The position numbers were made by a program, and so were the translations under genes. The notes beneath the pieces are model-generated. The model was given only the letters and a program-made list of their open reading frames with translations, was not told the DNA's origin and searched no databases. DNA of 64,000 bases from a virus, in the IMG/VR virus record IMGVR_UViG_3300037451_000035, positions 1 through 64,000 of that record; one strand, given 5' to 3'. Of this stretch, positions 1 to 64,000 are shown piece by piece (position 1 is the stretch's first letter; every line of letters begins with the position of its first letter).

Positions 1-80
1 CCTGGAACGCTCCGCTCGGCGACAAGAAGCGCTCGGCGGCGCCGCCCATGCAGGCCCCGGCCAGCGTGCAAGGCGAGTGA
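1..80 (+). CDS. 3' end of an unidentified gene (partial)
   Basis: Only the last 25 codons are inside the window, read in the frame that ends with TGA at 78-80. The tail is rich in Ala, Pro and Gln and ends VQGE, like a flexible C-terminus. The stop overlaps the GTG start of the RuvC-like gene (GTGA), so both belong to one translationally coupled operon. Too little is present to identify the product; a single-strand DNA-binding or other replication protein would fit the context, but that is a guess. Confidence 0.5.
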   Translation, partial: WNAPLGDKKRSAAPPMQAPASVQGE

Positions 81-559
81 TCGTTCTCGGCATCGACCCG
101 GGCCTATCTGGCGCCCTCGCCTTCGTCGAAGCCTCTATGAATGGACCGCCGCGGCTTTTGCGCGTGGCGGACGTTCCCACTTCGGGCGAAAAGGCAAAGC
201 GGCGAGTATCCTGCGCCGCGATGCTCAATATCATCCGCGAGTTCATGCCCCAGCACGCCGTAATTGAGCGCGCGCAGGCGATGCCCGATCAGGGCGCCTC
301 CAGCGGCTTTCTCTATGGCCGGGCCGTCGGCGCGCTCGAAGCGTTGGTCGAGCCCATGATGATACCGCTGACGGTGATCGAGCCGACCGCCTGGAAGAAA
401 TCGCACGCGCTGATAAAGCGAGGCAAGGAGGACAGCCGGCAGCGGGCGATTCGGCTTTTCCCGGGCTCTGCCGGATTCGAGCGAAAGCTTGACCATAACC
501 GCGCCGAGGCGGCATTGATCGCGTGGTACGGCATCATGCTTTTGCGGGGAGAGCGGTGA
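77..559 (+). CDS. RuvC-like Holliday junction resolvase / crossover junction endodeoxyribonuclease
   Basis: A 160-residue RNase H-fold nuclease. The N-terminal strand IDPGLSGALA (residues 6-15) carries the first catalytic Asp. VIERAQAMPDQG supplies the Glu on the next core strand, and the C-terminal DHNRAEAALIAWYG supplies the last acidic residues next to the typical helix. The length suits phage RuvC proteins. It would cut branched DNA intermediates during recombination-dependent replication and packaging. The GTG start overlaps the upstream stop and its own TGA overlaps the next GTG, so expression is coupled on both sides. Confidence 0.88.
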   Translation: MIVLGIDPGLSGALAFVEASMNGPPRLLRVADVPTSGEKAKRRVSCAAMLNIIREFMPQHAVIERAQAMPDQGASSGFLYGRAVGALEALVEPMMIPLTVIEPTAWKKSHALIKRGKEDSRQRAIRLFPGSAGFERKLDHNRAEAALIAWYGIMLLRGER

Positions 560-1842
560 GCGAGGGGCTTCGATCTATTCGGCCGCTGGCGGCGGAATCG
601 CTGCGCGGCGTCGAGCCGGCGGCGGTCAGCAAGAAGCTGCCGAAGTTCGAAATGGTCGATCCGCGGACGCTCTACGTCGAGGAAAAATATCAACGCGGCA
701 TCGCCGGCAACGGCATCAAGCTGATTCGCAAAATCTACGGCGGCTTCAATTGGGCGCGCTTCAAGCCGCCGGTATGTGTGCGCTTGCCCGAGTCGGGCAA
801 TGTGCTGGTCTGCATCGACGGCCAGCACACGGCGACCGCGGCCGCCTCGCACCCGGCCATCGAGAAGATCCCGGTGATGATCGTCGGCGCCGAGGACGTC
901 GCCGCGCGCGCGGCCGCCTTCGTCGGGCACAATCGCGACCGGCTCGGGCTCACGCCGCCCATGATCTATTACGCCGAGCTCGCGGCCGGCGAGGCGATGG
1001 CGGTCGTGATCGACCGGGCTTGCAAAGTCGCCGGCGCGCACGTCTTGCCCACGTCGGTCAATCTTCGGAACGAACAGCCGGTCGGCGCCACCATTGCGAT
1101 CGGCACTATGCGGGCGATTGCCAAGCGCCAGGGCGAGGCCATGCTGGTGCGCGTGCTGCGGCTTCTGGTGGGCGCCAAGCGCGGGCCGATCAAGGCCGAC
1201 GAGATCGCCGCGGTGTCGATGATCCTGTTCGCCGCTGGCGACAAGCGCGGCATCGACAAGCGCCTGCAGGCGACCGTCGAATCCAAAACCACCGAACAAT
1301 GGGCCGCGCTCGGCGCGGTCAAGGCGTCGCATAGCGGCGAGCCGCTGGCGAGCGCGGTGGCCGCCCTTTGGTGCGAGGCCATGGACATTCCCCAGGCTGG
1401 GCCGACGGTGAAGGCCCAGAGCGCCAAGGGGAACGCCACCCGGTTCGTGGCCTCAATCGGCAAGCCCGCCAAGCCGGCCGCCCCGCCGCCCCCGCCAGCA
1501 CCGCCTGCGGCGCCAGCGGTGGCCGGGCACGATCAAAACCGCTTCGTCAATCGCAACGGCGTGGTGCTCGATTTGCGCGACCGGCGAATCACCCACCGCG
1601 GGCTGTCGACCAAATTGCCCGACGACGGGATTCGGCTGGTTGCCTCGCTGGCGCGCGTCATGCCGTCGATCATGGACACCGGGGTGCTGGCGCGGCAGGC
1701 CTTCAACCGGATTGTGCACGATCCGAAAGGTATGGTGCGCACGCTGGTCGACGAATTGAACCCGACGCTCCGCGGCGTGCGCTTGGAAATCAAAACGGTT
1801 CCGAACATCGGGCATACCCTGTTCGATCTCGGCGCCGAGTGA
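556..1842 (+). CDS. ParB/sulfiredoxin-fold protein, DUF6551-like
   Basis: About 428 residues. The GTG start at 556 is preferred because it overlaps the RuvC stop (GTGA) and follows GGGGAGAG; an upstream ATG at 523 lies inside RuvC. The N-terminal third resembles the ParB-like nuclease fold of phage DUF6551 proteins: DPRTLYVEEKYQRG, then CIDGQHTATAA (the ParBc GxHR-like motif replaced by DGQH), then KIPVMIVGAED. A helical middle follows, then a Pro/Ala linker near residue 310, then a C-terminal domain of about 100 residues. A DNA-binding or nuclease-like role is inferred from the fold; the target is unknown. Confidence 0.75.
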   Translation: MSEGLRSIRPLAAESLRGVEPAAVSKKLPKFEMVDPRTLYVEEKYQRGIAGNGIKLIRKIYGGFNWARFKPPVCVRLPESGNVLVCIDGQHTATAAASHPAIEKIPVMIVGAEDVAARAAAFVGHNRDRLGLTPPMIYYAELAAGEAMAVVIDRACKVAGAHVLPTSVNLRNEQPVGATIAIGTMRAIAKRQGEAMLVRVLRLLVGAKRGPIKADEIAAVSMILFAAGDKRGIDKRLQATVESKTTEQWAALGAVKASHSGEPLASAVAALWCEAMDIPQAGPTVKAQSAKGNATRFVASIGKPAKPAAPPPPPAPPAAPAVAGHDQNRFVNRNGVVLDLRDRRITHRGLSTKLPDDGIRLVASLARVMPSIMDTGVLARQAFNRIVHDPKGMVRTLVDELNPTLRGVRLEIKTVPNIGHTLFDLGAE

Positions 1843-1853
1843 AAGGAAGCCAG

Positions 1854-2522
1854 ATGGCAAAATTCCAAAAGAGACCACCGTCGGAGCGTCCGAAGCCGAA
1901 CAATCGGGCGATCGCCATTGCGATCACAGTCTTGCTCTTGCTGATCGGGCTCGGCTTCTGTGCCTATGAGCCGCGACCGCCCCGGCCGGTCTCAACCTTG
2001 CCGACGTTCAACGAGCAGATTACGCCGCTGCCCGAATTGCCACCGCCGACAACAGTCGAGAAATCGAGCCCGCCGATGGTTGAGGAACCGGCCCGCGTCG
2101 AACCCGCGCCCGTTGCGCACGACCCGCCGCCCGATGCAACGCCGCCCGCGGCAGTGCCACCGGCCGCCCAGATAGCGCCGGAGCCCGAGCCTGTGCCCCA
2201 GCCCGCGCCAAGCGAACCGCCCCAATCGCCGTCCCAGGACAAGTCCATTACCCCGGAAACCGGCGCGCCACCGCCGTCAGAGCCGCCCAATAGCGGCGCA
2301 ACCGCTGCTCCAGCACCGCCGCCGGAACCCGTCGCGACGCCAATTCCTCCGGCGATAATCCCGCCGCCAGATGGCGCCGTAGCGCCAGCGGCGAGCCCGC
2401 CTGCGGCGGCCCAGCCCGCGCCGCCCTCCCACGCCGCTCACCACCGGCGGCCGCACCGCCATGCGCTGCGGCAGCACCGCAAGGCCGCCCCGGTCGAATA
2501 TCTCCGGGCCTGCAGCGGATAG
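1854..2522 (+). CDS. Membrane-anchored proline-rich protein
   Basis: About 222 residues starting at ATG 1854, 11 bases after the previous stop and behind GGAAG. A basic N-terminus (KRPPSERPKPNNR) is followed by one transmembrane segment at about residues 20-40 (IAIAITVLLLLIGLGFC). The rest is almost pure Pro/Ala/Glu repeats ending in a His/Arg-rich tail (HAAHHRRPHRHALRQHRK). Topology suggests a short cytoplasmic end and a long periplasm-spanning stalk, recalling TonB-like or spanin-like spacers. No enzymatic domain is visible and function is unknown. Low-complexity composition makes homology searches unreliable. Confidence 0.6.
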   Translation: MAKFQKRPPSERPKPNNRAIAIAITVLLLLIGLGFCAYEPRPPRPVSTLPTFNEQITPLPELPPPTTVEKSSPPMVEEPARVEPAPVAHDPPPDATPPAAVPPAAQIAPEPEPVPQPAPSEPPQSPSQDKSITPETGAPPPSEPPNSGATAAPAPPPEPVATPIPPAIIPPPDGAVAPAASPPAAAQPAPPSHAAHHRRPHRHALRQHRKAAPVEYLRACSG

Positions 2523-2591
2523 CCGGGGACAGCCTATGGCGACCCTTGCGGACTCACGCTAAGGGTGCCGGGAGACAGGGAATTGCTCGCC

Positions 2592-3971
2592 ATGATCCGG
2601 CCCGAAAGCTTCCTCGACGGGCGCGTGACGCTTTGGGGCGGCGATTGTCTTAAACGGCTTCCAAAATTAGCGGAAAATTCGATTGATTCTGGCGTCTGTG
2701 ATCCGCCCTATCACCTGACCAGCATTGTCAAGCGCTTCGGCGCCAACAATGCCGCGCCAGCAAAGCGCGGGAAGACCGGGGCCTATGCTCGAGCGTCGGC
2801 CGGGTTCATGGGCAAGCAATGGGACGGCGGCGACATTGCGTTCCGACCCGAGATATGGCGAGCCGTCCTTCGCGTCTTCAAGCCCGGCGCGCATCTGATC
2901 GCCTTCGGCGGCACGAGAACCTATCACCGGATGGCGTGCGCAATTGAGGATGCCGGATTTGAGATTCGGGACTGCATCCAGTGGCTTTACGGTTCCGGCT
3001 TTCCAAAATCTCACGATGTCGGCAAAGGTATTGATCGCGCGGCCGGCGCGGAGCGCTCCCTTGTCGCCCTAGGCAAGCCCGTCAAGCGCATCATCCCAGG
3101 CGCTGACCAGAACAAGGCCGGCTGGGAAAAGACGAACGGGCGCGTCTATGTGCCCGGCCGGCGCCCGCCTGTAACCGAGGAAGCGCAACGCTGGGATGGC
3201 TGGGGCACGGCATTGAAGCCAGCTTGCGAATTGATCGTGCTGGCCCGCAAGCCGCTCGACGGCACGGTCGCCGCCAATGTTCTGAAATGGGGAACCGGCG
3301 CGCTGAATATCAACGGCTGTCGCATAATGGTGGATGACGAAGCCTACGCCAAGAATTGCAGCGGCGACCGCGGCCATGCCGACAATCGCTCGCGCAACAT
3401 GGATTTTGCGATGGGCTGCGGCACGGCTTCTGATCTTGGCCGCTGGCCCGCCAACGTCATCACCGATGGAAGCAAGGAAGTCGTCGGCTTGTTTCCCGAT
3501 AACCTGACCAGCGGCACTGGCGCCGTGAAGCGCGAGACTGGCGAGGGCTACCAAGCCAACGCCTACGGCAAGGAGAGCCGTTCAGTCGGTACGCCCAACG
3601 TCGAATATGGCGATACAGGATCAGCCGCCAGATTTTTTTATACGAGCAAGGCTGATTCCGATGATCGGCTTGGCTCGAAGCATCCGACGGTCAAGCCGCT
3701 CGACCTGATGCAATATCTTGTGCGGCTGGTCACGCCGCCGCGTGGCCTGGTGCTGGACCCGTTCGCCGGCACTGGCACAACCGGGGAAGCTGCATGGCGC
3801 GAAGGAATGCGCGCGGTGCTGATCGAGCGCGAGGCCGAATATCAAGACGATATCCGCCGGCGCATGAAGCTGGCGCTTGCCGGTCCTGACGAGCGCGCCC
3901 GCGAATCGATAAAGGCAACGCTGAAAGACACACCGGCCGATCCTGGCCCGCTCTTCGGTGGCTCGTCATGA
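2592..3971 (+). CDS. Site-specific DNA methyltransferase (N6-adenine/N4-cytosine type)
   Basis: About 459 residues. ATG 2592 (MIRPESFLDG) is preferred over GTG 2565 because AGGGA sits about 10 bases upstream. The catalytic DPPY motif (VCDPPYHL) lies near residue 38, and the SAM-binding LDPFAGTGTTGEA lies near the C-terminus after KHPTVKPLDLMQYLV. This order (catalytic before SAM motif) is the beta class common in phage methylases. A large variable middle probably reads the target. With no restriction partner nearby it is likely an orphan enzyme protecting phage DNA or tuning packaging or transcription. Confidence 0.9.
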   Translation: MIRPESFLDGRVTLWGGDCLKRLPKLAENSIDSGVCDPPYHLTSIVKRFGANNAAPAKRGKTGAYARASAGFMGKQWDGGDIAFRPEIWRAVLRVFKPGAHLIAFGGTRTYHRMACAIEDAGFEIRDCIQWLYGSGFPKSHDVGKGIDRAAGAERSLVALGKPVKRIIPGADQNKAGWEKTNGRVYVPGRRPPVTEEAQRWDGWGTALKPACELIVLARKPLDGTVAANVLKWGTGALNINGCRIMVDDEAYAKNCSGDRGHADNRSRNMDFAMGCGTASDLGRWPANVITDGSKEVVGLFPDNLTSGTGAVKRETGEGYQANAYGKESRSVGTPNVEYGDTGSAARFFYTSKADSDDRLGSKHPTVKPLDLMQYLVRLVTPPRGLVLDPFAGTGTTGEAAWREGMRAVLIEREAEYQDDIRRRMKLALAGPDERARESIKATLKDTPADPGPLFGGSS

Positions 3972-4222
3972 GCAAAAAGAAAACCGACTTCCGCACGCTC
4001 CGCGCCCGCCGCGATAGTGCCATGGCGAGGCCGGAACTTCGCGCCGAATCGGAGCGCCGCGAGGCGCCAGCCGGCGCGACGTCGTTTCCGATCAAGGTCG
4101 CCAGCGCCGAAGATTCCCGATTGGTGGCCGATTTCCTGGCGCGCAAGGGACAAAAGCGGGATGTCCCCGCTAATCAAGATGCCAGCGATAGCGGCTGGCA
4201 ACGAGGCCGCGACTCGGCCTAG
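3968..4222 (+). CDS. Small hypothetical protein
   Basis: 84 residues, highly charged (MSKKKTDFRTLRARRDS at the N-terminus) and without membrane segments. The ATG overlaps the methyltransferase stop by four bases (ATGA), so it is translationally coupled. No recognised domain. It might be an accessory factor of the methylase, but position is the only support. Confidence 0.6.
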   Translation: MSKKKTDFRTLRARRDSAMARPELRAESERREAPAGATSFPIKVASAEDSRLVADFLARKGQKRDVPANQDASDSGWQRGRDSA

Positions 4223-4231
4223 AAAAGAAAT

Positions 4232-4260
4232 GCCCCGGTCAGGTGAGCGCCTGCCGGGGC
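4232..4260. other. GC-rich inverted repeat (hairpin)
   Basis: GCCCCGG(T)CAGG pairs with CCTGCCGGGGC around a six-base loop, an 11-bp stem with one bulged T. It starts 9 bases after the stop of the preceding gene and is not followed by a U run, so it may be an attenuator or processing site rather than a classic terminator. Confidence 0.45.
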
Positions 4261-4268
4261 CGATCTGG

Positions 4269-4673
4269 ATGGCCTTGATGGAACGGTCCAGACCAAAGGT
4301 TCTTGATGGAAGCCCTATAGATTTGGGCGGATTCCGTCAACCCTTTGTGCCTCGTTATCCAGCCCGACGCGAGCCATTGCGTCGATTGAGCAGGCCTTCG
4401 ATTGCGCCCAGCGGCGCTCGGCCGCGATCAATTCCGGGGATGAAGCGCGGGGAACTTTGCCGGCGGCGACGCCGGATTTCCTACCCCGGCGAGTGCGGCA
4501 TGTCGGCTCGCCGGCAACTTGGGACTTCTAAGGCATCAGTAATTGCGTGGCCGGCGGGCTGGCCCTTCCGAGATCAGGGCATCCCAAGCTATAGCGCGAA
4601 CATGCTTCCCGATCCGCATGGCCCCGATATCCGGGCCGGAAGTTGCGGAAAGCGGCCTATGGAGGAACGATGA
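4269..4673 (+). CDS. Doubtful ORF in a 450-base gap
   Basis: A 134-codon open frame fills the gap between two small genes. In its favour, its TGA overlaps the next ATG (ATGA), like true neighbours here. Against it, it has no convincing ribosome binding site, an unusually high Arg/Pro content and a third-position base use unlike flanking genes. No domain is recognised. The gap could instead hold untranslated or regulatory sequence downstream of the hairpin at 4232-4260. Confidence 0.25.
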   Translation: MALMERSRPKVLDGSPIDLGGFRQPFVPRYPARREPLRRLSRPSIAPSGARPRSIPGMKRGELCRRRRRISYPGECGMSARRQLGTSKASVIAWPAGWPFRDQGIPSYSANMLPDPHGPDIRAGSCGKRPMEER

Positions 4674-4894
4674 GCACCGGACGGAAGATGAAACGCGACG
4701 GCGAGATTCCAAAAACGATTTTGCGCTCGTTGCGCGAATCGTATGCGGAGGCCAACAAACAGGCGGCGGCTTTGATCCGAGCCTATTGGAACAATCCGCT
4801 GGCGCTGGTCGATCTTCAAGGCGAGATTGAGCGCGGCGCCGACAAAGCGAATCAAATTGCGCTGCGCGCCCAGACGCGCGCTGACCGGAGTTGA
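4670..4894 (+). CDS. Small helical hypothetical protein
   Basis: 74 residues from ATG 4670, directly behind the strong site GGAGGAACG. The sequence is helical and charged (RSLRESYAEANKQAAALIRAYWNN), with no transmembrane segment. Its stop overlaps or abuts the next gene start. Position just upstream of replication-initiation-like genes suggests an early function, otherwise unknown. Confidence 0.65.
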   Translation: MSTGRKMKRDGEIPKTILRSLRESYAEANKQAAALIRAYWNNPLALVDLQGEIERGADKANQIALRAQTRADRS

Positions 4895-4899
4895 TCGCG

Positions 4900-5271
4900 A
4901 TGGCCGCAACTCTATTGCCGCCGAACTGGCAACCCTCGAATGGCGATCGTGACTACGGTCACCGCGTTCTTCATCTGACCGACCATCAAATAGATTCCGT
5001 CGCCGAAGATATGCGTCTATGGGTGGAACAAGAGGCACATCGCTCGATCACCAAAAAATCGAGCTGGTCGGCGACGTTCAAAAATTTCATGCGCCGCGAG
5101 GCGAAGAGACAGGGAGAACGAAATGGCAAGCGAATCGGGAGCGGAGCGCGAAGCGGATCGGCGCTCGACGCCTTGGACAGATTACAAGGGTCTATCGGAC
5201 GACGTGGTGATCACGCGCCAGATCAAGATTCTACTTTCCTCCTATCGCCGGGACGATTACGCGGACCCTGA
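4900..5271 (+). CDS. DnaT/helicase-loader-like C-terminal-domain protein
   Basis: About 123 residues; ATG 4900 follows GGAG (TTG 4891 is the alternative). Residues 6-70 follow a pattern seen at the C-terminus of many phage replication proteins: LPPNWQPSNGD, a helix (TDHQIDSVAEDMRLWVEQEA), then SSWSATFKNFMRR. That region usually helps load the helicase. Here it stands alone as a short gene. Coding quality drops after about base 5120, where it overlaps the next gene by 149 bases, so the natural C-terminus may be shorter than the frame. Confidence 0.6.
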   Translation: MAATLLPPNWQPSNGDRDYGHRVLHLTDHQIDSVAEDMRLWVEQEAHRSITKKSSWSATFKNFMRREAKRQGERNGKRIGSGARSGSALDALDRLQGSIGRRGDHAPDQDSTFLLSPGRLRGP

Positions 5272-5800
5272 AGGGTTCGTGGTCCAGCTTGCCGCGCTCT
5301 TCGAGCGCTATCCACGCAATGTGATCGTCGAAGTGACCAACCCGCTCAATCTTAACAGCATCCAGCGCAAGCATCCGACCTATCCGCCGAATATCGGCGA
5401 GGTCGCCGACGCGCTGGCGGCCGAGGATGCCGAGCAAGCCCGCATTGCCAAGGCTCTCAACAGCCCGAAGCCGGTCTTTCATCGGCGCTATGTGCCGCCG
5501 CCGAATTTCCCGGGCTGTCGCGCGAATATGCTGGTGCTTAAAGCGTCGCCGCAATATGGGGCCGCGAGCGATATTGTGGAGTCCGGTCAATTGGACAAAC
5601 GCGACTGGAAAATCGACGAGCATGGCCGCGGCATCTGGCTCGGGCTGAACGTCTGGAATAATTTTGTCGCCGGTCGGTCCAGTGCGCGCCAAGTCGGCTC
5701 GGTCATCAGCGAGGCGTCCTTGCGCGCCGAATATGGACGCGCCGAGGCGGAGCGGCACGATTCGGACGCGATGTTCGACCCGCCGTCAGCCGCGCTATGA
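5123..5800 (+). CDS. Hypothetical phage replication-region protein
   Basis: 225 residues from ATG 5123, behind the good site ACAGGGAGAACGAA. It contains YRRDDYADPEGFVVQLAALF and VTNPLNLNSIQRKHPTYPP, reminiscent of phage proteins that sit beside helicase-loader genes, followed by a small C-terminal region with W/G motifs. No catalytic motif is seen. It overlaps the preceding gene heavily and its TGA overlaps the next ATG (ATGA). A role in replication initiation is inferred from neighbours only. Confidence 0.7.
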   Translation: MASESGAEREADRRSTPWTDYKGLSDDVVITRQIKILLSSYRRDDYADPEGFVVQLAALFERYPRNVIVEVTNPLNLNSIQRKHPTYPPNIGEVADALAAEDAEQARIAKALNSPKPVFHRRYVPPPNFPGCRANMLVLKASPQYGAASDIVESGQLDKRDWKIDEHGRGIWLGLNVWNNFVAGRSSARQVGSVISEASLRAEYGRAEAERHDSDAMFDPPSAAL

Positions 5801-5982
5801 GACCGCTTACTGATCGCGATATCGAAACGCTCCGCGAGCTTGCCGTCGCCACGAATCCGCGCGACGCCTTCGCCCGAGAGGGTTGGGTAATGCCAATGGA
5901 TGGGAATTATATACATGAGTCCATTTCGTTCGTCAGCCGCGTTGCCGGGAAGCGGCTTACCTACAAGGCGCTGATCGCATGA
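5797..5982 (+). pseudogene. Phage gene truncated by a miniature IS element
   Basis: The frame starts at an ATGA overlap and gives about 35 phage-like residues (LTDRDIETLRELAVATNPRD ... GWVMPMD). It then enters the 110-bp IS derivative and ends with SFVSRVAGKRLTYKAL, which is the C-terminus of an IS1595-type transposase and nearly identical to the end of the transposase at 21462-22391. The original C-terminus is lost. The fused product is unlikely to be functional. Confidence 0.65.
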
Positions 5983-6011
5983 GCGCGCCAGCGAAGCCGT
6001 ATATAATTCCC
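5902..6011. mobile_element. 110-bp miniature IS1595 derivative (MITE-like)
   Basis: Perfect 13-bp terminal inverted repeats, GGGAATTATATAC at 5902-5914 and its complement at 5999-6011, bound the element. The left 25 bases match the left end of the IS unit at 21392. The middle encodes the last 18 residues of an IS1595 transposase. It is therefore an internally deleted copy. No clear 8-bp target duplication is visible. Confidence 0.75.
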
Positions 6012-6242
6012 CAAATTTGGAATGTTCATACGGAAGGCTGCGCTTCGCTCAACTATTCGAGCCACGATGGCATCCAAGGCCACAACCTGAATATCGACCG
6101 CTGCGACGATGTTTTGCAGGTCGAATTGGTCCGGGGAACTGACGGCGAATCCATCGTCGCCGAGTTCACTTTGGCCGAGGCCGAGGAAATCGCGGCATCG
6201 GTTGCCCACGTCTGCCGCAACATCCGAAAGCATCGGGCCTAA
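5979..6242 (+). CDS. Small hypothetical protein starting inside the mini-IS
   Basis: 87 residues. The ATG and first ten codons (MSAPAKPYII) lie in the right end of the miniature element; phage-type sequence then follows (IWNVHTEGCASLNYSSHDGI ... FTLAEAEEIAASVAHV). The ATG overlaps the stop of the truncated frame upstream. The insertion probably replaced the original start. No domain is recognised. It ends 3 bases before the transposase start. Confidence 0.55.
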   Translation: MSAPAKPYIIPQIWNVHTEGCASLNYSSHDGIQGHNLNIDRCDDVLQVELVRGTDGESIVAEFTLAEAEEIAASVAHVCRNIRKHRA

Positions 6243-6245
6243 GCC

Positions 6246-7292
6246 ATGCCCCCCGCTCACGACGTACACCAATGGGAGAACTTGGGATTTCCCAAGTCTC
6301 TCCCCTCGTTCCAGAAGCTTTTCCCGGATGACGCGGCGTGCGCCCGCTACCTGGAAGGCGCCAAGTGGCCCAAGGGCTTCGAGTGCCCGAACTGCCACAC
6401 CAAAGGCGAGCCGTTCCGGTTTGAAGCCCGGCCGCACGTGCTGCGCTGCAAATCGTGCCGGAGCGACGTTTCCTTGAAGGCTGGCGCCGTCATGGAAGGC
6501 ACGCATACCCCGCTCACGACGTGGTTTTGGGGCGCCTATCTGATTTCTACATCGACTCCGGGCATTTCGGGCGTTCAGTTTCAACGTCAGCTTGGCCTCA
6601 AAAGGTATGAGACCGCCTATCAAATCCTGCACAAGCTCCGGGCGGCCATGTTCCGCCCCGGCCGCGACCGGATCGGCGGCAACCTTGGCCGTGGCGATCA
6701 TGTCGAGGTTGACGAAACGTACATCGGCGGGAAGGTCCGGGGCGAAGGCAGCGGCCCGAAACCCGATCATACCGTCCTGGTTTCGGCGGCAGTTGAGGTC
6801 CGCACCCGACCGGCCAAGAAAGGCGACAAGCCGCAACGCCGTGGCGGCCGGTACGCGGGCCGCTTGCGGCTGGCAATCGTTGACGGGCGCAGCGAAAAGG
6901 ACCTGTGCGGCTTTGTAGAGGCCACTGTCGAGCCGGGCGCCATGGTCATTACGGACGCCTACCGGAGCTACAATTCGCTGAGCAAGCGCGGCTACCAGCA
7001 TTTGCCGGTGATCGAAGGCGGCAAGCCGGAAGTCGCCGAAGAGTTCCTGCCTATCGTGCATCTGGTTTTCTCAAATCTGAAATCGTGGTTACAGGGCACT
7101 CACCACGGCCGCGTCGAGCCTAAGCACTTGCAAGCCTATTTGAACGAGTTTGCCTTTCGCTTTAACCGGCGCTTCTACCCGTTCAACGCCTTCCGCTCGT
7201 TGCTCGGCATCGGCGCTAATGGCGAGGCCCCGACTTACGCCGACCTTTACAGCGGTGACTGGCAACACCCTACGGTTAGCGATCATGGGTAA
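6246..7292 (+). CDS. IS1595-family (ISXO2-like) transposase
   Basis: 348 residues. An N-terminal zinc ribbon (CPNCHTKGEPF ... LRCKSC, residues about 45-75) is followed by the DDE-type RNase H core: VEVDETYIGGK holds the first Asp, VITDAYRSY the second, and the LVFSNLKSWLQGTHHGRV region matches the family's HSxxxYVRGxVHTNxIES-like segment, though with SNLK instead of the usual Asn/Glu residues. The end LNEFAFRFNRR is family-typical. It differs clearly from the transposase at 21462. The element's right end is only partly preserved and its left end is not visible, so it may be immobile. Confidence 0.9.
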   Translation: MPPAHDVHQWENLGFPKSLPSFQKLFPDDAACARYLEGAKWPKGFECPNCHTKGEPFRFEARPHVLRCKSCRSDVSLKAGAVMEGTHTPLTTWFWGAYLISTSTPGISGVQFQRQLGLKRYETAYQILHKLRAAMFRPGRDRIGGNLGRGDHVEVDETYIGGKVRGEGSGPKPDHTVLVSAAVEVRTRPAKKGDKPQRRGGRYAGRLRLAIVDGRSEKDLCGFVEATVEPGAMVITDAYRSYNSLSKRGYQHLPVIEGGKPEVAEEFLPIVHLVFSNLKSWLQGTHHGRVEPKHLQAYLNEFAFRFNRRFYPFNAFRSLLGIGANGEAPTYADLYSGDWQHPTVSDHG

Positions 7293-7373
7293 CAACCGGA
7301 TAAGCATGATGACGTAAATGCCAAGGGCCGCACAGTCGTCGAGCAGCACGAACTATTCGAGGCCACGCCATGA
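7293..7373 (+). pseudogene. 3' remnant of a phage gene cut by the insertion
   Basis: Directly after the transposase the DNA encodes DDVNAKGRTVVEQHELFEATP and stops with TGA at 7371-7373, which overlaps the ATG of the next gene (ATGA). That coupling and the protein-like sequence indicate the C-terminus of a real gene whose 5' part was removed or displaced by the IS insertion. Function unknown. Confidence 0.55.
7294..7311 (+). repeat. IS-end repeat AACCGGATAAGCATGATG, copy 1
   Basis: The 18-base sequence is repeated at 23610-23627, where it continues into the perfect terminal repeat, and inverted at 23146-23162. Here the last 13 bases of the terminal repeat are replaced by unrelated sequence, which suggests a truncated right end. 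Confidence 0.6.
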
Positions 7374-7558
7374 ATCAATCTGACTGGATCGACATTCTCG
7401 CGCGAAGCGATAGCCTTCGTCCGGTGATCAATATACAGGACGCGCGCGCCGCGGTGCGTCTCGAATTATGGTATTCCGCGGCGTGCGGTGAAGCACCCGT
7501 CGGCATCGTCTCGCATCCTGATTATCTGATCGGAAAGCCGATTCATGTCATCGACTGA
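7370..7558 (+). CDS. Small hypothetical protein
   Basis: 62 residues (MNQSDWIDILARS...). The ATG overlaps the stop of the broken gene upstream. Mixed helix/strand, no membrane segment, no recognised domain. Its end overlaps the next gene by 14 bases, typical of this early region. Confidence 0.55.
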   Translation: MNQSDWIDILARSDSLRPVINIQDARAAVRLELWYSAACGEAPVGIVSHPDYLIGKPIHVID

Positions 7559-7811
7559 GATCGCACCGGCGCAGCCAGCCATCAACGAGCACGTCGATTA
7601 TCACTCCCCCTATCGCACCGGAGTCTTCGACGCGATCGTCCGCGCCATCAATCCGGACGGGACGGTGGCGGTCGATATCTACTTGCCCGGCGCCGCCGCC
7701 ATGGATCGCCGTATTTACGACGAGCCCGCCGTCAGGCTAAGGTCGGTCAGCTACGGTCCAAATGGCCGGGCGCGCCCGCGGAGAGATCGTGGCGAAACAG
7801 GGAATCGCTGA
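7545..7811 (+). CDS. Small hypothetical protein
   Basis: 88 residues. The central part (IVRAINPDGTVAVDIYLPGA) looks like a small beta-rich fold. The C-terminal 8-17 codons overlap the ParB-like gene downstream, depending on its start. No recognised family. Confidence 0.6.
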   Translation: MSSTEIAPAQPAINEHVDYHSPYRTGVFDAIVRAINPDGTVAVDIYLPGAAAMDRRIYDEPAVRLRSVSYGPNGRARPRRDRGETGNR

Positions 7812-8571
7812 TCCGTTCAAGACCGACGGCGGCCGGAAGATGGAATCCGGCGTCGCGCCGCTGTCGCGATTTCTCCCCTATCCGCAAAACCCGCGCACGC
7901 ACCCGCCGGAAATGATCGCGTTTCTGGCCTATCTCTTGAAGCGCTACGGCCCCGACCAGCCGATTGTCGTCGACGAAAATTGGATCATCGTCAAAGGCCA
8001 TGGCCGCCGAGAAAGCGCGCTGCAGGCGGGCCTCGAAGAATTTCCCTATGTGCGCCGGCTCGATCTTTCGGAAGCCGAAAAGATCGCGATGCGCATCGAC
8101 GACAACCAGAGCGCCCTTCTGTCGGGCTGGAATATCCCGCTGGTGCACGGCGAGATCGGGCGGCTGAAGGGCTTCGGCTACGACATAAACCGCCTGGGCT
8201 TCGGCCAAGCCGAGCTTGTGCAATTCACCACCACGCCCGGGCCCGAGAATGGCGGCGCGCCGGCTGGAGGCGGCCTTGGCTCGCTCGCGGATCGCTTCGG
8301 CGTGGTGCCGTTCTCGGTGCTCAACGCGCGCGAGGGCTGGTGGCAAGATCGCAAACGGGCATGGCTGGCGCTCGGGATTCAAAGCGAGCTCGGGCGCGGC
8401 GAGAACTTGCTGAAATTCAGGGAGACGCTGCTGGAGCCCGACCCAGCGAAGCGCGGCGCCAAGGCGGATGCCAAGACATTCGGCACCGGCGCGGCGGCAA
8501 AGGGTAAAAATTGGCTCTATGGCAACGACAAGCCGCCGGGACCGAAGGCGCCGCTCGGGGGCGAGGTCTGA
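7789..8571 (+). CDS. ParB N-terminal-domain protein (part of a ParB-methylase system)
   Basis: About 260 residues from GTG 7789, behind GGAGAGATC; ATG 7762 is the alternative. The ParBc-like domain covers residues about 15-140: LSRFLPYPQNPRTHPP, IVVDENWIIVKGHGRRESAL (the GHGRR signature) and MRIDDNQSALLSGWN. The C-terminal part (FGVVPFSVLNAREGWWQDRKR, then LGIQSELGRGENLL) normally continues in the same polypeptide into a DNA methylase. Here a TGA at 8569 overlaps an ATG at 8571 and the methylase is separate. The ParB domain probably guides or couples the methylase to DNA. Confidence 0.85.
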   Translation: MAKQGIADPFKTDGGRKMESGVAPLSRFLPYPQNPRTHPPEMIAFLAYLLKRYGPDQPIVVDENWIIVKGHGRRESALQAGLEEFPYVRRLDLSEAEKIAMRIDDNQSALLSGWNIPLVHGEIGRLKGFGYDINRLGFGQAELVQFTTTPGPENGGAPAGGGLGSLADRFGVVPFSVLNAREGWWQDRKRAWLALGIQSELGRGENLLKFRETLLEPDPAKRGAKADAKTFGTGAAAKGKNWLYGNDKPPGPKAPLGGEV

Positions 8572-9855
8572 TGCCGAAGGCTCCGAAGAAAAAGCGCCAC
8601 CTTGGCCCGCGCAAGCCCGGCCGCACGTTCAATAACGACATCATGCGCGGGGAGAGCGCTGTGCCGGCCGACGGCCTCGGGCCCGGCCAGCGGCGGCGGA
8701 GCAATTCGGCAGACGCGGCGCCAGTTGCGGCGTTGACCTATGCGGGCAAGCAAAGGCGCCGACCCGATCTCGATCCGGTCACTCAAAAGATTCTGGGCGG
8801 CAAGCGCGGCATCGCGGTGCCCGGCGGGATGCGGGGCGGCAATTCCGGCAAGACGGGCCTACACCCGCGGCCGCAAAGCCAATGCCGAGCCGGCGGGCGG
8901 CGGAGGAGGCAAGTGGCGAGAAATGCAAGACAAGCTGAATAAAAGCCGCGCGCAGACCGCCTCGCTGGGTAATGGCCTCACGCTCGGAACGACGATTCAT
9001 CCCTACGTCGGCACCGACCCGCAAACCGACGCGAGCGCTACCGGCACGTCGATTTTCGATCCTGTGCTTGCTGAATTGGTCTATCGCTGGTTTTGCCCGC
9101 CCGGTGGCCTGGTGCTCGACCCGTTCGCCGGCGGCTCGGTGCGCGGCATTGTCGCGTCCCGGCTCGGCCGGCAATATCTCGGGATTGATCTCCGCCCCGA
9201 GCAAGTCGCGGCGAACGAAATGCAGGCCAAGTTGATCTGCAAAGCGCCGCTGCCGCAATGGATCTGCGGCGACGCGCTCGACGTCGTCGAGTTCATGGGC
9301 AAGCGCAAGGCGCATCTGATCTTCTCGTGCCCGCCGTATGCCGATCTTGAAGTCTATTCCGACGACGAGCGCGATCTATCGACGATGGACCATGCCGAGT
9401 TTCTGAAGGCATACTCGGCAATTATTGGCGATTGCGCCAAGTGTCTCGCCGACGATTCGTTCGCCTGCTTTGTGATCGGCGAGGCGCGCGGCCCCGATGG
9501 TAATTATTACGGGCTGGTGGCGCGCACCGTCGAGGCTTTCGAGGCGGCTGGATTGCCGCTCTACAACAACGCGATTCTCGTCACCGTCGCGGGCTCGCTG
9601 CCGATCCGGACCGCCAAGCAATTCACCGTCAGCCGCAAGCTGGGAACCACACACCAGCATTGCCTTGTCTTCCTGAAGGGCGACGCCGTCGAGGCGACGA
9701 AAGCCATCGGCGCGGTTGATTTCGGGGAAATCCTCGAAGGCGCTCCGCCGGCCTCGCCCGAGCAGGATTCCGGCACAGCACCAGCGCCGAAGCGATCGAC
9801 ACCGCCAGCGCCGCCCGGCTCCGCCAATCTGGCGGATTATGGGGACGTGCTGTGA
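8571..9855 (+). CDS. DNA methyltransferase with an apparent frameshift
   Basis: The gene opens at ATG 8571 (MPKAPKKKRHLGPRKPGRTF) and reads in one frame to GGNSGKT. Coding then continues in another frame as AYTRGRKANAEPAGGGGGKW and runs to 9855. Removing one G from GGG at 8855-8857 restores a single frame of about 427 codons. The methylase core has LDPFAGGSVRGIVAS (SAM motif), FSCPPYADLE (catalytic CPPY) and GTTHQHCLVFLKG near the end. The change may be mutation, programmed shift or base-calling error. A downstream ATG at 8740 could still give a 371-residue core protein. Confidence 0.75.
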
Positions 9856-10115
9856 AAAAGCCCGTTGTCGAAATGCACTCCGGCATCGCAGTTGTGCGCG
9901 ACGATCTATTTGAGGGCGGTACAAAAGCTCGTTTCCTCCCGGTCTTATTCGAAGGCGTCGACGAGGTCGTCTATGCCAGCCCGGCCGAGGGCGGCGCGCA
10001 ATTCGCCATTGCGACGATTGCCAAGAGTCTTGGCAAAAAGGCGACGATTTTCGTAGCCAAGCGCGCCCAGCCACACCCACGGGGAGGCGGGCGACTTTCT
10101 CGGCGCGCGCGTTGA
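9852..10115 (+). pseudogene. Truncated PLP-dependent enzyme-like gene
   Basis: The first about 77 residues (VVRDDLFEGGTKARFLPVL, then YASPAEGGAQFAIATIAKSL, then ATIFVAKRAQPHPR) match the N-terminus of fold-type II PLP enzymes (ACC deaminase/cysteine desulfhydrase-like) found beside ParB-methylase genes in phages. GGTKARF carries the expected PLP Lys. From about base 10082 the sequence becomes junk (GGGRLSRRAR) and meets a gene on the other strand. Most of the enzyme is missing, so it is a fragment. Confidence 0.6.
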
Positions 10116-10425
10116 TGCCGGCGACGTCGAGCATGTGCAGGAGATTGTCCAGATGGTAGGCGACTTTCTCGTCCTCTTCCATGCGGAAAAGCTTCTCGAC
10201 CACCGGCAGCATGGCGCGGTCGAGATAAACTTTCTCGCCTAACCGCTCGCTGATATAGGTCCGGACGTCCTTGTTGATATCCGAGCGCGATTCGGACGCT
10301 TCCATGCGCTTGTTCAAGATGTCTTTGACCTGCTTGGCGTTGACCGGCCGCAGGATCTCGCTCGACTTCACATTCTCGGTCTCGCCTTCGGCCTCAGTGT
10401 CTTGTCCGTTCGTTTTCGCCGGCAT
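10082..10425 (-). pseudogene. Truncated helical hypothetical gene (leftward)
   Basis: Reading leftward from ATG 10425 the product has about 115 natural-looking residues (QVKDILNKRMEASESRSDIN, later LDRAMLPVVEKLFRMEEDEK). After VARLPVG the frame runs on into the antisense of the methylase as low-quality sequence. The natural C-terminus was lost at the same point (about 10082) where the rightward PLP gene is cut, which indicates a rearrangement joint. Function unknown. Confidence 0.55.
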
Positions 10426-10636
10426 CGTTCTCTCCGTTGGGTTCGTCGCACAGTTCTTCCCAGAACGTAACGTCGCGCAGCAAGTCCTTCAGCAGTTGGC
10501 CCGCCGCCGGAGCGGCGCCGGCTTGGCCGGTCACCTTGCAGAAGCGCGCGAGGCGGCCGCGCGTGTGCCGGTCCATCGGGACCGGAACAAGCTCGATATC
10601 CTCGTCGTCTTCATCGGCATCCAAGACCGCCTGCAT
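10394..10636 (-). CDS. Small leftward hypothetical protein
   Basis: 80 residues from ATG 10636 (MQAVLDADEDDEDI); a TTG at 10705 would add 23 residues. An acidic N-terminus is followed by VPMDRHTRGRLARFCKV and GQLLKDLLRDVTFWEEL, a pattern compatible with a small DNA-binding or ribbon-helix-helix-like fold, not certain. It overlaps the next leftward gene start by 32 bases and lies downstream of a possible regulator. Confidence 0.55.
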   Translation of the reverse strand: MQAVLDADEDDEDIELVPVPMDRHTRGRLARFCKVTGQAGAAPAAGQLLKDLLRDVTFWEELCDEPNGENDAGENERTRH

Positions 10637-10701
10637 AATGGGCGGGGGTTTAGACGATTCGAGCGAATCGCAACAGCCCTGCGGGGCGAATTTCCCACAG
10701 G

Positions 10702-10995
10702 TCAATTATCGCTGGGGCGGCGGCTCATGTAGATCGTCGGGAGAAGCGGCCAGTCGGCATCCTTGGGCCAATCCGCACGAATTTTATCCAAAATGTCATC
10801 GAGGGTGTGCAGCGCGACCGACTGCCCTTCGGGCGGCGGGCCTTTTTTCAAGTTCTTGAAAAACGAGGATTTTCCATAGAACTGCCGGCTGCAGGTCGAA
10901 AGCGATTTGCCCGTCGCCTCCTGATAGACGGCGAGCACGGCAAATAAATTTCGGAGGATTTGACTGGCGAGCGATTCGGAGCGCGGGGCTGGCAT
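10702..10995 (-). CDS. Possible phage regulator with helix-turn-helix-like region
   Basis: 97 residues from ATG 10995. The segment YQEATGKSLSTCSRQFYGKS followed by FFKNLKKG fits a helix-turn-helix arrangement seen in small phage regulators. It is transcribed leftward, divergent from the rightward recombination operon at 11106. The ATG has no Shine-Dalgarno sequence and follows a possible -10 closely, so the mRNA may be leaderless. A repressor role is inferred from the divergent layout and is not proven. Confidence 0.55.
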   Translation of the reverse strand: MPAPRSESLASQILRNLFAVLAVYQEATGKSLSTCSRQFYGKSSFFKNLKKGPPPEGQSVALHTLDDILDKIRADWPKDADWPLLPTIYMSRRPSDN

Positions 10996-11105
10996 GGGGT
11001 GGGACAATAAGCCCGGCCATGGGTATCGCGCAAGCGGGCCTTGCCATCCGGGGAGATTAGCCTTAGTGTCGGCGTTGCGACCTAGGCGAAAGCGAGGTTT
11101 GAGCC
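10996..11105. promoter_or_regulatory. Divergent intergenic region with a possible leftward promoter
   Basis: Starts of opposite operons flank these 110 bases. On the - strand TTGCGC, 17 bases, TTATTG resembles a sigma70 -35/-10 pair placed just before ATG 10995. No clear consensus promoter is seen for the rightward operon. Operators for the putative regulator would be expected here, but no obvious repeated operator is recognised. Confidence 0.4.
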
Positions 11106-11267
11106 ATGACCAGAATCCAGCCCATCGAAGGTTTCCGCCGCGCGCCTCAGGCATCCTCGCCCGATGCGACGTTCTTCATCACCGCCGCGCTCGCGGGCGG
11201 CGCTGGCGTCTTGATCGCAGCGCTCGCGCCTTATATTGCTGCGGTCTTGCTGGTGCTGGCACCATGA
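11106..11267 (+). CDS. Small single-membrane-segment protein
   Basis: 53 residues. The hydrophilic start MTRIQPIEGFRRAPQ is followed by one or two short hydrophobic stretches (FFITAALAGGAGVLIAALAP, then YIAAVLLVLAP). It is the first gene of the rightward operon and its TGA overlaps the next ATG. A small inner-membrane protein of unknown role. Confidence 0.6.
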   Translation: MTRIQPIEGFRRAPQASSPDATFFITAALAGGAGVLIAALAPYIAAVLLVLAP

Positions 11268-11536
11268 GCGCGGCGGTCTGGAAATTCCCGATTCCGATTG
11301 CTGACGAGTTCGTGCTGCGGATGCCGCGCGAAGCCGAGCTTTTGTTCGTCGCGACTCAGAATGAGCAGGGCTGTCTTTGGGCGCGAGTCGTGACTGATGA
11401 TCGAGCCCGACTCGAAGATCGACGGTTCCGCCTTCGCGGGACCGGGCATTTGGTCGATCTCGATTGCAAGCATATTGGCTCGTTCATTTTGTCGGGCGGC
11501 GCGCTCGTCTTCCATCTATTCGAGGTCATCGAATGA
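11264..11536 (+). CDS. Phage protein of the DUF7352 type
   Basis: 90 residues starting at the ATGA overlap at 11264. The order WKFPIPIADEFVLRMPREAE, then ATQNEQGCLWARV, then RLRGTGHLVD matches the common small phage family DUF7352 (WKF ... MP.GA ... Q.G...LWA ... GTGH). Beta-rich, cytosolic, function unknown. It is coupled to the next gene by an ATGA overlap. Confidence 0.7.
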   Translation: MSAAVWKFPIPIADEFVLRMPREAELLFVATQNEQGCLWARVVTDDRARLEDRRFRLRGTGHLVDLDCKHIGSFILSGGALVFHLFEVIE

Positions 11537-11748
11537 CCGCCCGGCCGCCCCCGCCCTACGAGCCGCGCCGCGAGCGCGTCCTGATCCACGTCGTCGCGAA
11601 GCTGACGGGCATTGATTATTGCGATGACCCCGACATCAACGCCCGTGCCATCGTCGCCGCGAACGAGACCTACCACGAGCGCATCAATGATCTGGACTGG
11701 AGGGCCGCAATCCTGCGGCGGCTCGGATATGAGGGGCCGACGCTATGA
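11533..11748 (+). CDS. Small hypothetical protein
   Basis: 71 residues from ATG 11533, which overlaps the upstream stop. A Pro/Arg-rich start precedes a helical body (HVVAKLTGIDYCDDPDINAR, then YHERINDLDWRAAILRRLGY). No recognised domain. Translationally coupled on both sides. Confidence 0.6.
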   Translation: MTARPPPPYEPRRERVLIHVVAKLTGIDYCDDPDINARAIVAANETYHERINDLDWRAAILRRLGYEGPTL

Positions 11749-12041
11749 GCGAGCATACGCCGGGACCGTGGCGCATCGGTCGCCAATCCTATTTTGTGGC
11801 GGCTGGCGCGCGGGGGCGAACATCGATCGCGCACTGCATCTGGACCGGAAGCATTGCCTCCCAGGCGACAAATCCGAGCCTTGAACAAGCTGAGGCCAAC
11901 GCGCGCTTGATCGCTGCTGCGCCGGAATTGCTCGCGGCTTGCGAAGAGTTCGTCAGTAAGTATTCAGCGGACGCTTCGATCATGCTGAAGATGAAGGCCG
12001 CCATCGCCAAAGCCAAAGGAGAACCCGATGCCGCTTCCTGA
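11745..12041 (+). CDS. Phage 'TPGPW ... ANARLIAAAPELL' family protein
   Basis: 98 residues. The signature HTPGPWRIG at the N-terminus and QAEANARLIAAAPELLAACEE toward the C-terminus place it in a very widespread small phage/prophage family of unknown function. No membrane segment. It starts at an ATGA overlap and its end overlaps the next gene by 14 bases. Confidence 0.75.
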   Translation: MSEHTPGPWRIGRQSYFVAAGARGRTSIAHCIWTGSIASQATNPSLEQAEANARLIAAAPELLAACEEFVSKYSADASIMLKMKAAIAKAKGEPDAAS

Positions 12042-12483
12042 AGGATACCTGCCCCGCAAGGGCGACATTCTCGTTTTGCACGTCAAGACTCGTTTCGATG
12101 TGCGCGACGACGACCTTGAAGGACGGAAGCTTTACGTCAATGTCCATCCGGTCGGCGAATCCCGTTATCACCATTTTCGCGTCCACCTTGACGAGATCGA
12201 GCGCATTTGGTGCCGGCATTGGGAGACGGGCGCCAAGATTCAGTTGAAGCGCCGCGAGCCAGCCGAACGTCGGCCCGGCGAAGTGCTGGCGGTCGAAGGC
12301 GAGTTCGTTTGGGTGAAATTCTCCGACAGCGGCGAGCGCTTCATGACGCTGCACGCGAATCAGATTGAGCCCCGGGAAGAACCACCCGAGGCGCAACAGC
12401 CGGCGTTTGACGTCGCCGGAGCCGCGGTCGAAATGGCCGCAATCCCCGAGCCGGCCCGTACCAACGTCCGGAGCCGATTCTGA
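12028..12483 (+). CDS. Hypothetical protein with SH3/KOW-like beta region
   Basis: 151 residues. It starts MPLPEGYLPRKGDILVLHVK and has two beta-rich halves (DLEGRKLYVNVHPVGE; GEVLAVEGEFVWVKFSDSG ... MTLHANQIEP), reminiscent of small barrel domains that recognise nucleic acid, though no family is certain. The acidic/Ala-rich C-terminus is probably disordered. Second in a run of genes leading to the recombination module. Confidence 0.6.
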   Translation: MPLPEGYLPRKGDILVLHVKTRFDVRDDDLEGRKLYVNVHPVGESRYHHFRVHLDEIERIWCRHWETGAKIQLKRREPAERRPGEVLAVEGEFVWVKFSDSGERFMTLHANQIEPREEPPEAQQPAFDVAGAAVEMAAIPEPARTNVRSRF

Positions 12484-12501
12484 CCCTGAAGGACGAATCC
12501 G

Positions 12502-13434
12502 ATGGCACAGACTGAAACCTTGGCCCCGATAGGCCATAACAAGCCCCCGACACTCGCCCAGCAGATCGCCGAGGAAGAAGGCGATTTTGCTCAATTGACG
12601 ACCGAATATCTCGAGGCCGAATACGCCAAGCAAAAGAAGATCACGGTCGAATTGCTGGCCGAGGCGACCGCGCTGATGCGCGACGAGGCCGGCAAGATCA
12701 AGGCCATCGACGGCCCGGAAATGAAGTCGAAGGTCGTCTCTCTGATTCGCCGGATGCGCGATCATTGGAAGGCGCTCGATGCTTTCCACACCAAGGAAAA
12801 GCAGCCGTACAAGCGCGGCGGCGAGGCGGGCGATCAATTCTTCTTCGGCGACATGGACAAGCTGGGCAAGCGCACGAAGACGAGTAATCCCGGCGCCGCC
12901 GATATCCTCGGGCAAATCCTGACCGATCACGACAACAAACTGTTGGCTGAGGAACAAGAACGCCGGCGCGTCCAGGCCGAAGAGGACGAGCGCGTTGCCC
13001 GCGAAGCGCAAGCCGAGCGTGACCGACTCCAGCGCGAAGCCGACGAAGCCGCCGAGGCCGCGGCGCGCGCGCGCAATCCCGAGCGCAAGGAGGAAAAGCA
13101 AGAGGTCGCCCAGGAGGCGATGCAAGCCGCTAGCACGGCCGCGGTTACTGCCGCTGTCACCACCGCGCGCGCCGAGGAATCCTATGTCTCCACCCTCGCC
13201 AAGCCTGCCGATATCGTGCGCACGCGCCATGACGACGGCTCTATGTCCACCATGGCCCAAGAGTCCTACGCCGAGATCGTCGATCGCAACAAACTTCCGA
13301 TGGCTATTCTCTGGCCGCACATTCCGCTCGACGGCTTGCAAAAGGCGGTGATGGCTTATGCCAAGCTGAATAATTACAATGTCACGCTCGAAGGCGCGGC
13401 AATCGGGCGGCGGAATAAATCGAGAGTGAAATGA
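12502..13434 (+). CDS. Coiled-coil phage protein upstream of the recombination module
   Basis: 310 residues behind GAAGGACGAATCC. PIGHNKPPTLAQQIAEE opens the protein; a long helical middle (EEQERRRVQAEEDERVAREA and onward, residues about 150-215) is a clear coiled coil; the C-terminal AYAKLNNYNVTLEGAAIGRR is conserved in phage homologues near ERF/exonuclease genes. It is probably a scaffold or partner for the annealing/exonuclease pair. The TGA overlaps the HIRAN gene start (ATGA). Confidence 0.7.
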   Translation: MAQTETLAPIGHNKPPTLAQQIAEEEGDFAQLTTEYLEAEYAKQKKITVELLAEATALMRDEAGKIKAIDGPEMKSKVVSLIRRMRDHWKALDAFHTKEKQPYKRGGEAGDQFFFGDMDKLGKRTKTSNPGAADILGQILTDHDNKLLAEEQERRRVQAEEDERVAREAQAERDRLQREADEAAEAAARARNPERKEEKQEVAQEAMQAASTAAVTAAVTTARAEESYVSTLAKPADIVRTRHDDGSMSTMAQESYAEIVDRNKLPMAILWPHIPLDGLQKAVMAYAKLNNYNVTLEGAAIGRRNKSRVK

Positions 13435-13735
13435 AAACGCTCGTCGCCCTCGTCGGCACTAAATTCCGCGGCCGGGAAGCAATGGACATGCTGGCGGCGC
13501 TTCCGCAAGGCGAGCCCCTGACACTGATCCGCGAACCGACGAATCAATTCGATCCGCGCTGTGTCCAAGTATGGGCGCGCGGTGTGCACATCGGCTTCAT
13601 TAAGAAAAAGAGCAGAACAAGGCGATCTCGGCGAAGATGGATCGGGCGCGCCTCGATTCGTCTGAGGCCGTGTCCTTTCCGGCGAAGCTGGCAATTGACG
13701 GCGGCAAGCAGCCGATGGTGGAGATCGACGAATGA
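13431..13735 (+). CDS. HIRAN-domain protein, interrupted by a one-base frameshift
   Basis: The frame starting at 13431 encodes VALVGTKFRGREAMDMLAAL, REPTNQFDPRCVQVW and VHIGFIKK, the classic HIRAN order (GxxFR, E..N..D..AV.V, .GY/F...). After the A5 run at 13605-13609 natural coding moves to the -1 frame (EQNKAISAKMDRARLDSSEA ... VEIDE), ending at TGA 13735. That stop overlaps the next start, which supports it as the true end. HIRAN domains bind DNA 3' ends or stalled forks. Read as given, the unshifted frame ends in an Arg/Trp-rich tail. Confidence 0.7.
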
Positions 13736-13899
13736 TGAAGGATAGAAGCGACGTTTTCGGCGCGTTCCTTGCAATCGGACTGATCTCGGCGGGCATCGCG
13801 GCGACCTTTGGAGGATTTTGTCTTTGCTATATCGGAGGCGCTTTGCTTCTGGCCATTCTAACCGACCCACCCTCAAAATGGAGAAGGACTGATGGTTAA
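13732..13899 (+). CDS. Small membrane protein
   Basis: 55 residues (ATGATG at 13732-13737). Two hydrophobic stretches, FGAFLAIGLISAGIAATFGG and FCLCYIGGALLLAILT, separated by no loop of note, then a basic tail (KWRRTDG). It is too short for the usual gene callers. It sits between HIRAN and ERF genes with overlaps at both ends. Function unknown. Confidence 0.6.
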   Translation: MMKDRSDVFGAFLAIGLISAGIAATFGGFCLCYIGGALLLAILTDPPSKWRRTDG

Positions 13900-14881
13900 G
13901 ACCACGACCAAACAAAAGACCGCGGCTGACGGCGAACTTCTTTTCAACGCCCAGCCGCAGACAGCCGAGCAAGCCGCGAGCGGGAAAGCCGTCGCGGTGC
14001 GCACGCCCTCGGTTCGTAAGAAATTCCTCGAAAAGGCCGCCGAGCCCGAAAGCCGCGTGGTCCCCATGACCGGCCTCGCCGAAATCCTCGGCGTCTTCGA
14101 GCGGCTGGCGGTGAACAAGGATGTCAATCCCGATTCGCTCGACAAGCTGCTCGCCGTGCAAGAGCGCCTTATCGACCGCAATGCGAAGCTGGCCTTCGAT
14201 CAGGCATTCGTCGCCATGACGGCCGAACTTCCTTTGATCCCGAAGCTGGGCCGGATTATCTTTCAAGAAAAAACGACGAGCGGAAGGCGCGACGGCGATA
14301 TCGCTCAGAACACGCCGTATCCGAAATGGGAGACGACCGGCGAACTGATAAAGCCGGTTTTGCAAAAGCACGGCTTCGGATTGAGCCATAGAATGAGTTC
14401 GATCATCGAGAACGGCGAGCGGCGCCTTCGCGTCACCGCCCGGCTGATTCATGTTGGCGGCTATACCGACGAGGGTTGCTATTTCGATTTGTTAGCCGAC
14501 ACGACCGGGAGCAAAAATAATGCCCAGGCCTGGGCGTCTTCCTCGACTTACGCAAAGCGCCATACCGCGTTCGCCGTCCTTGGCCTTCTCACCGAAGATG
14601 ACGACGATGATGCAAAAGGCTCCGGCCGCCCCGTCGTCATGGGCGACCCGCTGACCGAGGAAGAACTGGAAAAGATCAAGGAGTTCGGCTCCGCCGCGCT
14701 GTGCAGCGAGCCGGCGCTGGTCTCGCACCTGAATAAGACGCGGCCGAAAGGCCACCCCGAGATCAAAAAGCTCGCCGATCTTCCGCGCTCCCGGTACGAC
14801 GAAGCCGTGCAGGCGATCTCCAGCTACGACGCCAATCGGCGTGCGCGTGAAGCGGATGCCAGCAAGGCCACCCAGAAATGA
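13892..14881 (+). CDS. ERF-family single-strand annealing protein
   Basis: 329 residues. The ERF core spans about residues 95-225: RNAKLAFDQAFVAMTAELPL, then YPKWETTGELIKPVLQKHGF, GLSHRMSS and NNAQAWASSSTYAKRHTAFA, ending in the acidic GLLTEDDDDDA that marks the family. The extended N-terminus (about 55 residues) is probably flexible. It anneals complementary single strands and works with the adjacent YqaJ exonuclease, as Red beta does with Exo. Overlaps at both ends indicate coupling. Confidence 0.9.
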   Translation: MVKTTTKQKTAADGELLFNAQPQTAEQAASGKAVAVRTPSVRKKFLEKAAEPESRVVPMTGLAEILGVFERLAVNKDVNPDSLDKLLAVQERLIDRNAKLAFDQAFVAMTAELPLIPKLGRIIFQEKTTSGRRDGDIAQNTPYPKWETTGELIKPVLQKHGFGLSHRMSSIIENGERRLRVTARLIHVGGYTDEGCYFDLLADTTGSKNNAQAWASSSTYAKRHTAFAVLGLLTEDDDDDAKGSGRPVVMGDPLTEEELEKIKEFGSAALCSEPALVSHLNKTRPKGHPEIKKLADLPRSRYDEAVQAISSYDANRRAREADASKATQK

Positions 14882-15570
14882 GCCGCGCCGTCGCCAAGCC
14901 AAAGCCGCTCGAAGATATCGTCGAGGTCTTCAGCGCCGAGGATTATCCGCAGGGTTCCGAGGCATGGTTCGGCCTTCGGCTCGGCATGGCGACGGCATCC
15001 AATTTCCGCACCATCATGGCGGCCGGCGAGGACGGCGACGAAGCCAAGACTCGCCGGCGGCTGCTCTATCGGCTGGCCGGCGAGCATTTCAGCAAGAAGC
15101 CGGCGAACACCTATGAGAACGAGGCCATGCGCCGCGGCCGCGCTATGGAAGCGGCGGCGTTGGAGGATTACGCTTTCACGCGCGGCGTCGAGGTCGAGCG
15201 CGTCGGTTTTGTTCGCCGCACGATCAAGCGGACGCCCTTTGCCGATCTCGTCGTCGGATGCAGCCCCGACGGGCTGGTCGGCAAGAGCAAGGTCGTCCAG
15301 ATCAAAACCATGGAGCCCGAACTGATCGTCCAGATGGTCGATCATTCCCGCTTTCCCGCCGAGCATCGCGCGCAATGTCAAGGCGAACTTTGGGTGACGG
15401 GGCGCGAAAGCTGCGATCTGAAAATCTTTTACGCCGGAATGCCGCTCGGCCGCACGTTCACGCTGCAACGCGACGAGTCCTATATCGCGACGATTCGGAA
15501 AGAGGTCGAGAAATTCGATTACGAACTTCGGATGCTGATCGACAGCATTAAAGCGAAGGGGATGCAATGA
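14878..15570 (+). CDS. YqaJ/lambda-exonuclease-family recombinase nuclease
   Basis: 230 residues. PQGSEAWFGLRLGMATASNF (residues about 24-43) is the YqaJ N-terminal signature. The PD-(D/E)xK active site is visible as GCSPDGLVG followed by VVQIKTMEP, with AQCQGELWVTG downstream. It is expected to resect duplex ends 5' to 3' and load the ERF annealer. The ATG overlaps the ERF stop, and its own stop overlaps the next gene. Confidence 0.92.
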   Translation: MSRAVAKPKPLEDIVEVFSAEDYPQGSEAWFGLRLGMATASNFRTIMAAGEDGDEAKTRRRLLYRLAGEHFSKKPANTYENEAMRRGRAMEAAALEDYAFTRGVEVERVGFVRRTIKRTPFADLVVGCSPDGLVGKSKVVQIKTMEPELIVQMVDHSRFPAEHRAQCQGELWVTGRESCDLKIFYAGMPLGRTFTLQRDESYIATIRKEVEKFDYELRMLIDSIKAKGMQ

Positions 15571-16175
15571 AGCACCGCATCCTCCCGATCGTTTGTGTTT
15601 GGCGCACGGTCGACGTGCACGACTCCGAAAGCGGCGAGGTTCGCCAGCGGCGCGCCATGGTACCGCTGGAGCGCTACGACAATCTTTCCGCTCGGCAATA
15701 CCATGAAGGCGAGGAATATCCGCTCGTCCCGCTGGAGCCGCGGTCGCGCGCGAGCCACAACGCGTATTTCGCCGAGCTCAACGAGGCGTTCGACAATCTC
15801 CCCGAAGGCAAGCGGCTTGTGGCAATCGCCGAAGAACTCGGCATCACGACTATTCCGCCCGGCGGCTTTATGAACTCCGAGCACTTCCGCGCCTGGGCGC
15901 TCTGTCAAACCGGCTGGTGCGAGACCATGGAGTTTGACTTCGACGAAAAGGCCGACGCCCGAATGGTTGCCAGCAAATTTCGCAAAAAGGACGCCTACGC
16001 GCAGATCCTCGTGCGCGGCTCTCATGTGACGATCAAGGAAGCAGTATCGCAATCGGCGGCCGCCATGTCGAAAGAGCCCTTCGAGAAATCCAAGCATGAC
16101 GTGTTGGACCTTTTGACGTCGATGGTCGGCGTCTCTCGCGGCGAATTGAAGAAGCAAGCAGGAAGAAGCGCATGA
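15567..16175 (+). CDS. Recombination-module accessory protein, DUF1367-like
   Basis: 202 residues. RSRASHNAYFAELNEAFDNL, NSEHFRAWALCQTGWC and PFEKSKHDVLDLL follow the pattern of phage proteins that accompany exonuclease/annealing genes (DUF1367/NinX-type neighbourhood). No catalytic motif is seen. It is coupled to YqaJ and to the winged-helix gene by 4-base overlaps. A role in recombination is inferred from position. Confidence 0.6.
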   Translation: MKHRILPIVCVWRTVDVHDSESGEVRQRRAMVPLERYDNLSARQYHEGEEYPLVPLEPRSRASHNAYFAELNEAFDNLPEGKRLVAIAEELGITTIPPGGFMNSEHFRAWALCQTGWCETMEFDFDEKADARMVASKFRKKDAYAQILVRGSHVTIKEAVSQSAAAMSKEPFEKSKHDVLDLLTSMVGVSRGELKKQAGRSA

Positions 16176-16492
16176 AGCCGCTGACCGATTTGCCGCTGTT
16201 TCGATACCCCGCGCAGCCCGGCTTCAAGGCTGGCGGTACGTCGCGCGACGCCGCGCGCGCCGTGGCGGCTGGAGCGCCGAATGTCCGCGAAAAGGTTTTC
16301 GACGCCATCGCCGCGTCGGAGCCGCGAGGATTGACCGCCGACGAGGCGGCGAGCGCGGTGGGCCGCAAGCCAGCCTATATCAGACCAAGAATAAGTGAAT
16401 TGCGAGCTGCTGGCCGCATAATGCCGAGCGGAGAACTTCGAAAAAACGAAAGCAATTTGTCTGCCAAAGTGTGGAAAATCTCACATGAATAA
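16172..16492 (+). CDS. Small winged-helix-like DNA-binding protein
   Basis: 106 residues. NVREKVFDAIAASEPRGLTA, DEAASAVGRKPAYIRPRISE and LRAAGRIMPSGELR form the helix-turn-helix and wing of a MarR-like or phage 'DUF3310-neighbour' winged helix. It probably acts as a transcription factor or replication modulator. Its end overlaps the HNH gene by 8 bases. Confidence 0.65.
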   Translation: MKPLTDLPLFRYPAQPGFKAGGTSRDAARAVAAGAPNVREKVFDAIAASEPRGLTADEAASAVGRKPAYIRPRISELRAAGRIMPSGELRKNESNLSAKVWKISHE

Positions 16493-17054
16493 AATCAAGC
16501 CGACAGACAAAGTGCCGGATCATGCCGAATGGCGTCCGTTTCCCTTAAACCCGGTCTATTTGGTCAGCGAATTTGGGCACATGACCAAAATCAACGGTCG
16601 CGGTTTGTTGCGTCCATATCCCATGAAAAACAAACCCTATTTCACCTATACGCCAACGCTTCAGACTGGCGGCACGCGGACTTTTGGATGCCATGTAATT
16701 GTTGCCCTCACCTTTATAGGGCGGCGTCCATCGAAAAGGCATGAAGTGGCCCACAATGATGGCGACGGCAGCTACTGTCACTTTTCCAATCTTCGATGGG
16801 CGACTAAGAAAAGCAATTCTGCAGATACGATTCGACATGGGCGAATAGCTACCGGGCTTCGAAACGGACAGCACACCCACCCAGAAAAACGACCGCGCGG
16901 AGAACGCGCTGGCCGAGCCGTTCTGACGGATAATCTAGTCCGCTATATCCGCAAGACCGATAAGTCGATTCGGGCTCTTTCGCGAGAATTGGGCGTTTCT
17001 CGTTTTGCGATCAAATGCGCCAAACGGCGAATATCGTGGACGCACATTCAATGA
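16485..17054 (+). CDS. HNH homing endonuclease (NUMOD4-HNH-HTH type)
   Basis: 189 residues. A NUMOD4-like start (EWRPFPLNPVYLVSEFGHMT) is followed by the HNH core (CHVIVALTFIG, EVAHNDGDGSYCHFSNLRWA; His/Asn ligands), then NSADTIRHGR, and a C-terminal helix-turn-helix (KSIRALSRELGVSRFAIKCA). The sequence is less GC-rich than its neighbours, which fits recent arrival. It sits between coupled early genes, presumably as a free-standing mobile endonuclease targeting cognate phage DNA. Confidence 0.88.
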   Translation: MNKIKPTDKVPDHAEWRPFPLNPVYLVSEFGHMTKINGRGLLRPYPMKNKPYFTYTPTLQTGGTRTFGCHVIVALTFIGRRPSKRHEVAHNDGDGSYCHFSNLRWATKKSNSADTIRHGRIATGLRNGQHTHPEKRPRGERAGRAVLTDNLVRYIRKTDKSIRALSRELGVSRFAIKCAKRRISWTHIQ

Positions 17055-17386
17055 CACAAAAATTCAGCGCCGAGCAAAAGCTGGACGTCCTCGCTGGCGT
17101 CATTGGCCGACTTTGCGGAACTGGCGACCGAACCGCGGTACCGACCGTCGATCAAATCGCCGTCTTGCGCTCAATCGAGGTCGAGATACGGTCGCAATCA
17201 GATCGCCAGATCGGCAAGGTATTAGAAGCGATGACCTTTCAGGTCGAAATGGCGAGGCGCTCGAAGGCGCGGCTGGGTTTCATCGAGCATGGAAATATGC
17301 AGACACTTGCTGAGGGAATTTGCGGCGCTTGGTGGACGACAATCAAACATTGCCTCCAGCACGAGAAAGAGGCGGCAAAAACATGA
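17051..17386 (+). CDS. Hypothetical protein upstream of HerA-like ATPase
   Basis: 111 residues from ATG 17051 (ATGA overlap with the HNH stop). Mostly helical: FSAEQKLDVLAGVIGRLCGT, then DQIAVLRSIEVEIRSQ, ending in a Trp-containing helix (GAWWTTIKHCLQ). No recognised family. Its stop overlaps the ATPase start. Confidence 0.6.
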   Translation: MTQKFSAEQKLDVLAGVIGRLCGTGDRTAVPTVDQIAVLRSIEVEIRSQSDRQIGKVLEAMTFQVEMARRSKARLGFIEHGNMQTLAEGICGAWWTTIKHCLQHEKEAAKT

Positions 17387-19146
17387 GCGACCTACCGATT
17401 CCCGAAGCCGCGCTCGACAAGCACATCGCTTTCCTCGGCGCCACCGGCTCCGGCAAGACCAGCGCCGACAAGGCGGCCGTGATCGAGCCGGTGCTGGAGG
17501 CGAACGGCCGCGCGCTCATCATCGACCCGAAAGGCGACTGGTGGGGCTTGCGGCTCTCCAAGAGCGGCAAGCGCGAAGGCTATCCAATTCCGATCTTCGG
17601 TGGCCGGCACGCCGACTATCCTTTGCGCGTCAAAGACGCCGCCGCGCTCGCCGAAGCCTACGGCACGTCGCATGGCTCGGCGGTGTTCGATACCAGCCTG
17701 ATGTCGGTCGAGGACCGCGCACAGTGGTTTATCAATTTCGCCGAAGCGCTGATGCGCAAGAACCGCGGCCGCGTCCACGTCGTCCTCGACGAGTGCCATA
17801 TTTTTGCACCGAAGGCCGGCGCCAAGATTCACGGCCTCGCGCCGCGAATGCTTCATGCGGCGAACAATCTGGCGAGCCTGGGCCGCGGGCTCGGCTTGCG
17901 AATCTCGATGCTCTCCCAGCGCCCCGCCAAGGTGCACAACGATCTGTTGTCGTGCGCGAAGACCATGGTGGCAATGCAAATGGTGCTGCCGCACGATCGC
18001 GACGCGGTGCGCGATTGGATTGTCGATCAGGCCGACCCGTCGGTCGGCAAGGAAATCGTCGCGTCCCTTCCCTCGCTGAAGCCCGGCGAGGCGTGGGTCT
18101 GGTATCCGCTCGGCGGCTATCTGAAGCGCAAGCGATTCCCTTTGCCGCAGACTTTCGACGCCAGCGCGGCGCCGAGCGACGACCCGGGCGAGGGCCCGAC
18201 GCTGGCGCCGATCAATCTCGACAAGCTCCAAGGAAAGCTTGCGAGCATCGAGGAAGAGCGCAAGGCCAACGATCCGGCGGCGCTGAAGAAGCGCGTCGCC
18301 GATCTCGAAGGCGAGGTCCGGCGGCTCGAGACGGCGGCGCCGGTCGCGCCGGCAAAGCCCGACAAGGACGCGCTGGCCGAAGCACAAAGACTCGGCTTTG
18401 CCCAGGCGGAGCGAAAGCTGGCCGCCGCCATGCGCCGGGAATTGGCCCGCAAGCTGAAGGAAGGGCTCGCCGCCATGCGCCGGCACGCCGCCGGAGCGAT
18501 CGAGCGCATCGACCACGAATTGCGCAAGATCGACGCCAAGGACGTCGCGCTGGCGGCCGCCTATGAACCGCCGGCCGCCCAGCCCGCCCCGGCGCGGCCT
18601 CCAGCGCGCGCCAACGGCCCAGCGCCCTCGCCAGCGCGGGCGCCCGTAGCGCGCCCCGCCAGCCCGCGCTCCGAGGCCGAGGCCGGCAACGGTGCGATCC
18701 CCCAGGGTGAGAGAGCCGTCCTGACGGCTATCGCCATGTATCCCGACGGCGCCGAGCGGGAACTTGTCGGCGTGCTCTCCGGCTACAAGCGCTCGACTCG
18801 GGACCGCTACATTCAATCGGTGACCGGCAAAGGCTACGCCGAAATCCGCGGCAACGATCTCTTCGCCACCCAAGACGGCATCGACGCGCTGGGAGATTTC
18901 ACGCCGCTGCCGACCGGCCGTGCGTTGCAGGAATACTGGCTTCAACGATTGCCGGAAGGCGAGCGCCGAATCCTTGGCTGTCTGATCGAATCGTATCCGA
19001 ATGCGGTCGAGCGCGATCCGCTCGGCGAGGCGGTCGCCTATAAGCGCTCGACGCGCGATCGTTATTTGCAAACGCTGGCGACGCGCAAGCTTGTGACCGC
19101 CGAGCGTGGCATGGTGCGCGCGGCTGATATTCTTTTCGAGGCATGA
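17383..19146 (+). CDS. HerA/FtsK-type ATPase with C-terminal winged helices
   Basis: About 587 residues from ATG 17383. The Walker A motif FLGATGSGKTSADK lies near residue 20, Walker B VHVVLDECHIF near 135, and a GLRISMLSQRPAKVHNDLL segment follows as in HerA/DUF87 proteins. A coiled coil lies at about 285-390 and a Pro/Ala linker at 400-440. Two similar winged-helix repeats close the protein (VLSGYKRSTRDRYIQSV and EAVAYKRSTRDRYLQTL). It is probably a DNA translocase or end-processing motor paired with phage recombination; a defence or anti-defence role is another option. Confidence 0.85.
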   Translation: MSDLPIPEAALDKHIAFLGATGSGKTSADKAAVIEPVLEANGRALIIDPKGDWWGLRLSKSGKREGYPIPIFGGRHADYPLRVKDAAALAEAYGTSHGSAVFDTSLMSVEDRAQWFINFAEALMRKNRGRVHVVLDECHIFAPKAGAKIHGLAPRMLHAANNLASLGRGLGLRISMLSQRPAKVHNDLLSCAKTMVAMQMVLPHDRDAVRDWIVDQADPSVGKEIVASLPSLKPGEAWVWYPLGGYLKRKRFPLPQTFDASAAPSDDPGEGPTLAPINLDKLQGKLASIEEERKANDPAALKKRVADLEGEVRRLETAAPVAPAKPDKDALAEAQRLGFAQAERKLAAAMRRELARKLKEGLAAMRRHAAGAIERIDHELRKIDAKDVALAAAYEPPAAQPAPARPPARANGPAPSPARAPVARPASPRSEAEAGNGAIPQGERAVLTAIAMYPDGAERELVGVLSGYKRSTRDRYIQSVTGKGYAEIRGNDLFATQDGIDALGDFTPLPTGRALQEYWLQRLPEGERRILGCLIESYPNAVERDPLGEAVAYKRSTRDRYLQTLATRKLVTAERGMVRAADILFEA

Positions 19147-19370
19147 TGATGACCGCCGCAGAAATTCAAGCCAAGCGCGCCAATCTTCGGGCCATCGCCA
19201 AATCAACAGACGATCCCGGCGAGAAGCATTGGTGCAAAGTCTTTATCGCCAATCTCGACCTGATGGCGTCGGACAACGAGGAAGAACTCGAGCGCGGCAA
19301 GCGGACGTTCGAGCAGAACGTCGATTGGTACACGCGCCTATTTTTGCCAACCCGAAATTCACGGGGTTAA
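19143..19370 (+). CDS. Small helical hypothetical protein
   Basis: 75 residues starting at ATGATGATG, overlapping the ATPase stop. Helical and charged (MTAAEIQAKRANLRAIAKST ... EEELERGKRTFEQNVDW). No recognised domain. It lies between the ATPase and the adenine methylase and may belong to either function. Confidence 0.55.
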   Translation: MMMTAAEIQAKRANLRAIAKSTDDPGEKHWCKVFIANLDLMASDNEEELERGKRTFEQNVDWYTRLFLPTRNSRG

Positions 19371-19377
19371 TGCCTAA

Positions 19378-20277
19378 ATGAGCGACACCGCGACCATAGA
19401 CGCTCCCGACCGCCCCGTGCTGCGCTGGCACGGCGGCAAGTGGAAGCTCGCGCCCTGGATCATCGGCCATTTCCCGCCGCACCGGGTCTATGTCGAGGCG
19501 TTTGGCGGGGCGGCTTCCGTGCTCATGCGCAAGCCCCGGTCATACGGCGAGGTTTATAACGACCTGGACCAGGACGTAGTGAACCTCTTTCGGGTGCTGC
19601 AAACGCCCCTCTCGGCCGAGGCGTTGCGATTGAAGCTACGCCTTACGCCGTTCGCGCGGGAGGAATTTGAGACCGGCTACCTCGATTGCGAGGATCCTAT
19701 CGAGCGGGCGCGGCGCCTGGTCATCCTATGCTTCATGGGCTTCGGATCCAACGGGCACAACAAGGCGACGCGCACCGGATTCCGGGCCAACTCAAACCGC
19801 TCCGGGACCACGCCGGCGCACGATTGGGCCAACTATCCTGACCGACTACCGGCCATCATCGAGCGCCTGCGCGGCGTCGTCATCGAGAACCGCGACGCCT
19901 TAGAGGCCATGGCGCAGCACGATAGCCCCGAGACGCTGCACTACGTTGACCCGCCCTACGTTTGGGAGACCCGATCATCGGCGATGCACCGGAATCGATG
20001 CTACACGCACGAGCTGGACGCCGCTGGCCATGAGCGCCTTCTGGCCTTCCTGGGCGACCTTAAGGGCGCCGTCGTCCTATCCGGCTATCCGCATGACACC
20101 TACGAGGCCGCGCTTGGATCCTGGCGCCGCGTCGAGATCGATGCCCACGCGGACGGCGCGCGTGACCGGGTCGAAGTGCTTTGGCTCAATCCAAAAGCCT
20201 CGGCCGAGACAAAGGACGCCAAGGCACAGATCGGCCTATTCGACGAACAGGCACTACCAGGACGTCAGTCGCCATGA
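19378..20277 (+). CDS. D12-class DNA adenine methyltransferase (Dam-like)
   Basis: 299 residues. LRWHGGKWKLAPWIIGHFPP at the N-terminus and VEAFGGAASVLMRKP are the D12 SAM-binding signatures, EVYNDLDQDVVNLFRVLQ follows, and HYVDPPYVWETR carries the catalytic DPPY. The length is normal for the family. It methylates adenine N6 in a short target, GATC-like in many relatives though the target here is unknown. Third methylase in the window, with no restriction enzyme. Confidence 0.92.
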   Translation: MSDTATIDAPDRPVLRWHGGKWKLAPWIIGHFPPHRVYVEAFGGAASVLMRKPRSYGEVYNDLDQDVVNLFRVLQTPLSAEALRLKLRLTPFAREEFETGYLDCEDPIERARRLVILCFMGFGSNGHNKATRTGFRANSNRSGTTPAHDWANYPDRLPAIIERLRGVVIENRDALEAMAQHDSPETLHYVDPPYVWETRSSAMHRNRCYTHELDAAGHERLLAFLGDLKGAVVLSGYPHDTYEAALGSWRRVEIDAHADGARDRVEVLWLNPKASAETKDAKAQIGLFDEQALPGRQSP

Positions 20278-20612
20278 ACCCGAACAAGGCGTTTCGCAAA
20301 TTTGGCCAAGCCTGTAGGGAGGCGCCCGAAGGCGCGTCCCTAAATGTCGGGCTTGTCTGGATCGAAAAGAAGGGCTGGCGGGTCGCTATGAACGTGCACG
20401 AGGCCATGCTGCATCTTGGTGGCAAGGAGGCGCGCGGCTTGGCTGACATCTACGACAAAAATCTGCGAGTGCCGGAATGGGCTGGAAAGACCGGCCTGGA
20501 ATGGGTGCCCCCGGAACTAAGAAAACTCGCCGATGAAGCGGACCAAAAGAACAGAGACGGCATCGTTCCGCCGGAAATGTTGAACTATGTCGAGCCGCAA
20601 GGAAGCGGCTAA
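20274..20612 (+). CDS. Hypothetical phage protein
   Basis: 112 residues from ATG 20274 (overlap with the methylase stop). AFRKFGQACREAPEGASLNV, VAMNVHEAMLHLGGKEARGL and EWVPPELRKLADEADQ give a mixed alpha/beta protein of unknown family. It follows Dam and precedes a winged-helix-like gene that overlaps it by 26 bases. Confidence 0.55.
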   Translation: MNPNKAFRKFGQACREAPEGASLNVGLVWIEKKGWRVAMNVHEAMLHLGGKEARGLADIYDKNLRVPEWAGKTGLEWVPPELRKLADEADQKNRDGIVPPEMLNYVEPQGSG

Positions 20613-20838
20613 CCGCCGAACAACCGCCGTGACCGAACAGATAAACGATACCGAGCGAGCCTTAATGCGGGATGTTCTGCTTACGAGCTACGCTCAACTG
20701 CTTGGGCCGGCCCCAGAAATTTTGACGGGCCTTGTCCGCAAGGGCTTGGTTGAGTGGAAGTGGAACGGCGGCGTTCCCATCTATTTCGTCACGGAAGCGG
20801 GACGTTCCCTGCTTTCTCGTCCAAAGCAGGGAGACTGA
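20587..20838 (+). CDS. Small winged-helix-like protein
   Basis: 83 residues. NDTERALMRDVLLTSYAQLL, EILTGLVRKGLVEWKWNGGV and YFVTEAGRSLLSR make a compact helix-helix-wing order as in small phage winged-helix proteins. The exact start is uncertain: ATG 20587 lies inside the upstream gene and GTG 20629 is an alternative. A regulatory function is inferred. Confidence 0.5.
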   Translation: MSSRKEAANRRTTAVTEQINDTERALMRDVLLTSYAQLLGPAPEILTGLVRKGLVEWKWNGGVPIYFVTEAGRSLLSRPKQGD

Positions 20839-20839
20839 A

Positions 20840-21064
20840 ATGCCATTGAGCCAGGAAGCCAAAGACAGCCAGCGAGCCGCATTCGAAAACGCTCAAGCCA
20901 GAGCTATCGAAACTGCGACCAAAAAAGCCCAAGAGCAAATTCGAAAGGCCCTGTTCGCGCTTGAACATGACACGATGTTGAGCATCGAAAGTGTTGTGGT
21001 TGACACAAGAAACTTTGCTCAGCTCGAAACAGAGATTTTTCTGACGAAGCGTCAACGTCAATAG
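20840..21064 (+). CDS. Small helical hypothetical protein
   Basis: 74 residues from ATG 20840 behind GCAGGGAGACTGAA. A single long helix (NAQARAIETATKKAQEQIRK) precedes a short beta end (IESVVVDTRNFAQLETEIFL). No recognised domain. AT content is higher than in the surrounding genes. Confidence 0.5.
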   Translation: MPLSQEAKDSQRAAFENAQARAIETATKKAQEQIRKALFALEHDTMLSIESVVVDTRNFAQLETEIFLTKRQRQ

Positions 21065-21087
21065 CGACATATCAGTAGAGAACAGCC

Positions 21088-21273
21088 ATGCCCCTTAACT
21101 CAATCGAGCGCACTTTGGTTGGATGGTTTGAGGTCAACAATTGCCGCGTTGAGCATGACCGGCACGAGTGGTTCGCATGGGTAGGGGAGAGGATGATTCC
21201 GGTGACGGAGATCGCCATCGCCATCAAACTCGATCTCGAAAAGGCACTCGGTGGCTCTCTACCGGCGCGATAA
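21088..21273 (+). CDS. Small hypothetical protein
   Basis: 61 residues (LNSIERTLVGWFEVNNCRVE ... AWVGERMIPVTEIAIAIKLD). No recognised domain. Last intact small gene before the IS unit at 21392. Confidence 0.5.
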   Translation: MPLNSIERTLVGWFEVNNCRVEHDRHEWFAWVGERMIPVTEIAIAIKLDLEKALGGSLPAR

Positions 21274-21296
21274 CATCACATAAGTAGGAGACTAAA

Positions 21297-21443
21297 ATGC
21301 TCTACGATCCGAAATGGGAAGCGCCGGCAGATACAAAGCCGCAGGAACTATGGAGAAGCCTCTTGCTTCGAGCCGCCGACACCATTGAAAAGGGAATTAT
21401 ATACTTGACTCCATTTCCAATTTGCGCTAGTTTTCGGGCATGA
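21297..21443 (+). pseudogene. Phage gene truncated by the 21392 IS unit
   Basis: Behind TAGGAGACTAAA a new gene starts at ATG 21297 (MLYDPKWEAPADTKPQELWR, SLLLRAADTIEK). At 21392 it runs into the terminal repeat of the IS unit and stops at 21443 after a short foreign tail. The phage part resembles the start of common small phage proteins; its 3' part is not found on the far side of the element, so DNA was also lost. Confidence 0.6.
21405..21433 (+). promoter_or_regulatory. Sigma70-type promoter of the IS transposase
   Basis: TTGACT at 21405-21410, a 17-base spacer and TAGTTT at 21428-21433 sit just inside the left terminal repeat, about 30 bases before ATG 21462. Spacing and -35 match the consensus well. 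The 110-bp derivative at 5902 has lost this promoter. Confidence 0.6.
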
Positions 21444-21461
21444 ATTGAGGGAAAAACGGCC

Positions 21462-22391
21462 ATGTCCAAGTCCACCATTTCGACGTTTGAACTGTTCGCC
21501 CTGATCCCCGACGCGGAGACGGCGCGGACCTATTTGGAGGCCCGCCTGTGGCCGAACGGGGCAACCTGCCCGGTCTGCGGCCTTGCCGAGCGGGTGACGG
21601 TTCGGAAGGGCAAGCCCGGCTTCTACCACTGCCAGCAATGCGCAGAGGACTTTACGGTGCGCACCGGCACGATCTTCGAGCGCAGCCACGTTCCGCTGCA
21701 CAAGTGGGTTTACGCGATGTATCTGCTCGTGACGGCCCGGAAGGGCATATCCAGCCTTCAACTGGCGAAAGAGATCGGCGTCACCCAAAAGTCGGCTTGG
21801 TTCATGTTGCAGCGGCTCCGCGAAGCCTGCGGCAAAGACCTGACCATGCTGCAAGGGCTGGTCGAGATCGACGAAACTTACGTCGGCGGGATTGAGGCCA
21901 ACAAGCACGAAAAGGACAAACTGCGCATGGGGCGCGGCCCCGTCGGCAAGCAGCCCGTTTTGGGCTTGCGGGAAAAGGGCAAAGGTGGTCGCGTCAAGGC
22001 GTTCAAGATCGACAGCACCGACGCCGGAACGATCACCGACGTTATTGTGCAAAATGTCGCGGTCGGTTCGACGCTGCATACCGACGAAGCCCAAGCCTAC
22101 GGCGAGATCGGCGGCCTGTTCTTCGATCACGCGACCATCAACCACTCCGCCGGCGAGTACGTCCGCGACGGCATTTCGACCAATTCGATTGAGAGCGTTT
22201 TCGCCGTTCTCAAGCGCGGGCTGATCGGGGTCTATCATCACGCCAGCCCGAAGCACATCGGCCGGTATGTCGATGAATTTGCGTTCCGGTTGAACGAAGG
22301 CAACGTCGCCCGGCACACCCTGGAACGGCTCGATAGCTTCGTCAGCCGCGTTGCCGGAAAGCGCCTGACCTACAAAGCACTTACGGCTTAG
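21462..22391 (+). CDS. IS1595-family transposase
   Basis: 309 residues. The zinc ribbon CPVCGLAERV ... FYHCQQCAEDF lies at residues about 36-65, followed by TVRTGTIFERSHVPLHKW typical of the family. The DDE core shows LVEIDETYVGGIEANKH (Asp), LHTDEAQAYGEIG (Asp) and the HSAGEYVRDGISTNSIESVF segment with the Asn/Glu end. LNEGNVARHTLERL closes the catalytic domain. All key residues are present, so it may be active. Its C-terminus is copied in the 110-bp derivative at 5902-6011. Confidence 0.93.
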   Translation: MSKSTISTFELFALIPDAETARTYLEARLWPNGATCPVCGLAERVTVRKGKPGFYHCQQCAEDFTVRTGTIFERSHVPLHKWVYAMYLLVTARKGISSLQLAKEIGVTQKSAWFMLQRLREACGKDLTMLQGLVEIDETYVGGIEANKHEKDKLRMGRGPVGKQPVLGLREKGKGGRVKAFKIDSTDAGTITDVIVQNVAVGSTLHTDEAQAYGEIGGLFFDHATINHSAGEYVRDGISTNSIESVFAVLKRGLIGVYHHASPKHIGRYVDEFAFRLNEGNVARHTLERLDSFVSRVAGKRLTYKALTA

Positions 22392-22403
22392 GAGGATTTG
22401 ACT

Positions 22404-23018
22404 ATGAACAGAAAACCCACCGCATGGCGCATTGCCGATACGTTCCTTGAACTGCGGAAAGAGCGCAGGGAAGAACTCGCGAAATTGATCGAAGCCGAAT
22501 TGGACGCCACGGCGGAATTGACGGTGCATTCGCTGCGCAATGAACAGCATGTCTTTTTCTATGAGCGCGATTTTTACGTCCTGTCGAATTTTTCGGCCTT
22601 TACCTTGGATTGGAAAGGATGGCGCTTCGATACATCTGAGGCCGCTTATCAGTGGGAGAAATTTGCTCACAAAAACGAGCAAGATATTATAGGTGGTCAC
22701 GAATGCGATATTTGCTACGCGATACGCCGCGCGCCGTCCGCTCACCACGCCTTTAAACTTGCAGAAGCATCGGCGGATCGCCGTAGGCCAGATTGGAATG
22801 CTGTTCGTGTTGAAATTATGCGTGACATTTTGCGAGCCAAAGCTAATCAACACGAATACGTCCGCCGAAAGCTTCTTGCGACCGGCGACCGCCAACTGAT
22901 TGAAGATAGCTGGCGCGACGACTTTTGGGGCTGGGGACCTAATCGCGACGGCCAAAATATGCTGGGCAAGCTTTGGATGGAGGTTCGGAATGAACTCCGA
23001 CCCGCAAAAGCCGCCTAG
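22404..23018 (+). CDS. NADAR-domain protein (YbiA/ADP-ribose-guanine glycosidase-like)
   Basis: 204 residues from ATG 22404 behind GGAGGATTTG. The NADAR fold covers about residues 50-200: FYVLSNFSAFTLDWKGWRFD, SEAAYQWEKFAH, WNAVRVEIMRDILRAKANQH, LLATGDRQLIEDSWRDDFWG and NMLGKLWMEVRNEL. NADAR enzymes cleave N-glycosidic bonds; characterised members reverse ADP-ribosylation of guanine in DNA made by DarT-type toxins. No toxin partner is nearby, so an antidote or anti-defence role is a reasonable inference. It lies inside the IS unit, directly behind the transposase. Confidence 0.85.
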   Translation: MNRKPTAWRIADTFLELRKERREELAKLIEAELDATAELTVHSLRNEQHVFFYERDFYVLSNFSAFTLDWKGWRFDTSEAAYQWEKFAHKNEQDIIGGHECDICYAIRRAPSAHHAFKLAEASADRRRPDWNAVRVEIMRDILRAKANQHEYVRRKLLATGDRQLIEDSWRDDFWGWGPNRDGQNMLGKLWMEVRNELRPAKAA

Positions 23019-23127
23019 CGTTCTCGACGCTATCGCCGACCGGGTGTTGCGGTACCGGCCCAAGCCCAAATCGAAGCCAGCGAAGCGGCGCAAGCGTCGC
23101 GCGGCCAAAATCGAGCGGTCAAAATGA
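22990..23127 (+). CDS. Short basic phage-type protein
   Basis: 45 residues from ATG 22990 behind GGAGGTTCGGA, overlapping the NADAR C-terminus in another frame. PPSVLDAIADRVLRYRPKPK is followed by a strongly basic tail (AKRRKRRAAKIERSK). Similar short 'IADRVLxYRPKPKS' proteins occur in other phages, so this passenger looks phage-derived. Nucleic-acid binding is plausible from the charge. Confidence 0.55.
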   Translation: MNSDPQKPPSVLDAIADRVLRYRPKPKSKPAKRRKRRAAKIERSK

Positions 23128-23132
23128 GGGCA

Positions 23133-23173
23133 GGGAGTCATGTATATCATGCTTATCCGGTTGCCACACACAA
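23133..23173 (-). repeat. Inverted copy of the IS right end (left arm)
   Basis: GGGAGTCATGTATATCATGCTTATCCGGTT here aligns without gaps to the reverse complement of 23610-23639. Four of the first 13 positions differ, all by transitions, and the next 17 are identical. With 23599-23639 it brackets the gene at 23206-23583. Confidence 0.65.
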
Positions 23174-23205
23174 ACGCTGAGACCTACTAGATATAGGAGC
23201 TAAAA

Positions 23206-23583
23206 ATGGGTCACCACGGTTCGGAAGAAATGTCGTCGGAAATGCAGCAAAAGCTTGAGGATGCCCTGAAGCGCGACAAAGAGGACGGCGTTCTGCGCAA
23301 GCAATTAGCGGCCGAAAGCCCGCAGTTCGGCGCGAGCGGCAAATATCCCATGGGCAAGCTCGACAAATCCGATGAGGGCGAGATTACGTTCGGAATTGCC
23401 TCGCATTGGGGCAAAGTCATCATCAATTTCGGCAAACCAGTGGCTTGGTTAGGCATGGATGCCGCGCAAGCAATTGCTTTGGCCGCGTCTCTTTTGGAGC
23501 ACGCCCACCGCTGCCGCGATATTGGCCGCGAGCATAGGACGGAAAGCAAAGCCACGAGCGGCGAAACCCAGCCGGTGTCATGA
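23206..23583 (+). CDS. Hypothetical passenger protein
   Basis: 125 residues behind ATAGGAGCTAAAA. A charged helical N-terminus (EEMSSEMQQKLEDALKRDKE) precedes a beta-rich part (GEITFGIASHWGKVIINFGK, PVAWLGMDAAQAIALAASLL) and a disordered tail. The style is that of small phage proteins. It is enclosed by inverted IS ends, so it may move as a unit. Function unknown. Confidence 0.65.
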   Translation: MGHHGSEEMSSEMQQKLEDALKRDKEDGVLRKQLAAESPQFGASGKYPMGKLDKSDEGEITFGIASHWGKVIINFGKPVAWLGMDAAQAIALAASLLEHAHRCRDIGREHRTESKATSGETQPVS

Positions 23584-23598
23584 CCACAAGATGTAGGG

Positions 23599-23639
23599 CT
23601 GTGTGTCTAAACCGGATAAGCATGATGTATATAATTCCC
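23599..23639 (+). repeat. IS right end (right arm of the inverted pair)
   Basis: Contains the 18-base sequence shared with 7294-7311, followed by the perfect 13-bp terminal repeat. Pairs with 23133-23173 as a 40-bp imperfect inverted repeat around a 507-bp segment. Confidence 0.65.
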
Positions 23640-23824
23640 TTATTGAGCGCCTAGCTGGCCTCAAAGGAACGTGGCATTGGGGCCATACTAAAATTCACCC
23701 CTGGATTTACGTAGAGGATCGCGATCTTATCGTGCGGGCGCTGCGAAAACTAATCCAAACCGATGGTGAGGATCAACGGACGCTTATACCGTTCGTTCAC
23801 ACTCATAGCGGCGGCGACAGTTAA
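23603..23824 (+). CDS. Small protein with an N-terminus supplied by the IS end
   Basis: 73 residues from GTG 23603. The first about 12 codons (SKPDKHDVYNS) are IS sequence; the rest (LIERLAGLKGTWHWGHTKIH ... LIVRALRKLIQTDGEDQ) looks like a phage protein whose original start was removed by the insertion. Whether it is translated is uncertain because no good ribosome binding site precedes it. Confidence 0.45.
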   Translation: MSKPDKHDVYNSLIERLAGLKGTWHWGHTKIHPWIYVEDRDLIVRALRKLIQTDGEDQRTLIPFVHTHSGGDS

Positions 23825-23853
23825 GCGATCAGACTGAAACAGGGAGCAAACAA

Positions 23854-24231
23854 ATGACCGACTTACTGGAACGGCTGATCGAGGAAGCGCGGCTGCATGG
23901 CCGCGCGGCGCTGGAGCGTGAGAATGCAATTGCCGCGCTGGAGAACTCCGGCAGAGGATTGGCCAAGACCGTCGAGGCGCTGGAGAATCTTCGAATCGCA
24001 CACGGCACATTGCTGAAAACCACCGAGGCATTGCGCGACGAACTGCACGAATCGCGCACTCGCGAGCAGGCTGGCATCGTCGCCCTTCGCGATATGAACG
24101 CGAGCATCGAGAAATACATCTGGCGTGTGCAAAAAGAGCACGGCAAAAAATCCGCCCGCGATCGAGTCGGCGAACTCGTCCTTGCCAAAGCCGCGGCTGA
24201 CAAAACGATTAAATCATTCGTGCCGTTCTGA
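23854..24231 (+). CDS. Coiled-coil hypothetical protein
   Basis: 125 residues behind TGAAACAGGGAGCAAACAA, the leader motif otherwise found before late genes. Nearly all helix: LLERLIEEARLHGRAALERE, AKTVEALENLRIAHGTLLKT, TEALRDELHESRTREQ, a long coiled coil. No catalytic motif. Its stop overlaps the next ATG. Confidence 0.65.
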   Translation: MTDLLERLIEEARLHGRAALERENAIAALENSGRGLAKTVEALENLRIAHGTLLKTTEALRDELHESRTREQAGIVALRDMNASIEKYIWRVQKEHGKKSARDRVGELVLAKAAADKTIKSFVPF

Positions 24232-24692
24232 TGCCGCGTCTGCCGCGCCCGAACATTCCGCTCGCCGTCCGCGTCAAGGTGGCGGAACGGCAACTGCGCG
24301 AAGTCCATCCGCTCGCGGCGAGCATTCTTTACGGGTTGGACGAGCCGATGCCGCTCGGCCGGCGCCTTCAGAGATTGTTGGTTGCGATCTTCGGCAAAGC
24401 GAAAATCGAATTGCATCATCGGCCCGCGTTGGTCAATCGCCGCCGATACGTGCGTAGCGGCAAGGTCTTTTACGATCCGCCGGCGAACGACCCGAACCAT
24501 CTGGTCTATTTGCCCGAGGACGATCACGACATCGAGACTCGCGTGCGCGGCTTGCACGGCCAGCACAGCGATCTCGGGCTGGTCCGAAAACGCAAGCGCA
24601 AGGAGCGGAAGGCGAAGCGACCGAAAACCAGATGGCCGTCGCGTCCATTGCAGAGCGCGAGCCGATGGCCGACGAAGAGGAAAATGCGATGA
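24231..24692 (+). CDS. HNH-like/phage nuclease-related protein
   Basis: 153 residues. The core KAKIELHHRPALVNRRRYVR, DPPANDPNHLVYLPEDDHDI, RVRGLHGQHSDLGLVRKRKR follows a common phage family annotated as HNH or restriction-related, with the HHRP site and the later His as possible metal ligands. The last 30 residues are basic and Ser/Arg/Trp-rich. Nuclease activity is possible but not shown. ATGA overlap with the next gene. Confidence 0.6.
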   Translation: MPRLPRPNIPLAVRVKVAERQLREVHPLAASILYGLDEPMPLGRRLQRLLVAIFGKAKIELHHRPALVNRRRYVRSGKVFYDPPANDPNHLVYLPEDDHDIETRVRGLHGQHSDLGLVRKRKRKERKAKRPKTRWPSRPLQSASRWPTKRKMR

Positions 24693-24844
24693 GCAAACAG
24701 ACAATAGGCCCGCGAGAATTTGAACTCCGGCGCCAGCGCGAAGCGGACGCGAAAGCCAAGCCGAAGCCGCTGGCGGATATCACGGCGGAATTGCCGAAGC
24801 CGTCAGGGCGAAAGCCGGTCAAGAGAAAGCGGCCGCACAAATAG
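24689..24844 (+). CDS. Short basic hypothetical protein
   Basis: 51 residues from ATG 24689 (ATGA overlap). Charged throughout (GPREFELRRQREADAKAKPK ... GRKPVKRKRPHK), probably disordered and nucleic-acid binding. No recognised domain. Confidence 0.5.
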   Translation: MSKQTIGPREFELRRQREADAKAKPKPLADITAELPKPSGRKPVKRKRPHK

Positions 24845-24901
24845 CCGAGCCATGGACGGCCGCTCGACCCTCGCCGAGATCAGTGCCGCGGTGTCACTAC
24901 G

Positions 24902-25156
24902 ATGCTTGCTCCGCTCGGCGCAAAAACTTGGGACTATCTCGACAAGAGACGCGCGATGGTCCAACGCCAAGGAATCAATCGCGTGCGGCCAGCGATGCGT
25001 GCGGGCTGGAAAGCAACCTTCGAAGTGATGGTGCTTTTACCAGAGTACATCGATCGCAATATCCTGCGTGAGACTATTGAGGCGGCTGGCCGTCTCTGCG
25101 GCGTCGGTGATTATCGACCGACGTTCGGTCGATTCGGAATTGTTAAGTTCAAATAG
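24902..25156 (+). CDS. C-terminal piece of a common phage protein family
   Basis: 84 residues. WDYLDKRRAMVQRQGINRVR, PAMRAGWKATFEVMVLLPEY and EAAGRLCGVGDYRPTFGRFG match the C-terminal half of a phage family that ends with GDYRPxFGRF. The N-terminal half is not found upstream in any frame, so this is a short version or a remnant. It is the last rightward gene, ending just before the GGTNN repeat. Confidence 0.6.
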   Translation: MLAPLGAKTWDYLDKRRAMVQRQGINRVRPAMRAGWKATFEVMVLLPEYIDRNILRETIEAAGRLCGVGDYRPTFGRFGIVKFK

Positions 25157-25170
25157 GCGCGATGAGGCGG

Positions 25171-25285
25171 GGTGAGCTATGGTGTGGTCCGGCAAGGTCC
25201 GGCGTGGTGGGGTTGGGTCCGGTGCGGTACGATGCGGTTAGGTTGGGCGGGCTTGGGTGGGGCGTGGTAAGGTACGGTCTGGCCT
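25171..25285. repeat. GGTNN pentanucleotide array (23 units)
   Basis: From 25171 to 25285 the sequence stays in phase as five-base units, most of the form GGTNN or GGCNN (GGTCC, GGTGC, GGTAC, GGTTG, GGCGT and so on). The first unit pair and two internal units deviate. It fills the gap between the end of the rightward early operon and the end of the leftward late operon. Confidence 0.85.
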
Positions 25286-25735
25286 TCATTCTCTGAAGGC
25301 GATGGCGCCGCTTACCGGACGACACTGGGTCCGGACGGCGCCATTGTCGTTTCCCGATTCGATCATCCAAGTCCCGGCCGGGCATTCTCCGGCGACGATC
25401 TCCCCGACGTGGTGCGACCAAACGACGATAACCCCCGAATGAGGGCCAGCGGCGGCGTGACCCCAATGCGCCCAATTCCGCGCCAAATTGTAGGCCGGGT
25501 CTGATTCGTGCCTTTGCTGGCGCATGTACCAACCGCACCACTCGCGCGGACGGCCATCGCCGCGCTCTTCAGGCGCTCGCAGGCTCACGTTCGCCAGCGC
25601 CGCCCCGGAGGCGCGGAAGGAGGCGGCCACGCTATGGGCAAAGCCCTGGAGCGCGCCGCCTATGGCTTCGGCAAGGCTTGGAGGCTCGGGCTTGCGGTGC
25701 CGGGCTTCGGCCGAGCCGGCGAGAATCAGGAGCAC
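25286..25735 (-). CDS. CHAP-like (TIGR02594-type) putative peptidoglycan amidase, exported
   Basis: About 149 residues if the GTG at 25735 is used; the start is uncertain, since no ATG is suitable. A hydrophobic signal-like start (LLILAGSAEA) is followed by RHRKPEPP and a helical segment. The CHAP-like domain has the Cys motif WCGWYMRQQ, DPAYNLARNWAHWG, then the His motif VIVVWSHHVGEIV and the end SGNDNGAVRTQCRP ... GAIAFRE. Such proteins cleave or sense peptidoglycan; a lysis role fits the location. A hairpin terminator lies just upstream of the start, so expression needs readthrough or another promoter. Confidence 0.65.
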   Translation of the reverse strand: MLLILAGSAEARHRKPEPPSLAEAIGGALQGFAHSVAASFRASGAALANVSLRAPEERGDGRPREWCGWYMRQQRHESDPAYNLARNWAHWGHAAAGPHSGVIVVWSHHVGEIVAGECPAGTWMIESGNDNGAVRTQCRPVSGAIAFRE

Positions 25736-25750
25736 GACGCCGGCCGCAAA

Positions 25751-25774
25751 AATGACCCGGCAATCGAGCCGGGT
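25751..25774 (-). terminator. Rho-independent terminator (leftward)
   Basis: On the - strand TGACCCGGC, loop TCGATT, GCCGGGTCA is followed by TTTTT: a perfect 9-bp stem with a U run. It lies between the membrane protein gene ending at 25824 and the CHAP-like gene. Confidence 0.75.
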
Positions 25775-25823
25775 CAGTATGGGGAGGTTCCGCCCAAGTA
25801 GGGCGAGACTGTACGCGAACAGC

Positions 25824-26303
25824 CTACGCCGTATTGCTCGGCTCGGCAAATCCGGTGATGCCGGCGAGCCGAACGTCGCTGGAATGGCGGAGGGGATCGT
25901 CGCTCGCATCGTCTTCCTCCATATAGCGGCGCCGCGGTAGCGGCTGGAATGCCGGCGGCATCGTCTTGTCCCTGGCCGCATTCCGAAGATGAAGTTGCCA
26001 TAGCTCCCGATAGATGATCTCAAAGCGGTCGTCGTCCTCGCGATTGTGCCGGGACATGACATAGCGGAAATCCTTCGCGACGGCGGCGATCGCTTTCATT
26101 ATCTCGTCTTTTACGGAATAGGTCAGCGCCCGATTGTTCGATAGCTGGCGCAGGATGAAGATCGTCACGACCGCCGTCAGCGTCGAGGCGGCGACGATGG
26201 CGCCGGCGAGCCACGCCAACAAGCCCTGAGTGACGGGGATATCAGCGGCCGAGGACGCAGCGGGAGCGAGCGGAGCTGCGGCGGCGATCGTCAAAAGCAG
26301 CAT
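25824..26303 (-). CDS. Lysis-region membrane protein
   Basis: About 159 residues; ATG 26303 chosen, with TTG 26318 as alternative. A hydrophobic signal-like start (LLLTIAAAAPLAPAASS), a strong transmembrane segment at about 28-52 (LLAWLAGAIVAASTLTAVVT) and a soluble helical part (VKDEIMKAIAAVAKDFRYVM ... IYRELWQLHLRN). Such layout occurs in holin/spanin-region proteins. Function unknown. Confidence 0.6.
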   Translation of the reverse strand: MLLLTIAAAAPLAPAASSAADIPVTQGLLAWLAGAIVAASTLTAVVTIFILRQLSNNRALTYSVKDEIMKAIAAVAKDFRYVMSRHNREDDDRFEIIYRELWQLHLRNAARDKTMPPAFQPLPRRRYMEEDDASDDPLRHSSDVRLAGITGFAEPSNTA

Positions 26304-26333
26304 TCCGCCATTCCCCAACCCATAGCTTTCGAC

Positions 26334-26391
26334 ACTTTAGTACCATGACCAAAGTCTCGTCACACTCCTTCGAAAGTCCCGGTACTAAAGT
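26334..26391. promoter_or_regulatory. Inverted repeat ACTTTAGTACC ... GGTACTAAAGT
   Basis: Eleven-base perfect arms at 26334-26344 and 26381-26391 are separated by 36 bases in the gap between two leftward membrane-protein genes. Far arm spacing suggests an operator pair or an RNA stem rather than a terminator. Confidence 0.5.
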
Positions 26392-26402
26392 ATTGGAGGC
26401 AA

Positions 26403-26891
26403 TCACGTCCTCCGATCCGACAAGATCAAACCTAGTTCAGCGATTCGATCCCTGGCACTTTTCAGAGCAGCAAGCGCCTCGACCGTGGGCTCCGATCCGG
26501 CGGCTTTTTTCAGCTCGATCAATTCTTGCAGCGCTGCGGCCTCACGAACGGCCGAGCCGTATTCGCCTTGCATCGATGCCGTCAAATTGCTGTTGACGAG
26601 GCCGTGGATGGTATCGAGCGTCTTCTTGGATTCCTTGGCCGTCTCGGCAACCTCAGCCGTATTGATCGCCAGCAACCTTGCCGCTTCGGCGGCCTTTCCA
26701 GCCGCTGCGTCCTGGCGCTCGACCAGAAGCTCCGCGGCCTCTGCGGCTTGCCTCGCAACTTTGTCCAGACGCTCGTAATCCTCAGCCTTTTCCTTGCGCC
26801 TGTTTCGGCTGTTCAAGGCGGAGAGTAGGAGCGGGGCAACCGTGCTTGAGACTCCGCCCACGATGACTGCCACTAAAACGGTGTCCGGCAT
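26403..26891 (-). CDS. Membrane-anchored coiled-coil protein (possible spanin/holin helper)
   Basis: 162 residues. An N-terminal transmembrane segment (VLVAVIVGGVSSTVAPLLLS) is followed by a basic stop-transfer (NSRNRRKEK) and a long helical coiled coil (ARQAAEAAELLVERQDAAAG ... RLLAINTAEVAETAKESKK). Topology fits an inner-membrane spanin-like protein, but no family match is certain. Confidence 0.6.
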   Translation of the reverse strand: MPDTVLVAVIVGGVSSTVAPLLLSALNSRNRRKEKAEDYERLDKVARQAAEAAELLVERQDAAAGKAAEAARLLAINTAEVAETAKESKKTLDTIHGLVNSNLTASMQGEYGSAVREAAALQELIELKKAAGSEPTVEALAALKSARDRIAELGLILSDRRT

Positions 26892-26971
26892 TGTCGAATC
26901 GGCCCTCCAAAATGCGCTGCGCCCCGGCCGAAAGCCGAGGCGCGATGTTTAACACGAATCGAAGGTTTTCG

Positions 26972-27487
26972 TCAGCCGGTCGCAGCCTCGCGTTCCGTGG
27001 GAATGCGCTCGCCGGCGCGGTCAAGAATCTTCTTCAGCGAGGCGCTTTCCGGGCTTAGCGGTTGCTGCCGCTGCGGACTGCCGCGAAGCTGAGTGACCAG
27101 CTTGTCGCCCACGGCATCGCGATTGATAATGTTGAGGGCGTGGGCGCCGACCGAAGTCAGATGCCGCGAACTCGTCATCATGGAGCCGACCGCCCGGGAA
27201 AGGACGCTGACGACCTTTTCCTTCGCGCTAAGCTGGCCGCGCAACGCCGCGAGTTCTTCGTCGCGCCGGTCGATCTTGTCTTGGTAATCCTTCGATATGC
27301 GCTCGATCTCCGCCGCTTGCATTCTGGCGGTCTCTTGCAGCGAGGCGCAAAGGTTGGCCTGCTCTTCGAATTTGTCGTCGGCGTCGCCCATCTGCTCGAC
27401 CAGAAGCAAGGTCTCCGCCCTCAGTGTCTCCAGCACGCTCTCCGCGCCTTGCTGGATTTGCCTTGCGCGTTCGGAAAAGTCGCTCAT
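26972..27487 (-). CDS. Coiled-coil phage protein
   Basis: 171 residues from ATG 27487. Helical N-terminal two thirds (FSERARQIQQGAESVLETLR; MQAAEIERISKDYQDKIDRR) followed by a small hydrophobic part (GSMMTSSRHLTSVGAHALNI). No signal peptide. It lies after a strong terminator, so it is either expressed by readthrough or from its own promoter. Function unknown. Confidence 0.6.
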   Translation of the reverse strand: MSDFSERARQIQQGAESVLETLRAETLLLVEQMGDADDKFEEQANLCASLQETARMQAAEIERISKDYQDKIDRRDEELAALRGQLSAKEKVVSVLSRAVGSMMTSSRHLTSVGAHALNIINRDAVGDKLVTQLRGSPQRQQPLSPESASLKKILDRAGERIPTEREAATG

Positions 27488-27510
27488 CGGGTAGCCCCTT
27501 TGTGTTGATA

Positions 27511-27538
27511 AAGCCGCCGCGAATCCACGCGGCGGCTT
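27511..27538 (-). terminator. Strong hairpin terminator (leftward) after the barrel gene
   Basis: AAGCCGCCGCG, loop TGGATT, CGCGGCGGCTT on the - strand: an 11-bp perfect stem followed by TATC. It lies 29 bases past the stop of the outer-membrane barrel gene. Confidence 0.7.
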
Positions 27539-27566
27539 AGAGGTTAGCGTGCCTTTTCGCGGCGCG

Positions 27567-28382
27567 CTATCGGACAGGCAAGGCGAAATCGATGCCAGCC
27601 AAGTAAGTCTTGTTTCGACTGACACTGGCGACGCCGATCGGCCCGATCTTGCCGAACACGTTGTTAAATTCCAAATCCTTCCCCGACCAGTCCGCCGACG
27701 CCCACACCTTGATGGCGCCGCCGTTCGGCGTGCCGTTGGTGGCCAGAGTCGGGTAGATGAACTGCGTAAGCAGACCACCAGCGATGGCCGTGGTCGTGCC
27801 ACCGACGCCGCCGAACTGACCGCCAACGCCATACTCGCGCACTTGGACGCCGAAGCACTGTTTCGGGATACCGACTTGCACGTTGGCCGGCAGTGATGGG
27901 GTCCACGTCGGCCAGCTAAGGCCGAGGTTGCCGATCACCGAGGTCACGGCCAGCACCACGTCGGCGCCAACGCAAGCGTCCTGGGTCGCCGACCACCGGC
28001 TCCAGAAACCGGCGCTGCCGCCTGGCACCTGAAAACCGCCCTGGACGTTCTGATAGGCGGCCTTGGCCTCGAGCATGTACCAGTTGCCGAAGCCGACCAC
28101 GTTGGTATTGCCGTGGACGTAGCCGAACCCGACCTCGACGCCGCCCCCTGAAGCGGTGACATTGGAACTGACGAGGCTCGGGATCAGAAGGCTATTGCCG
28201 TTCACACTGGACTGCTCGACGCCGGCATAGGTGCCGACTTCCCAGAAGAGGCCAGAACCGCTCCAGTTGACGAATGGCGAGACCACCGGCGGCGATGCCT
28301 TGACCGCCATGTCGGCGGCGGCCGCCGGGAGCGAGAGCGCGGCCAGCGCGGCGGCCGCAGCGAAGATCGACTTGCGCATCAT
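27567..28382 (-). CDS. Outer-membrane beta-barrel (Omp25/porin-like) protein
   Basis: 271 residues with a clear signal peptide (KSIFAAAAALAALSLPAAA|ADMAVKA, cleavage near residue 23). ADMAVKASPP ... FVNWSGSG resembles Omp25-type proteins of Hyphomicrobiales. Alternating strands (GGGVEVGFGYVHGNTNVVGF, WYMLEAKAAYQNVQGG) run to a C-terminal strand YLAGIDFALPVR. A phage copy could alter the host surface (superinfection exclusion, as lom-type proteins do) or be an acquired host gene. It sits in the late lysis region with its own RBS-leader motif and a strong terminator. Confidence 0.75.
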   Translation of the reverse strand: MMRKSIFAAAAALAALSLPAAAADMAVKASPPVVSPFVNWSGSGLFWEVGTYAGVEQSSVNGNSLLIPSLVSSNVTASGGGVEVGFGYVHGNTNVVGFGNWYMLEAKAAYQNVQGGFQVPGGSAGFWSRWSATQDACVGADVVLAVTSVIGNLGLSWPTWTPSLPANVQVGIPKQCFGVQVREYGVGGQFGGVGGTTTAIAGGLLTQFIYPTLATNGTPNGGAIKVWASADWSGKDLEFNNVFGKIGPIGVASVSRNKTYLAGIDFALPVR

Positions 28383-28472
28383 GGGAATGTCCCCCTGTTT
28401 GATGATTCGGAATTTACCGGATCATCCTAGCCGGGGAGGGTGTGTCGTGCGCGCCACACCTATCGGAAATCG

Positions 28473-28622
28473 TCACGCCTTCGGCTGGACTTCCTGTGCG
28501 GTCTTCGCAATGGCAAGAAAATGCGGGGTCAAGGCGAGCAGGGCTTCGAGGCCGATCTTATCGACGATCGCTTTGATGTCGGTTTGGTTCTTTTCGAGAA
28601 TTGCAGCGATAGTCGGATTCAT
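28473..28622 (-). CDS. Short helical phage protein
   Basis: 49 residues behind GGGAGAACGAC (MNPTIAAILEKNQTDIKAIV, DKIGLEALLALTPHFLAIAK). Two amphipathic helices, no signal peptide. It lies between the Pro-rich membrane protein and the barrel gene and is too short for most gene callers. Function unknown. Confidence 0.6.
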   Translation of the reverse strand: MNPTIAAILEKNQTDIKAIVDKIGLEALLALTPHFLAIAKTAQEVQPKA

Positions 28623-28640
28623 GTCGTTCTCCCTTTTGGG

Positions 28641-29456
28641 TCAAGCCGGGTGGGGCGCGGCGGCCGGATCGGCGGGCGGGGCGGCTTTCGTAGGATCGAG
28701 AACCGCGGGCGTCGGAACCTTCGGGTCGGCGATCGCCGTCTCGATGCGCGCCTTGATGGCCTCGACCGCGGCGCCGCTGTTCGGGTCGAGGCCGAGCTGC
28801 TTGATTGTATCTGCACCATGCGCCTGGGTGTAGGCGACGGCCTCGGCCACGACAGCATTCTTGATCTCGATTTGTCCTTTGCCCGCCATGTTGGTTGTCA
28901 CCACGGCAGCGCCGGAATTGATTCCGTTCAAGAGAATGCGATCCAATTTGTCGCTAAGAAGTTCGGTGCCTTGAATGCCGGCGTTCTTCAAAAGCCGCCT
29001 GATGTACGCCGCCAAAAACGAACTTATCACCGACCCGAAAGCCAGCGTTGCCCATGTCAAAACTTGCCCGGCCAGCGTGCCAACACTGATCGTCGTCTCG
29101 CTCGATACCGGGCCGGACGTTGTGACCGTGTTTTGCGTCACCGGCGGAACGCCGGCTGGCGGCGTGACCGCGGCCGGCGTGGCTGGCGCGACAACCGGAG
29201 GCGGGGGAGGCGGCGGGGGTGGCTCGGTTACAGGCGGCGGCGGTGGCACCTTCACCGGAATTTCCGGCGCGGCGGACTGAGATTGCTTCGCAAGCCAGTC
29301 GTTTAGCCGCTTGGTTTCGGCGGCGGTCGGGCATCCAGGGCACAGTGGCTTCTCCGCAGCCTGAAATGGCGGCGGGACGAGCATCGCGAGCAGGATGGTG
29401 AATGCGAGAACGCGACCTACAACAGCCGCCGCTATCTTGACACGCCTTGCGAGCAT
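28641..29456 (-). CDS. Exported Pro-rich protein with second membrane segment
   Basis: About 271 residues; ATG 29456 follows AAACAGGGGGGCTCC. N-terminal signal/TM (VKIAAAVVGRVLAFTILLAM), a CPGCP motif after the cleavage region, a Pro-run linker (residues about 65-90), a second hydrophobic segment (LTWATLAFGSVISSFLAAYI) and a helical C-terminal domain with KGQIEIKNAVVAEAVAYTQA. Similar central domains occur in phage proteins of lysis cassettes. Role unknown; possibly spans or stiffens the envelope link during lysis. Confidence 0.6.
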   Translation of the reverse strand: MLARRVKIAAAVVGRVLAFTILLAMLVPPPFQAAEKPLCPGCPTAAETKRLNDWLAKQSQSAAPEIPVKVPPPPPVTEPPPPPPPPPVVAPATPAAVTPPAGVPPVTQNTVTTSGPVSSETTISVGTLAGQVLTWATLAFGSVISSFLAAYIRRLLKNAGIQGTELLSDKLDRILLNGINSGAAVVTTNMAGKGQIEIKNAVVAEAVAYTQAHGADTIKQLGLDPNSGAAVEAIKARIETAIADPKVPTPAVLDPTKAAPPADPAAAPHPA

Positions 29457-29508
29457 GGAGCCCCCCTGTTTCAAATTCGCAACGCGATCAGCCTACCACC
29501 GGCGCCGG

Positions 29509-30543
29509 TTAGGGCGCAAATTGCCAATCCACCGTGGTCATCCCCCATTGCGGATCATGCGGGGCGATGCCGAGCGCGGCAAAGGTGGCTGGCGTCATGT
29601 CGATGCCGGCAGGATTGGCGGGCACGACGCCGTTCTGTGCCTTCTCGCCGCGCGCGTGCTGCCCTTCGGCCATCGGGCGCGCGCTGGTCGTCCAATAACG
29701 GTCAGCCGTATTGTGCGGGCCGACGTCGACGATTTCGCAGATCACCGATTTGCCGGAGCGGAACACTTCGACCTTCGGCCGCGGGGCGGGAAAATGGAAC
29801 GGCAGCGCGACGCCCGGCTTGTTCGGATCGACGGTCCCGCCATAGGTGCTCGATTCGTGATCGCCGGCGCCGCCGAAGCAAGTCGCGACGATATCGCTTT
29901 GACGCCCGAGCACGGCCGCGACGGTTGGCGGCCCAAGATGCGCCTCGATCGGCGCGGCGACATGATCACCGGGGTGCGCCGCTTGCATGTAGGCGACGAC
30001 ACCGGCGACGAGCTCCGGCTTGACCATGTGCCGGCCAGGGCACGACTTGTGCGTCGTGATGGGATCTTCCTTGTGGAAGTGAATCCCGCGGACGCCGAAT
30101 TTATAGTCGGCCGGATTGAGGCCGATGCGCGCGTGAAGGATGCCCAGCACGGCGATCAGATTGGCTCGCGACGGGTCAGCGAAAGATTCGATTTCAAACT
30201 CGCCGACCGTCTCGATGCCCCAGGTGATCGCGTTCCAGGCTGGCGAGTGCGTACCGCGCTGAGTGAACGGCGTGAAGAGGCCGACGCCGTCGGGACATAC
30301 GAAAGCGTGCGGGCCCGAGCTCCAATGGAGCCCGCTGTAATATCCGGCCAGATTCTTCAGCCATTGCTCGGGCGTCCAATTGCCGTGCCGCTCCGGGTGC
30401 GCTCGCCAATCGGCATAATTCGCCAGCGTCGGCGCCGAGGTATTATGAACAACCGTGAACTGCGGCGTCCAGCCAGTGAAGACGAGTCCTTCGACGTGAG
30501 CAGCGAAGCCGGCGAGATCGACGAATTTTCCGACGATGTTCAT
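29509..30543 (-). CDS. Endolysin: N-acetylmuramoyl-L-alanine amidase with C-terminal barrel domain
   Basis: 344 residues. The Amidase_2/PGRP domain has zinc ligands at FTVVHNTSAPT (His near 33), later HFHKEDPITTHKSCPGR (His and Cys), with THSPAWNAITWGIETVGEFE between. The C-terminal 130 residues (ATCFGGAGDHESSTYGG ... VICEIVDVGPHNTADRYW ... PAGIDMTPATFAALGI) look like an RlpA/double-psi barrel domain. No signal peptide, so release probably needs the adjacent holin-like protein, whose stop overlaps this start (ATGA). Confidence 0.88.
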   Translation of the reverse strand: MNIVGKFVDLAGFAAHVEGLVFTGWTPQFTVVHNTSAPTLANYADWRAHPERHGNWTPEQWLKNLAGYYSGLHWSSGPHAFVCPDGVGLFTPFTQRGTHSPAWNAITWGIETVGEFEIESFADPSRANLIAVLGILHARIGLNPADYKFGVRGIHFHKEDPITTHKSCPGRHMVKPELVAGVVAYMQAAHPGDHVAAPIEAHLGPPTVAAVLGRQSDIVATCFGGAGDHESSTYGGTVDPNKPGVALPFHFPAPRPKVEVFRSGKSVICEIVDVGPHNTADRYWTTSARPMAEGQHARGEKAQNGVVPANPAGIDMTPATFAALGIAPHDPQWGMTTVDWQFAP

Positions 30544-30722
30544 GGGTGATACCCTGTAAGCTGAAAGAGAACGTAGCCGGCCATCAGCGTGAACGCGCAG
30601 ACGTTGTCGAGTAGCGGCGACGTGATCACCCCGACCAGATAAGCGGTGATGAGGGTCAAAGCGAGTGCGGAGTAGCCGCCGATGAAGCCCTTCGTTCTCG
30701 CGGAGATTTTTGCGGTGATCAT
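30540..30722 (-). CDS. Holin-like two-segment membrane protein
   Basis: 60 residues with two transmembrane segments (FIGGYSALALTLITAYLVGV and NVCAFTLMAGYVLFQLTGY) and a basic N-terminus (ITAKISARTKG). Size, topology and coupling to the endolysin (ATGA on both sides) support a holin or a holin partner. Confidence 0.7.
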   Translation of the reverse strand: MITAKISARTKGFIGGYSALALTLITAYLVGVITSPLLDNVCAFTLMAGYVLFQLTGYHP

Positions 30723-31291
30723 GGGTCGATTATCGGCCGGAGGGCGTCGAGCGTCATTCCCTGGATCGGATTTTCGCTCAATTTCAGATCGCCGCGCTTG
30801 ATATGGAAGAGCTTGGCGACCGATACTTCGCTGTCCATCAGCTTTTGAAGATCAGCGTTTAGAGCGATTTGAGCATCGGATAATTCGGCCGCCGTGACGA
30901 CCACTCCATTCGAATTGAGCACGGCTTCCTTTTTTGGCTTCAGCGGGCCGCCATTCAATTTTTCCGCCGCATCGATCGTGGCCCTTTGTTTTTTCTGGAC
31001 GGATTCGATCACGGCATTCAGTGCGCCGAGATCGTCAGTCAGAGCCCATCGCGTGTCGGCGCTGATATTGTAGGGCATCGACACTGGGCGCGCGCTTGCA
31101 CCTTGGCCGACAGTTTCGTCATGCAAGCCGGTGACGGCGGCGATGGCATTGGCGAGCGCGACGGCCTTGCTGACCACAATCGTTTCGGTTTCGCCGGCCG
31201 GGGGATTCGCCGAGACCTGCGCGGACAGCGCCGGCTCGCTCAGCGCGGCGGCGAAGGCGAGCAGGGCGATGGTTAGATAAAAGCGGATCAT
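30719..31291 (-). CDS. Exported helical protein in the lysis cassette
   Basis: 190 residues from ATG 31291 behind CAGGAAACCTC. Signal peptide (FYLTIALLAFAAALSEPALS|A, near residue 24), then a helical periplasmic domain (VSKAVALANAIAAVTGLHDE; ESVQKKQRATIDAAEKLNGG). It lacks a lipobox. A spanin or regulator-of-lysis role is possible from position. Its RBS lies in the 3' arm of a predicted pseudoknot. Confidence 0.6.
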   Translation of the reverse strand: MIRFYLTIALLAFAAALSEPALSAQVSANPPAGETETIVVSKAVALANAIAAVTGLHDETVGQGASARPVSMPYNISADTRWALTDDLGALNAVIESVQKKQRATIDAAEKLNGGPLKPKKEAVLNSNGVVVTAAELSDAQIALNADLQKLMDSEVSVAKLFHIKRGDLKLSENPIQGMTLDALRPIIDP

Positions 31292-31299
31292 GAGGTTTC

Positions 31300-31357
31300 C
31301 TGACGGGTTATGTGCAGCACGGCGGCGACTCAACCCGTCAGAGGAAAAGCCGCCGCC
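31300..31357 (-). promoter_or_regulatory. Predicted H-type pseudoknot over a ribosome binding site
   Basis: On the mRNA (- strand) GGCGGCG (31357-31351) can pair with CGCCGCC (31327-31321), which lies in the loop of a perfect 10-bp stem CTGACGGGTT/AACCCGTCAG (31341-31332 with 31309-31300). The last bases of that stem run into AGGAAACCTC-ATG of the gene at 30719-31291, so folding would mask the RBS. Confidence 0.55.
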
Positions 31358-31449
31358 GCTATCACCGCACGGGATCAGAGTTGAGCTGTTGCCTGACGGG
31401 CGACGCGGAACATAGCACAGCCGGGGAGCAATTGTCATAGGCGCAGCCA

Positions 31450-34400
31450 TCACGCCCCGACCCACGCGGTTCCGTTATAAAAAACCGGACAGACGGTTGA
31501 CCCGCCTCCCGTCAGGGCGGCCAAGAACGTGCAGGCGACGGCATCGGTGACGAACGCGAAATCGCCCTGCGATGGAGACGCCGGCAGGGTCGAGACCGTG
31601 TAGCCTCCCGTTCCCATCTGCGCTTGGCTTCGGATCGTGCCCTTGGCGAGCAGCGCGCCCTGGCCGGGATCGGTCGCGATGATGCTATTGCCGAGTGTCA
31701 GGCCGCCGCTGTTTTGCAGCCGCATGTTGATTTGTGTCGTCGTCGTCGAGTTCGCGGTTGTCGAGAAGTCAATTTGGAGGCCGTCAGCCCCAGAAGCCCA
31801 AAGCTGTGATGCGGTAAAATTTATCAGTCCTCTCGCGGCAGTATATGCGGTGTCATAACCCCGCGCTTGAATGCCGCCAATAACGCCGCTCGCGGTCGCG
31901 GTCGGAGTACCATTAGGGCCTTCCGAACGTCGAAAAGCGATGAATGATTGCTGCGCAAAGGTGTCGAGGCTCAAGCCTACAGAAGTCGAGTCTTTCCCAA
32001 GCAGGTGAATGAGAGCGTTCCCGGCCGCCGCAGGCGGCGCAGTCGCATTGGCTGAAATGACAAATGCGGCCGCGCTTGAAGAGGGCGAAGTCGTTCCAAG
32101 TGCAATTTGCGGAATACTGTTAAGCGACGCAGATGTCTTTGTTGCGGCTAAGTAAAGCGAGTTCACTAAAGCGTTTTGACTTGTCCCTGTCGATCCGGCT
32201 GGCGCGACCTGGAACTGAATCGCGCCGCCAGCACCGGTGCCCGTACCCTGCGACCCGGCGATGGTCAGCAGCGCGCCAGCCGTGTTGCTGATGCCGGCGA
32301 CGACTCCCTGCGCGCCCACGGTCTGCGCAACCGGGGCGGCGGCATCGGCGGCGCCGAGGTGCAACGTGGCGGCACTCGGTCCGGTCAGAATCGCGTTGCC
32401 GGCGACGGCAAAGTTAGTTCCGAACGTCGATGAGTCCGGCATCGTGACCGTGCCGGTGAACGTCGGCGATGCCAGCGGCGCCGCCCCGGTGACCTGGGCC
32501 ACCGCGTAGTCCCCGCTGGTCGCGACGACGGCGCCGGTGCGCCCGAACACCGAAGTCACGTCGGACGGATCGGCGGCGAAGGTATAGGTACCGGCGCCGG
32601 TGCGCTTGATGAAGCCGGTGCTAGAAAAGCCGGTGATGTTGTCGAGGCACGTTCCGCTCGCCGCCGAGCAGTTCGTGCCGCCGTTGGCGACCGCAAGCTG
32701 ACCGCTGACTGCGGCCGATGATCCCAGCGCGACTTGGCCCCAGGCGGCGAGGCCGCCGCTGACGATCATCACATTGTTCGTCGAGCCGACGCCCAGCCGC
32801 GTGACGACGTTGCTGGAACCGCCGTTCTGATAAATATCGCCCTTGGCGTCGGAGCCGAATGCCGCCGTCACCCCGCCTAGGCTGTTTGTCGATGAGGTCA
32901 GCGTCTTGTTGGTCAGCGCATCCGCCGTCGCTCGGCCGACCAGCGTGTCGGTGGCGGCCTGTACGGTGACCGTGAACGGGCTGGACGTGGAAGCCGATAC
33001 CAGCGTCACGCCGCTTAGCGCGGTCGCGCCGCCCGAGAGCAACACGCCGGTCTGAATGTTGAGGACGCCGCTGCCCGGATCATTACCCGCTAGAGCGTTG
33101 AAAGTTCCATTGCCGATCCCGACGCCGCCGCTGGCGTAAAGATGCACCGCGTTCACGGCGGTAAAGGTGCCGGTCGGCGTGATGAAAAAGAGTAGCTCGG
33201 TCCCCTTGTTCGTATTGCTGGCCCACGTCTCCGTGGCGTTGGCGCTGATCTGCGCGCCGGGCGCGACGTTGTAGGTGGAACCATTGTAGCCGCTGAACAG
33301 GACAGCCCCGATGGTGTCCCCCGCCACGAGCGCCGTGGGCGACGCGAACGTGCCGTCCGCCCGGCGCAAATTGAAGATTCCTTTATGCGCAAAGCCGTCG
33401 ATCAAGACTTCTGGCTCCTGGGTGTTGCTGCCGACCACTTGCAGATACGGCGAGCCCCCCGGAAGCGCTGGGCATCCGGTATTGGCCGTGACGCAGACCA
33501 GCGTCGAGCCGAATAGCGCCGTGCCGGTGACGGCGAGCGCGTTGCTGCCGATGGTCGCGCCGCCGACGGCAAGCGTTGTCCCGCTGGCGCCGGTCAGGTC
33601 GTTGGTGCCAGCCGTCGTCCAGTTCGTGACGCCGGCGAACGCGCCGCCGTTGTTCCACTGGATCGTGCCCGAGGCGCCGCCGGGAGTTCCGCCGCCGCTG
33701 CCGCACGCCGCGCCCGCGTCGGCAACGCCGCCGGCCGTGCCGGACGCCTGAAGGCAGTGACCGCTGGTGAGTGCGCCGACCTGATAGGCCAGGTTCGCCG
33801 CCGCGCCGGGGAACGTATAGGTGAAGCCGGACGACGGGAACGCCAGCGTCGGCGCGCCGGCGCCGGTCGTGGTCAGCGCGGCCGAGGTTGTCAGCGTGCC
33901 GCCAAGCGAAAGATTGCTGGCCGACACCGGCCCGGCCGCCATCAGGCTATTGTCCTGGTTTATTGTGAGCGCGACGCTGGGAGACGTAGCGCCATTCGCC
34001 GTGACACCGAAAATGATCTTGGTTCCCTCGGCAGAGCTGGACCAGTTCTGTGTCGCGATAAATTCAATATAAGTAGCGCTGGTCGTCCAGGCAGAGCCGT
34101 TGTAGCCATTGCCGAGAATTTGACCAAGGACGTCCCCAGAGTTCAGGGCTGTTAAAGCAGCGAACGTTCCGTGCCCCCCTTGAAGATTGATCGCTGCCCC
34201 AACGCCACCGACCGCTGTGCTCGAGATTTGCAGCATCCCAGGAAAGCCGTTCCCGGCTTGATCGAAGCCATTTATCAGCATCCCGTAATAGTTGGCCTGC
34301 AGGCTCGGGAAAGCGCCGTTCTGCGCGAAGTTAAGATTTAGCCCGAGCGTCACGCTGGAATTGATCCTCAGCAGCGTGGTCAGCGTCGGGCTGATCGACA

Positions 34401-35166
34401 GCACGACGTTGCCGGCACTCCCGGTGACTGGAAGATTCCCTAAAATTCCACCATTGTTGTAGAGAACATCGCCGCCAGTGCCGCTCGTTACGGCCGTCGT
34501 GCCAACCACGATGGACGACGCGGGTGGTGAGCACGTCGAGCCCAGCGTGCAGGTCGCGCCGTTGACGGTGACCGACGGGTTGGCAAGGTCGGCCACCGTC
34601 ACCAGCCCCGTAGCGGTGAACGCCCCGGTGATCGTTGGCGACGTGATGGTTGGCGATGCCGACAGGACGACGCTGCCGGAACCCGTGATAGGGTATTCCC
34701 CGAGCACCCCCGCGTTGTCGTAAAGCACACGGGTCGTGCTGCCGCTAAGGACCGTCGTAGTGCCAATAGTCATAGATGTCGCGGAGCCGGAGATCGTGCA
34801 GGAGCCGCCAAGCGGGCAACTTACTGAATTGATCGTGGTCGCCTGCGGACCAGCGAGGAACGGGCCAATTGTGGCGCCATTGATTCGCGCGAACAGTCCT
34901 CCGGTGGTCGTCCAGAGATCGCCATTGACCGGAGACGTCGGCGCAACGCCATGAGGAAGATTGAGCCCAGCATGTGCCGCAGTTGACGGCGCCGCAAGAA
35001 TTTCGAGACCGCTTATCGGGGTTACCGCATTGCCTTGGACGACCCACGGACTCGGCGGCGGCTGCGGACCTGGACCGCCGCCCGTATTCGGCCCTTGCGC
35101 GAGCGCCGCGACTGACGAGGCAAGAAGCGAGGCCGCGACGAGAGCAAGGCGCGCGATCTTCAGCAT
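31450..35166 (-). CDS. Long tail-fibre-type protein with signal peptide
   Basis: About 1238 residues from the Met at 35166. The N-terminus is a clear Sec signal (KIARLALVAASLLASSVAAL|AQG). The rest is Gly/Ser/Thr/Ala-rich with phage-fibre repeats, e.g. VFGRTGAVVATSGDYAVAQV, ASPTFTGTVTMPDSSTFGTN, and many NNGG...GNLPVTG motifs. It ends with QGDFAFVTDAVACTFLAALT ... VFYNGTAWVGA, typical of fibre/host-recognition proteins. A signal peptide on a virion protein is odd, but similar 'exported fibre' genes are seen in alphaproteobacterial phages. Low-complexity repeats hinder domain calls. Confidence 0.7.
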   Translation of the reverse strand: MLKIARLALVAASLLASSVAALAQGPNTGGGPGPQPPPSPWVVQGNAVTPISGLEILAAPSTAAHAGLNLPHGVAPTSPVNGDLWTTTGGLFARINGATIGPFLAGPQATTINSVSCPLGGSCTISGSATSMTIGTTTVLSGSTTRVLYDNAGVLGEYPITGSGSVVLSASPTITSPTITGAFTATGLVTVADLANPSVTVNGATCTLGSTCSPPASSIVVGTTAVTSGTGGDVLYNNGGILGNLPVTGSAGNVVLSISPTLTTLLRINSSVTLGLNLNFAQNGAFPSLQANYYGMLINGFDQAGNGFPGMLQISSTAVGGVGAAINLQGGHGTFAALTALNSGDVLGQILGNGYNGSAWTTSATYIEFIATQNWSSSAEGTKIIFGVTANGATSPSVALTINQDNSLMAAGPVSASNLSLGGTLTTSAALTTTGAGAPTLAFPSSGFTYTFPGAAANLAYQVGALTSGHCLQASGTAGGVADAGAACGSGGGTPGGASGTIQWNNGGAFAGVTNWTTAGTNDLTGASGTTLAVGGATIGSNALAVTGTALFGSTLVCVTANTGCPALPGGSPYLQVVGSNTQEPEVLIDGFAHKGIFNLRRADGTFASPTALVAGDTIGAVLFSGYNGSTYNVAPGAQISANATETWASNTNKGTELLFFITPTGTFTAVNAVHLYASGGVGIGNGTFNALAGNDPGSGVLNIQTGVLLSGGATALSGVTLVSASTSSPFTVTVQAATDTLVGRATADALTNKTLTSSTNSLGGVTAAFGSDAKGDIYQNGGSSNVVTRLGVGSTNNVMIVSGGLAAWGQVALGSSAAVSGQLAVANGGTNCSAASGTCLDNITGFSSTGFIKRTGAGTYTFAADPSDVTSVFGRTGAVVATSGDYAVAQVTGAAPLASPTFTGTVTMPDSSTFGTNFAVAGNAILTGPSAATLHLGAADAAAPVAQTVGAQGVVAGISNTAGALLTIAGSQGTGTGAGGAIQFQVAPAGSTGTSQNALVNSLYLAATKTSASLNSIPQIALGTTSPSSSAAAFVISANATAPPAAAGNALIHLLGKDSTSVGLSLDTFAQQSFIAFRRSEGPNGTPTATASGVIGGIQARGYDTAYTAARGLINFTASQLWASGADGLQIDFSTTANSTTTTQINMRLQNSGGLTLGNSIIATDPGQGALLAKGTIRSQAQMGTGGYTVSTLPASPSQGDFAFVTDAVACTFLAALTGGGSTVCPVFYNGTAWVGA

Positions 35167-35204
35167 TTTCTTTCTTCCAGATATTTGATCCGCCAAGCGG
35201 TTCC

Positions 35205-35525
35205 CTACCACGAGACTCCCGCGATCTTATGTCCGCTGCCCGCGGCATTCATCGAGGTCGGCGTCGTTTGACCAGCGATCACTTCCCAGCTTCCGCCGGG
35301 AGGGATTCGGAAATTAGTGCCGTTGACGCCGCCGGCCACCCCCGGCGCGGCCGCGGTCGTGACAGGATTGACGATCAGATCCTCGGCCGTCGCGAGGCCC
35401 TGGTCGCCGGCGAGAAGGGGATTCTGCAAGAAGCCGCCGTTCGGATTCGGTCCAAACGCATTGACCGCCGTATTGCCAGTGGCGACCTGCGAATTGAGCG
35501 CCGGGATCGGCGTGACGCCTGCCAT
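35205..35525 (-). CDS. Small structural protein related to the N-terminus of 37555-38628
   Basis: 106 residues. The block PNPNGGFLQNPLLAGDQGLA ... SMNAAGSGHKIAGVSW is recognisably similar to FGPLLGGFIQNPFNAADEGL ... AKSAGHKIAGIVL in the larger protein at 37555-38628, so the two genes share a domain. Probably a fibre-attachment or decoration piece. It lies just upstream (in transcription) of the long fibre. Confidence 0.6.
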   Translation of the reverse strand: MAGVTPIPALNSQVATGNTAVNAFGPNPNGGFLQNPLLAGDQGLATAEDLIVNPVTTAAAPGVAGGVNGTNFRIPPGGSWEVIAGQTTPTSMNAAGSGHKIAGVSW

Positions 35526-35527
35526 TT

Positions 35528-36907
35528 TCAGCCCACCATGCGCAACGGTTCGTTGTCGTTTGCCGCCGGCTCCAGCGCCGACATGATTTCTTCCACGATG
35601 ATGCTGCTCGACGGCGCGTAGGTCGCGGCAATGTCGTTAACCACGATATTGTTGGCCGAGGATTTGCCGAAAATATAATAGGTCAGCGAGCTCGTCGTGA
35701 AAGGCGAGTCGATACCGCGGATCGGCTGAATACAAACCTGGACCGCGCAAGTGAACGATCCCTGATCACCAAACAGAGTCGGCGCCGTTCCCCGCGAAAG
35801 CTGCACGATGCCATTTGAGCCGGAGCCGCCGAGCACATTCACGTTGCTCGATACCTTGATGACATTCGCCGCCGACGTCGGCACGATCGTTGCCGAGATT
35901 CCGGTTTGCGTCTGGGTGGTAAGCAGCGTCGTTTGCGTAGTGTTCGGCGCCGGAGCGACGATCTGCACCGTATCGCCCGGCTTTTTGATACCGGGACCGA
36001 AAAGCTGCACAAAGGTCGGCCCAGTCGCCCAAGTGCCGGCCGTCACTTCGCTGATTTCGAGGTAGCCGAGGATGCGGATCGCCTTGTTGGTTACCGATGT
36101 TGTCCCGCAGGCCAGAACTTGCGCAAGGCTACTGCCGTTGTTGTTGGTGTTGCTGGTCCAGAGAATCCCTTCATTGATCGCGGCAACAGAGGTTCCGCTG
36201 AGAGCATTGAACGCGCAGAGCGCGACCGTCCCAGCATTGTTGATAGCGATGATCCAGAGCCGACACATGTTGCCGCTGGTGCACCCCATCGACAGGGTGG
36301 AATTGACCGTGAAGCTTAGAGCGCTTTGAAGCGAGACGATGACGGGATCACCATTGGCAATCGTGGTGTCTCGGAATGGGATCAACACCGGATTGGTCAC
36401 GCTCGGGTCGCTGCCATTGTTGCCTTTGATCGCGATGGTCAGGTTGTTGGACCCGACGCTGGCATTGAGTTGCAGATTGACCGGCACCCCGAATTGGAGC
36501 GACGAGTTCGCCAGATTGGCGACTGCCACCGTCGTGCTCGTCACACTGAGTAGAACGAAGACGGTTCCGTTGTACATTAGGAGCGCCGGCTGGCCCGCTA
36601 CAAGTTCGGTGCCGGTGAGCGCGACGAGCCCCGCCGATGTCGGTTTGTTGATTGCGATTGGACCGATGGAATTGAGATTTAATGTCGCGGCCGTAGTATT
36701 GCCTGTGGCCGGCGCCGGCGTAAGCTTCACTAGCACGTTCAGCACATCGGCGTAGGAAACCACGTTCGGCAAAGTGCCCGTGATCGTATTCGTTCCAGCC
36801 ACAGATTGAATGGCTGTCGCCTGATCAGCGAATTGCGCGCGCGCGGGAAGCATCGCCGCCGCAAAGACGAACAGCGCGACCAGAGCGGCGCCGATTTTCT
36901 TCATCAT
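35528..36907 (-). CDS. Fibre-region protein with signal peptide
   Basis: 459 residues; ATG 36907 follows TTTGGAGCTTCAAGCC. Signal peptide (KKIGAALVALFVFAAAMLPA|RAQF). The mature part is beta-rich and Asn/Thr-rich (LNLNSIGPIAINKPTSAGLV, ALTGTELVAGQPALLMYNGT typical of fibre proteins; later TTLLTTQTQTGISATIVPTS). Ends IIVEEIMSALEPAAND. A second virion-type protein with an export signal beside the long fibre. Confidence 0.65.
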   Translation of the reverse strand: MMKKIGAALVALFVFAAAMLPARAQFADQATAIQSVAGTNTITGTLPNVVSYADVLNVLVKLTPAPATGNTTAATLNLNSIGPIAINKPTSAGLVALTGTELVAGQPALLMYNGTVFVLLSVTSTTVAVANLANSSLQFGVPVNLQLNASVGSNNLTIAIKGNNGSDPSVTNPVLIPFRDTTIANGDPVIVSLQSALSFTVNSTLSMGCTSGNMCRLWIIAINNAGTVALCAFNALSGTSVAAINEGILWTSNTNNNGSSLAQVLACGTTSVTNKAIRILGYLEISEVTAGTWATGPTFVQLFGPGIKKPGDTVQIVAPAPNTTQTTLLTTQTQTGISATIVPTSAANVIKVSSNVNVLGGSGSNGIVQLSRGTAPTLFGDQGSFTCAVQVCIQPIRGIDSPFTTSSLTYYIFGKSSANNIVVNDIAATYAPSSSIIVEEIMSALEPAANDNEPLRMVG

Positions 36908-37533
36908 GGCTTGAAGCTCCAAAGGCTGGGTGCATAGAACCGGAACTTAGCGCTTTGCCCATTCACGTTCAAAACGGCGGTCGGCTGACCATCCGGCCCG
37001 GTCGTTCCGCCCGGAAAGCTGACCGTGACTGGAAAGGCATTGAAATTCTTGGCGAGGTCTTCGATCCAATAGGTTTGCCCGTCGGATGAAGTCGGAAGCG
37101 TCGTCGAAGACGCCGCGGGAGCGACGAGACGATTGAGGCCGACACCGCCGCCGGCGTCCGATGTCGTCATAGCGAAAGCGCCCGAGGCCGTCACGATGCG
37201 CGCCGGCGAGAGCGCCGCCGTTTGCTGCATCGCCGCCATCTGGCCCGCCGTGCACAGATTGGCGATCAGATCGCCGGCAAGCCAATTCTGGGCGACGGTG
37301 CCCTCTTGGGCGCGCACGATGGTGGTAAAGGTGTCCCCGGTGCGGACCGTGCAATAGACGATTTCGGTGAGCAATCCGGTCGCCGCATCGTTCAAGGTCG
37401 CGGCAAATTCCTGCTGTGCACTCGGATTCGGGAACTCGGCGCCTTGGCCCGAGGCGACCGTAAGCGTGGTCGCACTGTTCGAAATCGGCGCTGCCAGCGT
37501 CGACGAGGCGTCATTCGCGAACAGAAAGATCAT
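36904..37533 (-). CDS. Tail-fibre-associated protein
   Basis: 209 residues. FANDASSTLAAPISNSATTL, FAATLNDAATGLLTEIVYCT, RAQEGTVAQNWLAGDLIANL is a domain often found in phage fibre-attachment proteins ('RAQEGT...W..GD...'); the C-terminal half (NRLVAPAASSTTLPTSSDGQ) is beta-rich. No signal peptide. Coupled to the signal-peptide gene by an ATGA overlap. Confidence 0.7.
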   Translation of the reverse strand: MIFLFANDASSTLAAPISNSATTLTVASGQGAEFPNPSAQQEFAATLNDAATGLLTEIVYCTVRTGDTFTTIVRAQEGTVAQNWLAGDLIANLCTAGQMAAMQQTAALSPARIVTASGAFAMTTSDAGGGVGLNRLVAPAASSTTLPTSSDGQTYWIEDLAKNFNAFPVTVSFPGGTTGPDGQPTAVLNVNGQSAKFRFYAPSLWSFKP

Positions 37534-37554
37534 GTGAGCATCCCCTCGCCGCCA

Positions 37555-38628
37555 TTAGAAGTTCGCGGCATACGAATACTGGAACGGAAGCTGCAGCACC
37601 CCGGACTCGATAGCCTGCTTTAACACAGGTTCGAGCGGAAATTGAGTGCCCCCAGGCACAAATTGTGTCAGCAGCCGATTATAGGCCATCCGATTGAAGC
37701 CGAATCGATTGTAGAGCGCGCCGCCCAGGATTGTCCGCACGCCGGGTGTGATGCTGATCGAGATAACCCCGGGCCCGGTGGTGACGCTAATCAGGGACGT
37801 GTTATCCACATTCGGCGCCGTCCCGTTCGGCCCGGTCAGGAAGCGCATAATCCGCCGCTTCAGCCATCGGATATTGAAGCGATTGCCGTCGCCACGATAG
37901 AGGTTCCAAGTCAGAATCCGCTTGAAGACGTCGTCGGTCGTAAACGCGATATTGGTCGGGCCGACGATCTTCGAGACGTTGAACGGAATCGTATTGAACG
38001 CCCAGGTGTTGTACGGGCCGCGACGGCGATTGCGCCCGGAGGACAGCGTCGGCCGGACCATGCCGTAGAGCCCGGCCGCCACCCAATCGAGCAGCGATCC
38101 GGCGATCGACAGGTCGGAATAGACCGGCAAAGGCGTGCCGACGAACCAATCGACATACCCTTGCGCCAGCGAATTGTAGGCCGCAACGAAGGCCGCGCAG
38201 GATTCGTCGTCGTTATATTGCTGGTAGAGATAGGACGGAATGATTTTCGTGAGCGTCGTCGGCTTGGCCGGCGGAAACGAGCCGGCCTGCGGCGTCGGCG
38301 GAAAAGGTGACGGCGGCTGGAGGACGATGCCAGCGATCTTGTGCCCGGCGCTCTTGGCATTGACGCTGACCTTGGTGGCGAGGCCCGCCGGGAAGGTAAA
38401 AAGCGCTCCGGGCTGGATTGCCTGCGTCGTCGCCGTCTCTTCCGCGGCCGCCGGATTGCCGCTGACGTCGACATAGATCGGCTCCGAAGCGGCCAAGCCC
38501 TCATCGGCGGCATTGAATGGATTTTGAATAAATCCGCCCAGCAAAGGACCGAAGGCGACGTCGATCGGATGGCCGCCAGTGCGCACAAAGGTTTGCGCCA
38601 AGGGAAGGACGACGACCGGATTTGCCAT
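37555..38628 (-). CDS. Baseplate/fibre-attachment protein (DUF2612-like)
   Basis: 357 residues. Residues 1-105 share a domain with the small protein at 35205-35525; residues about 120-357 (YLYQQYNDDESCAAFVAAYN, YVDWFVGTPLPVYSDLSIAG, FNIRWLKRRIMRFLTG ... GGALYNRFGFNRMAYNRLLT) resemble phage baseplate proteins that follow gpJ, where DUF2612-type proteins sit. Function inferred from order. Confidence 0.65.
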   Translation of the reverse strand: MANPVVVLPLAQTFVRTGGHPIDVAFGPLLGGFIQNPFNAADEGLAASEPIYVDVSGNPAAAEETATTQAIQPGALFTFPAGLATKVSVNAKSAGHKIAGIVLQPPSPFPPTPQAGSFPPAKPTTLTKIIPSYLYQQYNDDESCAAFVAAYNSLAQGYVDWFVGTPLPVYSDLSIAGSLLDWVAAGLYGMVRPTLSSGRNRRRGPYNTWAFNTIPFNVSKIVGPTNIAFTTDDVFKRILTWNLYRGDGNRFNIRWLKRRIMRFLTGPNGTAPNVDNTSLISVTTGPGVISISITPGVRTILGGALYNRFGFNRMAYNRLLTQFVPGGTQFPLEPVLKQAIESGVLQLPFQYSYAANF

Positions 38629-38632
38629 TGCG

Positions 38633-40075
38633 CTATGCCTGGGTGACCGTCACGCTGCCCGGGGCGGCGAAGAAGAACGACTCCGGGTCGCCGAAGATCA
38701 GTTGCCCGACCGGCGCGGTGCCGATGCTGTTGATCGAGACGGAAAACGAAAGCGCCGAGATTGTCGTCGGGTCGAGGACCGAGGCCACCGCTTCGACGAA
38801 AGCGGCGCTGAGTTCCAGCAGACTCATCGGCGCGCCGACCAGTATCGAATTGACGTAGGCGATGATCGCGGGCGCGGCGAGTTGCGACACCGAGGCTTGG
38901 CTGACGAAATTCGCAAGCGTCGTGTTCCAGCTTACCGCAATCGTCACTGTCTGCTGGGGTGGCGAGACAAAGGGAATCGCATACAGATTTGGAGGATCGA
39001 CGATGTTCGGAGTCACATTGCGGGGATTTGGCGAGCAGACGCCGCCGCTGACATAGGGCGCCATCAGCGAAGTATTGACCGGGATGCTGAAGCGTTTTTC
39101 GTCGACGACTGTGATCACGAAAGGCGTGCCATTGATCGGCGGCCCGACAATCCCGCTCATGGTCACGGTTTCGCCGGTCGTATAGCCGTGATTGAGATTC
39201 GTCGTCACCACGCCGGGATTGGCCGACGAGATATTGGTGATCAGCAACGTCGATCCGACCAGCACCGAGATATCGAGCCCCGAGGCGAAAATGGCACCGG
39301 CCACCAGATAGGGGTCGCCGCCGCCGACAATGATTTCCCAGCCGCCGCCGGACTGCTGGAGCGTCGAGATCAGCCGCGCTTGGACGCCGGCCACCTGATT
39401 TAAGAGCGTCTTCAGATAGGCCGTGGTGCCGGTTGAGACCGATTGCAGCGCTTGATTGACGCGCGCGCGATATGCCTCTTCCGTCTCGGCATTCGGATTG
39501 CCGGGAATGCCCGGCGCCGGATTGAAGCACGAGATCGCAAAGCGCGTGGTGTCGTAGGAACTGACGATTTGCGAGACGGCATCGGTCGCAATCGCCCATG
39601 AGCCCGGAATCGTCGCCAAGCAAAAGAGTGCCGGCGACGTGCCACCCGAATCGGTCACCCCGCCGTCTTGGACCACATACTGATAGGTGCCGTCGGAGAC
39701 GGTGAATCCGACCGGGATCACATAGCCGGGCACCGGGTTGGTGCTGGCGTCGAGCACGACGAATTGCACAAAAACCGAAGTGTTCGTAGGCACGCCCGGC
39801 GCAGATCCAGGCCCGATGAAAAGTTGCCCCAGCGCCAAGAGCAGGAAGGCGTTGGCGCCCATGGTGGTGAGCGAATTGATCGTCTCGACGCGGGCGCTGT
39901 CGATCTCGGCGATGCCGTAGACCTCGGTGCTCGAGATATCCTCGATCATCGAGCCCGGCAGAATCGCCGTATAGCCGGGGACCGCGGAGGCGACGAGCGC
40001 GATCAGCGCGGCTTGAATGACGGCCGGAGGCGTCGGCTGCGGGCCTGCGGCGGTGATGACGAGAGGAAAGCTCAT
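38633..40075 (-). CDS. Baseplate J-like protein
   Basis: 480 residues. YTAILPGSMIEDISSTEVYG, FVQFVVLDASTNPVPGYVIP, TEEAYRARVNQALQSVSTGT and YLKTLLNQVAGVQARL follow the gpJ/T4-gp6 family (Baseplate_J, Mu gp47-like). A small inserted beta module (HGYTTGETVTMSGIVGPPIN, GTPFVITVVDEKRFSIPV) lies at about 290-340. A baseplate wedge protein joining hub and fibres. Overlaps the gp25-like gene by 4 bases. Confidence 0.88.
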   Translation of the reverse strand: MSFPLVITAAGPQPTPPAVIQAALIALVASAVPGYTAILPGSMIEDISSTEVYGIAEIDSARVETINSLTTMGANAFLLLALGQLFIGPGSAPGVPTNTSVFVQFVVLDASTNPVPGYVIPVGFTVSDGTYQYVVQDGGVTDSGGTSPALFCLATIPGSWAIATDAVSQIVSSYDTTRFAISCFNPAPGIPGNPNAETEEAYRARVNQALQSVSTGTTAYLKTLLNQVAGVQARLISTLQQSGGGWEIIVGGGDPYLVAGAIFASGLDISVLVGSTLLITNISSANPGVVTTNLNHGYTTGETVTMSGIVGPPINGTPFVITVVDEKRFSIPVNTSLMAPYVSGGVCSPNPRNVTPNIVDPPNLYAIPFVSPPQQTVTIAVSWNTTLANFVSQASVSQLAAPAIIAYVNSILVGAPMSLLELSAAFVEAVASVLDPTTISALSFSVSINSIGTAPVGQLIFGDPESFFFAAPGSVTVTQA

Positions 40076-40419
40076 TGCGCCACCGTCGCTGAAATCTTGA
40101 CCCCGGTATTCGTGGTCACGTTCACCTTATACGTCGGCTTTTGCGCGCCCGGAACCCGGCTGATAATGAGCGCTGCAAAATAGGGAGCGAACTGCTGTTG
40201 CGTTCGCGCAACGTCATAATCCGGCCAGAGCTGCTGAATCACAGCTTGCTGGGCGGAAATTCCGAACGCTGCGTAAAAGGGGCTTTCCCCAAGATTCAGT
40301 TGAAGGCACTGCAAGAGCGTCGTCAGCCAGATGGCGTCATTGCTCCCGTTCGGGTCGGTCTGAACGACCTTCCACTGATAGGTGCCGTCGGGATTGTACG
40401 TGCGGCCATAGGTGCGAAT
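40072..40419 (-). CDS. gp25-like baseplate wedge protein with a probable ATT start
   Basis: 115 residues if started at ATT 40419 (RTYGRTYNPDGTYQWKVVQT), which sits 8 bases after the strong site AAGGGGG. No ATG/GTG/TTG exists in frame before 40314. LLQCLQLNLGESPFYAAFGI is the T4 gp25/GPW-family core, then QQLWPDYDVARTQQQFAPYF and VNVTTNTGVKISATVAQ. It nucleates wedge assembly next to gpJ. The non-standard start might keep its level low. Confidence 0.8.
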   Translation of the reverse strand: MRTYGRTYNPDGTYQWKVVQTDPNGSNDAIWLTTLLQCLQLNLGESPFYAAFGISAQQAVIQQLWPDYDVARTQQQFAPYFAALIISRVPGAQKPTYKVNVTTNTGVKISATVAQ

Positions 40420-40442
40420 TGGAGCATCCCCCTTGCGAAGCT

Positions 40443-41030
40443 TTATACCACGTTGACGACGTTGCCGTTATTCCAGAGCGAGCCGGGCGGCAGGCCCGCG
40501 GCGGAGACCGGAAGCGTCGTGATTTGCACGCTCTTGCCGAGCGGGACCTTGATCACCGCGCCGGCCGCGGACACGGTGAGCACGCTGGCCTTATCCACAG
40601 TCCGGAGAATGCAGCCGTCGGGCCCGTAGAGCACATAGGCGCGCGCGTCGTCGGTCGAGCCGAACCCGGTGTTGCCGACCGGAATGAAAATCAGCGCCGA
40701 GAGATTGCCGGGCAGCGAGAGATCGGCATTGCCGCCGCCGAGCCCGGTCACGTTCCCGATATAGGTGTCCATCGACCAGACGACGCCCTTGACGCCGGCG
40801 CCGAGCGGCGCGCGGGCGAATTGCGACGTCGCCACCGCGCATTGGACGTTCGGCAAGGTGAAGAGGCTGGTTTGCACAAGGAAATTCACCGTGGCGATGG
40901 TTCCGGTCCCGTCGATCGAGACGATTTGCGCCGGCAGCGCCTTGCCGAGAAGCGCAATCGCGTCTTGAACCTTCTTCTGGGCGGCGTTCTGCAGCGAGAT
41001 CGCCAGCGGCGTCTTTTGCGCGTTCCTCAA
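40443..41030 (-). CDS. Baseplate puncturing spike-like protein (Gp138/gpV-like)
   Basis: 195 residues from TTG 41030, overlapping the hub stop (TTGA) behind CAGGGAG. A helical start (NAQKTPLAISLQNAAQKKVQ) precedes an OB-like beta domain: IVSIDGTGTIATVNFLVQTS, VVWSMDTYIGNVTGLGGG, then DARAYVLYGPDGCILRTVDK and GAVIKVPLGKSVQI, as in Gp138/Mu gp45-type spikes. Ends in a short Val-rich tail. Expected to form the membrane-piercing tip. Confidence 0.75.
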   Translation of the reverse strand: MRNAQKTPLAISLQNAAQKKVQDAIALLGKALPAQIVSIDGTGTIATVNFLVQTSLFTLPNVQCAVATSQFARAPLGAGVKGVVWSMDTYIGNVTGLGGGNADLSLPGNLSALIFIPVGNTGFGSTDDARAYVLYGPDGCILRTVDKASVLTVSAAGAVIKVPLGKSVQITTLPVSAAGLPPGSLWNNGNVVNVV

Positions 41031-42031
41031 TTGAAGACTCCCTGCGGCCCGCCGAGCACCTGGGTGGCGTTTGAGCCCGGCACGCTCGCGGCATCGATGA
41101 TCGTGCACCACGACGCGGCGTCGGCTTGGCGGGCGCGGCCGACGTGCCGGATTTGCTGGACCATGTATTTGCCGGCGAACGAGACGCTGTTGCGCGGCAA
41201 GAGCGCGGCTTGCGGCGTGACGATCGCAATGGCTGGCGGAAGCTGAACGAGATCGCCGACCGAGATATCGGCGCGCAGCACCGTCTTCAGATTGACGGTA
41301 AATCCGAGCCACGTCGGCTGGCCGATCAGGTCTTGATAGGCGATCTGCTTGGTGGTCGACGGCGCCGTGGTTCCGTCATAAGCCATGATCTTGTTGCCGG
41401 CCGTGACAAGCTGGACGCCGAGATAGGTTTTGTCGCCGAGTATCTTCTGCGACATCGAGCGCGCGAATTGCGCGAGTTGCTGGAGCGTGCCGTAGACGAA
41501 CGGCTGGTCGTAATTGAGCACAAGGTTCGGGCTGATTTTGATATCGAGCGTGAAATTGGGGAAGGCCGCGCCGAGCGCCGTCTTCAGCGCCGCCGATAAT
41601 TGCGTCCCCTTCTTCCAATTCGTCGAGATATTGACCGGCGCGTAATTCGAGCCGAGCGGCGGCGCCAGCACGAGGTCGAGCGTGGTGTCGGTCCCGATCC
41701 AATTGCCCAGGGCCGGGTAGATCGTGCCCTTGGCGAGAAGGCCCGCCTGATTCGCGGCCGCGGTCGCGAGCGGGAAGCCCTTTCCCATGCCGCCGTAAAC
41801 CGCCACCGGCTGGCCGTTCAAATTAGTCGCCTGGGCCACGACGGAAAGCGGCACGCCATAGATGCGCACGAAGGAGCGGACGTCCATGCCGCCGCCGGCC
41901 GCGGTCGCATAATTGAAGGCGAAGATATCGAGCTCGACGTCGAGGCAAGCCGGATCGAATACGCCGCCGGGGTGCGACGTATAGACCTTTTGGGCGGCGC
42001 CGGTGCCGATTTCGATGCGATAGAAGCGCAC
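41027..42031 (-). CDS. Baseplate hub protein
   Basis: 334 residues from GTG 42031 behind GGAGTGTAAGC. It has LDVELDIFAFNYATAAGGGM, VRIYGVPLSVVAQATNLNGQ, VAVYGGMGKGFPLATAAANQ, and later KYMVQQIRHVGRARQADAAS plus SWCTIIDAA, the order of phage hub proteins (T4 gp27/Mu gp44-like functional position). Beta-rich, no enzymatic motif. It lies between the spike gene and tail-associated genes. Confidence 0.75.
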   Translation of the reverse strand: MRFYRIEIGTGAAQKVYTSHPGGVFDPACLDVELDIFAFNYATAAGGGMDVRSFVRIYGVPLSVVAQATNLNGQPVAVYGGMGKGFPLATAAANQAGLLAKGTIYPALGNWIGTDTTLDLVLAPPLGSNYAPVNISTNWKKGTQLSAALKTALGAAFPNFTLDIKISPNLVLNYDQPFVYGTLQQLAQFARSMSQKILGDKTYLGVQLVTAGNKIMAYDGTTAPSTTKQIAYQDLIGQPTWLGFTVNLKTVLRADISVGDLVQLPPAIAIVTPQAALLPRNSVSFAGKYMVQQIRHVGRARQADAASWCTIIDAASVPGSNATQVLGGPQGVFN

Positions 42032-42033
42032 GC

Positions 42034-42357
42034 TTACACTCCGGTGATCTGGCCGTTCGTAATAAAGCCGTGCCACAGGCCGCCCGAACTGCCGTCAAGA
42101 GAAGGCGTCACCGTCATAGTTTCGAAGTTTGCGGCTGCGATTCCTCCAGAAACCGTCCACGCAAAGTCTGGACGGCACCCTTGGATTTTGAAATTCTCGC
42201 CAGCCTCGTCTTCGAAGAGTTGCCATTGCTCGCGCCTTGGGGTGTTTTCCACAAAGCAGCTTTGCCGCCATTCGGGATTTGTCGGCGAGCGAAAGGTGAA
42301 GCCGACGCGCGAGCCTCCCTTTATTAACCATTTCGGATCGAGTTCGATCAGCTTCAC
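42034..42357 (-). CDS. Small baseplate-region protein
   Basis: 107 residues from GTG 42357 (GTGA overlap). GVTFRSP-like core: SRVGFTFRSPTNPEWRQSCF, VENTPRREQWQLFED, ETMTVTPSLDGSSGGLWHGF and ITNGQITG. The 'WHGFITNG' end is shared by a family of small phage/metagenomic proteins of unknown function. It is inserted between hub and tail genes; possibly not a virion protein. Confidence 0.65.
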   Translation of the reverse strand: MKLIELDPKWLIKGGSRVGFTFRSPTNPEWRQSCFVENTPRREQWQLFEDEAGENFKIQGCRPDFAWTVSGGIAAANFETMTVTPSLDGSSGGLWHGFITNGQITGV

Positions 42358-42842
42358 GGATAGACCTCGAATTGCCGCGCGGGCGTGCGATAGATCAGGC
42401 TCGACGTCGCGAACAGGCCCGACACCAAATTGATATTGTAGCTGACCGAGCCGAGCGCGGTCACGGTTCCCGGGTTCGCGCTGATCGAAAACGTGAATGT
42501 CGACGGCCCGGTGATCACGCATTGAAAGGTGCCATTGTAGCCGTCCGGGGTTACACCGAAGACCGTCAAGGTTACGACGTTCCCGATTTTCAGCCCATGC
42601 GGCGCCACGGTCGTCGCCGTCGCCTTCCCCGCCAGCCATGTGAGCGCCTGGAGCGGGATCGAGCCCGGCGAGCCGACGAGCGCGCGCGCCACCACCAGCA
42701 CGTTCGAGAGGCTGTAGAGATTGAGGTAATAGCGCTGGCCGAACAGCGACCAAGTGACGATGCCCTGATATTGCTGGCCGTCGAGCGTCGGGCTGAAGGT
42801 GAACGTCGCTTGCGCCGTCGGATTGAAGGGGAAAGGCGTCAT
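42354..42842 (-). CDS. Tail/baseplate protein with a GYNGT beta module
   Basis: 162 residues. The N-terminal half (LDGQQYQGIVTWSLFGQRYY, LNLYSLSNVLVVARALVGSP) is typical of small proteins next to the hub; residues about 78-130 (HGLKIGNVVTLTVFGVTPDG, YNGTFQCVITGPSTFTFSIS) form a module also seen in the sheath protein and in gpJ here. Coupled to neighbours by GTGA/short spacing. Confidence 0.7.
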   Translation of the reverse strand: MTPFPFNPTAQATFTFSPTLDGQQYQGIVTWSLFGQRYYLNLYSLSNVLVVARALVGSPGSIPLQALTWLAGKATATTVAPHGLKIGNVVTLTVFGVTPDGYNGTFQCVITGPSTFTFSISANPGTVTALGSVSYNINLVSGLFATSSLIYRTPARQFEVYP

Positions 42843-42845
42843 GGC

Positions 42846-43592
42846 TCACCCCAAGGCCGGCAATGGCGAGGACGTCACCGGCACCAGCGGCGCCACGCCT
42901 GCGGCGCCGACCGAAGAGGCGGCCGGCACCGTGCTCATGCCGGCGAGGCTCGGGGGCACGTTGACGGTCTGGCCGAGGCCGGTCAGCGCGCCGTCGGTCG
43001 GCAAGCCGCCGGTGATCTTGCTCATGGCGGCGTTCTGGACTTGCTGGGCTTGCTGGAGCGAGATCAGCGGGGCGACGAAATCCCATTGCCAGCGATATTG
43101 TGGCTGCTTGCTCTCCGCGCTCGAAATGTCCCGAAGGTCGAGCATCACGCAATCGGTGAAGAAATAGGACGGCGTCGCCACGATGAAGGTGCCGCCCAGC
43201 GCATTGTGCGCTTTGAGCGCCGCGGTGAGCGCCAGCATGGTCGCCAGCTTGACCGCATAGCCACCCGGGGCCTTGGCCGGCACGAGCATGTGCATCGAGA
43301 TCGGGAGCGGGTCTGTGATCGCCGCGTTCGCGGCCACCGATTGATTCGCGAACGGGGAAGTCGCAATTTTCTGCGAGATCAGTGCCGTGCCCGGTGCCGG
43401 GTTGAAGTGCGCGAAATACTCGTCGAGCGTGGCCGGACCTCCGCCCGAAAGCACGCCGGCGACAAAATCGACCGATTGCGTCAGTGAAATAATCGGTAAC
43501 ATTCCGCCGGGCATGAAGGTGGCGATCCCGTTCGTGAGCATGATCGGCGAGATTTCGAACGTCAGCTTGTAGAGATCGCGCGCGGCGCTCAT
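42846..43592 (-). CDS. Tail tip/hub-adjacent structural protein
   Basis: 248 residues. YKLTFEISPIMLTNGIATFM opens a beta-rich region ('xFxISPIxLxNG'), followed by LPIISLTQSVDFVAGVLSGG, MLVPAKAPGGYAVKLATMLA, and FIVATPSYFFTDCVMLDLRD, as in Dit/LysM-like tail proteins between tape measure and hub. The C-terminal 60 residues are Ala/Val/Pro-rich and probably flexible. Overlaps the tape measure stop (ATGA). Confidence 0.65.
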   Translation of the reverse strand: MSAARDLYKLTFEISPIMLTNGIATFMPGGMLPIISLTQSVDFVAGVLSGGGPATLDEYFAHFNPAPGTALISQKIATSPFANQSVAANAAITDPLPISMHMLVPAKAPGGYAVKLATMLALTAALKAHNALGGTFIVATPSYFFTDCVMLDLRDISSAESKQPQYRWQWDFVAPLISLQQAQQVQNAAMSKITGGLPTDGALTGLGQTVNVPPSLAGMSTVPAASSVGAAGVAPLVPVTSSPLPALG

Positions 43593-45238
43593 GGCGTCCC
43601 ACCCAGCCCGATCTGCGAGCCGGCGGTAATAGCGCTGGCGCCGGTCGCGTCGTGAATCTCAATTATCACCTTTTGATATCCCGGCATTCCGTGCGCGCGG
43701 TCCAGATAGCCGCGGCCCTCGGGCCCGATTGGGAATTTCCCTGGTTGCTCAACGGCTCCTCGGCCGGAATGATAGGCCAGAAGCACCTTGTCGATGTCGC
43801 CGTGATAGCGGCGCACCAAATCGCGCAAGATCAATTGCGCGGTCTGCTCATTGTAAATCGGGTCGGTCAGGAATTGCGGGTCGCGATTATAGGCGCGCGC
43901 TGTGTCCGGAGTGATCTGATAGCGACCGATCGCGCCCTTCGGGCTGACGGCGGCGTCGCCGCTCCCTTCCAATTTCCGAACGAGGCCAAGGAGATCGCCT
44001 TCGGCCTGGGCGCCTTTGAGAAATGGCGGCGTCTGGAACTTAAATAGCGGGTTGTCGCCGCTGAAGACTCCGGTCGGCAATTTGAAGAGATCGCCGCGGG
44101 AGCCAATTCCAGGCGGCCCGGCCGGGATGGAATCAGCCGGCACGAACGATTTGATCCACCCGGCCGCCGCGCCGACAGCCGAAGCCAGCGCGCCTAGATT
44201 GTCCTTGAATCCGGTGACGTCGCGCTCGAAGTCCGGACTGACGAGATATTTGGCAAAACGCTCGATCGCCTTGCCCATCGGCTCGATCCACTTCTCGGCG
44301 CCGGACAGGAAGGTGTCCGTCGCCTTCGCCACCGAGCCGGCGAGCTTCTCCAGCGGGGCCGTCAGACCGACGAGGTTCTTGACCAGCGTGTTCTCGATTC
44401 CGAGCCCGGCGCGCTCCAGACCGGTATTGAAGTCCTGCCAGCCGCGCGTGACGTCCTTTTGCAGATTGAGATTTTGCGCGTCGGTCTTGAAGCGCTCGAT
44501 CTGGACCCGCCGTTCCTCCTTGCTGGCGCCCAGGAACCGCACGATATCGTCCGGGCTTAGGAATTGGTCGAGCCCGAGCGCCCGGGCCCGGGGGAGAACG
44601 AGGCCCTGTGGCGTGCCCGCAAACAGCCCTGGAAGGCGCTCCAGAAGCTGCGCCGATACGGACGCCGCATTGCCGCCGCCCGCACCAGGATTGATGCCAG
44701 CGGCGCGCAGGCCAATCTGGGCGGGATTGGTGATGTCGAAGAGGGCGTTGCGTGCGGCCGCCAGCACCGCGCCCGGGTCGACGAAGCGCCCGAGATTGAG
44801 CCCGAAGGCCTGCTGCTGGCCGTAGCTGATGCCCAGGCCGCCCGCGGCGCGCCGGGTGCCCGATACCGATTCGGCCAGCCGGTCGAGGCTTACCGCGCCG
44901 ACAATGGCGCCGAGCGCCCCGGTAATGCCTGTCCATTTCGCCAGCGTCAGCGTCATGCGCCCGAGGCTGGCCGCCGTCTCCTTGGCGCGCGTCGAGATTC
45001 CCGTCCAGGCGCGCTCGCTCCGCTCCGCCTCTTGGGCGACGCGCTTCTCGCCCTCCAGCACCCGGGTGAGCAATTGCGTCTGTGCCGCGATCGCGGCGAC
45101 GACGGGCTGCTCGGCCGCGGCGACCTTACCCCATAGGCCGGGCAACTTGCCCATGGTCTGCACATATTTTTCGACGAGCGCGAAATAGGCTTTTGCCTTC
45201 GTATCGTCGAGTTCCACTTCGAAAATCGACTTCGCCAT
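43589..45238 (-). CDS. Tape measure protein with C-terminal lytic transglycosylase domain
   Basis: 549 residues from ATG 45238. N-terminal helical/coiled region (FEVELDDTKAKAYFALVEKY), a hydrophobic stretch at 105-130 (LAKWTGITGALGAIVGAVSL), further helices, then at about 430-520 an SLT-like domain: LLGLVRKLEGSGDAAVSPKG, AIGRYQITPDTARAYNR and KVLLAYHSGRGAVEQPG. The Glu in KLEGS is the likely catalytic acid. A tail of this length would be short for a myovirus. It sets tail length and opens peptidoglycan on entry. Confidence 0.82.
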   Translation of the reverse strand: MAKSIFEVELDDTKAKAYFALVEKYVQTMGKLPGLWGKVAAAEQPVVAAIAAQTQLLTRVLEGEKRVAQEAERSERAWTGISTRAKETAASLGRMTLTLAKWTGITGALGAIVGAVSLDRLAESVSGTRRAAGGLGISYGQQQAFGLNLGRFVDPGAVLAAARNALFDITNPAQIGLRAAGINPGAGGGNAASVSAQLLERLPGLFAGTPQGLVLPRARALGLDQFLSPDDIVRFLGASKEERRVQIERFKTDAQNLNLQKDVTRGWQDFNTGLERAGLGIENTLVKNLVGLTAPLEKLAGSVAKATDTFLSGAEKWIEPMGKAIERFAKYLVSPDFERDVTGFKDNLGALASAVGAAAGWIKSFVPADSIPAGPPGIGSRGDLFKLPTGVFSGDNPLFKFQTPPFLKGAQAEGDLLGLVRKLEGSGDAAVSPKGAIGRYQITPDTARAYNRDPQFLTDPIYNEQTAQLILRDLVRRYHGDIDKVLLAYHSGRGAVEQPGKFPIGPEGRGYLDRAHGMPGYQKVIIEIHDATGASAITAGSQIGLGGTP

Positions 45239-45249
45239 GCGCGCCCTCG

Positions 45250-45510
45250 TCAGAACCGCCGCAGGCGATTCCGCCACTCGAAGGCGGTACTATACGGCAA
45301 ATCGACCGCTTCCATCAGGTCGCGAAAGCCGTTCTCCGCAAGCTCGTTCAGGAGGGAACCGACGACTCCACCTTCGGCCCAGAATTGGCGGTCTCGATCG
45401 ACGTCGGCAAGGAACTCGCGAACTCCGTAGAGGTCAAGGACACGGCGCGCGCCCGCCATAAGCCAATCGTCTCGTAGAGCACCGGAAGATCGGACTTCTG
45501 GTTCATCCAC
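45250..45510 (-). CDS. Tail assembly chaperone, T part (expressed by -1 frameshift)
   Basis: The -1 frame downstream of the slippery site encodes EVRSSGALRDDWLMAGARRV, then VDRDRQFWAEGGVVGSLLNE, LAENGFRDLMEAVDLPYSTA and ends FEWRNRLRRF at 45250. It overlaps the C-terminus of the 45348-45941 gene and lies just before the tape measure, as in the lambda G/GT arrangement. Probably made as a fusion with the upstream frame (45250-45941 joined at 45522-45529). Confidence 0.75.
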   Translation of the reverse strand: MDEPEVRSSGALRDDWLMAGARRVLDLYGVREFLADVDRDRQFWAEGGVVGSLLNELAENGFRDLMEAVDLPYSTAFEWRNRLRRF

Positions 45511-45941
45511 GAGGCCACAGTAAAAAAAACGAGGAAGCTTTCAACCTCCGCCGCGGTCTCCGGGTCGATCTTGCCTTGCTGAGTCGCGACGTCGTACGGG
45601 AGCGTTTGCCAGCCGCCGGCGTCGCCCAGCACCACCACCGACGTCAGCCGCCGGATCTCCGCCAGCAAGCCGCGCTCGACGCCCGGCCGCGTGATCTCCT
45701 TGGTGGTCGGGTCGCGCCGGTCCTCCCATTGCCCGAGCTCGGTCGCTACGTCCTTGAGCGCGAGCGCGGCAATCCGCGGCGCGGCATTGCCGGCAACCCC
45801 GGACATGCGCACCATGGTGCGCGATATCGGCTCCCAATACCGCTCGAAGATTTCCCGGCTGATCGGCACCGAATGCACCCAGAGGGTAGTGCCGTCGTCG
45901 TCAATCGGGAGCGCGATGTTTAATCTTTTGTCTATACGCAT
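45348..45941 (-). CDS. Tail assembly chaperone, G part
   Basis: 197 residues from ATG 45941. MRIDKRLNIALPIDDDGTTL, VHSVPISREIFERYWEPISR, RIAALALKDVATELGQWEDR, GLLAEIRRLTSVVVLGDAGG and FFTVASWMNQKSDLPVLYE, ending STEFASSLPTSIETANS, follow a family found between tail tube and tape measure genes. It keeps the tape measure soluble. The slippery T8 run lies at codons about 138-140. Its start overlaps the GIY-YIG gene by 10 bases. Confidence 0.8.
   Translation of the reverse strand: MRIDKRLNIALPIDDDGTTLWVHSVPISREIFERYWEPISRTMVRMSGVAGNAAPRIAALALKDVATELGQWEDRRDPTTKEITRPGVERGLLAEIRRLTSVVVLGDAGGWQTLPYDVATQQGKIDPETAAEVESFLVFFTVASWMNQKSDLPVLYETIGLWRARAVSLTSTEFASSLPTSIETANSGPKVESSVPS
45522..45529 (-). 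other. -1 ribosomal frameshift site (U UUU UUU)
   Basis: On the - strand the zero frame reads GTT TTT TTT ACT, so the heptamer T TTT TTT is in phase for tandem slippage by -1. The shifted frame stays open for about 90 codons to 45250 and encodes a conserved-looking chaperone part. Confidence 0.7.
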
Positions 45942-46717
45942 GATAAAAGCCCCGCTGAGGCGCCGTCGCCCCATTGCGCAAATGCTGACGGAAAAACTGG
46001 ACATTCCCGTTTCCATCTCTTTATAGCATGGCCGACGCTTATATTGCGGCGGTGATCTGCTGAAAGCTGTCTTCCAGTAAGAGCGATGCTGATACTTTGA
46101 CAATGAGCATCCGATAATTTCACGCCTCTCCGACGCGTGCTTATGGCTTGGCAAATTTCTTGAGTGCGTTTTCTGCCTTTATTTTTCAGCGTAGTTTTTT
46201 CAACCGCCAATGGATCGCGTTTTTTGTTGAGCTTGGCGAGGCGCATCACTTGTTTGGTTTCATCGCTATGCTTCCGCCCCAAGAAAGGAGGATTTAACTT
46301 TACTCTCGCACTGCTGGCCGCCCGAAATTCTAGAGAATGAACGGCCCCTCGATGGCCGATGCCATATTTGTTTCCTTTGCTTCTAGCAATCAACGCACGG
46401 ATAGTTTTGGCCGACACTTTTCTCCCAGACACTCCTTCGCCGCCATCAGTCTGATTGACAAGTGGGCCATTCTTTCCTCGGCCGATGGCAGCGATCAGCG
46501 CGATCTCGATTTCAAATGCCTCTGGCTCTGTGAGATTAGACCGAATTATCACTATAGGAATTTCGCCGCCAGCCTTGGCGATGATTCGCTGAAGGTGTGA
46601 GTTGTGGCTTTTTCGCAGATGAACACGCCAACGATCACGTTGGCCCTTGCCGACGTAGCACGGCGAGCCGTCCCAGGGCCGGAAGGCGACGTAAATGTAG
46701 TATTTCCGTTTCAGCAT
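45932..46717 (-). CDS. GIY-YIG homing endonuclease with NUMOD3 repeats
   Basis: 261 residues behind AAACAGGGAATCGCTATC. KYYIYVAFRPWDGSPCYVGK is the GIY-YIG core (YIYVA ... YVGKG), with RWRVHLRKSHN and EAFEIEIALIAAIGR (catalytic Glu) following, then NQTDGGEGVSGRKVSAKT. The C-terminal half has NUMOD3-type DNA-binding repeats (NPPFLGRKHSDETKQ; RRRGVKLSDAHCQSI). Free-standing between tail tube and chaperone genes, lower GC than neighbours. Related to the gene at 53045. Confidence 0.88.
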   Translation of the reverse strand: MLKRKYYIYVAFRPWDGSPCYVGKGQRDRWRVHLRKSHNSHLQRIIAKAGGEIPIVIIRSNLTEPEAFEIEIALIAAIGRGKNGPLVNQTDGGEGVSGRKVSAKTIRALIARSKGNKYGIGHRGAVHSLEFRAASSARVKLNPPFLGRKHSDETKQVMRLAKLNKKRDPLAVEKTTLKNKGRKRTQEICQAISTRRRGVKLSDAHCQSISIALTGRQLSADHRRNISVGHAIKRWKRECPVFPSAFAQWGDGASAGLLSCV

Positions 46718-46763
46718 GATAGCGATTCCCTGTTTGCGGAAATCACTATAAGCCGACGTCCGG

Positions 46764-47210
46764 CTAAAAGAAAAGCGCGTTTCCGACCACGTAGAAGCCG
46801 GTACAGGTCACTGCAAAAATCGGGGTCGTGCCATTGAAGAGCAAGTCGCCGACGCTTTCGATGGCGCAATTCTGAAGTTGATATGAGCCGAGGCCGGTCG
46901 AGACGTCTGGAAATACCGTGCCGGGGCCGATCACGGCGTTTAATTCCATTTGCGTCTTGTATTGGTCGGCGAGCAATTGCGTCTTCAGCAACGCAATTAC
47001 CACCGAAATCGGCATATAGCATTCCGGCGATTGCACCGTGCCGGTGAGCGTCGGCAATTGCGCCGAGGCTTGCCCGGTGAGCCGGAGATTGATGCCCTCG
47101 CGGTCCAGATAGGGCGCGGTGACGTTGAGCGTCGGGAAATTCGACCAGACGACGGCACCGCGAACGCGATTCAAAATTCCCTGATCGATCAACGGATTCC
47201 CAGAAGCCAT
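46764..47210 (-). CDS. Tail tube protein
   Basis: 148 residues. NPLIDQGILNRVRGAVVWSN, FPTLNVTAPYLDREGINLRL, PECYMPISVVIALLKTQLLA, QYKTQMELNAVIGPGTVFPD and FNGTTPIFAVTCTGFYVVGN match short myophage tube proteins encoded right after the sheath. Size is normal (about 150). It forms the inner tail tube. Confidence 0.8.
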   Translation of the reverse strand: MASGNPLIDQGILNRVRGAVVWSNFPTLNVTAPYLDREGINLRLTGQASAQLPTLTGTVQSPECYMPISVVIALLKTQLLADQYKTQMELNAVIGPGTVFPDVSTGLGSYQLQNCAIESVGDLLFNGTTPIFAVTCTGFYVVGNALFF

Positions 47211-47228
47211 GTTCGATTCCTCTTTCGA

Positions 47229-48857
47229 TCAGGTCGACAGCGGGAAGCTGGACACCGTCACATTGAAGACGATTGCCGTGAACCCGCGCAGCGGCACGTA
47301 GAAGATCGAAAAGCCTTTGTAGATGCCCGCCTTATAGTCGTTCGGATTTTCCGTGACGTAGGCGGCGAACGGATCGGCGTTGATGATCGTGAAGCCAGCA
47401 TAGGTCTGCGCCGCGAGCGCCGCCTGGAATTGGGCGGCGTTGAGCGCGAGCGCCTTGATCGGATTGAGCACCAGGCCTGCGGCAATGCCCGCGCCCATGG
47501 TCGAGATCGCGACCTGCAGAAGCGCGTTGATGCCGGCTTGATTGTAATAGAGCGGATTCGACGGGTTGTTCGATCCCGAGATCAGCGCCGCGGTGATCGC
47601 CAGCGCGACATTGATCTGGACCCAATCGACCGAATACCAATAATTGAACGGGTTGCCGTCCAGATTATTGCCGCCGAGTAGGATGGCGGCCGAGATACCG
47701 CCCGCGGCGCCGGTGCCGACCACGCTGACATTCGCGGCGTTGAGTGTCGAGAGCAGCGCCGCATTGCCGGCCGGCGGATAGGGCGTCACGCCCACCAGGA
47801 ACGCCAGATTGAGCGGCGTCACCCGATTCGTCGACGAGGGCGAATAATTGAGCGTGACCCAGAAGACGGCCGCCATCGAGAACTCGGTGGCTTGCACCCC
47901 GGGCGCCTCGATCAGCAGCAAGGCGCACTTCATCGTCGCGGCATAGCTGGCGTAATTCGCAAGCGTTGTCGTGATGAAGAAATAGGTTTGCGCTGTCGTT
48001 CCATTGAAGCCGGCGAGGAAGGTCAGGAACGACGCCACCGCGTCCCAGGACCTCGGCACCAAATACGAATAGAAGATGCCCGGATTGGCGGTGATATAGG
48101 CCGACAGCGCGGTCACGCCTTGCGCCGGCGTGCCGGTGCCCAGCTCGAGCACATAGACGCCCTGGCCCGTCCCTTGGGCGAAGAACGTCGTCGCCATTTG
48201 GAGAAGCTCGGCCGTGGTCGCCGGCGTGAATGTCGGCGTGCCGGTGGCCGGCGAAACGGTCCCCGAGGGCACCGCAAAGGTGAAAGTTTGTGCGCCGGTG
48301 ACGGTGGCAAGGAACGTGCCGTTGTAGCCGGCCTGAGCGGCGCCCGCGATCGTGGTGAGGAAGGTCGCGTTCGTAGCGAGCCCGATGGTCGCCTCGCAAG
48401 TCCCGCCGGTGATCGTCATGGTCAAGCCGGCGGCGACGAAGAACGTAATCGTCGCGCCGCTGGTGCCCGCCGCGCACGGCCATGTGCCGTTGATCGCCGC
48501 GAAAGAACCGGTACCGGTAGCGCTCGCCACAAGAACCGGATCGCCCGGATTGAGGCCGATGCCGGCCGAGAGCGTCAGCGTCACAAGTCCAGTGGTCGTG
48601 TTGTAAGTGCCGCTGGAGATATCCGAGGCCGTGCCTTCGAGCGTCGCCGTGGCGAGCCCGGCCGATTGCGTGAGGCTGGCAAGCGGGATTGCGAGCGCCA
48701 GCAATGGCGTCAGATCGGAAAGCTGGGTCAGCAACGCCTTCGAATTGGCGGCGAGGCTGGTACCGCCTTGGCTGATGAGCGCGCCGGTTTTCTGGAGCGT
48801 CGATGGCGTCGGCGCCACCAGAACGTTCACGTTAACTTTGCAAATCGGATTTGCCAT
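47229..48857 (-). CDS. Contractile tail sheath protein
   Basis: 542 residues. KTGALISQGGTSLAANSKAL and LLTQLSDLTPLLALAIPLAS at the N-terminus; LLQMATTFFAQGTGQGVYVL, LELGTGTPAQGVTALSAYIT, then YFFITTTLANYASYAATMKC and the C-terminal insertion/tube-binding region with FNYWYSVDWVQINVALAITA ... IADPF-like end. An inserted beta module of about 75 residues at 85-165 (SSGTYNTTTGLVTLTLSAGI ...) and a GYNGTF module at 170-220 are extra to the usual sheath. Its presence defines a contractile-tailed phage. Confidence 0.85.
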   Translation of the reverse strand: MANPICKVNVNVLVAPTPSTLQKTGALISQGGTSLAANSKALLTQLSDLTPLLALAIPLASLTQSAGLATATLEGTASDISSGTYNTTTGLVTLTLSAGIGLNPGDPVLVASATGTGSFAAINGTWPCAAGTSGATITFFVAAGLTMTITGGTCEATIGLATNATFLTTIAGAAQAGYNGTFLATVTGAQTFTFAVPSGTVSPATGTPTFTPATTAELLQMATTFFAQGTGQGVYVLELGTGTPAQGVTALSAYITANPGIFYSYLVPRSWDAVASFLTFLAGFNGTTAQTYFFITTTLANYASYAATMKCALLLIEAPGVQATEFSMAAVFWVTLNYSPSSTNRVTPLNLAFLVGVTPYPPAGNAALLSTLNAANVSVVGTGAAGGISAAILLGGNNLDGNPFNYWYSVDWVQINVALAITAALISGSNNPSNPLYYNQAGINALLQVAISTMGAGIAAGLVLNPIKALALNAAQFQAALAAQTYAGFTIINADPFAAYVTENPNDYKAGIYKGFSIFYVPLRGFTAIVFNVTVSSFPLST

Positions 48858-48898
48858 CGCGGCCTTCCTTCCCAGCCTAGAGGACTAAGGGTCGCGAA

Positions 48899-49195
48899 TC
48901 AGCGGTAGGAGACCGAGACCACCTGTCCGGCGCCGGGCACGACCGTAATGCCGGTAAGGCACGGAAAGCGCAGAACCACTGGCCCGACCGTCGCCGGGAT
49001 CACGGCGACCTGATTGCTCGTGTTCGCGGCCGCAGTCGTGGCCGCATCGTTGATTGATCCGGCGGCACCGGCGACTTGCACGTCGACCGTGCCGATCATG
49101 CCCGGCTGGGCTTTCACCACCGTCGGGACTGAAATCCAAAGCTTGTTGAGCGTCCCGTCGTTGACGTTGATGGTCGCAATGGGATTCTGGGGCAT
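48899..49195 (-). CDS. Small structural protein, paralogue of 56100-56396
   Basis: 98 residues. NPIATINVNDGTLNKLWISV, VKAQPGMIGTVDVQVAGAAG, NDAATTAAANTSNQVAVIPA and CLTGITVVPGAGQVVSVSYR align along the full length with the 98-residue protein at 56100. Both look like small beta-sandwich decoration or tail-surface proteins. Located between sheath and the glycosyltransferase cassette. Confidence 0.65.
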   Translation of the reverse strand: MPQNPIATINVNDGTLNKLWISVPTVVKAQPGMIGTVDVQVAGAAGSINDAATTAAANTSNQVAVIPATVGPVVLRFPCLTGITVVPGAGQVVSVSYR

Positions 49196-49238
49196 CGTGC
49201 CTTCCTCTGATTTATCGGGCTACAAAGTCGCAAAACAC

Positions 49239-50198
49239 TCAGAGCAACGCTTCGAGAGACTCCTTGTAGGGGCAAAGCCGGAGGACTTCGTCAGCGACCT
49301 CCGAATCCGAAACCCCGACACCGTCGCCGGCTAGCATAATACGATGCCGCCAATTCCACCAGTGCATAGGTGTGGCCCCGCGCAAGGCAAAGGCGACAAT
49401 CTGGGAGACGGTCAAAACCCGGTCCGATTCGTAGTGCCCCTTGCCTTTCTCGCTGATCTCGGCAATCGCCAGTTCGTCGACGTCGGTCACGACGTGGATT
49501 TCTTCGAATTTGTAGGCTTCGACGAGGTTTAGGTCGACCGAGCCATTGAACGGCAGCGCCCGGTCCTTGACCACGGCCAGCGGGTGAATATGGAAGCCGC
49601 GAAGCACCACGCTCGGGCCGTTGCTGAAATAGACGATTGAGGGGTGCGTGGTCGTCCCCGAGCCCCAGACGAAGTTGCGGGTGATCTTGTGCGGGTGATC
49701 GAAGGCCCAGCGGGCGAGCGCGCGCGCCGGGAGCGGCGGCGGCGCCCAGGTCAGCGGGCCAAGCTGCGTCCTTGTCCCGCCGCACACGACTGCCTTCTTG
49801 CCTTTCCGAAAGCGCTTTTCGACGGCAAGGAACGCCTCCCGCGAGACCATGATGTCGGCATTGAGCATGACGACCCGGTCGCCGGTTCGAGCCACGTCGA
49901 TGCCGCGGGCATGGCCCTCGCAGAGCGTACTGAAGATGCGGCTCCGCGGCGGCGCCACCATCGGAACAAGCGTCAGGTCGAAGCCTTCGAGCGCTCGCGC
50001 GACCGCCGAGGTCTGGTCCGTCATCACCACATAGCGGACCTCGATGGTGTTGCGGAGTTCCCGCTTCATTTCCTCGATCGCCGCCAAATGCGAGCGCAGC
50101 ACCGGGCCGAGGAAGGTTTTGACGTAGCTGCCCCAGACCGGGACTGTTATCACCATGCGGCGGCGTTCGTGGTCGGCTCCTTTGACGCCATAGGTCAT
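49239..50198 (-). CDS. Glycosyltransferase-like protein
   Basis: 319 residues; ATG 50198 overlaps the upstream stop (ATGA). A GT-A-like core: VITVPVWGSYVKTFLGPVLR, YVVMTDQTSAVARALEGFDL, GDRVVMLNADIMVSREAFLA (NAD in place of a DxD motif), PSIVYFSNGPSVVLRGFHIH and later VDLNLVEAYKFEEIHVVTDV. Probably transfers a sugar to a virion or host-surface target. It lies in the middle of the tail operon with a second such gene and a methyltransferase. Confidence 0.7.
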   Translation of the reverse strand: MTYGVKGADHERRRMVITVPVWGSYVKTFLGPVLRSHLAAIEEMKRELRNTIEVRYVVMTDQTSAVARALEGFDLTLVPMVAPPRSRIFSTLCEGHARGIDVARTGDRVVMLNADIMVSREAFLAVEKRFRKGKKAVVCGGTRTQLGPLTWAPPPLPARALARWAFDHPHKITRNFVWGSGTTTHPSIVYFSNGPSVVLRGFHIHPLAVVKDRALPFNGSVDLNLVEAYKFEEIHVVTDVDELAIAEISEKGKGHYESDRVLTVSQIVAFALRGATPMHWWNWRHRIMLAGDGVGVSDSEVADEVLRLCPYKESLEALL

Positions 50199-50455
50199 CG
50201 TGGCGGTCTTTCTAATGCTTCATCTACGCGCTTGCTCCATTCCTCTTTCGGAAACGACCGCGCATAGAGGAAGGCGACCAATTCCCCCACACCAAAGCCG
50301 CCACGGCAGTCTCGTCCCGCAAGATCAACCATCGCCGGTTGAGGGCCGAACACATGGCAATAGACCTCGTAGGCTCGTAGGGTGACGGTCGAAGGCATGA
50401 AGCCCGCTCCGCGCTGCTTCACGTCGTGAGTCTGGATTGGATGAAATTCGGTCAT
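50195..50455 (-). CDS. Small hypothetical protein in the glycosyl cassette
   Basis: 86 residues. PSTVTLRAYEVYCHVFGPQP and FGVGELVAFLYARSFPKEEW; mixed helix/strand, no membrane segment. Coupled to both glycosyltransferase-like genes by overlaps, so it may be an accessory subunit. No recognised family. Confidence 0.6.
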   Translation of the reverse strand: MTEFHPIQTHDVKQRGAGFMPSTVTLRAYEVYCHVFGPQPAMVDLAGRDCRGGFGVGELVAFLYARSFPKEEWSKRVDEALERPPR

Positions 50456-52218
50456 GTGGCGTTCTCCAGGCGATTTACCGTGGCGTCGTAGCCGGCGGGC
50501 GCCGGCTTCGGCCGGTCGCTGAGATCGAACAGCGCGACGACCGGATGCTTGGTGGCGACCCCGTACGACACGGCGATCAGCTTGTCGTCGATGAAAGCCT
50601 CGACCCGCTCGTCGTCGACCTCAATCCGCAAGCCGAGCGTTTCGCCGGGGACGATATCGCGGTGGTAATCACCGAAGGTTAAAACGCCGTAGCGTAGAAC
50701 AAAGCCGAGCCCGCCGTCAGGCAGGCGCGACGGCCGGACCTTGCCCGAGGCGAAGCCGGCGAACATCAGCAACCCCTCGGTGCGGACGAATTTCAGCTTG
50801 ACCATGTAGACCTCGACGCCGGCTACGGTCTCCCAATAGAAGCCGCCGAAGTCAGGAACCTCGATCCCAGCCATCGCCATTGCGTCGCGGACTGCCTGTG
50901 CGTCGCCATGCCGCGTCCCGGCGCCCGGATCGCGCGGGTCATCTTTCGGCGCGCCGACGAAGAAGTCGTAGACTTTCCAGAATGAGCCAACCAAATCCTC
51001 GGGCGGCACGAACCGCCAGTCGGCCGGCTTCGGCCCCCTCGCCTGATAGAAGACGTTGGCGTCCGGATCGTAAAATATCGCCCCGAGCCATGGCGGCTCC
51101 AGCACCCCGGTCGGATCATGAAGCACCACCTTGTCGCCGTAGCCGTCGTCGAGCATTTGGAAGGCCGCCGCCAGCGCGGCCTCGATCTCCGCCTCGGTCA
51201 TCAGCGGATTGACCCACGGCCGGTAATCTTCGGGAAATTCGATCCACGTCGGCGTCGCGAGGAAATCGAGCCAGCGCCGGTCCTTGCCGGTCAGTCGATA
51301 AAACCCAACGCAATAGTCCCAGGGCGTCCAGCGCATATTCGGCGCATTGGCCGGCTTCTCCGGCCCCGACAATTCGATATAGACGATGCCGTCGTCCGGC
51401 TTCGGCACGTAATGCTGGGCGCCGATCAGGTCGGGAAGCTGACCGTCGATGGCGACGAGCGGTTTCAATTCCGCGCGGCATAAGAGCGTGTGCGCCAAAT
51501 AGAGCGGCGCCATGTGCGGGCTCACGACGCAGGCCTTGTGCTCGGATACGCACAGATAGAGCGTCGAATAAGGGAAGTCGTCGCGGCCGTTCTTTATCAG
51601 CGCGCGGAATTGCGGGTGCAGCGCGTCCATGCCCCAGGCGTTGAGCATTTTCGGCTCGACCGCGCATTCGACCGAACTCAGCTTGTGCCCGATCGCATTG
51701 ACGTCGGCGCTGATCGCTCCGCCGACGATGACCTGATGGCCCTCGTCGGCGAGGCGCATCAGATTGCGGAAGAAGCCCGTCGCATAGACGTGGTCCGGCA
51801 CTAGCATGTGGAAGGCCGCCCCGGCGGAGCGCGCGGCGTGCATTTGAATCGTGGTCGCCGCGCTCACCAGCGCGAAGCGATCGGCTCCGGTGGCCTTGCC
51901 CATGACCTCGTCCGGGATGACATGGACGTCGAATTGCGCGCGCTGATCGAAGCGGCCCAGCACCGTGCGGATCATTTCGGCGTGGGCACCGTCGGTGTGG
52001 ATAACAAGGATCGGCTCCGCGATCGCGCCCACATTGCCCGGCGCAAGAAGCGAGGGCACGCAAAACCGCAGGAAGCGCTCGACATGAAGATTGCCGAACA
52101 CCACGCATCCCAGAACGATTCGGCCGTCCACGGCCGGCGGCACCGATGTCGCATAATCTTTAAGCCTATCCTCGCGCCACGCGAGGACGGCCTTCTCGAA
52201 GGCTGAATTTTCGGTCAT
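50452..52218 (-). CDS. Large glycosyltransferase-like protein
   Basis: 588 residues behind CGAAACAGGGTTCTGCCAA. Residues 1-330 resemble a GT-A-type transferase: RIVLGCVVFGNLHVERFLRF, ILVIHTDGAHAEMIRTVLGR, HMLVPDHVYATGFFRNLMRL (DHV at the metal-binding place), QVIVGGAISADVNAIGHKLS. The C-terminal about 180 residues (FYWETVAGVEVYMVKLKFVR ... GLRIEVDDERVEAFIDDKL) form a beta-rich domain reminiscent of lectin-like folds. With the smaller transferase and methyltransferase it forms a sugar-modification cassette. Confidence 0.65.
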   Translation of the reverse strand: MTENSAFEKAVLAWREDRLKDYATSVPPAVDGRIVLGCVVFGNLHVERFLRFCVPSLLAPGNVGAIAEPILVIHTDGAHAEMIRTVLGRFDQRAQFDVHVIPDEVMGKATGADRFALVSAATTIQMHAARSAGAAFHMLVPDHVYATGFFRNLMRLADEGHQVIVGGAISADVNAIGHKLSSVECAVEPKMLNAWGMDALHPQFRALIKNGRDDFPYSTLYLCVSEHKACVVSPHMAPLYLAHTLLCRAELKPLVAIDGQLPDLIGAQHYVPKPDDGIVYIELSGPEKPANAPNMRWTPWDYCVGFYRLTGKDRRWLDFLATPTWIEFPEDYRPWVNPLMTEAEIEAALAAAFQMLDDGYGDKVVLHDPTGVLEPPWLGAIFYDPDANVFYQARGPKPADWRFVPPEDLVGSFWKVYDFFVGAPKDDPRDPGAGTRHGDAQAVRDAMAMAGIEVPDFGGFYWETVAGVEVYMVKLKFVRTEGLLMFAGFASGKVRPSRLPDGGLGFVLRYGVLTFGDYHRDIVPGETLGLRIEVDDERVEAFIDDKLIAVSYGVATKHPVVALFDLSDRPKPAPAGYDATVNRLENAT

Positions 52219-52245
52219 TTGGCAGAACCCTGTTTCGATTGAAAA

Positions 52246-52446
52246 TTATTTAGATTCTCTTGCCGGTAGCCGATTCTGCCGACGCAACATTCTGATTTCT
52301 TTTCCTTCGCGCATTTCTCTTATAGAAGCGACCGGCAGATGATGCTTGCGCGCGAGATATCGCGAAGACAGCCGCGTAAAAGCTAAATCGTAAAGCAACT
52401 GACCTATTGCTGTTTTTCCGTAGACGATTTCGTTGTAAGGTTTCAT
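52246..52446 (-). CDS. Small basic protein coupled to the methyltransferase
   Basis: 66 residues. The ATG overlaps the methyltransferase stop (ATGA). FTRLSSRYLARKHHLPVASI and REMREGKEIRMLRRQ look like a helix-turn-helix ending in a basic tail; DNA or RNA binding is plausible. AT-richer than neighbours. Confidence 0.5.
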   Translation of the reverse strand: MKPYNEIVYGKTAIGQLLYDLAFTRLSSRYLARKHHLPVASIREMREGKEIRMLRRQNRLPARESK

Positions 52447-53009
52447 GGCCGCAGCACGACCCCGTAGCCCATTTTCGACCCGGGCGTAATGAACTCGCGA
52501 GTCTCAAGTCCCGGCGCCAGCGTTGCCTTCAACTCGCGCCAGAAGCGGCCAACCTCGTTCGGCAGGCCGCTCGATTTCCAGCCGTCCGGCGCGTCGACGT
52601 CGTGCACCGCAATTGCCTTGCCGAACGTCCAATAATCGTTCCAATCGGAGGCCACGCCGTTGAGCGTGTGGTCGCCGTCGATCAGCACCAGGTCAAACGG
52701 CGCAAATGCTCGGGCCGCGGCCTTGGCCGCCTCGTAGCGCGACGAGCCGTAGAACAGCGCCGTCTCCATATTCAGGTCGCGCAATTCCATGACTGTTTCC
52801 GTCATGCGCCGCATCGTGAAGATGCTCTCGGGAAGGTCGATCGACATGCCAAACGACCCGGGCATCAGATTCGCCATGACCGCAAAGAACGAATCGCCGT
52901 TGCGGCTCCCGATCTCCAGATAGCGCCGCACGTCGAGATCGACGGCAAACTTCACGAAGGCTTTGAGCTCGTCGATATCCTGGTGCTGATTTGAGTCGCG
53001 AAGTCTCAT
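52443..53009 (-). CDS. Class I SAM-dependent methyltransferase (Methyltransf_24-like)
   Basis: 188 residues behind GAAACAGGGCCCGCCT. RRYLEIGSRNGDSFFAVMAN is the SAM-binding loop (E.GS..G.S), SFGMSIDLPES carries the acidic ribose-binding residue, FDLVLIDGDHTLNGVASDWN is the catalytic-side motif of cephalosporin-hydroxylase/Methyltransf_24 enzymes that often act on sugars. Likely methylates the sugar added by the neighbouring transferases. Confidence 0.78.
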   Translation of the reverse strand: MRLRDSNQHQDIDELKAFVKFAVDLDVRRYLEIGSRNGDSFFAVMANLMPGSFGMSIDLPESIFTMRRMTETVMELRDLNMETALFYGSSRYEAAKAAARAFAPFDLVLIDGDHTLNGVASDWNDYWTFGKAIAVHDVDAPDGWKSSGLPNEVGRFWRELKATLAPGLETREFITPGSKMGYGVVLRP

Positions 53010-53044
53010 AGGCGGGCCCTGTTTCCCGATTCGCTTTTATTCAA

Positions 53045-53698
53045 TTACAGCAGATTTTGCTGGTGTACTAGAGGCGCTGCCGTCGACGCTTTTCTCTTGA
53101 TCCAGCTTTCTCGAATCAAAGCACAGTGGGCTTCGTATTGATCGGGATGCCGTTTGCGCTCTTCCCAAATCGCCTTGTTGGCCTCGCTTATTGCTTTTCG
53201 ATGGGTCTCAGATTTTGAACTTTTCGCATGGCGCAGCAGGATTTTAACGGTCTTAGGGTGTGCCGGTTTTCCTCTTTTCGCGCGGCTGATCGCCAGCCGT
53301 CGTTCGGGTGACTGCGGTCCCGTTTTCCGCCCTTTCCTTTTCTCTCCGCCTTTTCCAATGCGCCGCCGAGCATCAGCCGACACAGGTCGCCCAACTGTGC
53401 CTTCCCCGCCGTCCGTCATATTCACCAGCGGGCCCCTATACCCTCGACCGATAGCCGCGATTAGCGCCACTTCCACGGCACAAGCTTCAGCGTTCGTCAG
53501 ATTTTCCTGCAATTTTATTTTGGGCAATCTTTTCGGCGCTGCATCTGTAATTATTTTTGCAAGACGCTTGTTCCGATGCTTGGCCCCGTACGCCTCGGCT
53601 TCATGGATGAGCCAGCGTCGGCCGGCGCCCTTGCCGATATAGCAAGGCGAGCCGTCGAGCCGGAAAAGAACATAGACGTAAAATCGCCGTTCGTTCAT
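53045..53698 (-). CDS. GIY-YIG homing endonuclease
   Basis: 217 residues. FYVYVLFRLDGSPCYIGKGA (GIY-YIG), RWLIHEAEAYGAKHRNKRLA, EACAVEVALIAAIGRGYRGP (catalytic Glu), VNMTDGGEGTVGRPVSADAR, then a basic C-terminal DNA-binding part (RRLAISRAKRGKPAHPKTVK). Clearly related to the gene at 45932 in its nuclease domain. Free-standing between a neck gene and the methyltransferase. Lower GC than neighbours. Confidence 0.88.
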   Translation of the reverse strand: MNERRFYVYVLFRLDGSPCYIGKGAGRRWLIHEAEAYGAKHRNKRLAKIITDAAPKRLPKIKLQENLTNAEACAVEVALIAAIGRGYRGPLVNMTDGGEGTVGRPVSADARRRIGKGGEKRKGRKTGPQSPERRLAISRAKRGKPAHPKTVKILLRHAKSSKSETHRKAISEANKAIWEERKRHPDQYEAHCALIRESWIKRKASTAAPLVHQQNLL

Positions 53699-54714
53699 CC
53701 GATGATGAAGGTTGGAATTGCGGCAGTAATCAACTGCCTAGCGATATTTCTCATTGTGGATTGATTGTAGGACACGTCAAAATCTACGGTTTTCTTTTGG
53801 CTCAGCGTCAGAAGCTCGGGCTGGACGCGCTTGTCGTCGCGCGGCACCGGCATGTTCATCACCCCGAGCACGCCCACGTCCGCGCTGTATTGGTAGAAAC
53901 AGTCCATGAAATCCATCGCCCGGTCGTTGCTCAATCCCCAGAGCGTGACGCGGACCTTATCCGCGCAAAGCTGGGAATGGCTCCCGTCGGTCGCGATTAC
54001 CGGCGCGCCGCCGAGCGCGCGCGTGCCCTCGGGGACGATGTGCACCGCAGCAAAGGGCGGCTTCAGATTGTCCGGCACCAGATGCGACGGGAAGAGCGGA
54101 AAGCCCGGATTGCCGAAGCCATAGGGCGGGAAGTAGCTGTTGATCGCCAGCCATGCCGGCAAGCTGTTGGAGACGATTTGCGCTCGGCTGAAGCCGATCG
54201 GTGAGTCGATAATTTGCGTCGCCATGTCGGAATACACCGCAAACCCGACATAGTGGAAAAGATCGGCCTGCCGATAGAACGACGAGCGGCTGGAGAAGGC
54301 GAAGCGCAAGCCGTCGAACTCGCCAATCCAAAGCTGGTCGGGAGCAACCTCGCTGAGATCCTGCACTTCGGTGAGCGAGGTAAAGACGACTCGGTTTGCC
54401 GCATAGGTATTTGGCTCGTCCTGGCGCGTCTCGCTGGAATAATGCAGCGAGCCCTCGACGTCGAAGGTCGGCGCCTCGGTGAGCACCTTCGGCATCGCAT
54501 TGTAGCCGAAGCGATTGAGCAGCATCCGGTTATAGATCGCGCTCGGCGAGATGATGCTGGCCTTCACCCAAAATGCGAATCCGTCCAAAGGCAGGATCAG
54601 CCGATGGTATCTCGTGAAGGTGATCGTCTGGACGTTGGAAAGAACTTCGACGCCGGCGGCGAGCGCTGACGCAAGCGGGTCTTTCGCTGAGACGGCTTCT
54701 TCAGCGGTGGCCAT
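53695..54714 (-). CDS. Tail-completion/neck-region structural protein
   Basis: 339 residues. VQTITFTRYHRLILPLDGFA, FWVKASIISPSAIYNRMLLN, RFGYNAMPKVLTEAPTFDVE, VFTSLTEVQDLSEVAPDQLW, HIVPEGTRALGGAPVIATDG and CADKVRVTLWGLSNDRAMDF match proteins located between head and sheath genes in related phages. No enzymatic motif. It overlaps the GIY-YIG start by 4 bases. Confidence 0.65.
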   Translation of the reverse strand: MATAEEAVSAKDPLASALAAGVEVLSNVQTITFTRYHRLILPLDGFAFWVKASIISPSAIYNRMLLNRFGYNAMPKVLTEAPTFDVEGSLHYSSETRQDEPNTYAANRVVFTSLTEVQDLSEVAPDQLWIGEFDGLRFAFSSRSSFYRQADLFHYVGFAVYSDMATQIIDSPIGFSRAQIVSNSLPAWLAINSYFPPYGFGNPGFPLFPSHLVPDNLKPPFAAVHIVPEGTRALGGAPVIATDGSHSQLCADKVRVTLWGLSNDRAMDFMDCFYQYSADVGVLGVMNMPVPRDDKRVQPELLTLSQKKTVDFDVSYNQSTMRNIARQLITAAIPTFIIG

Positions 54715-54922
54715 TCAAGTTCCGCCACGAATGGATATTTGCCATCGCGAATGTCCGAGTCGACATGGTCTCCAGATCGACGGCTTCCAAGAGCCATTGC
54801 GTTTCGGGATGCCATTCGTTGTTTTCAAAGGCCACACGGCCTGTCGGTCGAATACGCCGAACAGCGCGTTCGCCGCGCCAATTTGTGTAGTCAATTAAGA
54901 CTTCCTGACGAGGATCAGCCAT
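54701..54922 (-). CDS. Small beta-rich protein (WYL-like pattern)
   Basis: 73 residues. VLIDYTNWRGERAVRRIRPT, FENNEWHPETQWLLEAVDLE and MSTRTFAMANIHSW match a common small phage/host family with the pattern YTNWRGE ... RP ... W.PE.QWLL.A.D ... R.F.... Similar to the ligand-binding part of WYL domains. Possibly regulatory. Confidence 0.65.
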   Translation of the reverse strand: MADPRQEVLIDYTNWRGERAVRRIRPTGRVAFENNEWHPETQWLLEAVDLETMSTRTFAMANIHSWRNLNGHR

Positions 54923-55259
54923 TTTGCTTCACCGGCCCGACGTATTCCCAGCCGGCGCGCGATAGATGCTCGACGCTCCAGGCCAGCCGATTGCCCTTGT
55001 CTGGCTTGGTCGAGGCCCACGCCGATTCGGCCGCCACCCAGGTCATGACGATATCGGGATGGCCGTTGCCGGGTTTGAGCCAATGCCGCGAGCCGTTCGC
55101 CGAGCCCGCCTTCGGCGCGCAATTCTTCTTGCCCTGGTGGTGGGGCTCGAGATCGGGCGGCCCGCTGTGCGCGAGAAAGCCGACGCTCCGGATGAATTGA
55201 TGGTGCGTCATCTTGCCCATGGCGACGGCGCGGGAGACGAGCGGCGAGGCGGCTGGCAT
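54915..55259 (-). CDS. Hypothetical phage protein
   Basis: 114 residues. LVSRAVAMGKMTHHQFIRSV, HHQGKKNCAPKAGSANGSRH and VAAESAWASTKPDKGNRLAW; rich in His, Trp and Lys. It starts one base before the stop of the upstream gene and overlaps the WYL-like gene by 8 bases. No family recognised. Another frame in the same region is longer but composition-poor. Confidence 0.55.
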   Translation of the reverse strand: MPAASPLVSRAVAMGKMTHHQFIRSVGFLAHSGPPDLEPHHQGKKNCAPKAGSANGSRHWLKPGNGHPDIVMTWVAAESAWASTKPDKGNRLAWSVEHLSRAGWEYVGPVKQNG

Positions 55260-55562
55260 TTAGGAAGCCTCCATCGTGGCGATCTGGGAAGATCGCTCCA
55301 TGTCCGGTTCCGGCTTCGGCCAGTTCGGATACTTTTCGCGGTCGGCGACCGGGCGGCAACACATCACCGCGTTGCCTCTCTTGTCGCGATAAATATGGTA
55401 GTCCATCAAAAGATGGAATCCCATGTATTTGCCTTGCTGCTCGCCGTGAAGTTTCCCGACGAGAACGAGCGGGTTGAGTTCGCCGGGATCAATACCGTCC
55501 TCGATGGTGATTTGCCCGTAGCCTTCATATTCGGAAGTGCGGAGGAAAATCTTGTCGGTCAT
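55260..55562 (-). CDS. Small hypothetical protein
   Basis: 100 residues from ATG 55562 behind TGAAACAGGGAGCGCAACC. KIFLRTSEYEGYGQITIEDG, GELNPLVLVGKLHGEQQGKY and YHIYRDKRGNAVMCCRPVAD are beta-rich. No recognised domain. It lies among neck genes but may be non-structural. Confidence 0.6.
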   Translation of the reverse strand: MTDKIFLRTSEYEGYGQITIEDGIDPGELNPLVLVGKLHGEQQGKYMGFHLLMDYHIYRDKRGNAVMCCRPVADREKYPNWPKPEPDMERSSQIATMEAS

Positions 55563-55609
55563 GGTTGCGCTCCCTGTTTCAGTCGCGGAGCATATCCCTT
55601 GCGGGCGGC

Positions 55610-56092
55610 TCAATCCACCCAGGCGGTGATCGAGCCTTCGTACAAGCCGCTATCCACAAAGCTGACCGCCGCCTTGCTCGCGCCCGTCGCGGCCGCGGTC
55701 TTGAAGCGCGCGCCGCGGCGGCGCCCGGCCGCTCGATCTCGGGCCGCTTGCGTCGGCACGCCCGGATAGCCGAGCGTTTCCATCTCGCCGGTGGCGATGA
55801 ATTGCTTCAGCCCGTCGGCGATCTTGGACGTCGCGGTACCGAACGGATTATTCGTCGGCGGCGCGCCGAGCATGATGCTTTCGATGGCGCCTTGCAGCGA
55901 ATCGTCGATGGCTGGCGCGACGATATCGTCGACGTGAGTCATATAAAATATCTCGAAAATATGATATTTTGCTTCGAGCCACTCAGCCACATCGCCTGTT
56001 GTCACCTGTCCAGCGCGCGCGCGCTTGCGGCGGCGTTTTGCTGGCGGCTGGCTGTAACTGACGTCAAAAACGCCAAGGTGAAGCGTCGGCAT
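55610..56092 (-). CDS. Head-tail joining/tail-completion protein
   Basis: 160 residues from ATG 56092. LHLGVFDVSYS, TTGDVAEWLEAKYHIFEIFY, DDSLQGAIESIMLGAPPTNN, PFGTATSKIADGLKQFIATG and AVSFVDSGLYEGSITAWVD follow a conserved phage family located among neck genes. The basic linker (PAKRRRKRARAG) near residue 20 is notable. Confidence 0.7.
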   Translation of the reverse strand: MPTLHLGVFDVSYSQPPAKRRRKRARAGQVTTGDVAEWLEAKYHIFEIFYMTHVDDIVAPAIDDSLQGAIESIMLGAPPTNNPFGTATSKIADGLKQFIATGEMETLGYPGVPTQAARDRAAGRRRGARFKTAAATGASKAAVSFVDSGLYEGSITAWVD

Positions 56093-56099
56093 CGCCGGC

Positions 56100-56396
56100 T
56101 CACTGGTACGAGACGGTAATCTGCTGCCCCGGCCCCGGCTTGACCGTGACGCCGACCAAGCACGGAATGCTGATCTCTTGGACGCCCACGGTATTGAGGA
56201 TGGGCGCCACCGCATTTGACGTCGAGGCGTCGCCCGTAACGGCGCAATCGTAGACGGCGCCGGCGCCGCTGCCGGCGACCAGAACCGACACCTGAAGGAT
56301 TGCCCCAGGCGCGGCCTTGACCGTCGTGATAGCGGAAAGCGCCTTCGAGGTTTGAAGGTTACCGCCCGGAGCATTTGCCAAGGGTCCGCCAGCCAT
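56100..56396 (-). CDS. Small structural protein, paralogue of 48899-49195
   Basis: 98 residues. GGNLQTSKALSAITTVKAAP, GAILQVSVLVAGSGAGAVYD, STSNAVAPILNTVGVQEISI and CLVGVTVKPGPGQQITVSYQ. It aligns end to end with the protein at 48899. Probably a beta-sandwich surface protein; having one copy among neck genes and one beside the sheath suggests parallel decoration roles. Confidence 0.65.
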   Translation of the reverse strand: MAGGPLANAPGGNLQTSKALSAITTVKAAPGAILQVSVLVAGSGAGAVYDCAVTGDASTSNAVAPILNTVGVQEISIPCLVGVTVKPGPGQQITVSYQ

Positions 56397-56405
56397 TCGA
56401 TTCTC

Positions 56406-56939
56406 CTACGACAAGCCCCACGTTGTGGGCCCAAAACTCTGCGCCAGCGAAAGATATTGCCTGCCCCAGAGGGTCTTAAGCTGCTGGATGTTCATCAGTG
56501 TAAATTGCTTCGCCGCTTCCTGCACGACAAAACTTTCGCCCGTCGTCTCGTCGTTCGACGATTGAATGACCCCCGGCACAAAACCGTTGATATTCAACTC
56601 CTTGCGCTGCCATTGGAAGAACGGCAGGCCGGGATCACCGCTGCCTTTGACGGGCTCGGCATTGGGCTGGTCCTGCGCGAAATTGATAATTCGATCTGCC
56701 GCGAAATTATAGACGGCGAACGTGTAGATCGTCAGGCCACCGGAATTGAGCGACACGCCGGCGGCATCGGACGATGGAATCGGCATCGCCTGAAGGGCCG
56801 GGTTGACAATCGCCAGCGCCACGGCAAAGGCGAGCGGAATGCTGGGGTCGTTGTCCGGAAGGATTGTCGAACTGATTCCCATTCCCTCGCGGATAAAGAC
56901 CAAAAAGCCGGCGAGCGTCGGTGACGGGGGTGGCGCCAT
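56406..56939 (-). CDS. Neck/tail terminator-like protein
   Basis: 177 residues. TLAGFLVFIREGMGISSTIL, IPLAFAVALAIVNPALQAMP, IYTFAVYNFAADRIINFAQD, FVVQEAAKQFTLMNIQQLKT and LWGRQYLSLAQSFGPTTWG are typical of a phage family between capsid and tail genes. No enzymatic motif. Confidence 0.65.
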   Translation of the reverse strand: MAPPPSPTLAGFLVFIREGMGISSTILPDNDPSIPLAFAVALAIVNPALQAMPIPSSDAAGVSLNSGGLTIYTFAVYNFAADRIINFAQDQPNAEPVKGSGDPGLPFFQWQRKELNINGFVPGVIQSSNDETTGESFVVQEAAKQFTLMNIQQLKTLWGRQYLSLAQSFGPTTWGLS

Positions 56940-56951
56940 CGGGCCTCGCGA

Positions 56952-57560
56952 TCAGGTCTTCGGGCGGCGATGGCTTCCCGGCTTCGGCCCGGGCTTGCGG
57001 CGCTCGGCCGGCGCCTTGCCTTTCGGCGGCGGCGCCGCGGCGCTGACGCGCACGCCTTCCTCGATGCGGCTCTCGCCGGCCTCGCTTTGCTCGAGCTGCT
57101 CGAAATCGACGACCGTCTCGACGGTCTCGGGGATGGCCTCCGGCGGCAATTCCTGCCGGGCGAGTTCCGAGGCAACCGCGTTCACCACCGTCTCGTTGCT
57201 GGCAACGGCGGCGCGCTGGCGGCGGTCCTTGCCCTGGATGATCCGGATGCGCTCATTGTGCTGCATGACTTCGACAATGGCGTTCTTCTTGACCGGCACG
57301 CCGGTGCTGAAGACGATCGGCACGAAATCGGTCGCGCGCGGAATGTCGGTCACGCCCTTCAGCCCGTAAATCTGCAATTGCTCGCAGACGGCCTGAAGCT
57401 GGTCGATGGTGTCGGCCTCGATCTTGACCTGCTGGCCCGGCTCGATTGGCCGTTGCACCGCCGGCCTGAAGGCGCGCTGCGGCCCGTCGATCTGGTCGAA
57501 GTCCAGCCGATAGCAAATGGTCTGCTTTTGTCGCGTGCAGTTCGCGATGAAGAGGTTCAT
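56952..57560 (-). CDS. Hypothetical virion-region protein with acidic/basic tail
   Basis: 202 residues behind TGAAACAGGGAAACGGAAACC. The N-terminal part (NLFIANCTRQKQTICYRLDF, IEPGQQVKIEADTIDQLQAV, VPVKKNAIVEVMQHNERIRI) is a compact mixed domain; the C-terminal 80 residues are acidic then basic (KGKAPAERRKPGPKPGSHRR), probably disordered. Similar proteins follow DUF2184 capsid genes. First gene after the putative structured RNA. Confidence 0.65.
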   Translation of the reverse strand: MNLFIANCTRQKQTICYRLDFDQIDGPQRAFRPAVQRPIEPGQQVKIEADTIDQLQAVCEQLQIYGLKGVTDIPRATDFVPIVFSTGVPVKKNAIVEVMQHNERIRIIQGKDRRQRAAVASNETVVNAVASELARQELPPEAIPETVETVVDFEQLEQSEAGESRIEEGVRVSAAAPPPKGKAPAERRKPGPKPGSHRRPKT

Positions 57561-57601
57561 GGTTTCCGTTTCCCTGTTTCAGCTTCGAAATCGAATGGGC
57601 C

Positions 57602-57790
57602 GGTGCTGTGCACCTTCCCTCGCGTCGTGAGATCTAGGCGTGTTGCTCCGCCGCGACCCGGCCCGCGTTGCCCCATTGCTGGGGAGCGTTGCACTTACCT
57701 TACGCCGATAGCTACCTCGGCGCCGCGAGTTCGGGGGTGCCAGATAACACCCCGCTGGGGGCCTTGCGAGCCGTACCAAGCCCTCTTGGT
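57602..57790 (-). ncRNA. Candidate structured RNA downstream of the capsid gene
   Basis: A gene-free stretch with at least five perfect hairpins: 57785-57790/57775-57780 (ACCAAG stem), 57748-57753/57734-57739 (GGGGTG stem), 57717-57722/57703-57708 (CGCCGA stem), 57680-57684/57671-57675 (CCCCA stem closed by GCAA on the - strand) and 57610-57614/57602-57606 (GGTGC stem). The GNRA-type GCAA loop supports the - strand orientation, co-directional with the late operon. No known RNA class could be assigned by eye. Confidence 0.5.
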
Positions 57791-57799
57791 GTCTCTCCC

Positions 57800-58819
57800 T
57801 TATTGATATTGCATCGATACGACGGTGAGCGCCTGCGAGCGCGGCACCCAGCCCGACGTGATTCGCATTTCCTGTAGGAAGTCGGTTGCGCCGCCAGCGA
57901 GCGGGGAAATGATCTCGCGCGGCGCGGCCATGTCGCCGTATTGCGTGATGCACGTCCGCTGCGCCGGCGTGACCGAGGCGAAGATGTTGGTGTTGATCGT
58001 CTCGCCGGCCGGCTTCTGGACTTCCGGCATGGCGATGATCACCGCGTCGGTGCCGCCCGCGCCCTTGCCGATCAGCGTATCGTCGTAGGCCCAGACCAGC
58101 GAATCGCCGTTCGCCATCAAGATTTCCTTGGTGGTGCCGGCGGTCGAAGTCGTGCCCGCGCCCGCGCGCTGGAATTGGACAAGCTGGACGACGTTGTACT
58201 CGAAGGTGCCGAGCGTGCGCTGCGGGCCCAGGATCGTGAAATCGCGCGCGAGGCCAAGCTGGTTCGTCCTCGTCTTGATCTGCATGATCTGATTCGCGAG
58301 GAAGAACGCCATTTGTCCGTTGTCGTAGGTGACGACGGTGGTGTTGCCGAAGGTGTCCGGCGGCAGATTGATCGCGGTGGCGCCCGGCGCGTTCAGCAAG
58401 CCCTCGCCGTTCTGCGGATTGAATCCGTTCAGATTGGCGTCGCGGATAAGCTGGAAATGTGCCTGCCGGCAACCGAGTCGGTAGGCTTCCGGCACCGCCA
58501 GCCCCCAGCGCGAGCCGGCCGCTACGTCGTGATGGTCCCATTCCGCGCGGACGCGCTGGAGATAGGTCGGAGTCGAGAACATCGTCGCCTGGATATCGAC
58601 GCCGGGCAATTCGTTCGCCGCCGATTGGCCCGCCGCCATCTTGGTGCGCAGATTGAGCGCCTTGGCATAGACGACCAGATCGTCCTCGGCGAGCCGGATG
58701 CGAAGCGCTCGATCGGCGAGCGTCTCCAAAAACCCCGAAGCCTGGGAGTATTGAACGTAGAACTCCGGCTCGATGAAGGACGGATTCAGTGTGATATAAG
58801 CGTGCGCCTGGAGTGACAC
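57800..58819 (-). CDS. Major capsid protein (DUF2184-like)
   Basis: 339 residues. LNPSFIEPEFYVQYSQASGF, ETLADRALRIRLAEDDLVVY, ELPGVDIQATMFSTPTYLQR, NPQNGEGLLNAPGATAINLP, MQIKTRTNQLGLARDFTILG and the C-terminal CITQYGDMAAPREIISPLAG ... MRITSGWVPRSQA match DUF2184-family capsids of HK97 fold. Length and position after decoration and protease genes agree. It builds the icosahedral shell. Confidence 0.85.
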   Translation of the reverse strand: MSLQAHAYITLNPSFIEPEFYVQYSQASGFLETLADRALRIRLAEDDLVVYAKALNLRTKMAAGQSAANELPGVDIQATMFSTPTYLQRVRAEWDHHDVAAGSRWGLAVPEAYRLGCRQAHFQLIRDANLNGFNPQNGEGLLNAPGATAINLPPDTFGNTTVVTYDNGQMAFFLANQIMQIKTRTNQLGLARDFTILGPQRTLGTFEYNVVQLVQFQRAGAGTTSTAGTTKEILMANGDSLVWAYDDTLIGKGAGGTDAVIIAMPEVQKPAGETINTNIFASVTPAQRTCITQYGDMAAPREIISPLAGGATDFLQEMRITSGWVPRSQALTVVSMQYQ

Positions 58820-58866
58820 TTGTTATGCTCCTGATATTGCAGATATTTCCCGCGTATTTAGCTGCC

Positions 58867-59742
58867 CTATATCTGCAGGACCGCAGCCGCGCCGTTATAG
58901 GCCCAAGTTGCGAAGCCAGTCACCGGATCATAGACGACGGTCTCGCAATTCGTGGATTGAACGTCGAGCACCTTGCACGGCAAGGCTTGGCTGGCCGCGC
59001 CGCCGACCGTGGCGCTGCCGCCGGTGATCGTCGAGGCGCCGACGCCGACCGGGCCTTGGAGCGTGACGCCGGTGCCGCTCGCGGTGAGCGCCGTCCAAGT
59101 GCCGTCGAGCGACGCAAATGCGCCAGTGCCGGTCAGCGCGGCGAGCGTGACCGAATCGCCTGGGCTGAAGGTGACAGGCGCCGACATGACCAGCGTAATC
59201 ACGCCGGTGGTGTTGTTGTAGGTGCCCGAGGAAACCGTCAGCGTGCCGAGGAACGGCACGAGAAGCTGATTGGTGAAATCCCACGACACTTGCGCGCCGA
59301 TGGGGCCTTGCCGGAGCGAGACCAGCGACGGGTCGGCCTCGACCACGATGCGCGCCAGCGAGCCCAGCGGATAGACGTTGACCATGCCGTAGGAGCCGAT
59401 CAGCGGCACCGGCGATTGCGGGCTGGTGATCATGGCGTAGTCCTGGTCGAAGACCGAGAAGCCAGCGAGAGCCGATGCGCCGGTCAGCGCCAAGGCGCGG
59501 CCGCAAACCGGCCCGAGGCTATAGTTCGGATTGCCGCTGCCACCGGGCACGTTCATAAAGACGCCGACGCCGCCCCACATGGGCAAGGTCTCGGTCGAGG
59601 CCAGCGTGCAGCCGCGGAGCCGGAAGCGGGTCGATGGATCGGGAAAAGCTGTGCCTTGCCGAAGGCCGTCAGCGCTGACATTGAACAGCCCGGCATTGCC
59701 CGCCGAAGTCTTGTATGGATTGAACGTGACGGTCGCTACCAT
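58867..59742 (-). CDS. Head decoration/structural protein with inserted beta module
   Basis: 291 residues. TVTFNPYKTSAGNAGLFNVS, FRLRGCTLASTETLPMWGGV, YAMITSPQSPVPLIGSYGMV, RIVVEADPSLVSLRQGPIGA and TNCETVVYDPVTGFATWAYN match a family encoded next to DUF2184 capsids. Between them, residues about 165-245 (VSSGTYNNTTGVITLVMSAP, SVTLAALTGTGAFASLDGTW) form an extra module that is also present in the sheath protein. Behind TAGGAGCGAAGCCAA. Confidence 0.75.
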   Translation of the reverse strand: MVATVTFNPYKTSAGNAGLFNVSADGLRQGTAFPDPSTRFRLRGCTLASTETLPMWGGVGVFMNVPGGSGNPNYSLGPVCGRALALTGASALAGFSVFDQDYAMITSPQSPVPLIGSYGMVNVYPLGSLARIVVEADPSLVSLRQGPIGAQVSWDFTNQLLVPFLGTLTVSSGTYNNTTGVITLVMSAPVTFSPGDSVTLAALTGTGAFASLDGTWTALTASGTGVTLQGPVGVGASTITGGSATVGGAASQALPCKVLDVQSTNCETVVYDPVTGFATWAYNGAAAVLQI

Positions 59743-59804
59743 TTGGCTTCGCTCCTAAAAAGTCGTCGGTTTTTCCCTGTTTCAGACCGCCAGCACCCGT
59801 CCGC

Positions 59805-60704
59805 TTATCGTCGGGTATTGCGCACGCTGGAATCGTCGAAGCGCCCGCTCGCATATTGCCGGGTCGGCCCGGCGAACGGATACATCCAGACGCGCGAATC
59901 GCCGCGATATTCGATAACCGTGTGGCCCGATTCCCCACGCCGTCTGATAGGAAGCAACTCACCATTCGGCGCGGTCGATGGACTTAGGGCATCCTTGCGC
60001 GCGTCTTCGAAAACCTGATCGCGCACTTCGCCGAACGAGGCATCGTCGGCAAATGCCGATGAGACGTCCTTGTCTTTCCAGCGCGGCGAATGGGATTTGA
60101 GATCGCGAACAATGCGTCGCTCGTAGATTTGGACGGTATCTCCGGCTTGCGGCCGGGGAGCGTATTTCCCAAACAGCGAATAGATTTCGTCGGCTCGCGC
60201 CTGCGAATCCTGTAGCGCGTGGAAGTCGGGATCGCCGAGGCTCTTCGGAATCAGGCCCTCCAGCCGCTTGATCTCATCGCGGAGCGAAGCGGAATCCTTT
60301 TTGGCCTTGTCCTCGCGCTCCTTGCGCTCTTTTTCTTCCTTTTCCTCCGCGTCTTTTTTGGCCTTGTCGGCCGCGGCCTTTTCGGCCTCTTCCTTCTCCT
60401 TAGCGGATTTTTCGTCCGCGTCCTTCTTGGCCGCGTCGTCCCGCTCCTTGTCCTTGCCCTCGACCGCGTCGAGGCGCTTGCCGAACGCGTCCAGCTTGGT
60501 ATGCGCGGAATCGACATGCGAGAGGATTTTGTCGAGCTTCTCGCCAACGCTGGCGTCGCCGGCATCCTTCTTCGCCGCGGCGTCATTCTCGGCTTTTTCC
60601 TTGTCCTCAGCATCCTTCTTGGCCTTGGCGTCGGCGGCGGCCTTTTCCTCGGCGTCTTTCTTCGCCTTCGCGTCGGCTGCGGCTTTCTCTTCAGCTTCAG
60701 TCAT
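59805..60704 (-). other. Internal in-frame start giving a separate scaffold product
   Basis: ATG 60704 (MTEAEEKAAADAKAKKDAEE) is preceded by GAGAGAGGATTCA, a better ribosome binding site than that of the full gene. The 299-residue product is the coiled-coil scaffold without Nudix and protease parts, an arrangement known for lambda C/Nu3. Confidence 0.6.
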
Positions 60705-61739
60705 TGAATCCTCTCTCGATTCGCTTCGGATGCCAGCGGGCTCGCCGCCCTTGTCCCAGACGCCCAACTCGCAAATGGCAATGTGGTCGACGAGGCTCGG
60801 ATCGCCTTCGAACAGAACCACTTTGCCATCGTCAAGGGTGATTTTCGTATTGACGGAGAAGTTCGCGAAGTTCACCCCAGGCGATGTTGAAAGCCCCTCC
60901 TTCGCCATCAGGTCCGCGACTTCGTCAATCCAGATTTTGACGATCGCCCAGACCTCATCGCCGGCAACATACGGCAAAAAGACCGTTCCTACAATACGCT
61001 TAGAAAATTCCTCCGCATTTAGGATCGGCGCCTCTTTCGGGTGCTTGAAGATGACGGGCAGGCCGTTGCAGCGGGCGAGAAATTCCGAGTTTAAATAAAG
61101 CGTAGGATCCCGGTGCACGAACTCTTCGTGCTTGGGCCGATAGGCGACGTTGGTGCCGGTGATGCGAATCGCGAAAAGCCAAATGTTCTCGTACTTTTGC
61201 GGGCTGGTCAGCCGGCCGTCAGCAATGGCGCGGGCGACCCCCAATTCGTTCATGTCGAGGCGGTCGAGAGCAATCCGGCACCCGGGGTGCAATGGCTCCG
61301 GCGGTGAGTCGATCGGCGCCCAGGCATAGCCATCGTGCTCGGAATTGAGGTCCGGGATAAATTCGTTCGTCACCCGCTGGATGAAGGTCGTGTAATCGAC
61401 ATCCGGCATGACGGCCGGCACCAGCGTGGGCGCGGCTTCAGCGGGCGTGGGCGGGACCGGCGAAACAGGGCGTAACTCCGGCCCCGCCGACCCAACCCCG
61501 ACGCCATAGGACGACGGGGAAGCCGTGCGAGTGTGAATGAAGCGCTTGCCTTCGGGCAGGAACCCGATCTCTTCGCGGGTCTCGCGAATGGCGGTAATCT
61601 CGGCTGTCTCGGTGGCGCCCTCCTGGGCGCCACCGGGAAAATCCCACGCACCAGGAAAATCGGGCGCGCTCTCCGTGCGGCGCAGGAATAGCGCGTTGCC
61701 GTTATTCGAGACGAACAAGATGCCTGCGGCCTTGCTCAT
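59805..61739 (-). CDS. Nudix - DUF2213 (prohead protease-like) - scaffold fusion protein
   Basis: 644 residues. Residues 1-75 carry a Nudix-like domain: FLRRTESAPDFPGAWDFPGG, then the box GATETAEITAIRETREEIGF (RExxEExG present, spacing of the first Gly slightly off). About 165-345 is DUF2213: HRDPTLYLNSEFLARCNGLP, VIFKHPKEAPILNAEEFSKR, GTVFLPYVAGDEVWAIVKIW, GLSTSPGVNFANFSV. From 346 on, Lys/Ala/Glu repeats form a long coiled-coil scaffold, ending in a mixed domain. An in-frame ATG at 60704 with a strong RBS could give a separate scaffold. Confidence 0.8.
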   Translation of the reverse strand: MSKAAGILFVSNNGNALFLRRTESAPDFPGAWDFPGGAQEGATETAEITAIRETREEIGFLPEGKRFIHTRTASPSSYGVGVGSAGPELRPVSPVPPTPAEAAPTLVPAVMPDVDYTTFIQRVTNEFIPDLNSEHDGYAWAPIDSPPEPLHPGCRIALDRLDMNELGVARAIADGRLTSPQKYENIWLFAIRITGTNVAYRPKHEEFVHRDPTLYLNSEFLARCNGLPVIFKHPKEAPILNAEEFSKRIVGTVFLPYVAGDEVWAIVKIWIDEVADLMAKEGLSTSPGVNFANFSVNTKITLDDGKVVLFEGDPSLVDHIAICELGVWDKGGEPAGIRSESREDSMTEAEEKAAADAKAKKDAEEKAAADAKAKKDAEDKEKAENDAAAKKDAGDASVGEKLDKILSHVDSAHTKLDAFGKRLDAVEGKDKERDDAAKKDADEKSAKEKEEAEKAAADKAKKDAEEKEEKERKEREDKAKKDSASLRDEIKRLEGLIPKSLGDPDFHALQDSQARADEIYSLFGKYAPRPQAGDTVQIYERRIVRDLKSHSPRWKDKDVSSAFADDASFGEVRDQVFEDARKDALSPSTAPNGELLPIRRRGESGHTVIEYRGDSRVWMYPFAGPTRQYASGRFDDSSVRNTRR

Positions 61740-62182
61740 CTAGCCGCGGCTTTCGAGTATTCCGCAGCGCGCTCGGCTCGGTTTTCAAGGTTTTCCGCTG
61801 CGTCGCACAATGCGTCCAGCTTGGCGCCAACAACGGAACGCTCATCGTCTCGCACATTCTCGGCGGCTCTTACGGTCGCCGATTTGCCAGCGGCTCGCAA
61901 TTCCCGAGCAAGCTTATTCGCTTCGTCGATATTGGAGAAATGGCGGTGCTTCTTGTCGTATAGCAAAACCCAATACCCAGCGCTCGCGTCGCCACGCTCG
62001 AGCGCCGCGCAAGTCTCCAGAATATCCTCGTCGGTGAAAGCGTCCATCCAATTCGCGGTGTCGATGCCGGTGATCGTCCCTTTGTTTTTGCTGGCATAGA
62101 GGACTTGCTTAGCCTTTTCGGGCCCGTAGGTCTTTTCCATTCCGGCGAGGATTTCGCGTCCCTTCGACGTGAGCGGCATCAT
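61736..62182 (-). CDS. Conserved small phage protein of the head region
   Basis: 148 residues. PLTSKGREILAGMEKTYGPE and KAKQVLYASKNKGTITGID is the signature of a widespread phage family (GKKIMxxM...YG...G..VFYASKNKGTI). The rest is helical (DEANKLARELRAAGKSATVR; ENLENRAERAAEYSKAA). Function unknown; commonly encoded beside protease/scaffold. ATGA overlap with the upstream gene. Confidence 0.7.
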   Translation of the reverse strand: MMPLTSKGREILAGMEKTYGPEKAKQVLYASKNKGTITGIDTANWMDAFTDEDILETCAALERGDASAGYWVLLYDKKHRHFSNIDEANKLARELRAAGKSATVRAAENVRDDERSVVGAKLDALCDAAENLENRAERAAEYSKAAAR

Positions 62183-62472
62183 TGCACCCGATTGGCTCGC
62201 ACGGCTTCGATGAAGATGCTCTCGCTGGCGCCCAGGCGCTCGGCGATTTCGGTGTCATGCTCTTGGCTGATCGTCCAGATGCCGTCCGCATCCCGGGTCA
62301 CAGTGCACTTGCCGCCGATATTGGGATTGATCGGGAAATAGAACGCGCAATCGAGATCGTCGTCGCCACGCATTGAGGCGCCGGGCGCGAAGCCGGCCTT
62401 GCGCAATCGCTTGCGGAGCGCGGCCCCGATCAGGTCTTGAAGCTCGCGGTCGCCGATCTGGAACGTGCGCAT
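62179..62472 (-). CDS. Small hypothetical protein
   Basis: 97 residues from ATG 62472 behind GGAGGCGGGG. FQIGDRELQDLIGAALRKRL, GDDDLDCAFYFPINPNIGGK and DADGIWTISQEHDTEIAERL. No recognised domain. It starts the leftward run after the short rightward gene at 62561. Confidence 0.6.
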   Translation of the reverse strand: MRTFQIGDRELQDLIGAALRKRLRKAGFAPGASMRGDDDLDCAFYFPINPNIGGKCTVTRDADGIWTISQEHDTEIAERLGASESIFIEAVRANRVQ

Positions 62473-62560
62473 CCCCGCCTCCGAGTGTGTGCTATACCAC
62501 GGCGGAACCTTGCTCGTCAGCCGGAGTTTTAGAGGCAGGGCCACAATGGCGGAGGAAGCC

Positions 62561-62809
62561 ATGTGCTTTTCATTGGCATGGGTCGAGCAGCTTTGCATCT
62601 ACCTGATTTTCGTGATCGGTATCATCGCCATTATCCGCCTGCTGGTGCCGTGGGCGCTCGCGCAATTGGGCGGTGGAGGCGGAATTATCGCCGGCATCAT
62701 CAATATCGTCTTGTGGATGGTCGTCGCGATCTTCGTCGTCTATCTGGTCTTTGCGCTGCTCGCTTGCGTGGTCGGGGGCGGCGGCCTGCCGCTCTTCCCG
62801 CATCACTAA
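62561..62809 (+). CDS. Small two-segment membrane protein on the opposite strand
   Basis: 82 residues from ATG 62561 behind a perfect GGAGGAAGCC. Two transmembrane segments: CIYLIFVIGIIAIIRLLVPW and INIVLWMVVAIFVVYLVFAL, the second followed by ACVVGGGGLP. Similar small membrane proteins occur in Hyphomicrobiales phages. It is the only rightward gene with a clear RBS in the late region and may have its own promoter in the 88-base gap. Role unknown (holin-like topology). Confidence 0.65.
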   Translation: MCFSLAWVEQLCIYLIFVIGIIAIIRLLVPWALAQLGGGGGIIAGIINIVLWMVVAIFVVYLVFALLACVVGGGGLPLFPHH

Positions 62810-63081
62810 TCCGGCAAGTGCATCGAGCAAAACCAGAACGATTCGTCCCGAATCGAAGCGCTTCCTTGCATCGAGCCAAGCACCATTTCGCGCACCGCTG
62901 GCGCACCGCATACGCAACACCGATAGATCAGCCGCCGCGGGCGCGGCGCATTGTCATTGGCGATCTCGGGGAGCCACCAGACCTTCCGATAGCCTTTGTG
63001 GAATTGCACGCCGGCGCCATAGGTCAGCGAGCCCAGCGGCAAATCGCAAATCGTGCGTGTCTCGACGCCGATCAAGTGCAT
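62806..63081 (-). CDS. Small zinc-ribbon-like protein
   Basis: 91 residues from ATG 63081. GVETRTICDLPLGSLTYGAG, KVWWLPEIANDNAPRPRRLI, then YRCCVCGAPAVREMV and FWFCSMHLPD give two Cys pairs (CCVC ... CSMH) that could bind zinc. It converges with the rightward membrane gene, the two stops overlapping by two bases. Function unknown. Confidence 0.6.
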   Translation of the reverse strand: MHLIGVETRTICDLPLGSLTYGAGVQFHKGYRKVWWLPEIANDNAPRPRRLIYRCCVCGAPAVREMVLGSMQGSASIRDESFWFCSMHLPD

Positions 63082-63083
63082 CG

Positions 63084-64000
63084 TTAAGCCTCTTCCAATT
63101 GCGCCCGCAACCGCGCCAGCCGCATCGCCATTGCCTGATAGCCGACGGCCGGGCGGGGAATTTCCTCGAGCGCGTCGGCGCGCGCGGCCTCGAAGCGCTC
63201 GCAATGGCCGGCGCGCTGAATAGGCCCAATCACCAGCGTGCACGCGTGGCCGCCCGGCGCATTGGCGTCGGTGCGCACAAACATCGAACACTTCTGGCAT
63301 TGGGTGGAGAGATCGCCCCAGAACTCGACGTATTCGACTTCGCCTTTGGACATGGTGGCGGCATCCTTTCGCGCGCTGTCCGCCCGGCCTTTGCGCGCGG
63401 CGCGGACCTCTTCCATTCCTTGCACTGAGGCCAGCGCCTTCTTGCCTTTCGCCGTCAGCATGTCCTCGGGCAAGTCTCTCAAATTGTATTTGTAGATGTA
63501 ATAGCAGTTGTGGGATAGGATGCCGTCAGCGACGTACCACCCTTCCTCAGTTTCGAGATTATAGACATGCCCCGCAAAAAAATTCCGCTGAATGTCTACG
63601 ACCTTGCCGAATCGTACCGTAGCGGCGTCGATGCCATGGTGCTTGCAGAGCAATTCCAAATTTCCGACGCTACTATTCGTAGGCGTCTTCGAGAGGCGGG
63701 AGTCGCAATCCGCAACAAATCCGAAGCCAAGATCAATCTCGGCGACACGGTTGATCTTCCCGATGGCGAGATCATCGCGGCTTATCTCAGCGGAACTAGT
63801 CCTGATGTTCTCGCTGCCGATTACGGCACTTGCGCAGACACCATTCGACGTCGCGTAGAGCGAGCCGGAGTGACATTGCGCGACGGTTCGGCAGCTCAAC
63901 GACTTCGCATTCTCAACGAGACCACAGATATCAAAGTTGCGAGAGCAAAACGCATGAGCGCTCTCCATCGCGGCAAGCCAAAGTCGGACGCTATGCTTGA
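63084..64000 (-). CDS. Phage head-region protein interrupted by an intein (C-terminal part only)
   Basis: The leftward frame enters from beyond the right edge. Its intein C-terminal blocks are clear: VVDIQRNFFAGHVYNLETEE, GWYVADGILSHN followed by Cys (+1 extein residue; splice point between codons 63507-63509 and 63504-63506). The downstream extein (CYYIYKYNLRDLPEDMLTAK, then CQKCSMFVRTDAN, GHCERFEAARADALEE) has a zinc-type Cys set and is a conserved phage protein near portal/head genes. The frame rightward of about 63640 is open but poor, and is antisense to a better gene. Confidence 0.7.
   Translation of the reverse strand, partial: KHSVRLWLAAMESAHAFCSRNFDICGLVENAKSLSCRTVAQCHSGSLYATSNGVCASAVIGSENIRTSSAEISRDDLAIGKINRVAEIDLGFGFVADCDSRLSKTPTNSSVGNLELLCKHHGIDAATVRFGKVVDIQRNFFAGHVYNLETEEGWYVADGILSHNCYYIYKYNLRDLPEDMLTAKGKKALASVQGMEEVRAARKGRADSARKDAATMSKGEVEYVEFWGDLSTQCQKCSMFVRTDANAPGGHACTLVIGPIQRAGHCERFEAARADALEEIPRPAVGYQAMAMRLARLRAQLEEA
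63567..64000 (+). CDS. Helix-turn-helix homing-type protein inside the intein, antisense (partial)
   Basis: Open from ATG 63567 to the window end, at least 144 codons. Two helix-turn-helix repeats are visible: YRSGVDAMVLAEQFQISDAT followed by IRRRLREAGVAIRN, and YLSGTSPDVLAADYGTCADT followed by IRRRVERAGVTLRDG. A basic segment follows (KVARAKRMSALHRGKPKSD). Such repeats are DNA-binding parts of homing endonucleases and resolvases; the nuclease would lie beyond the edge. The first 16-25 codons are antisense to the intein's C-terminal blocks. Confidence 0.6.
   Translation, partial: MPRKKIPLNVYDLAESYRSGVDAMVLAEQFQISDATIRRRLREAGVAIRNKSEAKINLGDTVDLPDGEIIAAYLSGTSPDVLAADYGTCADTIRRRVERAGVTLRDGSAAQRLRILNETTDIKVARAKRMSALHRGKPKSDAML

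Follow-up and report, generated by a model that had tools for sequence, protein, structure and literature searches.

An antisense gene for a putative homing endonuclease lies wholly within the coding DNA of a predicted phage intein

Splicing elements and the placement of their endonuclease genes

Canonical large inteins of the PI-PfuI (1dq3) type consist of a Hint domain interrupted by endonuclease-coding DNA, are mobile by homing and are inserted in conserved codons of important genes, with the endonuclease present as an in-frame domain. The endonuclease I-Bth0305I (3r3p), which combines DNA-binding units with a Vsr-like nuclease, resides in a group I intron. In the fractured genes reportedly described by Dassa et al. 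in 2009, the intein is split and a free endonuclease gene lies between the halves. Nuclear group I introns carry antisense homing endonuclease genes, for example I-DsqI of Didymium, which occupies a peripheral RNA segment of a self-splicing, mobile rDNA intron (PMC9548176). In the phage ShiLan, an HNH endonuclease is encoded out of frame, on the same strand, in a non-splicing insert of a methylase gene, where it is hidden in the open host frame and is actively spreading (PMC11855218). Finally, an intein without recognisable endonuclease and of doubtful mobility has been reported in the F protein of a Mu-like prophage of Methylococcus capsulatus (PMC517821). The literature searched contains no description of an endonuclease gene antisense to an intein, a statement that does not extend to a possibly overlapping preprint by Gosselin et al. 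(2025) on actinobacteriophage inteins of ‘non-canonical architecture’ (10.1101/2025.01.02.630785, cited in PMC11855218).

The locus analysed here has features of each of these systems. It shares with inteins of the PI-PfuI type the interrupted Hint domain, the mobility and the insertion in conserved codons of an important gene, but the endonuclease is predicted to be a separate protein of the opposite strand, and the sense insert is its largely unstructured shadow. I-Bth0305I provides the best-matching catalytic fold and the same association of DNA-binding units with a Vsr-like nuclease, the difference being that the present gene lies antisense inside an intein. As in fractured genes, a separate, predicted endonuclease gene of the Vsr/EDxHD type (EDxHD names the catalytic residues expected of an I-Bth0305I/Vsr-like nuclease) is located within intein-coding DNA, but here the minus frame is unbroken through the whole endonuclease gene. 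The opposite-strand position within a self-splicing mobile element is common to I-DsqI, whereas in the present case both strands code for protein over the same bases. The ShiLan insert likewise hides a spreading endonuclease in an open host frame, but on the same strand, of HNH type and without splicing domain, while here the gene is on the opposite strand, Vsr-like and accompanied by a full intein; opposite strand and complete splicing domain exclude an insert of the ShiLan type. With the Methylococcus capsulatus element it shares residence in a Mu-F head protein. We consider it highly probable that the locus is a mobile intein that carries the gene of its own homing endonuclease in antisense orientation and entirely inside its borders, with splicing, cleavage and the timing of expression being inferred.

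An intein in a head gene and the gene opposite it

The window, that is the whole stretch of 64,000 nucleotides analysed, covers bases 1-64000 of a virus record of 74,496 bases, and bases 61001-74496 were read to complete the feature cut by its edge (Table 1). On the minus strand, a single uninterrupted ORF of 705 amino acids runs from record position 65201 to 63084, contains the intein and adjoins portal and terminase genes. It encodes a head-morphogenesis-like (MuF-like) protein according to PHROGs (phrog_15127, 3e-40; phrog_324, 2e-15). The junctions between exteins and intein read FCR/CVPGSTKIPF...TPNHPIL...GHVYNLETEEGWYVADGILSHN/CYYIYKYN (slashes mark the junctions). The full intein has 322 residues (record 63507-64472), from Cys1 in block A (record 64472) through block B (TPNHP) and block F (GHVYNL) to the terminal HN; its C-terminal end, GHVYNLETEEGWYVADGILSHN, is encoded by minus-strand positions 63507-63572 and followed by the +1 Cys at 63504-63506.

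Identification of this intein relies on profiles, conservation and structure. Pfam Intein_splicing matches it with an E-value of 5e-10, and the NCBIfam models intein_Cterm and intein_Nterm match it too. Class 1 termini are present: N322 is followed by Cys, and C1 and N322 are invariant in 35 divergent inteins, as are T39 and H42 of the block B TxxH motif. When both ends are taken together, Foldseek returns a Hint fold with matches to many inteins, for example 4e2u and 2in9. In the AlphaFold model of the sense translation the splicing blocks are mostly above pLDDT 90 and residues 169-281 fall below 50. No sense-strand endonuclease was found in the intein with Pfam, NCBIfam or PHROGs; the lack of a Pfam sense domain and the low pLDDT of the sense middle exclude a canonical endonuclease-bearing intein. 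A split intein or fractured gene is excluded by the continuity of the 705-residue ORF and by a sense frame that, in 173 of 179 distinct phage homologues, spans both splicing blocks without a break (the other six show the N block, and four of them are cut by the contig end). The element is a complete class 1 intein by its blocks and fold, from which splicing activity is inferred.

On the plus strand, the antisense gene has all of its 297 codons inside the intein frame, which is open throughout, and each faces an intein codon in exact register. AlphaFold predicts the protein with a mean pLDDT of 89.4 as two three-helix units followed by an alpha-beta nuclease, whose top PDB fold match in Foldseek is the catalytic domain of I-Bth0305I (3r3p, probability 1.00, TM 0.70 to target). 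The E-value of this match, 9.5e-3, is modest on its own, and sequence similarity to I-Bth0305I is below detection in a single-sequence search. When 66 family members were scanned singly, the resolvase HTH_7 profile matched 41 (best 2e-13) and that of the MTES_1575 restriction-endonuclease family 35 (best 1.8e-9), the nuclease matches being to MTES_1575/DUF559; the family profile, compared with the PDB, matches 2lvs (HTH) and 3hrl (endonuclease-like). Nuclease residues E159, Y182, N183, D185 and E195 are invariant. The His of the EDxHD motif cannot be recognised in the window protein; a His following the acids is present in one subgroup only, which has GGNWH. Judged by the predicted structure together with these profiles, the plus ORF is a genuine gene for two HTH units and a Vsr/I-Bth0305I-like nuclease, and DNA cleavage by its product is inferred.

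The initial annotation of this DNA, made from the window alone, had recognised the intein C-terminal end on the minus strand and, from 63567, a plus frame with two HTH repeats. Both were right, the latter being supported by the ATG, the HTH profiles and helix triplets spanning residues 10-43 and 66-99. Its proposal of a homing-type gene inserted in reverse is upheld by the HTH-HTH-nuclease architecture, the I-Bth0305I fold and the family of at least 179 phage sequences, with cleavage still an inference. Its estimate of an overlap of about 25 codons was far too low, since all 297 plus codons are inside the intein frame. Extension past 64000, which it had recommended, yields the N-terminal intein block (the block A Cys and TPNHP) and the full plus gene, and profile searches of both frames, likewise recommended, find HTH and nuclease on the plus strand and Intein_splicing without sense endonuclease on the minus strand. 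It had stated that a continuous minus-strand intein with a recognisable endonuclease domain, and no conservation of the plus frame, would refute it; the minus-strand intein is indeed continuous, but no sense endonuclease is recognisable in it and conservation of the plus frame is strong.

Table 1. Features of the intein locus; positions are those of the window unless given as record positions.
Feature	Position	Strand	Basis or remark
C-extein of head-morphogenesis-like (MuF-like) protein	63084..63506	-	starts CYYIYKYNL, runs to stop codon; ORF and PHROGs
N-extein of head-morphogenesis-like protein	record 64473-65201	-	outside window
Intein, C-terminal part	63507..64000	-	Pfam Intein_splicing, NCBIfam intein_Cterm/Nterm, AlphaFold, Hint/intein fold matches
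Putative antisense homing-endonuclease gene, HTH-HTH-nuclease	63567..64000 in window; full ORF record 63567-64460 including stop, 297 aa	+	ORF, homologues, structure, codon tests
Shine-Dalgarno-like GAGA	63555..63558	+	8 nt before start; antisense of block F Asn-Leu codons (AAT CTC)
Start codon ATG of endonuclease gene	63567..63569	+	reverse complement of block F His codon (CAT)
First helix-turn-helix unit, residues 8-56	63588..63734	+	helices 10-18, 23-29, 34-43 (model); HTH profiles
Second helix-turn-helix unit, residues 57-110	63735..63896	+	helices 66-74, 79-86, 90-99 (model); HTH profiles
Helical linker of endonuclease	63897..64000	+	model
Vsr-like nuclease domain, residues about 156-264	record 64032-64358, outside window	+	model, fold match

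Two-strand coding and its distribution among phages

In this exact register TTA, CTA and TCA are the only plus codons that make a minus-strand stop. Codon usage in the genes nearby predicts about 410 of them for the plus frames of 83 loci, and none occurs (log10 P -203). In the sense frame the same codons represent 13.1% of Leu and Ser codons in the exteins and 0.08% within the overlap. In-register antisense stops are absent from all 179 distinct phage homologues, and over the 46,643 codons compared, each of the other four frames has between 1,142 and 2,994 stops.

Substitutions tell which strand is constrained. At 75-90% identity, the ratio of third- to first-position differences in plus codons is 2.1-2.3 from the second HTH unit through the linker to the middle of the nuclease, compared with 0.06 in block F and 0.59 in block B. 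Among eleven Guernseyvirinae alleles, changes in the core that are silent on the plus strand and non-silent on the minus strand number 94 versus 38 expected, and the reverse class 21 versus 38; changes silent on the minus strand only number 10 versus 2.6 expected in the C-terminal splice blocks (F/G) and 23 versus 11.7 in the N-blocks. These position-specific and silent-change counts indicate that constraint on the splicing ends comes from the minus strand, and constraint on the core from the plus strand. As the window has few close relatives, most of the data for this test come from other phages; comparison of the window with L018 and L019 agrees in direction, weakly. From alignments alone, the strand preference of substitutions is seen to switch at the boundaries of the splicing blocks, with selection acting on both frames, in line with the mutual constraint that the initial annotation had inferred for the overlap.

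The start of the gene lies within block F. The start codon is exactly opposite the block F His in 66 of 81 homologues (56 ATG, 10 GTG). Homologue starts are typically preceded by GGAGGT (GGAGG and GAGGT are common), which derives from the antisense of Asn-Leu, and a Shine-Dalgarno core of 4 nt is present in 58 of 78 distinct start regions; in block F, Leu is encoded by CTC in 46 of 68 cases, compared with 14.4 expected, and His by CAT 54 times and by CAC 10 times. The signal of the window, GAGATTATAGACATG, is weaker than those of the homologues, and a sigma-70 promoter scan detected no sigma-70-type promoter-like site near its endonuclease gene. On sequence evidence, the conserved splicing motif H-V-Y-N-L, read in reverse, is what supplies the start codon and the putative Shine-Dalgarno element.

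When 50,697 phage records were searched by tblastn with the plus protein, 124 of them matched, with E-values down to 8e-22. The regions examined among these matches sit opposite head-morphogenesis or MuF genes, and the antisense gene is annotated in none of the phage records examined. IMG/VR scans with the family alignment gave 280 related contigs, to which subfamily scans added more, and a genome scan gave three loci, of which one lies in the genome of Aggregatibacter, host of an Aaphi23-type prophage. The intein frame ends early in two loci, L181 and L255; in L255 (about 232-909) block F reappears in another frame, and the frameshift breaks the endonuclease frame too. In-frame stops in the plus matches L047, L073 and L082 are merely natural gene ends. 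Free-standing relatives of the antisense gene are absent among the phage loci, and the three bacterial matches L133, L134 and L136, which have antisense stops, show no resemblance to the full gene. L134 belongs to a restriction-type protein, where it is a stretch similar to DUF559; L133 and L136, from a Gammaproteobacteria genome (G049), match the HTH part only and are proteins of repeated HTH units. At least 179 distinct phage sequences share the predicted two-strand arrangement.

Mobility can be judged in the Guernseyvirinae, mostly Salmonella phages, in which the head gene is intein-less in most records. The exact empty site, HPN/C, is found in Shemara, St161 and SenTO17, whose exteins are 80-92% identical to those of the intein-bearing PhiSTP2 and W5_chr3. 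The latter two have inteins 99.6% identical within flanking exteins 85-86% identical; similarly, provirus L095 and phage pse-D34 share an intein at 98% identity with N-exteins at 67%. Near-identical inteins in diverged flanks, together with empty sites, show mobility. The empty alleles and the pattern of transfer also agree with site-specific cutting of alleles without the element. The antisense nuclease is very probably what spreads the insert, cleavage and its role in spread being inferred. The nearest intein-less relative of the window, Shewanella phage vB_Sb_QDWS, aligns straight across the junction at 49%. Its nearest relatives, L018 and L019, have the intein at Y/CRCYY or F/CRCYY, two codons upstream of the FCR/CYY of the window. 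Insertion hosts are MuF-like proteins (two sites), a dCMP-deaminase-like protein (two sites; L008 and L078) and a protease-like protein (L024).

Several side observations concern individual loci and the rest of the record. In Salmonella phage L223 (L127) the intein is mosaic, part of it resembling the allele of Pantoea phage AH01 (94-97%) and the rest the Jerseyvirus allele. In L008 (616-1968) and L078, intein and antisense gene lie in dCMP-deaminase-like genes at two different zinc-site motifs, and L008 (Virus Rctr197k) is labelled ‘head morphogenesis’, apparently via intein similarity. The record of the window also encodes two LEM-3-like GIY-YIG proteins (one with a NUMOD3 motif) and two HNH_3 endonucleases, at window positions 45935-46717 (-), 53048-53698 (-) and 16485-17051 (+) and record positions 71358-72005 (+), which are likely free-standing homing endonucleases. 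Two IS1595/ISXO2-type transposases (6246-7289 and 21462-22388, both +) and two N6/N4 DNA methylase genes (2565-3968 and 8740-9852, both +) are present in the window.

Rival readings and significance

Could the plus frame be a mere shadow of an intein coded on the sense strand, with an unknown domain there and a codon bias that keeps the in-register antisense frame open? In-register antisense frames do stay open most easily, and conservation is mirrored, the sense-frame motif FHGD (L002, about 3140-3155, minus strand) being the exact reverse complement of the nuclease VAVE. This reading nevertheless deserves almost no credence, as core substitutions accumulate at plus third positions, the avoidance of three codons far exceeds what neighbouring genes' usage would produce, and a plus frame with pLDDT 89 and nuclease and HTH profile matches faces an unfolded sense middle.

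A real antisense gene might instead encode a DNA-binding regulator or serve phage-phage interference, the intein spreading by ordinary recombination. Cleavage data are lacking, a regulatory role is conceivable for the HTH units and phage nucleases can act in exclusion of relatives. We judge it improbable in view of a known homing-endonuclease fold with invariant catalytic acids, of a gene that is always within an intein, and of empty sites and near-identity that concerns the inteins and not their flanks. The invariance of C1, of the block B Thr and His and of the terminal Asn in 35 divergent inteins, the sense-strand selection in blocks A/B and F/G and the confident Hint fold predicted at both ends make it very improbable that the antisense gene alone matters, with an intein that no longer splices and a head protein that keeps the insert, even though splicing data are lacking and the in-frame methylase insert of ShiLan has no splicing domain (PMC11855218).

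The reading retained is the mobile intein with its endonuclease on the opposite strand. By computation, both frames are coding and under strand-specific selection, the domains and folds are recognised, and empty sites and horizontal spread are documented. Reading of the minus strand would give the head protein with its intein, whose ends would form the splicing (Hint) domain and whose middle, the reverse-complement translation of the endonuclease gene, would be a largely unstructured linker removed upon splicing. Reading of the plus strand, with translation initiated within block F, would give a separate protein in which the two HTH units may recognise the target and the I-Bth0305I/Vsr-like nuclease may cut intein-less head genes, so that repair would copy in the intein with its hidden gene. 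By avoiding only TTA, CTA and TCA, the endonuclease gene keeps the intein open without amino-acid cost. Given the shared register, a frameshift in the endonuclease would also destroy the head protein, which may be why no premature stop occurs in any phage homologue of the set.

We lean, with some reserve, towards regarding these phage inteins as an undescribed and widespread class, characterised by an endonuclease that is always antisense, in register and started within a splicing motif. Its loss by frameshift would then destroy the head protein as well, thereby locking the selfish gene in place. Such breakage of the host head gene is the suggested reason for the persistence of the nuclease. 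Degenerate and immobile are terms that have been applied to inteins seemingly without endonuclease; in the present case the enzyme that seemed to be missing is predicted on the opposite strand, and the Mu-F intein of Methylococcus capsulatus (PMC517821) merits a second look. ‘Conserved’ intein motifs such as FHGD may likewise mirror a hidden antisense gene. Among natural examples of two-strand coding over the full length of a gene, the locus is one of the cleaner ones, and its hundreds of homologues allow evolution under overlap constraint to be followed. The family also adds new members to the predicted site-specific nucleases and to the inteins. It suggests, moreover, that a splicing motif can serve as start codon and ribosome-binding site.
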